This document shows positions 1-64,000 of a stretch of DNA of 64,000 nucleotides, piece by piece. The stretch is taken from NCBI RefSeq assembly GCF_030704535.1, contig NC_081817.1, forward strand, positions 4,411,501-4,475,500. The letters are read 5' to 3'. Below the pieces are notes generated by a model that saw only the letters and a list, made by a program, of their open reading frames with translations, did no database searches and was not told where the DNA came from. Every line of letters starts with the position of its first letter. The first letter of the stretch is position 1. This DNA comes from Vitis vinifera (taxonomy: Eukaryota; Streptophyta; Magnoliopsida; Vitales; Vitaceae). A program made the position numbers and the translations under genes.

Positions 1-180
1 CCAAGCAGTTTCTTCTTGCTTTTGTTAATTAATGGATTTCTAAATTATCTTATGGTGATTGAATGTATTCTTTCTGTAAAATCTAGATCCAGTAATTGCT
101 GGAACATATAAGAATTTCTGTTGGGAATTCTGCTTCCAATCAGTTTCTTTTTGCTTTTGTTAGTTAATGGATTTTTGCAT
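1..180. repeat. Diverged direct repeat in an intron
   Basis: The segment around 3-45 (AGCAGTTTCTTCTTGCTTTTG then TAATGGATTTCT) recurs at about 137-178 with few differences, a spacing of roughly 134 bp. It lies in the intron before the first visible transporter exon and looks like an old tandem duplication. Confidence 0.5.
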
Positions 181-259
181 TATTCATGGTGGTTGAATTA
201 TTTCCCATCAAACCATAATTATTCTGAGTCTTGTTATCCTTATTTTTATGTGGAAATAG

Positions 260-3200
260 GGTGAACCAAGTTTTCATCTATTTGGGTTTTTAATGTGTAT
301 TGGTGCTACTGCTGCAAGGGCACTTAAATCAGTGCTTCAAGGGATTCTGCTTTCTTCTGAGGGGTAATGACCATTTCTTGTCCACTCTTACATTGTATTC
401 CATGGAAATTAAGGTCAAATCTTTTTATTTTACTTTTGGATCCATTATGAAATTGGAAATCAGTACTGAGAGATGTGTATTTTTTATTCAAGGGAGAAGC
501 TGAATTCAATGAACCTGCTTTTATACATGGCTCCTATAGCCGTAGTATTTTTACTTCCTGCCACACTCTTTATGGAAGAAAATGTGGTTGGTATCACACT
601 AGCACTTGCAAGAGATGATATAAAGATCGTTTGGTATCTGCTATTCAATTCTGCCCTAGCATATTTCGTAAATTTGACCAATTTTTTGGTCACAAAGCAC
701 ACGAGTGCCCTAACTCTCCAGGTATGCATCGGTTTCAGATCTTCTCTTTTCCCCTTTGTCATTAAACAAACACATTTTGCAGTTATTGACACCTGGTTTA
801 GCTTCAATATTTGGGCCATAAGAAACCAATGGTCTTTTTCCTAAAGAAACTCAAAGCTAAGGATGACTATTTACGTCCAATGGTTATGATGTCATATGGC
901 AACACTGCATAGTTACTAAAATCCAAATATAAAGAAAATTCAAACAGCTTTTAAGAAGATGTCGGTTTCCATGCTTTGTTTGGCATTGTGCAGTTAATGC
1001 GTTCTTACAGTGGCGTATGTTGGACTAAGTTTTTCTTTTTATTTAAAGCAGTCCTGTTTCCATGACCTGTAAGTTCTTGTGGCTCAGCAGAGTGGTTGTG
1101 ACCTTTAGGTTCTACAAAGAAAACATGGGAGAGCAGTTAAACGTCTGACACTTTTGGATAATCTTTGCATATAATTTCTAAAAATATTCTTGAATAGGTG
1201 AATCTCAGAATGAAGCAAGAAATCAGAGTGAGTTATGAATCTTAGACATAGTGGAAATGAAGAATAGGAAAACTTTTGGATAATCTTTGCATATAATTTC
1301 TAAAAATATTCTTGAATAGGTGAATCTCAGAATGAAGCAAGAAATCAGAGTGAGTTATGAATCTTAGACATAGTGGAAATGAAGAATAGGAAAACCCAGT
1401 TAGTCACAAGGAACAAAACCATAAATTCCTGAATATCTGGCAGAAAGATGCTATAAAGTTCTAAACCCTGAGGGGTAGCTCAGTTGGTCCGGCCTTGGGT
1501 TTGCTCCCCAATGTTCACCAATTCGAGTCCCCTCAGGGCTACTGGAGGTTTACCCGGTCGTTAACTTCAAGGCCCCGTGGGATTAGTCGAGGTGCGCGTA
1601 AGCTGGCTCGGACATCCACGATTATAAAAAAAAAAAAAAAAAGATGCTATAAAGTTCTATCCACACTCTACCTATAAGGCTAGAAATTTTTTTAGAAGCT
1701 AGAGTATCATGTAACCAACAAGTGTAAAGGAAGTGTAGTCATCACTAGGACTAGTCGTGTATGGTATTGGTTACTCAAAAACCTGTATTGATGAACTTCC
1801 ATTAGTGTAGAAACATTTCTTTCTGTGCCCCTTTTTGTTAGGCGCTTACATCAATACATTTACCCTATTTGCATATCAGGGGAAAACAATAGGAAAAATA
1901 ATATCTTTTGAGGTGGTTGTTACTTTTTAGTCTCTGAATTTTATCTGTTCAGGTTTTTAGGTTTGGACAGTTAGGGTATGAGCTCACAATTTATGTAAGT
2001 CTAACACCATTCAGACGTGGAGAGACAAATCCTTATATGAGAAACATTAAGCTATTAATTAACTTAAAAGCTTAAACTGTTAGGCAGCAGTTACGTATCA
2101 CAGATAAATATAAAATAAATAGGAGAAGGGGACTTGAACTCTTTGGTTAATTATAACTCTTATACCATGTTAAGGTACTAACTTTCCTAAAAGATTAAGC
2201 TGTTAAGATATAGGCCAACAATGCATATCATGCTAACAAAAAAGATGTGCCAATAAGGAAGGGCTTAGTGATGAAACAAGGACAGTTCATCTGCAATAGT
2301 GTATCATGCATGTGGACTGTATTTTATGGGCTATATGTTAGTTGGAATGAGTTGTGGGGTTTCTTCAGACACTTCATTGGAAGTCCTTTGGGCAAATGCT
2401 GAGGATGTTATGATTTGAAGGTGGATTGAGTGTTGGAAGTTTTCGGTTTAATCTTTCTATGGTGCCCTTAATGAGAAATTTCATTTCCTAGGAAAACCAT
2501 TTGGAGGCTTTCTGCTTCTCTAGGGTTCATGTATTTTTCCTTGACTATGACATAGATTAAGATCTTTACCATGAATCCTAGGAGAGGATTTGGTACAATC
2601 CCAATTGATGCATTACATATAGATGCTGGGTGGATCGATGATCTCTTTTTTCATTACCTTATGGATTTAGAAGCCTGGTTTCACATCTTGTTTCAATTTC
2701 TTACATCTTTGATTATGCCAAAATTCATGGATTATCTTCTTCTTCTTCTTCTTCTTCTTCTTCCTCCTCCTCCTCTAGCATTTATAAAAGCACATCCTTA
2801 TTCTGGTTCCATGAAATGGATATTACTGAAACAGGATTCTTTCTTCTTCTTCTTCTTCTTCTTCTTCTTCCTGCAGCTATACATCTATAAAATCACATAC
2901 TTCTTCTGGTTCCATGACATGATCTTCTTCTTCCATGAAATGAATGTTACTGAAATGTGACTCTTTCTTCTTCTTCTTCCTGTAGCTATACGTCTATAAA
3001 ATCACATCCTTCTTCTGCTTCCATGAAATGAATATTACTGAAATGGGATTCTTTCTCCTTCTTCTGGTTCCATGAAATGAATGTTACTGCAACAGGATTC
3101 TTTCTTCTTTTGTGGATATTTTTTTTTTAAAAAAAGAAACTTTTTTAAACTAATGCAATCCCTTTATCCCCTCTCTGGATAAGAACTCATCTGATGTTGC

Positions 3201-3698
3201 TGGGGATAACCATACTCTCTATTGATGGCCTTGAGGCCTGGCTCAAGTGGTAAAGGAATGGGAAGGGTTTGGGGGAGGTTCCAGGTTCAAGCCCCAATGG
3301 GGACAAAAATTTACCTATCACTGAAGAAAAAAAAAAACTATACTCTATTGATTTTGTTTGAAGCATTAGTTTGATGGAAGATTGGAATTAATATTTGAGA
3401 GAGATATAGCTTTCTGTGGTTTGGTGAAGAAGTGCTACAGAACCTGTTTAACAACTAAAAGTTTCCTTAGTTGCTGATTGGAATAGACTTGATGGTTTTG
3501 TAAATATAGCCATTATCACTTCAGTACCTAGAATTCACTCCATTCTTCTTTATTTCTAGCTCAGAAAAAGCATCTCTTTCTTGGCTGTAGTTTAGATGGC
3601 ATAAAGCTTTTCTGCCTCTTGCTACTTTCTTTTGTAACTGAAAGTTGGAGCTTACTGTCTGATTCAGCACTTATCCATAGAGATGATTTCTTTTGGAT

Positions 3699-3731
<33 letters not shown>

Positions 3732-5042
3732 TTGTGTTTGTGTTAATTTTTAGACGGACTATTTTCTTTAAATTTCCTATTCTTTGGGTTTGTTGGTTCC
3801 TATTAATTTTCGTATTGTATTGAGGTAATTAAGTTAGTTATGACTACAATTGTTTTCTTTCTAGGATTTTTTAAGTTTATAAATACATTGATTTAGTAAG
3901 GAGTGAAGAGATATGCTTGTTGTTAATGAATAACATCAATTTTAGAATTCCTTTTAAGAATTATGGTCACCTATTATTCTTAATGTTCTTTCATTATTAT
4001 CAACAAAACTACAGATGCCTAGTTTTTTGTTATTTACTTTAAGAAAATCAACTAGGTCTAGAGGATGGTTTCCTTCATTGTTATTCAACTGTTCTGAACC
4101 GCACACAGCGGCACTTGTTAATAGTGTGTGGGGTAAGTGATATTAGAGTCGGAATGCCTGCTGCATCACCACCTGAGTTGCATTGAAATTTGGAAGTCAA
4201 GTGGGGCAAGGCAAGATGACCTTAGTTGAGGATATACAGATCTATTGGTGGCTTATGGATGGAAACAACTTACCTAGTAATATCATGCTACTCTGCATCC
4301 GTGGCATAAAATTTGATATTTTTTATTTTATACGCAGTCCTTGCTAATATACCATTTTGTAGGTCTATAAACAGCTAGTGTTAGATTGTGGGCTGGGAGT
4401 GAATTTATGAGGAATTGTTTTCTCAGGAGAAAACTTGTTATTAAATTTTGGAGATTTCTGCCACTGGTCTTGAATGACCCCTGCTAGGCAGTTTCTATGC
4501 ATGTCATGTAAAGATCAAGTAATATATTGTTTTCTTGCTAGGAACAGAAAATCAAAATTTAGTGAATCCCACAGGGTTACAAGTTGAAAGGCTGTTGTCT
4601 GCATCACACTTTGCTGCCCATCTACCTTGTTTTTTAGCAAACGCCTTAGAACCCAACATTTTTTTTGATTCATGAAGAAATGAATCATTTGATTTCTGTA
4701 TGAAGGCTATCCATTGTTATGAGGGAGAATACCTCGAGTAGGTCATCGGTTTAGCCATTCTGTGATTGTGTGTGTATGTGAAGTTTGTCCCTTTCTTTGT
4801 CTTTTTCTCATTTTTACCTTTTCTATTTTTTGTCAAAATCTACAAATGCTTCCTTTCATCTTTTAAATTTAGATGTCTTTTTTGGGGTATCGCAGGTCCT
4901 GGGAAATGCAAAAGGGGCTGTGGCTGTGGTGGTCTCAATTTTGATCTTTAGAAATCCTGTCTCAGTTACTGGCATGCTAGGTTACTCGCTCACAGTGTTT
5001 GGCGTCATCCTCTACAGTGAGGCAAAGAAGCGAAGCAAATGA
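260..5042 (+). CDS. Nucleotide-sugar transporter (TPT/NST family), 3' part; gene enters from the left
   Basis: Three exons are visible: 260-363, 493-721 and 4896-5042 (TGA). Phases join exactly (GAG GG|G GAG; CAG|GTC). Together they give about 159 residues, starting [10 protein letters not shown] and ending EAKKRSK. The product is a multi-spanning Golgi-type membrane protein of the drug/metabolite transporter superfamily (triose-phosphate/nucleotide-sugar branch). Visible landmarks are [14 protein letters not shown], the stretch [16 protein letters not shown], and the last two helices around [17 protein letters not shown] and [18 protein letters not shown], followed by a basic lysine-rich tail. 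I recall this pattern from Arabidopsis At3g11320/At5g05820 and the UDP-uronic-acid transporters; the substrate is inference. The N-terminal half lies outside the window. The last intron (722-4895, 4,174 bp) is unusually long and repeat-filled. Confidence 0.9.
1150..1395. repeat. Two-copy, 122-bp tandem duplication in the transporter intron
   Basis: The 122-bp block starting ACTTTTGGATAATCTTTGCA at 1150 is repeated from 1272 with no difference that I can see, up to GAATAGGAAAAC. The near identity implies a recent event. Confidence 0.9.
1464..1640 (+). mobile_element. tRNA-derived SINE with perfect target-site duplication
   Basis: A 5' tRNA-like head has an A box (GGGGTAGCTCAGTTGGT, about 1472-1488) and a B box (ATTCGAGTCCC, about 1521-1531). 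A tRNA-unrelated body and an A-run (1626-1640) follow. The flanks AAGATGCTATAAAGTTCTA at 1445-1463 and 1641-1659 are identical, a 19-bp target-site duplication typical of LINE-assisted insertion. The orientation is plus, the same as the host gene. It sits inside the 4.2-kb intron. The intact boxes, A-tail and perfect duplication indicate a young copy. Confidence 0.92.
2731..3112. repeat. CTT-rich minisatellite
   Basis: CTT runs (2729-2765, about 2840-2870, 2960-2976) are embedded in longer degenerate units. Each unit contains a CATCTATAAAATCACATC-like segment, a TTCTGGTTCCATGAAATGAA segment, an ATTACTGAAA segment and a CTT run. Units begin near 2778, 2873, 2982 and 3058 and run about 55-110 bp. 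The open frame across it is a by-product of the triplet repeat and not a gene. Confidence 0.8.
3227..3338 (+). mobile_element. Second, different tRNA-derived SINE
   Basis: A-box-like TGGCTCAAGTGGTAAAGG (about 3239-3256) and B-box-like GGTTCAAGCCC (about 3284-3294) are followed by a short body and an A-run at 3326-3337. The flanks are ATACTCTCTATTGAT (3212-3226) and ATACTCTATTGAT (3340-3352), a target-site duplication differing by one TC unit. It is shorter than the SINE at 1464 and differs in sequence, so it is a separate family. Confidence 0.8.
3702..3742. repeat. (TG)n microsatellite
   Basis: An uninterrupted TG run of about 13-14 units is followed by imperfect TTTG units, in the transporter intron. 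Confidence 0.85.
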
Positions 5043-5450
5043 CAAATTACCGTGGGAATACAAATTCTGTCTCTGTTTTTCTTTATGCAAGGACCGGGGC
5101 CAACCTCCTGGAGGCAAGTATTGGTCGGCCCTGCTCACAGTTGGTGTCCTTGGATTTTGCCCCCTCTCAGTTCTATTTTTTTCCCTGGAAGCCCTGGGTG
5201 ACCGGCTTCCATCTGTATCAGCAACAGCCACCAGAGTAGCCCAGAGTAGAAAACTTCAATAAATGGCTGATTTTTCTCTCTACTTCCCCAGTTTGGGTTA
5301 TGGAGGGATATCTTTTTCCGTTTCTTCCCTTCTTTTTTCTTTTCCTTTTTTTTTTCTTACTCTTTTTATTCTTTTCCAGGAAAGGGTTGTAGAATTGGGT
5401 CTCCACACAATCAGTCTGTTATTAACATTTGTCATATTGATTAATTAATG
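5043..5450 (+). other. 3' UTR of the transporter gene
   Basis: Non-coding sequence after the TGA. A canonical AATAAA lies at 5258-5263, about 216 bases past the stop, and would suit a poly(A) signal. A T-rich tract at 5335-5360 follows. Confidence 0.55.
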
Positions 5451-6180
5451 AAAGACACTCATAATTTTACCATTTCACTAATCTCATGTGTTTATGGCTA
5501 TTTCCTTTTTCTTTTCTTTCTAGCTTCCTGTTTGCTCGGGAAAAAAATTACCATAAAATATGAAGAAAGGCCACAGCAACATGGCAAATTTGGACAATGA
5601 CATCCTCCAAATCCTAGAGCCCAGGCAAGGTTAGTAAAAAGAAGAGTCTAGCTGTTTTGGATATGGCTTCCATGTTGTAGAATGAGATTAGCTAGATTAG
5701 GTAGAGAGACCTTTAAAATACAGGTGAAAAAGAATCTTATTCTTATTTTTCTATATATATCAAAAGGATTTTATTCACTTTTCAATAAAAGGTATTGAGT
5801 AGTTTTATCTAAATTTTGCTAACTTTAGTTTTTGACAATTTTTTTATAGGTAAAAGAGTACATATATTACTATACATGAAATATACAAAAAAATGTTCAG
5901 TATAGATGAAAAGTTTAAGAAACAATAAACCTCTTTCCTTACTGTTCAAGGTATCTACAAAATTAAATATAGACGTTATGTGGTCCTCTAGATACATCTA
6001 AGTCCAATTAATAAAAGTAAATATAAAATTGAATTTGATTGTTTGATTGGAGTGCTCAACATCATTAAAATCCCTTTTATTCCTTTCCTTTCGAAGAGTT
6101 CATAACAAGCATAAGGGAATGACGCTCCATGTTTTTTCCATTTTTTATAGAATCATGTCAACCCAACATGTTACTTTTAA
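5451..6180. other. Intergenic, no gene seen
   Basis: AT-rich DNA between the transporter 3' end and a LINE scrap. I find no supported exon or RNA gene. Confidence 0.5.
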
Positions 6181-6189
6181 TTGAAGAAG

Positions 6190-6530
6190 ACATCACCTAC
6201 TCCACTCTAAAAAGAGAATAAATTAGATGTCACACCATTCATCCTTTGTAGCAATGCAAAAGTAAGTGGTTTTTTTTGTTTACTCCTCACCTTTGTAAGA
6301 GTAACACTTAGAAGAGTCCAACACCTCATTTTAAGTTGGTCAAGAGTTAGAATTCTACCCCAAGACGCTTCCCAAGCAAGGAAATTGACTTTCAATGGTG
6401 CCCAAGTGTTTTATGCTAGACTAGTGGGCAATGATTCTCTATATCCCTAGAAAAGGAACAATAAAAAGATCTAATTGACAATTCGTCGTTCTTGGATTCA
6501 TTCCTATTCAGTTTGTCATCCACTTCCCTT
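6190..6530 (-). mobile_element. L1-type LINE fragment (zf-RVT region)
   Basis: Reading the minus strand, an interrupted frame gives KVNFLAWEASWGRILTLDQL. This is the reverse-transcriptase zinc-binding (zf-RVT) region near the C-terminus of plant L1 ORF2. The upstream part resembles the SIRSFY stretch just before it. The copy is short, frame-shifted after that motif and clearly dead. No target-site duplication was found. Confidence 0.75.
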
Positions 6531-7746
6531 TTAATTGACAATGACCGTAATTTTTGAAAGAAAATCTTCATTTCATTAAGTTCTCAATCATTGAACTATC
6601 TTAAAAAATAAGGGTTTCAATCACCCCCTTTCTCAACCTGCTCCTATGTCTCCGTCACCCATCCATTTTGGTTAGAAGCAAAAGAGAATAAGTTCGTTCA
6701 AGTAGACTTCTAAAATTTGATCCTCGCTCCACAAGTCTTTCTAGAATTTAAACATTTTCCCATTCCCAACTAAAAATGGAAACCTACTTGTTATACCCTC
6801 CATTCGTTTCCTGACCCCTCTTTCTCTCTGAACTTCCCTATCACGCTTTCATAAAGTTTCCTTTTCTTTAACAAAGCTCCCATTCTATTGACCATACAAG
6901 ATCTTATTTAGGATATAATGATTACAACTTCCAATGCACCCATCCTTCTTTCCCAAGCAAACCAAGTTCACCAAATAAGGTCTTTTCTCTAACACACCAC
7001 CTCCCATGAACAAGACAAAATTAATACCTTAATATAATGTAGTATTTAAGTTGAGAAATATTTGATTAAAATAGATGAAATAATTCTCGAATTATGAATC
7101 TAACCCTTTCCATATTTTTCCTTGAAAAATAACTTTTTTTTTTTACATAAATACTTTTTAACATTTCAAGTATTTACATATAATTTTCAAACAAAATGTT
7201 ATTTTTGTAAGAAAATAACGAGGACATTTTTGTCAAAATGAGATAAAAAGAAAAAAGAACAAAATATTAAATTTCAAAATTTGGGTTTTCACTTACCATT
7301 TTAATCAAATAATCCTTAAATTAAATTATTTATTTTATAAAATTAAATAGTTTATTATATCAAATTATTGTATTAAATTAATGGATTTGATACGGATGAG
7401 ATTAATAGATACAATTTATTCCTATGCATAGTGAGGTTGAAACTTTTATGAAAAGGGAGAGCTTTCTTATACTGTAAAAGGAGGCCTTCACCACCTATAC
7501 TATTCATCCTGAAAAAGATTTTCATCATTTTCTAAGTTTTTGCGTTATTTCCTTCTAATTTGGGAGAGGGATTGTCATTTTGTTTTCATAATAGATATTT
7601 TTTTCAATTTTGTCGAGGTTTCCCAATTTTATTTACTTATTCCATATGCCCCAGTTACTCCCTTTATTATTTATAGCACCTTTAAAAAAAAAATGTTATA
7701 GTTAAGAATGGACTTATTTGATAATAGGTATAGACTTATAGTAAAG

Positions 7747-7797
<51 letters not shown>

Positions 7798-9023
7798 CGG
7801 GTCGATTTCCTAAGGTGGGGAGTTACGCAACTGCTTTGGTTGCTTGAGGGTGGAGCCGGCAATGCACCTGAGGCTCCAGTTTTCTCTTCTTCTAAGTTCT
7901 ATCTTAGCACACAAGTAGAATCTGATGCATCCCATCTCTGCAATTGTGTACTCAGACCGCCATAGGTTGATTCGGATACAAGCTAGGAGTCACTCGGCTT
8001 CCCAATGGAATCGCCTTTGCGAAGGAATTGACTTATCTAAGTGCAAAAATGCCAATGCAGTTAACTCCCTTCTTCATTTCTATACTGGTAGCTTCTTCTG
8101 GCTGCAAATTTTTTAGGCCAAAAGGAATTGTAAATTTGTAATCCAATCAAACCACCCATCAGTTGCTCCTGGATTGTCTTTCCAGAGAAAATTAAACCAC
8201 CCACGCCTCGTACAGAATTCAAGATTACGCTCCAGTGGTTCATGCTGAAATAGAAATTCAAATATTGTCTGTCTTTTGATTTTTTTAGAGAATGATCCAC
8301 AAAAATTAAGCGGGAAATCAACTCATTTCCCTCTGCAGGTCGGCACCAAAACGCCGTCGTTTTGCCAAGGGCTTTAACAATTCCATTGAACATTACCCCT
8401 AATAAATTGCAGCACACAAATGGCTTCAATCAACCAAACCTACCTGTCGAATGTCTCTGTCGGCTACGCGCGCCCACTTGGTTTTCTGTTGAGGGCCCAG
8501 TAAAGGTGATTGGTCAACCCATCTTATCCACACATGATTCCTTCATCATTATGTTTTTCTGCCTTTTTGTAAGTTCCTCTATTTTTTTTAGAACCATGAA
8601 CCACAAACCACCGTCATAAAAAGACCTTCCTAATGTTGTACATTCGCCATCACACGAGGGCCGAAGACAAATAAATGCAAGCAATTTTATTTATTTTGTG
8701 GCTATGACCAACTCATTTGATATGTATGAAACAGGATAAACCTTTGTGTTTTCCTGCTTTCATTTGTTCGTTTTTGCAACGGCACAAAACAGGAGCTAAC
8801 AACAGTCACTCTTGGTAATAAAGTTCATTTCACAACTGTGGGAATGCACATTCCCATAAATCAAACACAAAGATGACAACACGGATGAGCAGAAAACAAG
8901 GACAAGAGAACAGTATCGTCTTTGACAGTTTCTCACCCTGGAAATCATGGCAAAATCTAAAGAAAACACACCCAAAAACAAAACAAAGCCATGTAATTAG
9001 AGGATAAAATATTGTTATGGAGT
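6531..9023. other. Intergenic region, no supported gene
   Basis: AT-rich up to about 7740, then an (AT)n run, then about 850 bases of more balanced composition (7797-8650) with no convincing exon. A near-palindrome CAAAACGCCGTCGTTTTG lies at 8347-8364. It resembles the perfect one at 20371, so a small unseen transcription unit could start here. I cannot support a gene. Confidence 0.4.
7751..7796. repeat. (AT)n microsatellite
   Basis: An uninterrupted TA run of about 46 bp. Confidence 0.95.
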
Positions 9024-12000
9024 TCAAGCATCAGGAACAGAGGCTGCTGAGCGCTTCATTGATGCGGACTTAATTAGATGGTTGTAGCTTCCTTTCTCCT
9101 TGAAAAGCTGGGCAAAATGGTGTTTGCAATACAAAATGCCCTCAAGGGCTGCATAATTTGATGGGGATATTGGGCAGCCACCATGGGAGCACTTGAAACA
9201 TGATTTGTGATAAGCCTGGCTCTCCACGGTTACCTGAAAATTTTGAATATATTTCATATAATGCTAATCAAAGCAAATGAGCATTTCCAACAGTATTTTC
9301 ATTTTCATGGAAGAAAGCTTAAATAACATAATTTGCACTCTGTTCTAAAGAATATGAAACTGCAGAGACATTAAATTTTTCACTCAAAAACCTGACATAA
9401 GATTTGCGCTTTTTTTAAGCTTTAATCACTTCTCTTTGTATTAGTAGAAGAGGTAATTTGAATTTGTATTTTTTTTTTTCAAATAAATTCTGCCCTTTAT
9501 TTTGGATTGATAAGCTGGAACTGAAGATAAAACAAGTTTGCAGAGCAACAGCACTCAGTTGAGCTATCATCTGTCAGTGTTGAATCAACAAACATGTCTT
9601 TTGATCCAATTTAAAAGATGATATATTGTGACTGCTCCATTAGCTCACTTCTCCATCACTTTGGGAGCGCCATTCTGAACCCCTAGGTTATTTTCTTAAT
9701 CTAAGGACTTAGCCACTATTTTATCAAATAAAAAAGCAGCAGCAGCATCTCCTAAGTCTTAAACTAACAATTTAGATTTGGTTACATGAATAGCATTTGA
9801 CTCTATACCTCTTTTTGATGGATAACATTTGTTTTCTGGGAATTAGACCTTAATACCACTGACTCCACCTTGAACCATATTTTCAACCAAGCACTGGGTC
9901 CAAGTACAACGGTAATTATACCAGGTTTACCATGGCAAAACCACTTTTGAATATTTGCACTTGTGCTTAGCTCCTCATACAGTGAACACTATTGAGAAGA
10001 CATCATCAGCCAACAGTCCACAATCTCAGCTCTCAAGTGAGGAGCAGTTTTGCGTTGAGATGGCTGGTGGCAAAAATATTTTGCTATCACCTGGATCCTT
10101 CAAAAGGAAAGATGCTAACCTGAGAAAACTTGGCAGAGCCAACTTGAGCTCCAACATAAGGGAGTTACTGTAAGACTGAACCCTCATTTTCTAGTCACTA
10201 ATTTTGTTGTAATGTCAACACTCTGACCTGCAACCGAAGTCATCACAACACCTAGGTGAGCCTACATCAAGGCCCTACCAATTGCATAGGCACCTAGGTT
10301 ATCGTTCTTGTATTTTTCATGCATTGTGTTCATTGGTTTTCTCAAGTCCGTCACTAACTATAAATTTGCAAAGTATTTGTTGAACATAATGAAAATTACA
10401 GAGAAGATTATAATTAAAAAATTCATTAATAAAAGGTCCCTAAGCAACATTTCTTAGAAAAGAAAAAGAAGTCAAGATTGAAAGGCAAACATGTAAGATG
10501 AAACTCCAGCAAGAGCATCAAATTTGACCAAAATACTAGAAATAATCATAATGGACCACGATTAGTTCATTTCAATCAATGTTAGACAAAATAACAACTT
10601 GGAGAAGCAAAAGGTCATTTCCTAACTGAAGATATAAGAAGGGCAAAACATATTGGAAATAAAGCATGATGATAAAGATATGGCTGTGTTCTTGAGCTAG
10701 AGCTTTATCACAAAGTTTTCTTTGATTACAGTTCTTTTCTTCAAAATCAAGTTTTAAGTTTGTAATGGTAAATGTTATAGAATTTGTTTAACAAATTCTG
10801 GATGGATAAGTGGCCAGTGTCAATATTCTGATTTCAAAACGATACCTAATTGATGTTATGGTGTAACAGTAAGCTTAGGCATGCGGCCAAAGCAGAAAGG
10901 AGAACAGTTCATCTACCCAGATACGGCTCCAGGGCACAGTAACCAAACCTTCAGAAATAGCATAGCAAGTTATATGGACTAAACTTCAAAATCGAGAAGA
11001 TAGGGGGGTTGGTTTTGCCTATGTGATTGTAATATGATACAAGCCCTTACTGTATGATCCTTATCAGAACGTTTATAAATAAACATACAGGTTTAATCAG
11101 TCACAGATATGAAGGAAACTACATCAAAGTCAAACTCTTGTACTACATTTCCTAATTGGAAAGTTACTCCAAACACAAAGTATGAGAAGACTTAGACAAG
11201 TAACGATCAGGTGGATGAACCTATTAACAACAAGATAGTTTGAACCTGTAACACTTCCACACCTCAAAGAACTAAATATAGCACCCATCTCACATGAGAC
11301 AATGGAAAAATAATAACCTAAAGCAAGCAAATAAAAGGAAAAAGGGAATGTAACTTTTCAAGAAGAATATCATAACATGGTAACCTCTTTTTTAGACCTT
11401 AGAACCCCACCTTCTCAAGTGGATAAGCTGTTTTACCACAGGTTGCACATTTCTCTTGTGTCCCAGAAAACATGCTGGCAGCTTTGCTGGGTGACCTTGT
11501 CTGAAAGCCACACAAGGTACTGAGAATCAGAGATGGCATTGACCAACATAATAAATACCCAATCTTAAATTTATCCACTTGGAGCTAATGTACAAATGGT
11601 TGCACGAAAGATTTACCAGCTCTGGAGTTAACTTCTCAGCTGACTTCGCAGCTGTTGAAAATGAAATATATTGCACATTAAACAATGGAATAGAAACCAT
11701 TGAGAAATCAAACAAAGAATCTTATCTGGTGAAACAAGAAGACTCACGTGACTGAAAATTCTTGTTGAAATTTCCAGACTCCTTAAAGAGCTGCTCAAAG
11801 TGAGGCTTACAGTAAAGAACACCCTCCATTGAGGAATAATTGCTCAGCTGAAAACATATGTATATCAGATATAATAACAATCACTTTAATTTTGCATTTC
11901 TATTGTAGAGAACAAACACAGATTTTTAAGTCAGATCCATAAATTATGTCTGTTACTCAATGAAATAAAATATTTTTAGATATAAATTACTGACAGCTTG

Positions 12001-12216
12001 TGTGAAAAAAGACCAAGATCTTCAACAGGAAAGTAACAAAAGGTAACAAAAGAACAAACAATATATAGAAGCAGAGGCCACCTTAAGTGTCCCATTGCAG
12101 TGAGAGCACTTGAAGCACGATTTATGGTAAACCACTCCATCAGCAGACAACTGCTCAACCGGATAAACAGTCTTCAGGCACGCCTTGCATTTCTGTTGTG
12201 TGCCAATGAAAGACAT
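9024..12216 (-). CDS. WLIM1: Two-LIM-domain actin-binding protein (WLIM1 type)
   Basis: Five exons on the minus strand: 12216-12082, 11847-11748, 11651-11617, 11500-11411 and 9233-9024 (TGA). All phases close (for example TCA C|CT GCG) and give 189 residues. It starts MSFIGTQQKCKAC. LIM1 zinc ligands are C10, C13, H31, C34, C37, C40, C58 and H61. LIM2 ligands are C108, C111, H129, C132, C135, C140, C156 and H159, with the four-residue spacing (CSHGGC) usual for the second plant LIM. A short linker (PAKSAEKLTPEL) and a short C-terminal tail complete the family layout. Plant WLIMs bundle actin filaments and may also act in the nucleus; that role comes from the family. The ATG is the conserved family start. 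The last intron (9234-11410) is 2.2 kb. The sense-strand CT-rich tract at 12957-13000 suits a 5' UTR, possibly with a leader intron (donor near 12772, acceptor near 12232). Confidence 0.93.
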
Positions 12217-13030
12217 AATTGTGCGTGCCTTAGATCCGACTTTTTATCCGATTCGGAAATGCGTGATTGGCTTCGGAAATATATGCTTAGATTTGCCTTT
12301 CCCTCAGCTGCTCAGAAAACTTCAAGCACACCAAAAAATAAAAAATAAAAAAATAAAAAAATAAAAACCACAATCGTTCAATGCCAAACTAAGAGATGCT
12401 TATTCACGCTCGTTTGGTTGCTAAGAAAAATCCAAGAAAGAAATAGGAAAAAAAATGGCAACTAACCGAAAAAAAATACCTGCACAACTATTTGACTCAA
12501 TTAAGGTCAACATATCATTTTCAGGAGATCAAAAAGCACAAATTTCAAAATCTATTTATCTTTTCCTTTCCTACATTTTCTCTACAACCAAACGGAGGCT
12601 CAAAAGAACCGATCTGGAATCCGGAGAAACAATAAACGACCAAAATCAGAAAAACTCGTCAAAACTGGTCAAACAATCACAACAACATGAGCAAAAAAAC
12701 AGAGTCGAATCGAGATCTAGCTGAAGAAAGCGGTGACAGAATCAATCTCGTTAGACCAAAAGCCGCCTACCTAAACAAGCCAGAAATCGTTGATCCGTGA
12801 GGTCTTCAGAAATGAAGGTATTAATCAACAGCCAGAAATTAAAGATTCAGAGGCGATTTGGAGAATCAAAATCCAAGCTGACGTAAAAGAGAGCGGGAGA
12901 AAGAGGATTGGACGCTTTTTGCAGGGAGCGGATGCTGCGAAGTAGTGGATGATGATAGAGAAAGAAAGAAAGAGAGAGATAGAGAGAGGGATTAAAAAAA
13001 TATCTTCGCTGGAAATTTATTGGCTCCATT
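12217..13030 (-). other. Probable 5' UTR and promoter-proximal region of the LIM gene
   Basis: On the minus strand a pyrimidine-rich tract (complement of the GA repeat at 12957-12995) lies upstream of mixed-composition sequence. A TTTAG|GTAGGC donor at about 12772 and a TCTAAG|GCACGC acceptor just before the ATG would make a leader intron. An A-rich AAATAAA-type repeat is at 12336-12368. This is inference from sequence only. Confidence 0.4.
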
Positions 13031-13188
13031 TTGTCTCGTTCAACGACCCTGTACGCGGCTTTTCCCCTTTTGCTTTTCCTTTCCTTTCTTTTTCTCTTTT
13101 ATTTTTATTTTTTAAAAATTAAAAAAAAAAAAAAAAAAACAATTTTCATTCCAAAACAAAAAATATAGAATTAAAATTTATTCTTTTA

Positions 13189-13501
13189 GATTATGTTTGG
13201 TTACCCAAAATTTTCAGAAAAAATATGAGAAAAAGAAAATAAAGAAAAAAAGTGAAAGGAAAGAAAAAATGAAAAAAAATAAAAAATAGATTTAAAATTA
13301 ATAAATTATTTTTTATATATTTCTTCAAACTCATTTTTTTTATTATATAAAAATTAAATAATTTTAAAATATATAAAATTTTAACTAATTTTAATTATAT
13401 TTATTTTAAAAAAAAATTATAGTGAAACCAAACATTAAAAAACCATTTTTCTTTACATTTTTTTTTCTTTCTTTAATGCTTTCCGAGAACCAAACATAAT
13501 C
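13189..13501. mobile_element. Tourist-like (PIF/Harbinger) MITE, 313 bp
   Basis: Perfect 14-bp terminal inverted repeats GATTATGTTTGGTT sit at both ends. The flanking TTA duplicates at 13186-13188 and 13502-13504 are the classic Harbinger target. The interior is very AT-rich with no coding content. Confidence 0.8.
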
Positions 13502-14404
13502 TTAAAAGTTTCAAGTATCAATGTCGTCTGTATCACAAATCCATTGAGATGTGATAATCTCTGTAATGATTTTTTAATTAAAATAATTTATATCTTGCAT
13601 TATTAAAAAAATAGTATGATAAGACGTGCCATGGTTCAATCCTAATATTTTTCACAGCTGTGCCAAGTTATTTGATTACTTAGTCTAGCCCTTTAATTAT
13701 GGCAATATTTTAATTATTTCGAGTGAAAGAAAACTTAATCTGAGCGTGGAAATAGGATGATTAAAATCCATGTAAAGAACTTTGCTTTGAAAAAGGAAAA
13801 AGATTTTCGGCCAATATGAGCTTGATACTTTAAGGGCCCTAGCCTTCTTTGTACAAATAAAGGGCGGATCTTGTAAGAGTCAAGAGTCGCAATTCCCATG
13901 AGAGACCTGGCTGTTGTAAAGGGACCATGCGTTGGGGAAAAGTTCACTTTATTCATCGACTGTGCTTTGGAAAGGCATTTACCGTAACTCGTGGAGTACA
14001 TTATTATGTAAATCTCAAGGACATTTACAAGTCTCAAGATTTGAAGTTGAAATATGACCGCTTGCAATCACTTTTTTTTTTTTTTTTTTTTTTTAAATAT
14101 AAAACCTTTTAAAAATATTTTTATTATTTTTTATTTTTTACTTTATTTTCTCGTCTATCTCTCTTCTATTTTTGTTATTGATCTATGCCTCTCTCAATTA
14201 GGAATGTCAACAAAACATGTCACCTTCATCTGAACTTTGTCCTATTTATTTATATTTATTTTTATCCCTGATTTTAAAAAATAATAATTGGGTGAGTTGG
14301 CAAAATATAGCAAATTTTGATGTGATGAATTTATAATTAATTTTTTTTATAATTTAAAATTTTATTAAAAATAAATATAATTTGTGAATAAAGGAAAATT
14401 ATAA

Positions 14405-14407
<3 letters not shown>

Positions 14408-14448
<41 letters not shown>
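14408..14448. repeat. (AT)n microsatellite
   Basis: A TA run of about 40 bp. Confidence 0.9.
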
Positions 14449-14451
<3 letters not shown>

Positions 14452-16359
14452 GAAAAATAACATTTTATTTATGTTAAAAAATGAAATTTTTTTTTAAAAA
14501 AAATCAACTACAATAAATTTTTATTTAAATTATATATAATCAAGTTGGGGTTTTTCAAACATTTCCCAAACTTTATCCTATCGAGGATCACGTAGTCAGA
14601 TACTTGAAAAAATCATCTCATTATCATCCTTACACTTAATCTAAATTACCCTCTTAATTTTCTCATTTAAATTTCTCCAACTCTCTCACCACCAAGTCCC
14701 TACTTTGTTTCCAACTCCTTCATCCTCTCTTATTATTGCGACATTGTCGGCCTTTTTCTTACCACCATGACTTAGGGATATTTTTTCTTATTAGGGCTTT
14801 GTTGCTCTTTTTCACTACTATGATTTTATCCTTTTTTCTTATTACCCCAACTACATTTTTATATTAGTGTATGTCAACTTTAATAAAATCCATTTATCAA
14901 ACATTACAATAGTTTTATTTTTGACACTTTGTAACATATCTTATTCTCTCATAATTATAATAATTTTATTTTATTTTTTGACATTTTTTGGTTGTATAGG
15001 AAACAATAAAATTTTACATTAAATTTATATGAGGTTATTTGTGAAAGTGAGTTACATGAAGTAAAATCCATCCAGATTTAATAATTGAAATATGGATGTT
15101 ACGCATGTTAATTTCTTTATTAATATTTGAGTACACCTATACATGTTAATTGCAAATTTAATCAGGTGTGTTAAATTTTTTATAAACGAAAATTAATATA
15201 AATGAAGTGAAATTTTTTATGTTGTATCATAATTAGAATTGTAATATAACTTGAAAATTTTTCACTTAATTTGCGATAAATTTCATTTACAAAGAATTTA
15301 ACACATCTTAAGTTATCAACCAACTAATTCATTTGTACTTAATTGTTGTTAAATTTTGACTTATAAAGAATTTAATACCTATTAAGTCTAACTTTAAATT
15401 ATTAAATGTTTACTTTGCTTTATATAATTTTTTTTCAAACCTAACCCACCAAGTCTAATTCAAATTCTCTCATTTTCTAACTAATAAAAAAAGGTTAAAT
15501 TTAATAAATAAATAAAAATCAAAATATTGATTTTTTATATTCACTTATTTATTAATATTAATTAATATGATTAAAATGAACTTATTATTAATAGGTTCAA
15601 TTAAATAAATAAAAAAGCACATGACACATTATATGTCGTGTAACTTTATTTGAGCTTATCATATATTAGGATGAAAGTAAAATTGTGATGACAAGAGGGA
15701 CCATTGAAGTCATCCTAGTGAGAGGTCCAACAAAACCATGTGAGGGAAAGAGATCGAAGAAGTAATGATGATGAGAGGAAAACCGAGCTGGAAAGAAGAT
15801 GAGATGAGGGATTTATGAGATAATGGATGGTGAATGAGTTTGAGAGACGTCCAAAGATGAAAGAAAGAGCAAAAAATTAGAGAGAGAATGTTTGAAAACA
15901 TAAATTAAAGGGAAATGAGAGGAAAATAGTTTTTGGGAGGAATTAAAGGAAGACGAAATGTTCAAAAGGATCGTGTTGAAAAGAAAAATGAACGTGGAGA
16001 GCATTTTTCCGATTTCAAGATTATTTTGGCCTGAGCTCCGAATAACCCTAAATTTTAATTGGTCAATGAGACGGCCGCTTAAGAGGCGAATAATATTGTT
16101 GGTTCACGCTTTTCAGACTTTGATCCCTAATATTTTTCAGGAGACACATAATTACACGCGCGTCAAGTCTTATGATGAACGGCCATGATGGCCTTTTATT
16201 ACCTCAAGGCACGGAAAGTGTTCTGGACCCTTGGTGGTTGTGCTTCTCCTCATTTGAGGACTGTTGAGTCTCATGGGAAGTGTCAGCCCAGTTTCAACTT
16301 GAAGCTACGATACGGCTTCTTCCTTTGCTCAATTGCAAGGCTAAGGAAATAATACAGAC

Positions 16360-16673
16360 TTAAAAAAAATAGATGAAAATAAAAAATGAGTGGAAATGAA
16401 AAATAGATTTATATTTAATAAATTATTTTAAAATTTATTTTACTCATTTCTCTTCATAATAATAAGATTAAATAATTTAAAAATATAGAAATTTTAAATT
16501 CATTTTAATTATATTTGATTTTCTATAACAAAATTAAATATGAGAAAATTATTTTATTTTTTATTTTATTTTTGAAAAACCAAGCAAAACCTAAATATTT
16601 TTAGTTTCTAATATATTCCATACTATTGTTATGCGATAATGTGTAATATTGTCCGAGAACCAAACATAACTTA
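16360..16673. mobile_element. Truncated Tourist-like MITE with duplicated right end
   Basis: The right terminus GAGAACCAAACATAAC is followed by TTA (16671-16673), as in the 13.2-kb element. Interior segments such as AAAAATAGATTTATATTTAA are also shared with it. A diverged earlier copy of the same end plus flank lies at about 16576-16622 (AACCAAGCAAAACC then TAAATATTTTTAG), so end and flank were duplicated in tandem. No matching left end is present. Confidence 0.55.
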
Positions 16674-17417
16674 AATATTTTTAGCTTCTAGGATATGCCA
16701 GACAATCATGGGATCATGTGTGACAGAATTGGCCAAATAAACTGCAACGTAACTGCACATGATCCAATTGGTCTTGAACCCTGCTTCACGGACATAAATT
16801 TCACAACTCGATGACTTAGGAGACTTGTTTTTCGCCTGGACCCACTTGACTGAGGACTGGATTTGGTTTCCTTTACAAAATATATAATATGCTTCGGTTA
16901 CTATATACACTACAGAAACATACTTTTCTCAGGTTTTTACTAAAAAGACATTGTCTGATTCCATTATTTGTATCTTTATATCGTAATGTCATCCATTTAT
17001 TTGTACCTTTATATCTTATTTTCATTCATTTATATCCTCATTGGATGACTCGGATCTCATTATACATATTCGGTCTAGATTTTTTGTTTTGTAAGTACCA
17101 CTGTGCTTTGCATTTTCCTGTATTATATGATGGGTGGTTGGGCAAGCTGAATGATTGATGGAAGGGCTTATAATGGAGCACATGCCTTCATTCTAAGGCT
17201 ATTGAGATTTATGAGCGAGGGCCCATTTCACTCACAAATGCAGTACACTCCTAGTGGGTTTAAAGGAAATTTATCTTAAATCATACAAAACATTTGACAG
17301 TAATCTGATATTATTTTTTTCATCACTTGAAAGAATTATGTTCATACAGCTTCACTGTGTACAACAAGTCTCTTCATTCATCTCCTCACACTTCATATGG
17401 CCCTCGGCCACTGCAAG

Positions 17418-20294
17418 TTAGTTCATGATATTCACCTCTGAGACATACCCTTCTTCAACCATAATCATCAACTTCTTCAAAAGCAATAGCATTGTAATTA
17501 CTTCCTCTTTGATGTCCCGATTGAGAAGATTCTCAGGCGTGAATGAATAAACAGAGTTCCCAATCTCAATCCAACTACAGCCAGGCAATTTTCTGGCCTC
17601 ATGATCTTCCATCATCTTATTGATGCGATTGAAATCATCACATCTCCTTGCCTTGGCATAAATATCAGATAATATCATATAATTTTCTGAATTCTCAGGC
17701 TGTAGCTCTAAGAGATGGCTGGCTGCAAGCTCGGCCATCTCTACATTTCTGTGCATCTTGCAGGCTGAAAGAAGAGCACCCCATAAGCTTGCTGTTGGTT
17801 GAAGTGACATCTGATAAATGAAATTTCTGGCATCCTCAAAGAGACCAGCACGCCCTAAAAGATCTACTATGCATGTATAATGCTTCCCCGTAGGAATTAA
17901 CCCATACTTTGGGTCCATGTTATTAAAATGTTCCCATCCTTCATTAACCATTCCAGCCTGGCTACATGCAGAAAGAACCCCTGCAAAGGTGATGCCATCA
18001 GGTTCAAACCCTTCATCGAGCATCTGGTAAAAGGAGGAGAGAGCAGTTTTGGCTCTCCCATGTATCACATAGCCCTGAATGATAGTGTTCCAGGAAATAA
18101 TGTCTTTTCGATGCAACCTCCTAAAGACCTGCTCAGAGTATTCCAGGAGTCCGCATTTGATGTACATGTCAATGAGAGCATTGGAGACAAATAAATCTTC
18201 TGAGATGATCTCATTTCTTATGATGTAACCATGAATGGATTTTCCATGGGATAAGGTTGCTGACTGTGCACAGGCTGGAAGGATGCTAGCTATAGTGATG
18301 GAGTTGGGTTTTAGTCCCTTCAATTGAAGTTCTCGGAAATGCTTCAAACTTTCATCGACTAGCCCATGTTGTGCATAGCCTGCCACCAGTGTGGTCCAAG
18401 TTATAGTATTCCCTTCTATCCCTGCAACTTCCATTTCATGGAAAATCCTAGAGGCTTCGTTGAGAAACCCGCCCTTCATGAGACATGAAATGATCGAATT
18501 CCATGATACTAAGTCCTTAGAATCCATTGAATCAAAGAGCTTAATGGCATAGCTTGCATTTTCGCTGCTTCCATACATGTTGATGAAGGCTGTGCAGAGA
18601 AACTTATTAATCTCACCCTCGCTTCTTAGTAACATGCAGTGTAATTGCTTCCCTATCATTGAACTAGCAGAACTTTCAATAATTGGAAGCACAAGATTGT
18701 AACTTTCCAAGTTGGGTCTTTGGTTTGTCCACTTCATCTCAGAGAAAGTTTCCAAAGCAGCTTCAAAATCACCAACATCAACAAATCCAGCAATTAGAGT
18801 ATTCCAACTTCGAACATTGGGTTCTATCCCAGTCTTCCTCATCTTATTGAAAAGTTCCGATGCCTTATTTGCATAACCATTGTGAGCATAGCAAGCTAGA
18901 ATAGAATTCCAAGAATCTAGTTCCTTTACACCAAGGCAGCTAAAAATTTCTTGAGCAGGTTCTAGTACTGCAAATTTAGAGTACATTCTTACTAAACTGG
19001 AGCCAACAGAGCTGTTAGAGATACCTCCACTCCTTTTAAAGAACAAGTGAAGTTCCTTCACCCGCCCAACATTTTCAACATTTTCATACATCTGATCTAA
19101 CAATGTATCAGGAACTACACCAGGTTTTACTCCAGCATGTTCTAGACATTTAATCAGCTTGAGAAACTTATGAATGGAAAATTTACTTTTAGAATAGTGT
19201 GGAAAGAAGCAATACCAAGTCGATTTCACTGGATGTATACCATCTAAATGCATAAATTTCAATAAACTAATTGCTTCATCACTGAGATTAGCCTGAACAT
19301 AGCTTTTGATCATAGTGTTCCAGCATGATACATCCTTCTCCTTGACTCTATCAAAAACGAGGCGACCAAAATACAGACCTCCACAGTTGCCATACACATC
19401 AACTAGGGCAGTGCCCACATGCTTTTCATACTCGAATCCTGTCACAGCTGCCAAACCATGAATCTGTTTCGCCAATTCCAAGTATCCCAAATCAGAAAAC
19501 AGGGGTAAAACACCTGCTAGAGTAGCAGAACTAGGCCTAACTTGAGAATTCAACATTTCTTTCAGAAGTTCTAATCCTTCTAAACCGCGACCCATCTGCA
19601 TATAGCCAACGATCATTGTTGTCCAAGTAATCACATCTCTAATATCCATCTCATCGAAAACCCTCTCAGAATCATCCACCATTTCACATTTCATGTACAT
19701 GTCAATGAGAGAATTCATCACAACAACATCCCCTAGTAGCCCAGTTATCAAAACTTCCCCATGAGCACACTGCCCTCTCCTCAAATCCTTTACCGCACCA
19801 CAAGACTTCAGAACCAAAGGATAAAGAAAACAATCTGCTTTGACTCCCGAAGAAATCATTTTCCCATAAAGCTCAATGGCTTTCTCCGCATCCCCATTTT
19901 TGGAACAGGCCCCAATCATCACAGTCCAAGAAAACAAGTTTCTCTCGCCCATTCCCTCAAACACTTTGAAGGTCTCACCAAAATCTCCGAATTTCGAGTA
20001 CATGATCATTATATTGTTCAGTAGAGCTAAACTAGGTTCAAATCCAGCATTGACCATGTGCTTGTGGATCTCTTTGCCTTGACTGAAGGCTTTGAATTTG
20101 ATGCAAGAACGTATGAGGGAAAGGTATGTTTCGGAAGATAGTTGGGGGAAGTTCGGGCTGGGGTTCGAACGGAGGATGCGGATAGCTTCGTCGAGGTGAC
20201 CGCGAGAAGAGAGCAGAAAGAGCTTCTCTGCTGTCGATGGTGGTTGGTGCCATGAGCAGAAGGATTTGTGCAGTAACCTGAGAGACGCTTGCAT
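17418..20294 (-). CDS. Pentatricopeptide repeat protein, PLS class, E/E+ subtype
   Basis: A single uninterrupted exon of 958 codons. PPR proteins of this class bind organelle transcripts and usually specify C-to-U editing sites. The N-terminus (MQASLRLLHKSFCSWHQ) is basic and hydroxylated, like a mitochondrial or plastid leader. Repeats run from about residue 50 to 830 with clear P, L and S motifs such as NSLIDMYMKC, DVITWTTMIVGYMQMG, NALIDMYIKCG and DIISWNTIIQGY. Residues about 340-440 are degenerate. The C-terminus holds an E motif (ASLWGALLSACKMHRNVEMAE) and E+ (LPGCSWIEI through EEGYVSEVN). It stops there with no DYW deaminase domain, so an editing role would need a DYW protein in trans. 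I cannot name the ortholog or the RNA target. It starts 159 bp from the divergent TTI2-like gene. Confidence 0.95.
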   Translation of the reverse strand: MQASLRLLHKSFCSWHQPPSTAEKLFLLSSRGHLDEAIRILRSNPSPNFPQLSSETYLSLIRSCIKFKAFSQGKEIHKHMVNAGFEPSLALLNNIMIMYSKFGDFGETFKVFEGMGERNLFSWTVMIGACSKNGDAEKAIELYGKMISSGVKADCFLYPLVLKSCGAVKDLRRGQCAHGEVLITGLLGDVVVMNSLIDMYMKCEMVDDSERVFDEMDIRDVITWTTMIVGYMQMGRGLEGLELLKEMLNSQVRPSSATLAGVLPLFSDLGYLELAKQIHGLAAVTGFEYEKHVGTALVDVYGNCGGLYFGRLVFDRVKEKDVSCWNTMIKSYVQANLSDEAISLLKFMHLDGIHPVKSTWYCFFPHYSKSKFSIHKFLKLIKCLEHAGVKPGVVPDTLLDQMYENVENVGRVKELHLFFKRSGGISNSSVGSSLVRMYSKFAVLEPAQEIFSCLGVKELDSWNSILACYAHNGYANKASELFNKMRKTGIEPNVRSWNTLIAGFVDVGDFEAALETFSEMKWTNQRPNLESYNLVLPIIESSASSMIGKQLHCMLLRSEGEINKFLCTAFINMYGSSENASYAIKLFDSMDSKDLVSWNSIISCLMKGGFLNEASRIFHEMEVAGIEGNTITWTTLVAGYAQHGLVDESLKHFRELQLKGLKPNSITIASILPACAQSATLSHGKSIHGYIIRNEIISEDLFVSNALIDMYIKCGLLEYSEQVFRRLHRKDIISWNTIIQGYVIHGRAKTALSSFYQMLDEGFEPDGITFAGVLSACSQAGMVNEGWEHFNNMDPKYGLIPTGKHYTCIVDLLGRAGLFEDARNFIYQMSLQPTASLWGALLSACKMHRNVEMAELAASHLLELQPENSENYMILSDIYAKARRCDDFNRINKMMEDHEARKLPGCSWIEIGNSVYSFTPENLLNRDIKEEVITMLLLLKKLMIMVEEGYVSEVNIMN

Positions 20295-20453
20295 TTGCTC
20301 ACAAGGGTAAAATGGGAAATTTGAACCACATTTGAAAGTAAACCTCCTAGGAAAACTTACGGAAGTACAACAAACGACGTCGTTTGGCTCTCGGTAAACG
20401 AGAATCCGCTGAAAATAAGTAACTCAGACCTCACGAGTTGAACTGAGTCGGAC
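20295..20453. promoter_or_regulatory. Short divergent promoter between the PPR and TTI2-like genes
   Basis: Only 159 bp separate the two start codons, so both 5' UTRs and core promoters must share this stretch. It contains a perfect 16-bp palindrome, CAAACGACGTCGTTTG, at 20371-20386 with an ACGT core, the type of site bound by bZIP factors. No TATA box is obvious on either side, as is usual for housekeeping genes. Confidence 0.7.
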
Positions 20454-23400
20454 ATGGCGGAAGCCCTCTCAACCTTACACGACAATCTCATTCGGTAAGC
20501 TTTCTTTTCCTCTCTCTTCTTCTTCTTCAATTACGACTGCTACTGCTCTTCTGACTCTGAGCAATCTAGGTTATCAGAAACAATCCAAGAATCTCTATCC
20601 AAAGCGCAGTACAATCCAGAAGAAGGCACAAATGTGTCCGTGAAATCCATGCTTGAGTCCCTTCTCCCACGCAAAACCTCAATATCAAATCGGACAGAAG
20701 GCCGCAGAATCACCGAAGACCAAATTGAATGCGAAATCAAAGATTTCTCATTGTGCTGTGCGGCATTAGCCTCCGCCCAAGGCTCGAACCATGCCTCGCT
20801 CTCGTGGATCCCCAAGGACCTCTCAGTTACGGCAGTTTCGGCTTTTGAAGAGCTCGCCAAAGCCTTTTCCGCCAATTTAAATGCCGGAAAATCAACAAGG
20901 ATTGTTGAATTGGGCGTGGACTGTAGTTTGGTCTCTGATGACAAGAAATTGGTGGTGGAATTGATACCTTTAGTGATGCCTTTACTGAAAGCAAGTATCA
21001 AGGAGAGTTCGATTAATCATTTGGATGATTGTGATGAGGTCTCAGCTGCATCAGCAAGAGCTCCACTTGCTTATGCAGTTGTGGCTGCTTATCAGCTTAG
21101 ATGGTTTGTTACACAGGTTTGCTTTTAGTTTTTGTTATAATACTTCCAAATTTTGATTTAGCTATGTATGCACTTTGTTTGTTGGTGGTGAAATGATAGG
21201 TTGTTTTTCAGGTTGAGCAACCTCATTTAGGGAAGCTGTGTTCTTTGGTGATTCCCTGTGCATTGACAGCTCTTGATCACTGGTCACCAGAAGTGAAAGT
21301 ATGTGCTGGAATATATTTTTGGTCCTTTTTTTTTTCTTTCTTAGAAATTTCCAGTTGTTAATTTTGATTTTGCTTCAGCTATTAAACATTGTTTTTGTCC
21401 TTATGGGTTGTGGTTTCAATTCCTTGGTTTGAATCTCTTCAGGGGCAGGGGATGATTAGTTTTATACATCTAGGAAAAAATGTGAAAGCTACTGAATTCA
21501 GTTGGTATGAAGATGTGATCCTTGATACATGCTGTCAGAATATTGCTTCAAGTGATGAGATATGGCATCTTGTAGTTGAGATGTCGGTACTTCTTGTGAC
21601 TTGTATACATGGAAGTAATCCTCGTAGCTCATGGTATGCTTCACTTGTTTGTTGCTGTTTCTGCTTAAATTCCATAATGTCTTGCTTCAAGTGCTGTCTT
21701 GTTAATCCATAAATAATAAATGAATATATAACTTATATCAGAGATGATGTTATTAATGGAAGGAGTGCAGGTCAGAATGAAGTAGGTCTATCCTTCACAC
21801 CGAGAATTTTGATATAAATTCAATACTATTACAATTGCAAAATGAGTCCTGCAGAAATGATGGCTTTACTCTTGCTTGATGTCCTGGGGTGGGGCCAGGT
21901 TAGCTTTATACTGCTAGTTATTTGCTTTTTCTTATGAAAATTTCATCTTTAGGTTGACTGAGTGACTCAATGAACTTCTAAATTATGACAAGAAAAACAG
22001 GGTCAGTTTCATCTTTAGGATAATAGACTTTCAACCAACCTTGCCACATTTGTTTCTGTATTGGCAAAAGTCATCCTTTCCCCTTATTCTGGCTTGAGGT
22101 ATCCTGTGAATTGAATATGTTACATTTGTGGTCAGTTGTGTGGATTATGTTGCTCAGCTGTGATACTATTACACAGACTACAATTTGCAGCATCTGTTGT
22201 TGACGATTTTGTGACTTATGTGGCTTAAAATGATGTAGTTTTTTCATGTCCATCATGTTTTGAAAAATTTATTTGTTCGTTCTTTCCTTATCATTTACTT
22301 TCTATATAGGTATGAAAGGATTCTAAATGAGATGTTAAATCACTTGGAGCGTCAGCCAAAGAATAAAGACCGCTATACCCCATGGCTTCAACACATTGAG
22401 CCACTTTTCAGTAGTGTTGGTCTTGTGTTATTAGCTCATTTCAGACGTATTTTTCCACTTTTCTTTCAGTGGATGCATTCTGATAATGATCAAACTCTTC
22501 TACTGGTAAAAATAACTGAATCTTTCTCTATAAGAAGTAATGATTCTTTTTATTTATTTATCTTATTTTATTTTATTTTTATTGACATAACGTTCTTAAA
22601 GTGCTTATGAAAATTTGGTCTTTTTCTGGTGCATGAATCTTGGATGTAGGTCTTGTTTGGGCCTTCTTCCTTGTCTTTAATAACTGTTATATAACTTGCA
22701 ATGGAATATTTATAAAGTACACCCTTAAGAGAGCTGTTGTCATTATTATGAAATTGTGCAGTAGATGACTTTGGTCTTCTGCCTTGGTAATATTTTGTTG
22801 GAAGCTAGTCTCATTGTACGTGGCTTTGTTGTGGATATTCATTGATTTTCTTTGACATATCCTTACTAGAAAAAGTGTCTTAGTAAGAGAAGCTTGTCTT
22901 AGTTTACTCAAAAGGAAAGGAAAATATATTGTGTTAATTCTCTCTTCTTAATTCATAGTATTACCTAAAAGGGTTGAAAAGAATTGGTAGTCCAATTTTA
23001 GTTTGATTTATGGCCTCAAACTCTATTTTCTTGAACCTTAATTATTAATCAATTAATTTAACCAGACCAATGGTATCCAAGAATATGTCAAGTATAAAAG
23101 GAATAACCAATTGCAGATAATGAACACCAGATATATGTGAAATACCGCCTACAGAATATCGACTGAAACCTTTGCAAATGTAAAAAATCACAGGTTTATT
23201 GACCACAAAAACAATCTCCTATATATGAAAGAAGAGTAACAGTTTTACCTGATTCAGAGGTTACCAATTCCCATGAGACTTATGCCATCCTACACCTACA
23301 CTTCTTTGTCTCCTTAGCACAACCCTGCTCGTGCTCCTCAGTGAATCACCTCAAAACTGTGTTAAGGCTAAACCAATCGAAAACTTTAACCGTTGCCTTT

Positions 23401-26400
23401 ATATCTAAAGAACTTTCCTGATCTCTTTGGAAGGTTTCTGTGAGCTTTGGATCTAAGGTAATGGTGAATTGTTACTTCTTTTTTTCTTTTTTTTCTTTGC
23501 AAGGCTCTCTTGAAAAGTTATTTTCTTTTTGTTTTTCTATGCAAGCCCTAATTTTTACTCATGTAACTTTAGGAAACATTATTTTCGAAAAAAAAAATAT
23601 TCTAAGAAAAATGTGTGGTGCTTGAGTGCCATCCCATGGTGGCACTCAAAGTTCAAGCATCCACCTTGATTTCCTCTTTTTTTGCGCTTAAATTTACTTG
23701 ATTGTTCCCAATTGCTTTCAAGCATCTTTTGTTCTCCTTTTCAGCTTGTACTCGAATCTTTGATTGTAGAGTCTTCGACTTATTCTTGAAGCTTATAAGT
23801 TTCAGTGGAAGTTAAGTAGTTTCTGGAGCAAAATTGTCAACTTAACTATTTTATTAACATATTGTTTAGCTCTACACTATTAGATTGATAATGATTTTTA
23901 TGATATCATTTGATGTAGTTTTCTATCTATTCGTAGGTTTTAGGGCAGTCTTTTTCTCATTAACAAACTCTGAGCCCCTGTAATGTTGTCGTGGGATTTC
24001 GGGTGGGGGTGGAAGGATTAGGGATGGGGAGAACCAAGAATAAGTTTATGCAGTATTGATGTTTTTTGGAAGTACTAAGGGATATAGAAATCTTGCATTT
24101 TTTCCCTTGTCTTGCAGGTCCTCAAACGGGTCTACACGGTAACAAAGCTAACATGGATAAGGAATACACCATATGTTGAAAGGTGAACTTGATAATGAAC
24201 TTTATCCCTACATATAGTGTTCGTTTAAGGGGGCATTGGAGTTCCCATGGAAATCAAAATGATCTTGTTATGTCTTATATAGCTTTTGAAAGTGGAAGTG
24301 GATCATTTACATTATCAGAATTGCAGTATGGAAAGCAGGAAGCAGAAAATATGATTTTTGGAAATCCTCAAGTTACTGTGTTCTTAAATACATCCTGAGA
24401 ACAATTATAGTATTCACTTACATTTCATAAGAAAGGAACTATAATTATTCTAATTTTCCAAGAACACAATTGGTTGATTCTATTTCCATAGGATACCACA
24501 ATGGTCCTTGTTTTTTTTTCTACACCTTCAAGTAATTGATGCACCTGTTTTAGCTCATTGTACCAGACTATGATTATATATGATTATACTTAATCTTATG
24601 GTGCTGAGTCTTGAAGCTACTTCAGGAAGAATAACCTCTAGATAGGCCATTAGAGATCAGATCATTCTACTACCCATTGCTTGAAGTTTCTTTCAAGTAC
24701 AACCTTTGTTGTTGCAACTGTTCATTGGAGTGCCATACCCACTTCCATGCTAAGGGCTCACTTTGAAACCGTTCATGTCTTCTTTCTTCCCTCCAACTTA
24801 AGACCCAATCCTTCTTTCAAGTTACAAAAGAACCACCATATCCCTTCCTGTTATTGAACCTGACAAGAATGTACTTTCCTGTTTATACAAATACCCACTT
24901 CTGAAATCACTGTTATGATTATTTATCCTAATTTTGGGTTTCAGACTGGTGGATGAGCTTGCAGTTACATATAAGGAGGCAGCACTGAGAAGGGCTCGGG
25001 AAGAGATCAGAACACATGTTATTCAGATGCTGATCTTACTCCAACAGTAAGGATTGTTTTCTTTTTATTCTTCAGTATTTGCAGGGGGTTTGTTGCAACA
25101 ATCTCTTTCTTGTTCTTATGTTATGTTATTTAATTTATTTAATTTATTTTTCTATCATCTCAAGATGCAAGGGTCTGCAGTTTGAGGCAGCTTGGAACAA
25201 GCACAGGGATGATCCAAACCTGACAACACTCGGTCCATCCTTCAATACAAGAAATGCTGCAATGGTAGAATTTCCGATTCTCTATTATTGTGAAAATGAT
25301 AACTTGTTTAAAAATAGGACATATGATTTATTTCTGAAGTCACAGTTCCACTTGCTCTAGTCACTTTGGCCAAAACATTTGACTGGTAGCCAAAATTTTC
25401 ATTGAGCACATTGTGCATCAAAGGCCACTACCCATAACGCAGGAATTGTTACAATCCATTCAATTACCATTATCATGCAGTGCTCTGAAGGTTAATTAGT
25501 TCCAATACATTGTCGTCATTGATAACTGTAAAATAGCTTGCTCAAATATTTGCACTGTGTGTCTGAACCATTAAACTCACGGCCTCTACCACCATCTTCT
25601 GCTTGTTCATTCCAATCTCTCAGCTATATTTTATTTTGTGTAAAGGGGATAAAGTGTGTTGGGTTGATACGAAGAGTGGAACTTTCTTTGTTAAATCACT
25701 TTATGTTAGCCTAGAGACAAGAAGGGTAGTGTAATTCCCTTCTAGTGTTGTGTGGAATGCATGGGTTCCTCCTAAGGTGTGCCTTTTTGTTTGGGAGGCG
25801 ACTTGAGGAAAAGCTTTGACTCTTGATCAGCTTCAAAGGAGGGGTTGGTCTTTGGCCAACCGTTGTTTCCCATGTTTGTCTCATGAGGAGTCTATTGACC
25901 ACATCTTTTTGCATTGTGACAAGGCAAGGGTGTTGTAAGAGCTATTATTCTCTCTCTTTAGAGTTTTTTGGGTGATGCGGTTCGTAGTTAGAGAGACTCT
26001 ACTAGGCTAGCATGGTTCCTTTGTTGGAAGAAAGTGGAAAAACGTTTGGAGGGCAGCTCCTTTATGCCTCTTCTAGACTATTTGGAAAGAGAGAAATAGA
26101 AGATCTTTTGAGAATGTGGAACTCTCAATCCAAAAGTTGAAATACTTGTTTTTGTGTAACTTGTTAACTTGGACCAAATTGCTTATAGGTGAAAGATTGA
26201 TGTCCATAGTAGATTTCATTGATTGGTTGAGATCAGTTTGAGGGAGGGAGTATCTTTTTGTTTTATCTTCCTTTTTTTGGTACTTTTTGGCTGCCGTTGT
26301 ATACATCGTGTGTACTTTGGTCGCCCGTTTTAGCATTTTTAATACAAATCTCATTTAGTGATAATATATATATATATATATTTTATGTTGTCTTTTGAGT

Positions 26401-26497
26401 CTTTTTCCTCCTCCATGGTGGGGAAGTGTTTATGAAACAAATTTTCTTGGTTTTATCTTATTTACATTGTGGCAATGTTACGCAGGTTGTTCAATGA
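20454..26497 (+). CDS. TTI2: TELO2-interacting protein 2-like (TTI2), helical-repeat protein
   Basis: Nine exons: 20454-20494, 20570-21116, 21212-21298, 21443-21633, 22310-22505, 24118-24182, 24945-25046, 25165-25264 and 26486-26497. Phases close throughout, giving 446 residues from MAEALSTLHDNLIR. TTI2 is the third subunit of the TELO2-TTI1-TTI2 complex, a co-chaperone for PIKK kinases such as TOR, ATM and ATR. The match rests on the alpha-solenoid character and the block ALDHWSPEVKGQGMISFIHL, which resembles the TTI2 family core, followed by WYEDVILDTCCQNI and a C-terminal helical region. The 3' end is the weak point. The model uses donor ATG|GTAGAA and a four-codon final exon (VVQ-stop). 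If that donor is not used, the frame runs on to a TAG ending at 25360. A LINE lies in the last intron. Confidence 0.72.
25640..26360 (+). mobile_element. 5'-truncated L1-type LINE in the last TTI2-like intron
   Basis: The plus strand gives an interrupted ORF2 C-terminus. It reads DKVCWVDTKSGTFFVKSLY, then PPKVCLFVWEAT, LTLDQLQRRGWSLANRCFPC and ESIDHIFLHCDKARVL (zf-RVT zinc ligands), then TIWKERNRRSF. Several stops and frame breaks show it is dead. The 3' end is near 26350 before a short TA run. It has the same orientation as the host gene. I did not find a clean target-site duplication. Confidence 0.85.
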
Positions 26498-28071
26498 TCA
26501 TGATGGTGCTGAAGGATTTTGAGTTTTGGATTTAAGGGGTATCACTGTATAAAGGAATGCTGTGTAAATAGACGAATTGAGATCCTCACATTTGTAAGTT
26601 AGGTTTCAGGCAGTGATTAATCTTTTGATATTCAATGCTGTTGACATTCTTGGGCATTACTATTACCTACAAGGCTACAACTCGAAGTGTTGATGTTCTT
26701 ATTTACCTCATTCTCGGGCCTAGAACAACTGCAGCAGTCCACGATAAACTTGTGGCCTGGAATTTTTTCCCCAAGCCCGCTACCGCCATGAACCGTAGGG
26801 ATCATCATCTTGAACCATTATAGTAATTATTCTGGTGACATGATGGAGAGCCGGGAGCCCACTGCTAGAAGGGGCCAAAATCCATATAAGTCAGAACAGT
26901 GTTATTGGACGCTAACCTGAGCTCAAATGGGTTGCCTCTCGTATTTGGCTTTCAACCATTAAAAAGCCCTTAAGCCCTCCATTTTGATGTTGGAAAATTT
27001 GGTAGAAATACAAAGAAAACGAAATAAAGCAGGAAAGAATGGAAATAAAGAAATATGAAAGAAAAAACAAAAGATAGATCAAATCTAATAAATTTGTCTT
27101 ACAAATTATTAAAAAAATTATATATTTATTTCATAAAGAATAGATAATAAAATTTTAAATGATCTTTTTATTTATTTATTATATTTAAAATTTTCTTTGT
27201 ATTTTTCATAATAATTAAATTAGAGAATTTAGTGTTGTTTCCTGTCTCTTTTCATAATTCCACATCAGACAAATATTTCTTATATTTTAGTGAACTTTAG
27301 ATGTTTAAATTGACAGTGATTACCGTTAAGGAGTGTGATCATGTGGTAATGAAAGAAAGTGAAGATGGGTAGGGAAGGTAGTCCACAAGGTTTTAATTCT
27401 TTTCGCTCATATTCTGAAAAGTTTCGTTTCAATTATCAAACTTTTATCTTGTGTCGATGATTCTTGTCATCGTTCCTGAGAAAGAGTGTTCGGATAACAT
27501 TTCAAGTTATCAAACTTTGATTTTTGTTTTTGAAAATACTAGTTAAAGAATAATTTTTCTAAAACATTTGCAGGCCAGGAAAGTTCCAATAAACAAGAGC
27601 TTGCCAAATGAGAACATCTTTCTCCCTAGTCACTAGCTCCTAGCCAAGTAGAAATAGAATGAAGCGGTAGGACTTTTTGAAGATCTTGGCTGGATTGGAT
27701 TGGAGAAGGTTTTTGGGCTGAGTGTGAAGCCCAAGTTTGGCCCAAGCTCAGCCCTCATGCAATTGGACCATCAGCTTGCTCTCTTGCTTCTCAACTTCTA
27801 ATCTAACCGCCATACCAACTGTAATCAACTGTCGATCTCCAAATCCCGACTAAAGTAAGCGGAGTGCGCACTCAGCAATAGCAATCCCACCAGAACCGCC
27901 CAAAATCCCACTGTTAAAATCAAAACGAAACCCACATGCGCATCATAGAGCTTGTCAGTCTGTTGGATTATATTCTCACTTGGGATCTCCCTCTTCCCTC
28001 CATCCTCTACCCTCTGCATTCAATTTAGAACCCCCGAGAAACCCTCGACAAACCTTCTCTTCAAGAAAACC
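26498..28071. other. Intergenic: 3' flank of TTI2-like and 5' flank of the glucanase gene
   Basis: No gene is seen. An AT-rich stretch at 27000-27260 resembles a decayed MITE interior. An in-frame upstream ATG at 27952 precedes the glucanase start, but the encoded 40 residues are not a signal peptide, so I treat them as 5' UTR. Confidence 0.45.
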
Positions 28072-29226
28072 ATGTCTCTCTCACTAAACCCCACCTCTTT
28101 CTCCTTCTTCCTTTTCTCCCTCTACTTTCTCTCTCTCCCCGTCGGAACCTCCTCGCTTCCGGTCGTTGGCATCACCTACACTCACGACCCCCGCCACGAC
28201 CACGACCACACCCCACCAAGCCATGTTGCCTCCACCGTCCATTCCCTCAAACTCTCCGCCGTACGGCTGCCCGAATCTGACCCTTCCGTTGTCCGAGACT
28301 TCTCCTACTCCAACATCTCCCTCCTCCTCAACATCCCCAACTCCTTGATTCCGGCCATTGCCTCCAACCGTTCCAATGCTCTCCGGTGGCTCTACCACCA
28401 CGTTATACCCTTCTATCCACGCAGCAAAGTGTCCACCATATCCGTCGGCAACGACATTCTGGATACCTCCTCCGACCTCGCCGATTTTCTCCTCCCGGCG
28501 ATCAGGAACGTCCACTTGGGACTACGGGATCTTGGGATCCAGAAGATATCTGTTTCCACCACCTTTTCTTTCATCAACATCATGACGACGTCGTTTCCTC
28601 CTTCGGCGGCGGAGTTTCAAGAACCGGTCTCCGAGTTACTGATAAAACCACTTCTTCAGTTCTTGGACGACACCAACTCTTCGTTCTTGGTCAATCTGTA
28701 CCCGTACAATGTGTACCGCTTGAACTCCGAGATCCCCATTGGGTTCGCTCTCTTCCAACAACACCCCTTTAATTACCGTGACGATCTCACCACCGGAGTC
28801 CGATACCGGAACTTGTTCGATATGATGGTGGATTCGGTGATTAGCGCAATGGCGGTGGCAGGCCATGAGAGTATCCCAGTGATAGTGACGGAGACTGGGT
28901 GGCCTAGCTCCGGCGACGCCTCGGAAATTGATGCCAGCCCGGCTTATGCAGAGATGTACATTAATGGTCTGGTGACCCATCTGAGCTCGGGTCTTGGTAC
29001 ACCGCTGCGGAGAGAGGGGGTGGCGGAGACTTACATATATGAGCTGTTTGATAGAGAAACGAGGCAGGGCACTGATTCCGGACGACATTGGGGGATCATG
29101 TATCCCAACATGACAAGGAAGTACAATATCCCGTTCTCTGGTTCAGTTAGAACTGGTTATAGCAGAGGTTGGGTGAGGATGGTGGGAGGGCTTTTCACCA
29201 TTGTTGCTCTATGGCTGTTGCAGTAG
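28072..29226 (+). CDS. GH17 beta-1,3-glucanase-like protein, secreted and probably GPI-anchored, variant catalytic site
   Basis: A single-exon gene of 384 residues. I chose the ATG at 28072 (context AAACCATGTCT) over the in-frame one at 27952 because it begins a clear signal peptide (hydrophobic FSFFLFSLYFLSLPVG, cleavage near residue 28). The GH17 fold starts VVGITY. The nucleophile motif IVTETGWPS is intact (E274). The acid/base motif, usually VGNE, reads ISVGNDIL with Asp128. Other family landmarks are SFLVNLYPYNVYR and YIYELFDRE. Several N-linked sites (NIS, NRS, NSS, NMT) and a hydrophobic C-terminus (370-384) suggest a cell-surface protein with a GPI signal. A substituted acid may lower or alter hydrolysis; some GH17 clades may share it. 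Codon use is GC-rich relative to the surrounding DNA. Confidence 0.9.
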   Translation: MSLSLNPTSFSFFLFSLYFLSLPVGTSSLPVVGITYTHDPRHDHDHTPPSHVASTVHSLKLSAVRLPESDPSVVRDFSYSNISLLLNIPNSLIPAIASNRSNALRWLYHHVIPFYPRSKVSTISVGNDILDTSSDLADFLLPAIRNVHLGLRDLGIQKISVSTTFSFINIMTTSFPPSAAEFQEPVSELLIKPLLQFLDDTNSSFLVNLYPYNVYRLNSEIPIGFALFQQHPFNYRDDLTTGVRYRNLFDMMVDSVISAMAVAGHESIPVIVTETGWPSSGDASEIDASPAYAEMYINGLVTHLSSGLGTPLRREGVAETYIYELFDRETRQGTDSGRHWGIMYPNMTRKYNIPFSGSVRTGYSRGWVRMVGGLFTIVALWLLQ

Positions 29227-29520
29227 AATCAGCTCCAGTTTCTATTCATTTGCTTTACATTTTCCATGAATGAGTTGGGTAGACTTGTAAATGGTGGTTG
29301 TCTTGCTGTTGCATGCAGTTGAAACGACAGCGTTCTTGGATGTCCTTCACTTTTTTTCTCTCTCCTTATTGGATTTCTTTCTTTCCTGATGGCGGTGATG
29401 TACATGTTGAAGCTTTGATGAAATTGTTGTCATAATTCGTAGTGGGCGTGCAGCTGAATTTTTTTTGGGAAGGGTGGGTCTCTGTTTGGTTGTTGAGAAA
29501 ACATTTACAAAATAAAGCGG
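29227..29520 (+). other. 3' UTR of the GH17 gene
   Basis: Non-coding flank after the stop. AATAAA at 29511-29516 is a candidate poly(A) signal, about 285 bases downstream. Confidence 0.5.
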
Positions 29521-29821
29521 CATTTTCAAGGGAAAAACAGGAAAGCAAGAAACAGAAGACGCAATTCAACTGATCCAAATTGGTGTTAGTTTTCGTTATT
29601 GTTGGCTCAAGATTTCCTCGAATTGCCCAAATTTGGAGGGAATTTTCCAATGGTGAATGAAAAGGGTATCAATGTAATTAAATTAATTAAGAATCACATT
29701 TAAAATTGTTTTTGGCCGAGATCATTCATATAAGAACTTGTTTTTAAAAATTGGTAAGATTTCCGTTATAATGATTTTTCTCATTGTATAAATGAAATTC
29801 AAATCGAATCCCACTTAAAGT

Positions 29822-30167
29822 CCGTTTAAGAGTGATTCTAGAAAACGTTTCTAACATTTGAATGATGAAAATTTTCAAGCATTAAAAATATTAAAAATAT
29901 TTTTTAGAATTACTATCAAATATACTTTAAGAGTGTGTTTGACAATGATTTTAGGAAATATTTTTTTGTATTTTTAACACTTCAATGATAAAAATTTTCA
30001 AGTGTTAGAAACGCTTTCCAAAATCATTATCAAACAGGCTTTTAGAGTGTGTTAGGAATTGATTCTAAAAAACATTTATAATAATTTCAATATTTGAACT
30101 ATAAAAAATTTCAACTATTAGAAATATTAGAAGTGATTTGTAAAATCACTATCAAATGAGCTCTTAA
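29822..30167. mobile_element. Three adjoining copies of a ~110-bp MITE
   Basis: Copies lie at about 29822-29930, 29930-30043 and 30044-30167. Each opens with (A)GAGTG..TTGA.A.TGATT, has a central stem around AAAATTTTCAAGTRTT, and closes with AAATCAYTATCAAAYRGGCTYTTA. Both ends form an inverted repeat (GTTTGACAATGATTTT versus AAAATCATTATCAAAC in the middle copy). All three lie head to tail. A fourth member is in an SBPase intron (60781-60902). Confidence 0.75.
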
Positions 30168-30860
30168 TACATTAGATTTTAAAGAGTACCTTTATTTTTA
30201 AAAGTAGTTGAAACTCAAAAATGGGATCTAATCACTAGAAAAAAAATAAGAAGAAGATCAAAATTGGTTTAGAATGCACTATGGTTTTATTATTTCTTCA
30301 CACAATTATTATTTTTTATATTTTTTTACTAGTTAAATAGATTCTAAATGAAGGAAGATTTTCTAAATGAAGTAAGGTCAAATCCAACAAAACTTAATAC
30401 ATTGACAAGACTTCAAATAAATTTAATTAATATTATATAAATTAAATTTTAAAAATAAAATACAAAAAATTTATTTATTCAAATGAGTTTTTGTTTTATT
30501 TTTTGATTTAAAAAAAAAAAGACAAATTTACACATCATTGTTTTTATTGATTTTTTTTTTCTTAAAAATAATTTTTAAAAGCAAGTTTTAGGAAATATGA
30601 CCAAAAAAACCTAAATATCTTCAATGCTTTTTGCTTCCTTTTTTACCATTTTTTCCCTTTTTATTCTTTCTATATATACATTTTTATTTTTAAAAAAATA
30701 TAATAACATCGAGTATAAAATAATAGCAATAATAATAATAATAATAATAATAATAATTTGGGGATTGGATCCGGGCCTACTGAGAAATGAATGAAACCCG
30801 GCCCGTGGCCTACGGATACCCAACTCCAAGTCCCATCGTTTTATGTCATATACGTAATAG
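30168..30860. other. AT-rich intergenic DNA
   Basis: No gene seen. An (AAT)n microsatellite is at 30730-30757. The GC content rises from 30760 toward the Myb/SANT-like promoter. Confidence 0.5.
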
Positions 30861-30879
30861 CGATATACGTCGTCTCCTC

Positions 30880-31172
30880 AAAGTTTCGCGAAAGAGTGGC
30901 GAAACTCTCTGCCTCTCAGAAGCTCTGCTGCTTTTCCGCTCTTTGTCTTCTCATTTTTCTTGGTAACTTCCTACATATCTAGCTACTCACATCTGTGTAC
31001 GCCTGTTTGCTTTTTTTCTTTTTCTCTTTCTTTCGTTTTCTTTCTTGTTTGGGACGTTGTCTTTGCAGAATTTCATGGAATTTATGTGCTATCGTATTTA
31101 GATTTTGTTTTCGATGTTCCATTTTTTCTAATTAAATTCTAATCAGGAATCTTCCTCGTTCAATTTTCCATT

Positions 31173-31213
<41 letters not shown>

Positions 31214-31983
31214 AATCCAATTTTGTTGCTTCGTGAATTGTGAGAATCCATGAAGGTCGCTTTCCTATGGTATTTCTATTGTTCTCCTTTAGTTTTGTTT
31301 ATTTTTTCCAATTTTGTTTTGGTCTTTTGAATTTTGGAAATTGGATTTGATTGTGCTCTGTTTGGGCTTTGGGAATAGTTGATTCTGAGAAATTCTGTTG
31401 AGAACTTCACAACGGCGGTTGTTGTTGATGTTGTTTGCAGCAACAATGTAGATATGGTTTTAATTTTATTCTTCGCAATTTTTCTCAAGGTAGTGGCATA
31501 ATAGTTGCTGTGTTGATGGCAATTCTGCACTTTGTCTTTGTTTGGTTCCCAGGAAAAAACGAAGGAAAATGGTTAAGAAATGAAGCCATTTTAAAGTGTT
31601 TTCCTTCATATTTTTTGCGCTACAGTACTTCATAGGAATAGACTGGATTATTAGCATCATGCTCCTGTACTAATGCAAATTATTCACTGATACAGCTTAG
31701 TAATTGATAAGCAGCTTCATATGTCAGCATTTAGCCTATTCCTTTATGATTTTATTTTCCCTGAAAACAAACGGAGCCTCCAAAATTTATAGACCTTCTA
31801 GCAGTTTCTGCAACTTGTCCCATTTTAGTTCTCGATAAGTTGGGTAATTTGTCACTACTTTGAAAACATAATTGGTGGGTTTTGGATAAACAGAGGTTAT
31901 ATCTCCTGGTTGTATTTAGTTCATTTTTATTTTTTCTTTTCTTCTTTTTGTTTATAGATGCCTGCTTGAATTAGCAGATAAAA
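30880..31983 (+). other. Probable 5' UTR exon and leader intron of the Myb/SANT-like gene
   Basis: A donor TTG|GTAACT at 30962/30963 and an acceptor TTTATAG|ATGCC at 31957/31958 would remove 995 bases, leaving a short leader before the ATG at 31984. The ATG at 31958 is followed within three codons by a stop, a minimal upstream frame. An (AT)n run at 31176-31208 is inside the intron. Confidence 0.5.
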
Positions 31984-32850
31984 ATGGCAAGCGAACAGAG
32001 GATTTCTGGCATGTCCACTCGAAAGGCAAAAGCCACTTGGACACACACATTCCACAAGATATTTGTGGAATTGTGTTTAGAACAGACAATAAAGGGGAAT
32101 AGGCCAGGTACACATTTCACTAAGGAAGGCTGGAGGAATATTGTCGAATCATTCCACAGAAAGGTGGGTGTGAGATACGACCGGAAACAATTAAAGAATC
32201 ATTGGGATGTCAGCAAGGAACAATGGAAAATTTGGTGTAAGCTAATTGGAACTAGTAGCATGAAATGGGATTCCGCTTCTCATAAATTTGGAGCGAGCAA
32301 TGAAGATTGGGACAACTATTTACAGGTATGCTAATGCTACCACTACAGGGAGGTTCTCCATGAATCCAGATTAGTAATGGAGTAATGTTTATCACAGGCA
32401 AACCCAGAAGCTGCTCATTTTCGGTACAAGGAGCTCCCGTTCACTGAAGAATTGGAAACCATCTTTGATGGAACAGCAGTGAGCGGAGAAACAGAACCTC
32501 CAACTCAGCGTAGGAAGAAAAATGATGGTTTGGCCACCGCCATTTCGCCCATGAATGAGCAAGGAATTTTTAAGCCTGATGGGAAAATTAGGCGTCATTT
32601 TGATGCTGTTGAATCAAGGAGTGTTATAACGGTTCAATCTGCACAATGTAAACAGAATTACAGTATTGGGGAGTGCATTGAGTGCCTGGATAGGATGGAG
32701 GAAGTAGAAGAAGGAAGCGAACTATACTTGTTTGCATTAGACATATTCTTGAAGAAGGAATACAGAGAAATTTTCCTTCAATTGAAGAAGCCTAGCGTAA
32801 GGATTGCATGGCTGCAACGGCTGCAATCGGTTTGTCCACCTTTGCATTAG
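31984..32850 (+). CDS. Myb/SANT-like DNA-binding domain protein
   Basis: Two exons, 31984-32325 and 32398-32850, joined in phase 0, encode 264 residues. Residues about 14-110 form a Myb/SANT-like (Myb_DNA-bind_3) domain: KATWTHTFHKIFVELCLEQ, FTKEGWRNIVESFHRK, YDRKQLKNHWDVSKEQWKIW and WDNYL. Then come NPEAAHFRYKELPFTEELE, a basic stretch (QRRKKN) and a helical C-terminal part that often accompanies this domain. The family derives from the Myb-like partner of Harbinger transposases. Plant members include L10-interacting LIMYB-type proteins. Whether this one is a domesticated regulator is inference. I see no transposon ends or transposase beside it, and the frame and splice sites are intact, so it looks like a host gene. 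Confidence 0.85.
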
Positions 32851-33902
32851 GGCTCTGATTATTCTTTGGGCTTCTTTTTAATGTTTGATAAACTCCAGGT
32901 AGTTCTGGTATATGGCATGATTCTGATCTGGTTAATAGAATTTATTTCTACTTGGTTGCTAAATGAGTTGCCTCATGTTTGTTTGATATAAGCATATTTA
33001 ATGTCTAGTGTTGTTAATCAAGACCTGCATTTTTACTCTATAAGATGGAACCTTGATCCCTTCATATTTTGCTATGATGAAAGTTTCATAACTTCACCAA
33101 AAGCTTTATATCCAGTATAGGTAGGGTATTCACATGTAGATGGCCAATTATCACACCCTATTCAAAACACCTTTAAGTCTGTGACACAATGCTCTAATGG
33201 AAGCTTCAAACCAGTACTTTACTAGCCAGTTCAAGACTGATGCTCAAAATTGCAGCACAGATTGAATTCTGCCCATGAATCATGATGCTGTATAATTGGA
33301 CTACCCGGTTTTCATGATTGATTCTGAAAGTTTCAGGGCAAGTTGAATAAAGTCTATGGTGCTATAGAATTCAAAACGGCTATAAGAAGGAGATAGCAGG
33401 ATTGGTTAGAAAGAAAAACAAGGAAGGTGGTCCACCTGCTTCTCTTCATTGTTGGATAAACTTTTAGAATTTGTGCTTGATTCTTAAGACTTACATTGAT
33501 GGATTGTGGGACATGTTATCGCTTATCAATATAGCCTTCCCCATGAATTTGAGTTATTATATTGCATGCTAAGCCTTCTAAAAATGACCTCTTCACCCAC
33601 AAGTGATTCCCATTGCAATAGGGAGAGGCAGAACTCACAGATATCGCTGAACAATAAGATTTTTGTGGGGAGAAAATTGCATATTGTGACTACTTGTCTA
33701 GAAACAAATAATGAAATACACTGCACTGCACCTCAGCCAACTGGGAAGACAAGCGACGAATTTCTGTAGGACATCAAATTGATTGTAACAATAATATACA
33801 TATAATAGAAGATTCAAGCAGGGCCAATACTTGGAATATGATAAGAGACAACTATACAATGGAATACTCTCTAACAGGTTACAATCACCTTGGAACATGA
33901 TC
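32851..33902. other. Convergent 3' flanks of the Myb/SANT-like and phosphatase-like genes
   Basis: About 1 kb, no supported gene. The short open frames at 33506-33769 have no recognisable family. Confidence 0.5.
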
Positions 33903-36900
33903 CTACTTCAGTAGATTGGCGCTTTCAATGTGATCATCAAACTTGTAATACATTGGATTAGGAAGCTTGAATATGCGTTTCCCTAAACTTGGGCCTGTCA
34001 GAGCATCCATATGACCGCTAATCACAGCTGTTATTCGGAAGCCCTCTTTCTGTATTACGCCCCTTTGTCTGGAAAAATATTCATGAGTATCCATTTGCAT
34101 TTCATCATCTGACCTGCAAGAATGCTGAAATCAAATTAACCTACAAGTTCAAGGTATAGCTTCAGATAAGAGACAAAGTGGAATCTAAGAGTGGAGACCA
34201 TCTGGATAACATATCTTCACATGCCCTCAAAGAGTTCTATAAAGTAAGAAATGGCAAATGAAACTTGATCAGGAGGGAATAGTCTAAGACATTAAGCTCA
34301 TTATCCAATATTTTAGGAATCTAAAAAGAGATATTGTTGGTTAAAAATCAGCATAAGCAAGACTTTCACAAACACCCAAACCTTTTAAATGATTAAAAGC
34401 TCTTAAATAATAAGATCTTGGAAAAATAAAATGAAAGAAAAAATGTAAGAGAAAGGAAAAGAAATAGAACTGGTTTGACGAGGTTGTGCACTACAACTAT
34501 ACTCCATTCAATTCTGTCAAGGTCTTGAGCAAGGAGTCATTACAAAGGGGAAAAACAATACAAAAGGGAACATCTTATCTGTTGGAGAGTATGACATATA
34601 TTGTGAACCCAAATCTTTTATGCTTAAATTTTTAGGAAAATTTATTGTTTTACATTATCCCTGAAAGCACAAAAGTTCTAAAATGAAAAAGGCGATCAGA
34701 AAAATAAACATCTGAGTTTAGCCATTAGCCTGAATGACTAAATATTGTTTGCTATACCCAATATATCTGGCTTGATGAGGTGTGGAGAAAAAAACATTTA
34801 TGTACCAATAACTAGAAATGTGAGGCTTTACCAGGGTACCCCCTCCATTTAAATTTTTCGCAGCTCTTTACTTGATGAATTCAATTGTCTCATTCAATAA
34901 AGAAACATGAGAACAATACCTCATAATCAATGAAGACCAATTCCGGTATCCTGCAGTAGTAAGGTGCTCTATGGTGGCATTTCGTTGTTTCTCAGGCTTC
35001 CTTGATAGCAAAATCAAAGACCACCCACCAGCTTGAAGTTTCATGCAAAATCTTAGAATAAGCTTGTGTTTTAGATCTTTGGTCTCTTCAATGCATTCAT
35101 TACATCCATTTTGATCAAATCTGTGAAAAACAAGTATTTCTTTTTTCATTTAGAAATGACAATCTAAATTCATGAATATTTTCAAGGGCAACAATATATA
35201 TTTCAGACTAAATAAATTAGAGGGGAATTCATCAAAATAAAAGTAGTAACAAATCACATTCAGAAAGGGTCTACATTCTGGGTTCATTGAAAGGAAAATA
35301 GAAGAAAGAAATGTCCTGATTGACATCGCAAACTGAAATTGGGCAAGGAAAAAAAGCATTCTACATATGTCCATGCCTGTGTGCTGCACAAACATCGATT
35401 GAAAATCCAACATAGTTGAAAATAAGAAACAAATAAATTACTAATGGGATATTTCTTTTTCTAGCTTCATGGCAGATGATTGATAGCTGACAAATTTTAG
35501 ATTTGAGATAGGTGGAAAAGATGAGGACAAGAAAACAGACTAGATCAGAAGGACATGTGAAGTTCTAAATCAATCCTGTCATTGATCCTGGAGTAGATGT
35601 TCTCGCTGGTAAAAAAATAGCAATAGCAATAGCAATAGCAAGAAGGGAAAAGAAAGTGAGGAGATCAGAAGAATAAAAAGATAAAACTTTAACTATTGAG
35701 TTCAAACCCTTTGAAAACAAGTATTTAAGAAAGACATCCAAAACCTTGATCCCTTACTGAGGTACCAGCACATTCACCAAAGAACCAAGTGGTTGATGGA
35801 TCCTAAAATAGGCTCTTTACAAGAACCAAGCTATTTTTACATTAGGAACATAATCCACAATAACAAGTTTCACATTAGCAGGGAGGAAAGCATCGATCAA
35901 AGCAATAGAAGCAAACATGTTTTCATAAAACAGGGGGTAAATACCTGTACAGATTGTTGTAAAGAGGATTTGATGAGTGGAAATCATCTATATCCAACAA
36001 AAGTGCATCTAGACCATCACCCAGGGGTGTGACAGTACTGAAGTATTTCTCAGCTAACCACATAGTAAACTTAAAATCTTTTGCATATTGACCTTCTTTT
36101 ATGTACTGAATAGCAAAATCCTTGCAAACTGAAGGGAATTCATTTACTTCCAAGCTGTTGATCTCCGCATGAAGAGTGAAAATCTTGCAATAACTGTAAT
36201 AATCACTAGACTTTGACGAGTCGACAGCTCCTGACCTCTCTATTTGACAGGATTGCAACATTACCACCAATGCAATCAGCAAAGTAATTAGCAAAACCCC
36301 AATGGTAGTAAGCGCACCAATGAAGATGGTTGCAGCAAAAGATGTCATATAGATCCCCGACTCCACCACATAATGGCTCCCCATATCTATGGCCAAGAAA
36401 AATAACAGGATCAATGTAACAGGTAGCCAAACTTAATATAAAATGATCCTCTGCCTGTCAAATACAGTATGTATCAATAGTTCGCCAATATCAGCCACCA
36501 CTGGCATACCAGAAGAAATGGAATACATGTAAATGGATGCATGCCCTGCCCAATGAATTCAATTTTTATAGCAAATAACCCAAAAAAGCCCCATTTGGCA
36601 AACCCTACATTCATGACAAAAGATTTTCCTGCAATTTTTCTGGTTCTCTAAGCTTTTAAAATAACCAAAACAAATTTGAAAGCAAGTATCAGACATCTTC
36701 AGATGGAACCCAATATCAGTAGGCTCCCATTTTCATGGGGACACAACAGATGTATAAACTAGCCATCAAACCCAGTTCTTTGCATGGGCTAAATAAACTA
36801 AATCCTTCTCATGATAGTGTATGAATCAGAAAATCACCCATACAAAGATAAGATGTTGCATACCAGAACCTCCTCTACTAGAAGAAAGGCTTTGGGTGGA

Positions 36901-36936
36901 ATACTCGCGCTCCATTTGATGAGCATAGGCGGACAT
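33903..36936 (-). CDS. Membrane-anchored HAD superfamily subfamily IIIB acid phosphatase-like protein
   Basis: Four coding exons on the minus strand: 36936-36864, 36386-35945, 35120-34920 and 34113-33903 (TAG). All phases close, giving 308 residues. The start [13 protein letters not shown] and the following [18 protein letters not shown] resemble the Arabidopsis At2g39920 type. One transmembrane helix follows ([28 protein letters not shown], about residues 38-65, type II anchor). Then comes the HAD domain. Motif I reads [10 protein letters not shown], two aspartates spaced as in DxD but with Phe where catalytic members carry Thr or Ser. The later [10 protein letters not shown] supplies the conserved basic residue. 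Relatives include plant vegetative storage proteins and class B-like phosphatases. Whether it is catalytically active is unclear. The 5' UTR likely extends upstream with introns to about 37.5 kb. Confidence 0.85.
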
Positions 36937-37560
36937 TGGAACAGCCCCACCAGCAAAAGAATAGCTCAAGCAGTAAACAGGAAGAAATAGCTAGATCACC
37001 GATGTCTAATCAATTGAAGTCCAATCCCTTCTAGTTAATAGAATGGTCCTCTGCAATAGCAAAGAATTAAGTCATGGAGATGGCAAACCCAATTCATCCT
37101 CATCATAAAATAAAAAAATTTCCGAGAAAAAAGCAAACCCACTCGCAATTCTACTTTCGGGTTGCTTACATGCTGATGTATTCCGAACTGAGTCTAAATT
37201 CCACATAACCCAAATCCAAGAAAACAAACACTATGAGAGTAGAATAAAAATAAAGAAAGAAAACTGAAATTCCAAATCGAACCTAATTCTCCGCAACGTA
37301 GAACCAAAAACTTACCAGCAGCATGATTTTCCATGCTAACAGTAACAGTGTGCCCAACAAAATCAAAAGCGAAGAAAACAGAAGAAAATGATGAGAAGGT
37401 TTTCATCTCCAGCCAACAAAAAGAAAGAGGAATTCAAACAGTCATCATAATCGACACATGTGTAGTACACATGTGCATATGATAGAAGAGAGAGAGGAGA
37501 GACCAGAGAGCACCGCTGAAGAGAGATCTCGAAAATGCGCCCATTGGCCCATTTCTCTCT
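36937..37560 (-). other. Probable 5' UTR and promoter of the phosphatase-like gene
   Basis: The minus strand shows a CT-rich leader-like tract (complement of the GA-rich sequence at 37483-37505). There are no convincing coding frames. An inverted repeat CACATGTG-(5)-CACATGTG lies at about 37456-37476. Confidence 0.4.
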
Positions 37561-40560
37561 CATTCCGGAAATTTCCTTGGTTTGTATGGTTGCGTGTACT
37601 ACTCTACTGGGGAGAATTTTGTCTTTTTAATCTGACGGTGAAAACTGAAAAGGATATTCCTATCCAATAAATATGGGAGGAATGGTATCATGGGATGTAG
37701 CTTCGTGTCTGAAATCCACCACATTAATTCTTCCTTCACAAATCGCAGCTGCATATAATCCAAATTAGAGTCGTATTACCTAAATGCCCCTCTAAAAATT
37801 AATATGTTGCCCCTTTTTTCTTCCATTTTTCATTTCTATTTCTTTTGGATAGGAATAAATTTGAGTCCTGTCTTGTAAGATGAAATAAAGAAAAAATATA
37901 TATTTATTTCTATTTTTATTTCTTCAATAAAAATAAATTTGATGATTTTGATTCTTGTGTTTTAATGCAAAATTAGAATAATTTGATAACAATCAAAATA
38001 TGAATAGAAAAAAAATTAATTCGACAATAATTCTGTTAAATATATTTTAAAATAATTTTTTATTTTTTATTTTTTTAAATAAAATATCGTTTAAGAGTTT
38101 TTTAGCTAAATATAAAAATAAGAAAAATAATATTTACTTAATAAATAAAAATTAATCATAAAAAATCACGAAAGCTAATAAAAATAGAAGGATAAATAAA
38201 AAGTTAATTAATAATAGAGTTTTTTTTGGATCAAACTAATTCAAAATTACTAAACTTTATATTAAAATAAATGCTAATTTGCTAAGAAAATTGATATTAA
38301 TTCACTTGATTTTGGATTTTTAAATTATTTTTAAAAATGATTAAACTGTTAACAAATCCATACATTAAATCTTACTTGATTTCAAATTTATTTGCCCCAT
38401 GAAAAAACTCCGAAAAACATATTTATATATAAAGGAGAAACTAACATGGTCATTTTGAACCAATTTTAATTTAAAAAAATCATATATTAATTGATATAAA
38501 TTTCAAATTATCTTTAAAAATTATTAAACACATTAAAAGTTTAACATGCTAAGTTGACTTGATTTGAGATATATTTATTTATTTATAAAAATTTGAAGAA
38601 AAAATATCTTATAAAAAGTTTTTTTTTTTTAAATTTCAACATCTATTTTATGTGAAAAAATATTTTTCATCCAACCAAACACAATATAAGATAATTTACC
38701 AGGTCGATACTTTATCAAAGGAATATTTGAGGAGGACTCATCAAAGCTAACAATGATGGTTGAAATTTTGAAGAACAAAATGAGATTTTGTTTAAAAATA
38801 TTGAAAATAAAAAGTTGAGAAAAAGGTTGAAAACTTTGTTGCAAAAAAGGTTCTTGTTGGAAGTTCTAAAAATGAACCTAAATAAATCATATTCTTAGGG
38901 AAGGATTATGATTTAGGTGATGGTGCTTTAATTTTTTTTTTTTTTTCAATTATCAAATTCAATGCAATAATAAGGGGATATAACAGTGAACAATAACAAA
39001 AAGGTAATACAATAATAAAGAGACAGAGGGAGAGAAAGTAAACACCAAATTCAACTTGGTTCAGCACAATCTTACCCATGTCTACTATTGTCTAGTTGAA
39101 ACCAAACTACACTTTTTTATACCTCTAGTTGAAACCAAGGCTCCTTCAAAGTACCAATCAACACATCCACCTCTTATCAAAACCCTCTCGTCTAGAGAAC
39201 CAAATGTGTATTGAAGGTCGGTACAAAGGGTGAAAGTATACTAAAGAAGGTAGTTAGATCCAAGAATGCAAGATAAGAGTAATTGCACTCAAAGTGTATC
39301 AAAAACTCAAATAAAAAGAAGTTTTTGGAGTCTAAATAAGACACTTTTGCGCAAGTTAGCCATTAGGCACAATTTCTCACTTCATTGGTTGATTGGTCGA
39401 TCCATTGCTTGATTAGATGTTGGAGCTTAATGCTTGTTACAAGTGATCATTTAATCCCAACTGATCAATTGGTTAGTTCTTAGATTGCTCAACCAATAGA
39501 CATTGCCAACATACTACAAACCTGGGGCCAAATAGAATCGATTGACTGTCCAAGTTAGAAAATTGATGTTTTATGCTCTTAAGACAATCTTCTAGTTTTG
39601 GCTAAGCTCTAGCTAAGTTTCCCAGTGTTGAGAAACCCAGTTTTAAACTTGAGAATATGCTGGAAAAATTGGGTTTTTAGCATTAAATAAGTGTAGCTGA
39701 TTTTATTAAAAGCCTCTTCAATTTTCACATTCAAGATCTTCACTTTGAGAACTCCAGAAAAATGATTCATTTAAATACAAAGTTTAATCTTAAAAGAACA
39801 GATTTTTATGGAGTATAGCCCCAAGATTCATAGCTCATTGAAAATTGCATCCTGTTTAAGCACTTCAAGACCAAATTAAGGGTTAATCCTTCATTTGGCT
39901 ACCATCAAAATTGGTCTTAAGAAACCTTGGACTGATGCTTACTAAGAAAATTACAGGCTTTTAAAATCATAGCTTTTTTGCCTTGCTTCTAACAAAGCAA
40001 AAGCACCTTACTACACTCATAAATTGAGACACATCTTATATCTCCATTCAGAAAAACCCATATCTATCTGACAAAGCTGTTAAGCGAATTGGCATCTTTC
40101 CAAACTTCCAACATACTTTTGACAAAATTGAATCATAAACAACTCAATTTTATAAAAGCACTTACAATGTTTCGTTTCTCCACGCAGGTGTGTTGTAGCA
40201 CAATTTGGTTCTGCAAAACCAAGTTTAACCAAGCCATAACAAGATAATCAACCTTTCATGAAGCTTGTGAACAGAGACAGAATATAAGGAAACTGAAAAT
40301 TCATGTCCCATACATTCACAAAGACCCACAACCCAATTCCGAAACAACACACCTTTTGTGAAACACAGACCTCTATCAATTCACAAACAGCTTACTTATC
40401 CAGGGGACCATGTTCCACAGCAGCCATTTGATTTCCATGCATTCACAAAAATGAAGAATTCATACACAGTGAAGATGAAAAAGAAGGAAACTCAGGGATA
40501 CCGCCATGGGATGATTCCCAATATATAGCAAAAAGTTTGGATACAAAATTTCAGCCTCCA
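37561..40560. other. AT-rich intergenic DNA, no gene seen
   Basis: 37.8-38.9 kb is strongly AT-rich. 38.9-40.2 kb is more balanced and repeat-like (T-run at 38932-38946), but I could not classify it. I see no intact frame or RNA gene. Confidence 0.4.
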
Positions 40561-40800
40561 TTTTTTATCAAACAATGCAAGGTATCATGTTAATTTCAAC
40601 CTCCATCTTTCCATTCAAAGAGAGAAGGCATAATATTTTTTTATTCTAATAAACAATTTGTTTAGCAGCCAACAAAAATGCTACTTTTTCATCCCCAACT
40701 GAAGCATCCTGGACAAACTTACCTGGTTCAGGAGGCTATGCAGAGTTTTGATCTAGTAGTACAACAAACCCAAATGACAATAAATACCTAGGAGCTTTTT

Positions 40801-50304
<9,504 letters not shown>

Positions 50305-50822
50305 GAATCACCACAGTAGCTTTCTTGAATTGAAACCCTAATCAGAATTGAGAAATAGCTCAATATTTTCGCGTTTAGCTAACAAATATTGCACAAACCT
50401 CAACTGGGGATTGAATATATAGGTTTATGGAGCTCCTCAGTCCTCAGTCCTCACTTCCTCATCGCTCTCGCATTCCCGCCGCCGGTGTTTGGGTGGAACC
50501 ACTTTCCCATTCTCAATCGGAATAAGGAGCGGTGCTGAATTTAAATTATCGCATCCAAACAACAGTCTTTCCCTACAACCGAAAATGCATCATATTCCAT
50601 TAATTAATATCTATGAGCTAGATTTAATTTACAATGTATAAGATATCCTCTGATGTTATGCCATATATTTAGATTCCATTTCACAGTGATTTTATAAAAC
50701 TCTTTTAATTTAAAAGATGGTTTTGAAAAAACATTCGGTGTTTTGTTTAAAAATTTGAAAAATCACTTGTAGTATTAAAAAATTACTTGTAATGTTTTCT
50801 AAAAAAACAAAATCATTGAGAT
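50305..50822. other. Promoter region of ADSL and AT-rich flank
   Basis: Mixed-composition sequence to about 50540 probably holds the 5' UTR and promoter. AT-rich DNA follows. No clear TATA box. Confidence 0.45.
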
Positions 50823-51400
50823 GGTGTTTGGTACGTAAGAATGAAAAATGGGAATAGACATCTCATTTATTTTCTACCTCATTTTCATGTTTGGATAAAT
50901 TTTATGAAAATAGGAATAGAAATAACAATGATTCCGATAAAAATCAAATCTTACTTATAAGTGAGATTTCAATTCATCGTAGTGGTATTATGGTTCATTC
51001 GTTCCATAAGAAAATATTAAATAGTCTAAAATTACTATTTTACCATTGAATTTCGTTCATCGGATGTCTCTTCATCCCATAATAAGACTTATTTTTTTAG
51101 TTTTATTATTTAGTAATAAAAAAAAAAACTCTCAAAAATTTATTTATTTTTAAATGAAAATTAAAAATTTATTTTAAACTATGTGTAAGGGTATTATTGT
51201 CAAAAAAAAATTTAAAATTTTATTTTATTTTATTCCCATTCCTATTATTACCAAACATTGTAATGAAAATAAATAATCATGAATTATAGGTTCATCCGAA
51301 CACTAAAAATTGAATTACCAAATTTATTTCTATTCACCAAAAAAATAGGAATTAAAACAAAATATTTCTTTTCATTCTTTATTCTCGTGTACCAAATACC
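50823..51400. mobile_element. ~580-bp non-autonomous DNA transposon (MITE-like)
   Basis: The ends are inverted: GGTGTTTGGTACGTAAGAAT on the left, against GGTATTTGGTACACGAGAAT when the right end is reverse-complemented. Homology continues for about 28 bp. The interior is AT-rich without coding content. No clear target duplication, so the superfamily is undecided. Confidence 0.6.
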
Positions 51401-52537
51401 TACCTTAAGTTTAAGTAAAAACACCTCCAATTGCACTCTTAGATTATGATAAATAAATAAAAAGCATGTCGGTTTTTTAATATTTAATATTTAAAAATTA
51501 TATTATATTTTAATATTTGTTATTAATAAAAATATGAACCAGTTTACAACTCATAATTTAATAAGTAGTAAACAAAATATAGATAATATATTTTATCACT
51601 CATTTCATTTAATGTCTGGTTTAATATGGTATATAATCCAACCAAATATGAAATAAGATAAGTCTTATCTCATACCGTATTCAATCAAATAATATCACCC
51701 AAAAAAAATTGTAAGTATAATAAATGAAGTTAATTTCATAGTATAAAGTTATGGATAAATTTATTTTAGAAAAAAAAATTAAAATGTTTGAAAAATAATT
51801 TACCAAGTTATTAAAACCTAAATCAAAAAATATTTTTTTCTTTAAAAATTTTTTAACTCTTTGATAAGGGAAAGTAATTTAAAACTGATTTTACTTATAA
51901 AAATGAAAACATTTTTAGTGTTAGGTGCTATGATATTTTATTGTCCCCCGAGGAAGAAGTTTTTAAATTTCCATGTTTGGAATGAAAAAAATTTCAAAAT
52001 TTTTAGTATGTTATAAATGCATTCGATATGATAATAGATGACCACCACCTTCTCCCCGTTTCTCATTTTTTGCTTGCCATGTTTATTACCATTAATGTTC
52101 CATTTATTTTAATTTCATTTATAGTATTTAATGAGACCTATAAAAGGCTCTTGGAATAAAAAGAAAATCTCCAATTCTATCTGGGTCTCTTAGTTGTACT
52201 CTCCTTAATACATTTATGAGAATATTTATATGTTTATAATGTTTTCAAAGGCAGGTCGGAGGTTGAACTGAAAAAGTTATCGATTTACGATTTATTGGTC
52301 GAACAGTATTTGAATCGATGATATCATAAATATATAATTTATATTTTATTAAAATATATATATAACCCAACATGATTTTGATCAACTAATAGTTGATCGA
52401 TTTGATGGCATGACTGTCAATTCAAACTATTTGAAGTCGGATCAATTGTTAAACGATCCAATTCGTCAGATTGAATCGAAAAGGTTGTTGGTCAACGATC
52501 GAACTAGTCAATCTCATTCAATTTTCAAAACATTGTA
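51401..52537. other. AT-rich intergenic DNA, no gene seen
   Basis: No supported exon or RNA gene. It ends at the TRIM array. Confidence 0.5.
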
Positions 52538-54079
52538 TGTAATGACCTACTCCCAACCGTGTAAATATTGTCCACTTTTGATCCAAAGGGGCCCTCATGG
52601 CTTTAAAACGCGTTTATAGGGTTAAGAGGAGTCCATACTTATATAGTGTCAGAAATTTTTCCTCATATTCGATGTGGGATGTCACAAACACCCCCCCCCC
52701 CCCAATGCAGACACAACGTCCTCGTGTCCCACAGGATTGCAGGGCCAAATAGATGAACACCCCTACAGGGCCAAACAAACCACTACACCGAGGTCGGAGA
52801 TTGGCTCTAATACTATTTGTAACGATTTGCTCCCAACTGTGTAGATATTGTCTGCTTTGTACCCAAAGGGACCCTCACGTCTTTAAAACACATCTACAAG
52901 GTTACGAAGAGTTCATACTTATATAGTGTCAGGAACTTTCTCTTTTATTCGATGTGGGATGTCACAAACACCCCCCATGCAGACACAACGTCCTCGTTGT
53001 GTCCCACAGGATTGTGGGGCTAAACAGACAAACACCCTTATTAGACTAAACAAACCACCACACTGAGGTCGGAGATCGACTTTGATACTATTTTGTAATG
53101 ACCTGCTCCCAACTGTGTAAATATTTTCCACTTTGGACCCAAAGGAGCCCTCACAACTTTAAAACGCGTCTATAGGGTTAAGAGGAGTTCATACTTATAT
53201 AGTGCCAAAAACTTTATCTCCTATTCGATATGGGATGTCACAAACCCCCCTCTTCCTCCCCCCATGCAGACACAACGTCCTCGTTGTGTCCCACAAGATT
53301 GTGGGGTCAAACAGATGAACACTCTTTCAGGGCCAAACAAACCCCCACACCGAGGTTGGAGATCAACTCTAATACCATTTGTAATGACCCGCTTCCAACT
53401 GTGTAGATATTATCCGCTTTGAACCCAAAGGGGCCCTTATAACTTTAAAACGTGTCTACAAGGTTACGAGGATTCCATACTTATATAGTGTCAGAAACTT
53501 TATCTTCTATCTGATGTGGGATATCACAAAGACCCCCCATATAGGCACAACGTCCTCATTGTGTTCCACAGGATTGCGGGGCCAAACAGACGAACACCCC
53601 TACGGGGCCAAACAAACCACCACACCGAGGTCAGAGATCGGCTCTGATACTATTTGTAATGACCCGCTCTCAACCGTGTAGATATTGTTTGTTTTGTACC
53701 CAAAGGGACCCTCACGGCTTTAAAACGCATCTATAAGGTTACGAAGAGTCTATACTTATATAATGTTAGAAACTTTCATTTCTATCCGATGTGGGATGTC
53801 ACAAACACCCCCCATGCAGACACAACGTCCTCATTGTGTCCTACAGGATTGCGGGGCTAAACAAACAAACACCCATACTGGGCTAAACAAACCACTACAC
53901 CGAGGTCAGGAATCGACTCTGATACCATTTTGTAACAACCTGCTCCCAACTGTGTAGATATTGTCTGCTTTGGACCTAAAAGAGCCCTTATGGCTTTAAA
54001 ACAAGTCTATAGAGTTAAGAAGAGTCCATACTTATATAGCGTCATGAATTTTCCCTCCTATCTAATGTGGGATGTCACA
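52538..54079 (-). mobile_element. Tandem array of a TRIM (terminal-repeat retrotransposon in miniature): six LTRs, five internal regions
   Basis: Six related LTRs, each exactly 149 bp as I delimit them, lie at 52538-52686, 52818-52966, 53094-53242, 53380-53528, 53655-53803 and 53931-54079. Read on the minus strand they run from TGTGACATCCCACATC to TTACA. Each is separated by an internal region of only about 127-137 bp. Inside each, next to the LTR end, is a TGGTATCAGAG-like site matching the initiator-methionine tRNA, the usual plant primer-binding site; this sets the orientation as minus. A CTATATAAG box lies within the LTRs. Nothing is protein-coding. Flanks TTGTA and TTATA may be a worn 5-bp duplication. 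The copies differ moderately from each other, so the array is not very young. It belongs to the TRIM group that ends GATGTGGGATGTCACA on the other strand. I see no 5S-like part that would make it Cassandra. Confidence 0.88.
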
Positions 54080-55891
54080 TTATATATTTCTCTTTATTCC
54101 TCTTTACATCTAACCTTTCATTTATTTTTATTTATAACAATATAATTTTTTTTAAAAGGTTTTAATTAAAAAACATCTAGAATTCTATGAAATTTGGAAA
54201 ATCATAACGTTCTCTCTTAGAAAAAATAATCTTTTTATCTTATTCTTTACAACTTTTAATTATATTCTTTTATCTTTCCTAGTATTCTCCTCTTTATTTT
54301 ATCAATGATCATTTTTTTTTCTTTACTTTTGATGATCTTTTGAGTTGATGTATTTTTTAAGAATTTATTCCAAATAAATATGAGATTCTACTTTGAATCT
54401 AGTATGCTCTTGTATAGAATCAAAGAAAATGGGAAAAACAAGGTTTTACCATGATAATTTTATATATTATTTTAATATTTTTTTTTCAATATAAATAGTA
54501 AAAGTCTTACGATAATGATTAATACATCATTTTAAATTTTTATTATTATAAATAATCTTTTAGTAAATTATAAATTTCATACTAGTTTCACTCTTTTCCA
54601 ATATCCATGGTATAGTTGGTTAAGGTATAATTTCAATCGGTTGAGGGACAATTGAATATTGATGATACCTTCAATTGAGCTTAGAAACTCCAGTAGTCAC
54701 CTACAAAGTATGATCAATTAAGGGTCTTTTATTACTTGTTGGATTGTCAAGCAAGAAACCTAGAGATTGAAGAGTTTTAAAACATTTATTGATAAGAGAA
54801 CAACTGCATTCAATTGAGAAAATATCATGTCTCTTATTCAAAGCTCTTCTTCTAAATTCATTGATTTTCTACTTGTAAATTCATTAAGTGCATCTTCAAA
54901 TCTATCATAACTTTTCTTTGTATTGTAAGTTAAACCAGTTCCAAGATTGGAAGCATCAATTTCATTCTTTATTTACTCATTGTGAGAGAATAGACGTCAA
55001 GTTGTTTGTAAACTTGAACAGATTGCGAAGGTACATTGAAATCTAAACATCCAAGTATAAAAAAAGTTTGAAGACTTTGACTTTAAAAGTCTTAGTGATA
55101 ATAGAACTCTCAATTAAGAACTTGAGGAAAATAGACATAAATAAAATGTCAAATAGTATTATACATTCTTTCTCTCAAATATCTTTAATTTATTATTATC
55201 TAATTTCTCTATTTAATTTATTATTGTCTTATTTCTCATTTTCTTATTAATTGATTACTTTTTAAAAGGTTTTTAACACCCAATTTACCTCCTCCTCTTA
55301 AGTGATTTGCTTAATCAAATTAGCTGTTTTTTACAAATCAATAATTTATTTGTATAACTTATCCTTTTTTTCTTTAATTAATAAGTAGCATTGGATTGTA
55401 ATAATAGGTGTCGAACCATTATTAACCACGTAAGAATGAAAAAGAATTTTTCTAATTGAGGTCATTGATGCATTAATTAAAACAAGGTTAAAATTTTAAA
55501 ATAACTTTTTTCTTATTTTCCATTACTTATATTTATGATCAAAGTAGTTATAGAATATTAACAAAAAAATCAATTAGAACTGGTTTGGGAATTGTTTTTT
55601 GGACTTGAAAATATGTTTTGATAATTTTTTTTTACTAGAAAGTAGTGTTTTGAGAACTTGTTCTAAAAATTTAAGCACAAACTAACTTTTTTCTTAGTCA
55701 TCAAATGCATCCTTCGGGTCTATAAGTTCGATTTGTCCATTTGCGTTCACTATCGCTTCATCGCATTGCAAGTGGACATGTGGTAGCATTATGGTATTTT
55801 TTAAAAAATATTTTAATTATTTTCAATTATTGTTCAAAAATAAAAATAAAAAAAAATAAAACATGTATAAAGTAGTTTAAAAAAATATTTA
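54080..55891. other. AT-rich intergenic DNA, no gene seen
   Basis: No supported exon. The sequence around 54600-55320 is slightly less AT-rich but has no recognisable family. Confidence 0.45.
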
Positions 55892-56101
55892 GGCTATGTT
55901 TGGTTCCCAAAAAATGCTAAGGAAAGGAAAAAAAATGCAAAGGAAAATAATTTTCTTTAGTTCGGATGACATGGAAAATTTGATGAAAAAAAAATATAAA
56001 GAAAAATATAAAGGAAAATATCATAATATTTTCCCCGATATTTTCCTTAAAAAATAACGAGGAAAATAAGAGGGAATGAGAAGGGAAAAGGGGGGGAAAA
56101 T

Positions 56102-56248
56102 TTATCGGGCTATTATGTCTTCACCGAGCATCTCCTCCCTCTCCCCCACCTCCCTGGCCTTCAGCTCCGCCTTGGACCGCTCCAGCTCCACCACCTTGGC
56201 CCTCAGGCAGGCGATTTCCTCAACGGCATGGCAACTTGGGTCAGCACC
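56102..56248 (-). pseudogene. Coiled-coil gene fragment
   Basis: The minus strand reads [20 protein letters not shown] then [18 protein letters not shown], a heptad-patterned coiled coil in GC-rich DNA, ending in TAA. It resembles the inner coil of a plant coiled-coil protein whose N-terminus resembles the frame at 57914-57612; that link is inference. No start codon or complete gene surrounds it. Confidence 0.45.
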
Positions 56249-56393
56249 AGCGTGGCATCAGCCTTCTTCGCGTCTCTGGAGCGTTGCTCCTGCATCAATC
56301 TGTCCACGACCGACATGGACGACGACGACTATGGGGAGGAGGCCAAGGACCGGCCTTTGATGCTCACCAGTGAGTCCCCAAAAAGCGACGTCG

Positions 56394-56510
56394 TCAATAG
56401 TAGTTGTCGATCCTGACGTCTCCGAACAACTCCATCTCATGCTTCACCTTTTTTGCCGCTAGCACCGGAGGGGGAGCCGACGAATAGGATGACTCCATCG
56501 TGGCCGCCAT
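56394..56510 (-). pseudogene. N-terminal fragment of a prolyl oligopeptidase-like gene
   Basis: The minus-strand frame from ATG at 56510 gives 38 residues, MAATMESSYSSAPPPVLAAK then [18 protein letters not shown], followed by TGA. The end matches the start of plant prolyl oligopeptidase/oligopeptidase B-like proteins (consensus near HxMEMFGDVRVDNYYWLRDD). It breaks off exactly where WLRDD should follow. None of the rest of the ~700-residue enzyme is here, so this is a dead fragment. Confidence 0.6.
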
Positions 56511-57215
56511 TGACGATGACTATGACTATGACGATGACAATGGTGATGGATTTTCGCCGCCTTTGGAATTTGGAGCTTAGCGATGAAAATGATTTTAGGG
56601 TTATTTGATTAAAAGGGATATCAAAAGTGAAAACACTAATTTGATTTTAAAAACATTTAATATAATTTCTTTTTTGAAACATGAAATTTCCTTTTTGTTT
56701 TGTCTTTTTTTTTTTTGGAAAAAGGAAATACTTGTCAATAATTTTTTTTAATAAAATTAAACAAATTTTAAAAATAAATTATGTGTATAATTTTTAATAC
56801 ATTAGAATTATTTTTCTAAATATAAGAATTATTCTATCCTTTTAATTAAATATTTCATGATTTTATAAATCAAGAATTATAATTAAATCTAAATTTTATT
56901 ATTAAAAAATGCAAAATATATAAAAAAAAGAAGTAAAATGTAGTAATAAAGTTATGCTACAATTATGGATTATTGACACTTTTTGGACGATAAAATCATG
57001 TTTGAATTCAATATGTGAAAGTGACTATTCATATTACAAAATAAAGTTGAAGAATCATAACTTAGCTATAAAAAAATAAATGGTCAAGCATATTTGGCGA
57101 AAGAGAATAAAAGGTAAGATGTTTGTTTGATTTATCAAATATTATAAAATTTATATATTTTCATGTTTTTCAATTTCTCGATATGATAGGGTTATGTTTG
57201 GTTCTTAAAGATGAT

Positions 57216-57219
<4 letters not shown>

Positions 57220-57279
<60 letters not shown>

Positions 57280-57290
57280 TATATATATTA
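57220..57290. repeat. (AT)n microsatellite
   Basis: A TA run of about 70 bp with one interruption near 57278. Confidence 0.9.
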
Positions 57291-57611
57291 TCATATTTGA
57301 ATTTTTTATTAAAAAAATAAGATTGAAACATGGTGCAAAAATAATTTATTTATTTTAAATTTAAATTTTATTTGTCTTCATATTTGATTTTTATAAAACC
57401 AACCAAATCCTAACATACAAGACAGGACTCAAAAGCCAAATTTAATTTGAATTGGGCTTCTCCATCTGTTGAGAATTAGGTTTGTTCATTGGCAATTGCC
57501 TAATTGGTAAATGGGTGTGTTCTTGATTACAACTATAATTGAAAAAAGGGTTGTTATTGCTTGATTTTCAAGACTTTGAATTGATTTTTTAGGGTTTGGA
57601 TTATAATTGTT

Positions 57612-57914
57612 TCAATCTATGGCGTTGGCTTTGGAGTCATCCTTTCGGCGGGACTTGAGTTGGTAGAGCTCTTGCTCAGCTTGGAGCAGCTTGAGATGGA
57701 GGATTGAGAGTTGGGAGATTGAGGAGGAGGATGGGAGGAGGGCCAAGAAGAGGGAGAAACCAAGGCCAAGGTAGGAGGAGAGCAACTTCCCATGTGGGTG
57801 TAGACCCATTGATGATTCTGACTCTGATGCCCTTACTTTTTCTTCCACCTTCTCCTCCATCACCATTGCTAAGTGGAGCTCTGTATTATTCCTTAGACCA
57901 TGTGATGTCGACAA
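57612..57914 (-). pseudogene. 100-residue frame, N-terminal part of an unnamed membrane/coiled-coil protein
   Basis: An intact minus-strand frame begins MSTSHGLRNNTELHLAMVME. It contains a hydrophobic segment (LLSSYLGLGFSLFLALLP, about residues 44-61) and then a charged helix (HLKLLQAEQELYQLKSRRK). It stops soon after KANAID without a splice donor. Composition and codon pattern are gene-like. I believe it is the first exon of a plant coiled-coil family and probably truncated, but a short real gene cannot be excluded. Confidence 0.45.
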
Positions 57915-58570
57915 CTTTTGTATTTAATATTTATTAATTTGATATCGTTTGGTGACTGAGAAAATGAGTGAAGTCTCTGTTTTTCCTATTCTTTAAAAAT
58001 AGAAATTCATTAATGACATTTATATATTAATGCCACATTAAGGGCATAATAGATGTATATTCCTTTAGCAAGGTGTGTAGAGGTCCTATAAAAAGTGTAT
58101 AAATGCAGTGTTAATTTGTAGTACAAGAACATAAATGCAATGTTAATTTGTTGAAAATTTGGTTTCTTGTGTATGATTTCCAGAATTATTGAATTTGGTT
58201 TATCTAAGTATTGATTTTCACTTAAATTTCTATGAGTAAGGAGCAATATTTTGAGTTAGGAAGTATGTTGATTATATGTTTTTGTAATAGTTTTGTAAAA
58301 CTGCTTTTTAGAAAATAAGAGCACAAAATTTATTTTATTATTTAATAAATTGATAATTATCTAAGACAAATTATTGATTTTGTTTTCCTTCCATTTTTCA
58401 TTAACTTTTTTTTGTGGTTAACCAAACAAAAGAAAATGAATTTTTTTTTCCCTTAAATTTTCCATGGATAACCAAACAAGTGAAAAAATTTATATTCATT
58501 TCCTTAGTTTTTTCTTTCCTTCCACTTTTCCTCCAAATTTTCTCTCTCGCATTTTCTGGGAACCATAGCC

Positions 58571-59045
58571 TTAAATACATATAAAATAAATTGAGAATAT
58601 CCTAATTTTTGAGATAGACTTTTATTCATTAAAAAATTATTTAGCACTTAATTTTCTATCTCGCTTGTACATGTTTAATTCGAGAAGGGAAGGAAGGAAT
58701 TGAACTTTCATTTCAGCTTCATTTCCAATTCCACACTCAACCCAGCGGTTCCAGGCTTCCAGCGTAGATGATAACGGAAAGCGTATGCTGAGGTGGGCGT
58801 ACAGCAACAAACTCTGGGGCCCACATGTATATCTCTCCACATAAAAGCAGAGCCACAGATACACGAGCGATAATTATTAATCCCATCACTCTATCTACTC
58901 AGCACCCGCCACGTGGCGCATCCCAGTTCTCTGCTTATCTACCCGGACCATTCATTCCCAGTCGTTTGAGCAGCTGAGCCAGAACCCCTCCTCTTTCTAC
59001 TACATTTTCTTCTTTTTCTTCTTCTTCTTCTTCTTCTAATCTGCA
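58571..59045 (+). promoter_or_regulatory. SBPase promoter and 5' UTR with light-responsive elements
   Basis: A perfect palindromic G-box CGCCACGTGGCG lies at 58907-58918. An I-box core (CTTATC, complement GATAAG) is at 58934-58939 and a GATAA at 58869-58873. The G-box plus I-box pairing is known from rbcS and other photosynthesis genes and suits light and clock control. A CTT/TTC-rich leader at 59009-59036 precedes the ATG. Confidence 0.7.
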
Positions 59046-61702
59046 ATGGAGACTGGTGTCACGTGCTACGCACGTGGGGCTTTCCTCCACACCAGTGTCT
59101 CCTCTCAGCACTCCACTGCACTAGTTTCTCCACCTTCCATCTCTCCTTCCTTCAGCTCCAAGGTAATATACTTATATACATATATTCAAAGCTTTCATGT
59201 CCATGTTGTAAGTCTGTGTATGTTGCATGATTACTAATTAATCTTCATACCAAAACTGGGCAAAAAGAAGAGGGTGATACAGAGAAAAATTTTGTAAAAA
59301 ACTTTGTATGAAATGATCATGGCAGAGCCTGAGATCAAGCTCGCTGTTCGGGGAGTCGTTGCGGGTGGTGCCCAGATCTTCACTCAAGGTTTCAAGGACG
59401 AAGAACTCTTCCCTTGTAACCAGATGCGAGGTCGGTGATAGCCTGGTAAGTACTTGTTCGATTAATATTGTTCTATGTCGACAGCACTACTGCTTTGTTC
59501 AGTTTCTCTACACTTGTAGCCATGGAGCTGAGTGTGGAGGTGATTGGAGAGGATAAGATTTATTGGAGCTTTGTGATTACAGGAAGAGTTCCTTACAAAG
59601 GCAACCCCAGATAAGGGACTGATCAGGCTAATGATGTGCATGGGAGAAGCTTTGAGGACCATTGCCTTCAAAGTGAGAACAGCTTCTTGTGGAGGAACTG
59701 CTTGTGTTAACTCTTTTGGTGATGAGCAGCTCGCTGTGGACATGGTTGCCAACCAGCTCCTATTTGAGGTTAGACTTCATTTTGTAATCTATTCCTGGAT
59801 GTTCTTTTCTTGCTCTTATGTCTGCATTTTGGGAAAGGAAAATCATAGAAAATTTATAAAAGCTTTCCTGATTTTCATGAATTTTTGTTATTTTCCTTGG
59901 TTGTTTTTTAGATTGAAACAGAGCCTAAAAGAAGAATGGTCACAAGAAAGAATTCTCTTGAGTCTTTTGGAATGATAATTTTGTGAAAATATAGTTGTGA
60001 CTTCAAGCAAATACTTGATCCATCTTCAATCTTCAAACAGGACACTTTTAAACTCTCCACAAGAAACACAAACTGGGAAATTGCTTGCATTTATTGAACT
60101 ATAGAATCGTTTCAATTTTCAAGTGGCCAATAAAATATTTTCCCCTTTCAAGAAAAAAAAAAAACAATGAGGAAGAAACTTAGTGCCCAGACATGGAACT
60201 GCAATTAAATGGTTCTATTTGCCTATATAGCATAAGTCACTGAATTTAGAACGGGGTTTTGTTTAATATCTGTGAGCATTTATGCTTAGGCCTTGAATTA
60301 CTCGCACTTCTGCAAACACGCTTGCTCTGAAGAAGTTCCTGATCTCCAAGACATGGGAGGCCCAGTTGAAGGTTTGCAAATCTCATCATTCTTTTAATTT
60401 GATCAGCAAGTTTGAATACTTAAGAAGAAAAAAAGAAAGACGATTTAAAAGATTACCTATGACACTTCTTTTGGTTATTGGAAATGTACAGGAGGATTTA
60501 GTGTTGCTTTTGATCCACTTGATGGCTCCAGTATAGTGGACACAAATTTCACAGTGGGCACCATCTTTGGGGTGTGGCCAGGAGATAAGTTAACTGGGGT
60601 AACAGGAAGAGACCAAGTTGCAGCAGCAATGGGGATTTATGGTCCTCGAACTACATATGTTCTTGCCCTTAAAGACATCCCTGGAACCCATGAGTTCCTC
60701 CTCCTTGATGAAGGTTTCTTTCCAACAAACATAGTCGAATTTCAAATTAAATAGAAAAAGCAGCTTTCTGCTTCTAATTTAGAGTGTGTTTGGTAGTGAT
60801 TCTCTCATAAGTATTTTTAGTTTTTTTAACATTACAAAATTTTTATTTTTTAAGTATTAAAAAGATTAAAAATGCTTCTCAGAATCACTGTCAAACGCTT
60901 AATTAGTCACCCCATTTCTTTATAAACCAGAGGAACCTCACTCTCTGGCTCTCTCTGATGCCCTGTTTTTTCCTTCTTTTCAGGGAAATGGCAACATGTA
61001 AAAGATACAACAGAAATTGGTGAAGGAAAGCTGTTCTCCCCCGGAAATTTGAGGGCCACTTTTGACAACCCTGACTATGATAAGGTTTAATTTTTTCCTA
61101 GTTCTATTTCCTTTCTTTTTCTCAAAGGAAGGAAGAAGTAGGGTTATTGTTTTTAAGGCCCTGAGTACTGCTAAACCTTTAAACAGATATCAACTCATTT
61201 TGATTTCTTTCATTTGCCACCAACAGCTGATCAACTACTATGTAAGAGAAAAGTACACTTTGAGATACACTGGAGGAATGGTGCCAGATGTTAACCAGGT
61301 ATTCCCATTCTTCCACCCACCCTCCTTAACCTATCTTATTAGTTTAATAGACAAACTAAGTTTCCCGGTTAATATTATGAATTTAAAAATTCTCAAAGAA
61401 TATAAAACTTTTCCATGCAGATCATTGTAAAAGAGAAAGGTATCTTCACAAATGTGACATCCCCATCTTCCAAAGCCAAGCTGAGACTGTTGTTTGAGGT
61501 GGCTCCTTTGGGCTTCTTGATTGAGAAAGCTGGAGGCTTCAGTAGTGATGGCACTCAATCTGTGTTGGACAAGGTGATCAATAATCTTGATGAGAGAACT
61601 CAAGTTGCTTATGGGTCCAAGAATGAGATTATCAGGTTTGAAGAAACACTATATGGGTCATCCAGGCTCAAGGCAGGCGTGCCTGTTGGAGCTGCTGTCT
61701 AA
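59046..61702 (+). CDS. SBPASE: Sedoheptulose-1,7-bisphosphatase, chloroplast precursor
   Basis: Eight exons: 59046-59162, 59326-59445, 59583-59768, 60290-60371, 60492-60713, 60984-61084, 61227-61298 and 61421-61702 (TAA). Phases close and give 393 residues, the same length I recall for Arabidopsis SBPase. It hydrolyses sedoheptulose-1,7-bisphosphate in the Calvin cycle in the stroma. A Ser-rich transit peptide ([11 protein letters not shown] to about residue 75) leads the chain. The redox-control pair is C115 and C120 ([15 protein letters not shown]), the site of thioredoxin activation. The metal/phosphate motif DPLDGSS is at 176-182. Other blocks are [24 protein letters not shown] and [17 protein letters not shown]. 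The redox cysteines distinguish it from cytosolic FBPase. It looks fully functional. Intron 5 holds a MITE. The G-box upstream fits light control. Confidence 0.98.
60781..60902. mobile_element. MITE in SBPase intron 5, same family as the triple at 29.8-30.2 kb
   Basis: It opens AGAGTGTGTTTGGTAGTGAT and closes AGAATCACTGTCAAACGCTT. The ends are inverted to each other and match the opening and closing motifs of the three copies at 29822-30167. About 122 bp, non-coding. Confidence 0.75.
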
Positions 61703-62721
61703 TCCACATATCCCCTCTGCTTTCATGCCTCTATTTTTGTATCTTTGGAACAAAATTCAAGCTATTTTCTTATACGGTTTGTATGATATAGTGCATGAAA
61801 TATTCAAGTTATTTACCCCTGGAATTAAAATGTTGAATTTGTATTAAGATGAATGGATGATCAAGCAGGAATATTGGCCAGTCTCATTTTCTGAAATATG
61901 TTCTTCTGAATTATGACTTCTTTGGATTAATGATAATGAAGTTGCGTCAAGTTTTATTGCACCTTATTTCTAAAATCAACTGATGATGGTAGGTTACTGA
62001 GTTCTTGCCATACCAGGATTCCCTATAACACTATCCACCATATGAGGCATCGGCCCGTACTCTGGTTTCAGGACCAAGAACCAATCTGTTTTAGAGTTTG
62101 AACATGGAAACTGTTATTATCTCCATATCAAACAAATTTTAATGTCCTTTGCTAGAGGGAAAGCTTGTATTTCACTGCATTTAATTACTGAAAAAGAGCA
62201 TACAAATCACTGGCCTGAACTACCATACACTGTCTGGCTCAGTAGTGTTCAGTGACACTGGATCAGGAGTCAAATCTTTTCGAGTGGCACTCAGGTGAAT
62301 AAATAAATAATTTCACTGGTGTGTATGAAATTGCAAATCCCTTTCATGGAGCTTTCCCAAAAACAAGGTCATCCTATTCTGTTTGGGATATTGTAAATCC
62401 CTAGAGAGGTAGGCCTAGGGATTATCCCCCTTTCCCTATGCCTGCATCATCCAGAGTAACATGCCAACTTTACATAGCTTCTTAGGATTCTTTCACAATG
62501 CAAATTGATGCCTTCTTTATAATTAATATTTCAGTCTGCTAGTGCAAGATGTGGATGAAGTTATGAGTAGCATACCAATCCAACAGGCGGTTTTTCTAGA
62601 AAGAGTTTGTTATTCAATCTGAATGTAAAAAATCCTAGAATTATATTGTTCTTGATCTGGGGGGATTTTTTCAGCTTGTGTTGGAGAAGGAATTAATATC
62701 ATCAAACAAGAAACAGTAAGC
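61703..62721 (+). other. SBPase 3' UTR and intergenic region
   Basis: About 1 kb before the START-fold gene. No other gene is seen. The last ~100 bases (62620-62721) probably hold that gene's promoter and 5' UTR. Confidence 0.5.
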
Positions 62722-63497
62722 ATGGTAAGGGTTCTGCCTTTTTTTTTTTTGTTTGCAGTCATTTGTATTGGTAATGGTGGTGTCCCTTCTGTCGTCTTCC
62801 ATCCTCTGTAAACTTGTTTTAAAAGTTAGCAAGTTGAGCCGGGGACCACCTCATTCGCTTGGGATCAGCTTGGTACTAGTTGAATCATCTGATCCATCCT
62901 CTGGAATCATTGCCTCCTTCTACCTCTCATTCACAGAATTTACAGATACAGTAATCAAATGCTTTTAGGATTCTGTGTTTTAAACTTTTACCCTTTCTGC
63001 AGGCACAGGCATTAGCAGTGGGGAACGGGAAATGGCGTGGAACAGTTGGAAGCATTGTGGATGCACCCATAGACAAAGTTTGGGTGATGGTGTCACAGAC
63101 TAAAAGACTACCAGAATGGATGCCAATGGTTGAAAGATGCACTGACTTGGATGGAGATGAAGGCGTTCCAGGCTATATCCGGCTGGTCTCCGGCTTCATG
63201 TTCCCTCAACAAGATGGAGAAAGGTCATGGGTCAAGGAGAAGCTAGTTTTCATGAACCCATCATCACATAGTTATGCATACAAAATGGAAGCAAGCAATG
63301 TAGGTTTAGATGGGTCTGTAAATTCATTAAAGCTTGTGGATTATGGAGATGATTCGACACTAGTAGACTGGTCATTTGAGATAAACCCTTTAGACGGTGC
63401 TTGTGAGGACAGCATTATAGACTATCTAGGATTTCTCTATAAATCTTGTATTAATAGGATTAAGGGTGCCATTGAAGCTTGGGACAAAAAAGTTTGA
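62722..63497 (+). CDS. Lachrymatory-factor-synthase-like protein (START/PYR-like lipid-binding fold)
   Basis: The main exon is 63003-63497 (TGA). It reads AQALAVGNGKWRGTVGSI, then PIDKVWVMVSQTKRLPEWMP and YLGFLYKSCINRIKGAIEAW. This is the helix-grip fold of polyketide cyclase/START-like proteins and closest to plant LFS-like proteins. The Arg of GYIRLVSG and the Glu of WVKEKLV align with the two residues known to be essential in onion LFS (R71, E88). No ATG opens this exon. The best model is a first coding exon consisting of the ATG alone at 62722-62724, spliced (ATG|GTAAGG, TTTCTGCAG|GCA) across 62725-63002. That gives MAQALAVGNGKW and 165 residues in all. A real substrate outside Allium is unknown; family members in other plants are mostly uncharacterised. 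Confidence 0.8.
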
Positions 63498-64000
63498 CCA
63501 GGATGTCTCATCCCTCAAAACTCACTCCAAGGGTATGATAGTTTTTTCACACCTCAAGTCCAATTACTCAAAGTGAAAACAACATGAACATTCGTATTGT
63601 AATCGGAAATTTATCAATTACCAAATTCTTGTTCAAAGTAGTAGGACAAAATTCTAAAATCTCTAAGTATCAACTTTAAAAAAACTAATACATCAATCAA
63701 AGTGTTATTGTCAAAATAACTTCAAATTCAAAATAATTCAAACGAGAATTAAGTTTTAACATCTAAATAATGTTCAAAATAAAGAGAGTTTAAACAAATA
63801 TCCTAATAAAGCCAAATTTCTCTCCTAACGGTCACCCCTCGCCTGAACTGAGGTTACTTGAAAGATTATCAACAAAGGGGGATGAACTTAAAACTCAATA
63901 AGAAACATTAATACAGTTTCATGGATCAAACATTTTCAATTATGCTTACAAATAAGATACACAACATATAGTTATTTTTATAAAAACTTTTGAGTTCAAA
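63498..64000. other. 3' flank, no gene seen
   Basis: AT-rich, A-biased sequence to the window end. No supported feature. Confidence 0.5.

Follow-up and report, generated by a model that had tools for sequence, protein, structure and literature searches.

Tandem TRIM arrays are already known in plants. Gao et al. 2016 defined them as TA-TRIMs in a survey that found such arrays for 129 subfamilies and in 35 of the 43 TRIM-containing genomes, and its account of maize names L3I2 and L5I4 forms and includes PCR validation in that species (PMC4717578). For grape, the same survey lists five TRIM subfamilies with 228 complete and 8,890 total copies. The Wukong TRIM of maize includes elements with six and seven LTRs, which the passages on this family attribute to recombination (PMC4528315), and Cassandra arrays reach up to 13 LTRs, with both recombination and template switching proposed (PMC7215508). 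Tandem LTR-retrotransposons of rice, with a shared inner LTR and a target-site duplication (TSD) on the outside, have been linked to a single insertion in a 2025 paper whose discussion of these elements leaves their formation open between both origins (PMC11899658). The expansion of short tandem arrays within LTR-retrotransposons into satellites has likewise been published (PMC7004042).

The locus described here, in a 64-kb window of Vitis vinifera DNA (the whole stretch that was analyzed, to which all coordinates refer), is a tandemly arrayed TRIM of the form L6I5 and one more example of this kind. It resembles the TA-TRIMs, as far as these are characterized in PMC4717578, in the alternation of LTRs and internal regions and in being non-coding, and differs from the named forms in its L6I5 composition; the single TSD around a TA-TRIM may have its counterpart here in an imperfect near-duplication of the outer flanks. 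Wukong, compared by description only, also forms tandem arrays, mostly in one orientation and with intact internal regions, but its LTRs measure 230 bp and its internal domain 72 bp (PMC4528315). Cassandra likewise forms tandem TRIM arrays; however, its LTRs carry 5S rRNA sequence and its repeat units are reported to show no differences, whereas the present units differ (PMC7215508). An Rfam scan of positions 50000-57000 (E up to 1) returned no 5S rRNA match, and identity with Cassandra was rejected because the LTRs have no such match. The rice work in PMC11899658 covers LTR-retrotransposons in general (gypsy and copia), and the case considered here from it, two elements sharing one LTR, is not a TRIM. 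A degenerate 26-base LTR pattern had no matches in viral or prokaryotic contigs, a result that is not informative on plants, and a search of published texts with LTR sequence words gave no TRIM-titled paper among the matches. The array repeat may resemble a repeat of cucurbits.

All six LTRs, delimited by the conserved ends TGTAA...TCACA, are exactly 149 bp long and lie on the minus strand at 52538-52686 (LTR1, the 3' terminal LTR of the element), 52818-52966 (LTR2), 53094-53242 (LTR3), 53380-53528 (LTR4), 53655-53803 (LTR5), and 53931-54079 (LTR6, the 5' terminal LTR). Between them lie internal regions of 131 bp (52687-52817), 127 bp (52967-53093), 137 bp (53243-53379), 126 bp (53529-53654), and 127 bp (53804-53930), numbered 1 to 5 in this order. 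A repeat search gave LTR-to-LTR spacings of 280, 276, 286, 275, and 276 bp, and Tandem Repeats Finder reported a single array at 52538-54079 with a period of 275, 5.5 copies, and a score of 1832. The preliminary description of this locus had given the same six LTRs, five internal regions, and spacings, correct to the base; it had also stated that the copies differ from each other, and pairwise identity is indeed only 78.5-87.9% among the LTRs (12.1-21.5% difference) and 81.7-88.2% among the internal regions (11.8-18.3% difference). In BLAST, each LTR matched the others of the array with E values of ~1e-31 to 1e-50; no further copy of the element was found in the window, where matches outside the array were 12-20 bp long with E values of 0.025 or worse. 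A two-LTR unit would measure ~425 bp, below the ~1 kb expected of a TRIM with its short direct terminal repeats, and the longest listed stop-to-stop frame across the array is, by length, 106 aa. The spacing differences are due to indels in the internal regions, since the six LTRs align without gaps (894 bp in all). Some four to five indel events, for the most part in runs of C or T, are involved. Chiefly, region 1 has a C run (13 bases near LTR1, read as G on the minus strand) and a 3-base gap, region 3 is ~11 bases longer at its C/T-rich end, and regions 2 and 5 each have one additional T. Slippage-prone sequence is the probable cause of the confinement of indels to the internal regions.

On the minus strand, which is that of the element, the LTRs start with TGTGACATCCC in five cases and with TGTGATATCCC in LTR4, and end with TTACA in all six. 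In each of the five internal regions, a decayed motif resembling the primer-binding site (PBS) TGGTATCAGAGC begins on this strand at the third or fourth base past the LTR and so adjoins the 5' LTR, matching at 10, 9, 10, 11, and 11 of 12 positions in regions 1 to 5. Of the places sampled across the window's first 52 kb, 0.12% matched at 9 or more of 12 positions and none at 10 or more. We take TGGTATCAGAGC to pair with methionine tRNA, that is, to be a Met-tRNA-type primer site, and no tRNA gene for a direct primer comparison was found in the window. PMC2576258 gives TGGTATCAGAGC for the PBS of a grapevine copia family, and the Cassandra query in PMC7215508 contains it as well. A run of at least six G residues, a putative polypurine tract, occurs at the other end of all five internal regions; it stops 2-4 bases (TT, TGTT, TCTT) short of the LTR, and the tract is therefore not clean. 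All six LTRs contain TATATAAG, which may be a TATA box.

Small RNAs in the literature show partial similarity to these LTRs. The Amur grape small RNA va-miR081, as printed in PMC3353164, agrees with each of the six LTRs at 15-17 of 21 positions (52556-52576 and equivalents; the best background match in the first 52 kb was 15), and Cucurbita novel_mir_80, as printed in PMC4444200, matches them at 14-18 of 21 (background 16). No match was found for novel_mir_101, which at 10-11 of 23 positions fell below the background of 16. The similarities hint, weakly, that some such "miRNAs" may derive from a TRIM family.

Array position was judged from the flanking reading frames. A minus-strand frame at 48775-48990 is adenylosuccinate lyase-like (it matches 13 solved sequences with E values no higher than 0.01, the best at 3.7e-11; no Pfam match), and plus-strand frames between 59577 and 61702, three of the ten frames scanned, contain fructose-bisphosphatase domains, sedoheptulose-1,7-bisphosphatase being the top match among named solved proteins. 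This makes an intergenic position of the array probable. Another minus-strand frame (47482-47961), close to the adenylosuccinate lyase-like one, matches zf-RVT, a zinc-binding reverse-transcriptase-associated domain (E 5.9e-09), and is perhaps a retroelement remnant. Elsewhere in the window, at 1150-1395, a 122-bp unit stands twice in tandem without a mismatch (100% matches), a duplication that is presumably recent relative to the array, and three sub-threshold Rfam matches at 56003-56166 (ylbH, with 30.2 bits where the cut-off is 50; mir-1249; and MIR529) are probably due to chance.

The flanks of the array point to one insertion. Immediately outside LTR1 lies TTGTA (52533-52537) and outside LTR6 TTATA (54080-54084), alike at 4 of 5 positions and the best of the 15 possible LTR pairings, the remaining 14 matching at 0-3 of 5. 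Taken alone, this near-duplication is moderate evidence, because random places at the same spacing reach at least 4 of 5 in 2.3% of cases; given that the outer LTRs differ by 17%, a single change among five flanking bases is unremarkable. No target duplication was seen at any inner junction, and the near-duplication enclosing only the whole array thus points to a single insertion, which bears out the preliminary reading of a tandem TRIM with shared LTRs. The same observation speaks against several independent TRIM insertions, adjacent or nested, in which each adjoining LTR pair should have its own target duplication. TRIM families can be abundant, as the 8,890 copies listed for grape illustrate (PMC4717578), but neighboring insertions would not share LTRs, and we rejected independent insertions as highly improbable. 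Tandem repeats are often misassembled, and an assembly artefact had been named as a way in which the array could prove unreal; duplicated reads, however, would be near-identical, which is hard to square with the differences among both LTRs and internal regions, and an artefact is hardly credible here.

Reverse transcription leaves an LTR element with two identical outer LTRs at insertion, and their difference therefore measures the time since insertion. In the present array they differ at 26 of 149 sites (K2P 0.208), which corresponds to an insertion age of roughly 16 million years at the substitution rate of 6.5e-9 used for grapevine in published work; this age is only rough, because methylated repeats change faster. 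The mean distance of all 15 LTR pairs divided by the outer-pair distance is 1.00 (bootstrap 0.78-1.40), and adjacent LTR pairs are no closer than others (means of 26.6 and 25.8 differences). Even the closest LTR pair differs at 18 of 149 sites, giving a closest/farthest ratio of 0.56, and internal-region K2P distances range from 0.134 to 0.217; no pair of units is recent. All statistics are based on 149 columns for the LTRs and 123-131 per pair for the internal regions. Among the variable columns, 44 of 55 in the LTRs and 35 of 43 in the internal regions are purely C/T or G/A, and many of the shared states lie at C/G sites, as expected of deamination. With the ancestor polarized to C and G, a choice that favors this pattern, 10 of 18 CG columns of the LTRs are informative and 71 of 73 A/T columns are invariant.

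Maximum likelihood trees (HKY+G, 200 bootstraps, built from the array copies alone) of the LTRs and of the internal regions had the same topology for units 1-5. Units 2 and 5 were grouped at 87% bootstrap in both, and unit 4 joined them at 58% in the LTR tree and 81% in the internal tree; LTRs 1, 3, and 6 were placed weakly, on branches with 41% and 58% bootstrap. Relative to a star tree, the log-likelihood gain was 11.5 for the LTRs and 5.2 for the internal regions. In star simulations with gamma rates, the LTR gain was reached in 0 of 45 runs and the internal gain in 2%, and in 100 star simulations with context rates, the LTR gain was reached in 1%, the internal gain in 2%, and the summed gain in none. 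Among the context-rate simulations of growth, the summed gain was reached in 1% of runs with growth in the first 20% of array life, 11% with growth in the first 40%, and 68% with growth throughout (60-68% across gamma and context-rate simulations). By contrast, a permutation test that shuffled states within gap-free variable columns (55 LTR, 38 internal, and 87 unit columns; 2,000 permutations) detected no excess spread of distances (p = 0.41 for LTRs, 0.70 for internal regions, and 0.24 for units), although it holds shared-state columns fixed and is thus not a strict star test. Both permutation p values were as high as observed in 50% of context-rate star runs, 43% of runs with growth in the first 20%, 26% in the first 40%, 1% throughout life, and 0% in the last half; the corresponding values for gamma runs were 50, 42-47, 28-33, 0-3, and 0%. 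LTR columns with two states, each present at least twice, numbered 23, against means of 9-11 in gamma stars.

Several explanations of the tree signal were considered and set aside. Parallel change at C/G hot sites explains part of the excess of shared states but not the departure from a star, as simulations with hot sites still reject it. Four overlapping data sets showed no excess of neighboring compatible columns, as a gene-conversion mosaic would give (p = 0.55-0.84). Low distances suggest that INT1-LTR2-INT2 and INT4-LTR5-INT5 could be copies of one three-unit block, but the internal tree leaves INT1 and INT4 unpaired.

To combine these statistics, eight scenarios of 110 runs each (880 in all) were compared jointly and coarsely, the nearest 70 runs being counted under three sets of statistics; the scenarios had equal prior weights, one unit gained per event, gene conversion left out, and context rates taken from the same data, and growth in the last half of array life was not among them. 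Scenarios in which units were added stepwise and only during the first 20, 40, or 60% of array life together made up 64, 69, and 79% of the nearest runs under the three sets, and the comparison thus favors old, stepwise growth limited to early array life. One point against it is that the 23 shared-state LTR columns exceed the mean of every early-growth model (16-17). The preliminary description had offered repeated unequal recombination or insertion of a concatemer as the origin of the array. Recombination gains moderate support from the trees and from early stepwise growth being the best-fitting scenario, and a concatemer, which in either form contributes 19-31% of the nearest runs, is less likely. 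The further suggestion in the preliminary description that some rounds are old is supported by the like grouping of units 2, 5, and then 4 in both trees, a signal that a single simultaneous origin gives in 0-2% of runs.

A concatemer of already diverged units, for instance cDNA of an older array or several family members joined, would have precedents in the tandem Cassandra transcripts reported in PMC7215508 and in the readthrough transcripts proposed for tandem LTR elements in PMC11899658. Such runs have 20.6-24.4 shared-state columns on average, bracketing the observed number, and with intermediate prior divergence their mean LTR likelihood gain is 10.3, near that observed; the grouping of the outer LTRs 1 and 6 with LTR3 against 2, 4, and 5 (58% bootstrap) also fits. 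However, inner LTRs should then be more divergent than the outer pair, whereas LTRs 2-5 average 24.7 differences against 26, and these runs supply 22, 15, and 10% of the nearest; we regard this origin as unlikely. A wider reading, which is possible but doubtful, would be a one-step insertion as a five-unit concatemeric cDNA, the tandem having been built by reverse transcription rather than by chromosomal recombination, possibly with two kinds of unit (2, 4, and 5 against 1 and 3) already present.

Simultaneous origin, through a fresh concatemer of identical units or all-at-once growth at insertion, would accord with the permutation test and seemingly with the gamma simulations. The distances are star-like by permutation and in their mean/outer and closest/farthest ratios, and the rice tandem LTR element is interpreted as a single insertion in the passage describing it (PMC11899658); yet likelihood tests against simulated stars led us to reject it, as the LTR gain was so rarely reached, and with 4, 16, and 9% of the nearest runs it appears improbable. 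For unequal recombination throughout the life of the array and still ongoing, as in a young satellite, the situation is reversed: the tree signal alone fits, the mean/outer ratio lies inside the simulated 5-95% ranges (0.60-1.08 and 0.56-1.10), and Wukong arrays have been attributed to recombination in the account of that family (PMC4528315), but the high permutation p values are hardly ever reproduced, the closest pair differs at more than twice the mean of 7.8 sites in such runs, and the closest/farthest ratio is near or above the upper end of expectation (95% points 0.50-0.58). With 9, 1, and 3% of the nearest runs, we judge lifelong recombination very improbable. The preliminary comparison of the array with an almost young satellite is therefore not supported: its closest LTRs are far apart, the mean LTR distance equals the outermost, and growth over the whole life or its last half fits poorly. 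Nor is it a long homogenized or recently amplified array of the satellite DNA type, consisting of 5.5 units with well-diverged LTRs.

On balance, the locus is probably one old insertion that grew stepwise early on by unequal LTR exchange and then decayed. Encoding no enzymes of its own, the TRIM would have depended for its copying on proteins provided in trans, and one integration would have produced the flanking 5-bp duplication. Units would then have been gained in several steps over roughly the first 20-60% of array life, presumably through unequal exchange among LTRs that had as yet diverged little, with units 2, 5, and 4 as descendants of one branch. Growth would then have stopped, probably through poor recombination of short, diverged LTRs, and afterwards each unit would have decayed on its own, chiefly through C/T and G/A changes.

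Although the single locus is otherwise ordinary, it bears on how such arrays arise. The outermost LTRs, identical at insertion, should serve as a clock for the inner units, and agreement between LTR and internal trees separates stepwise growth from simultaneous origin; here, clock and tree agreement together point to growth that was stepwise but old. For the concatemeric cDNA reading, a comparison of inner with outer LTR divergence could be decisive across the tandem TRIMs of a whole genome. Clock and tree agreement, applied to many arrays of one genome, could decide between recombination and concatemer insertion.
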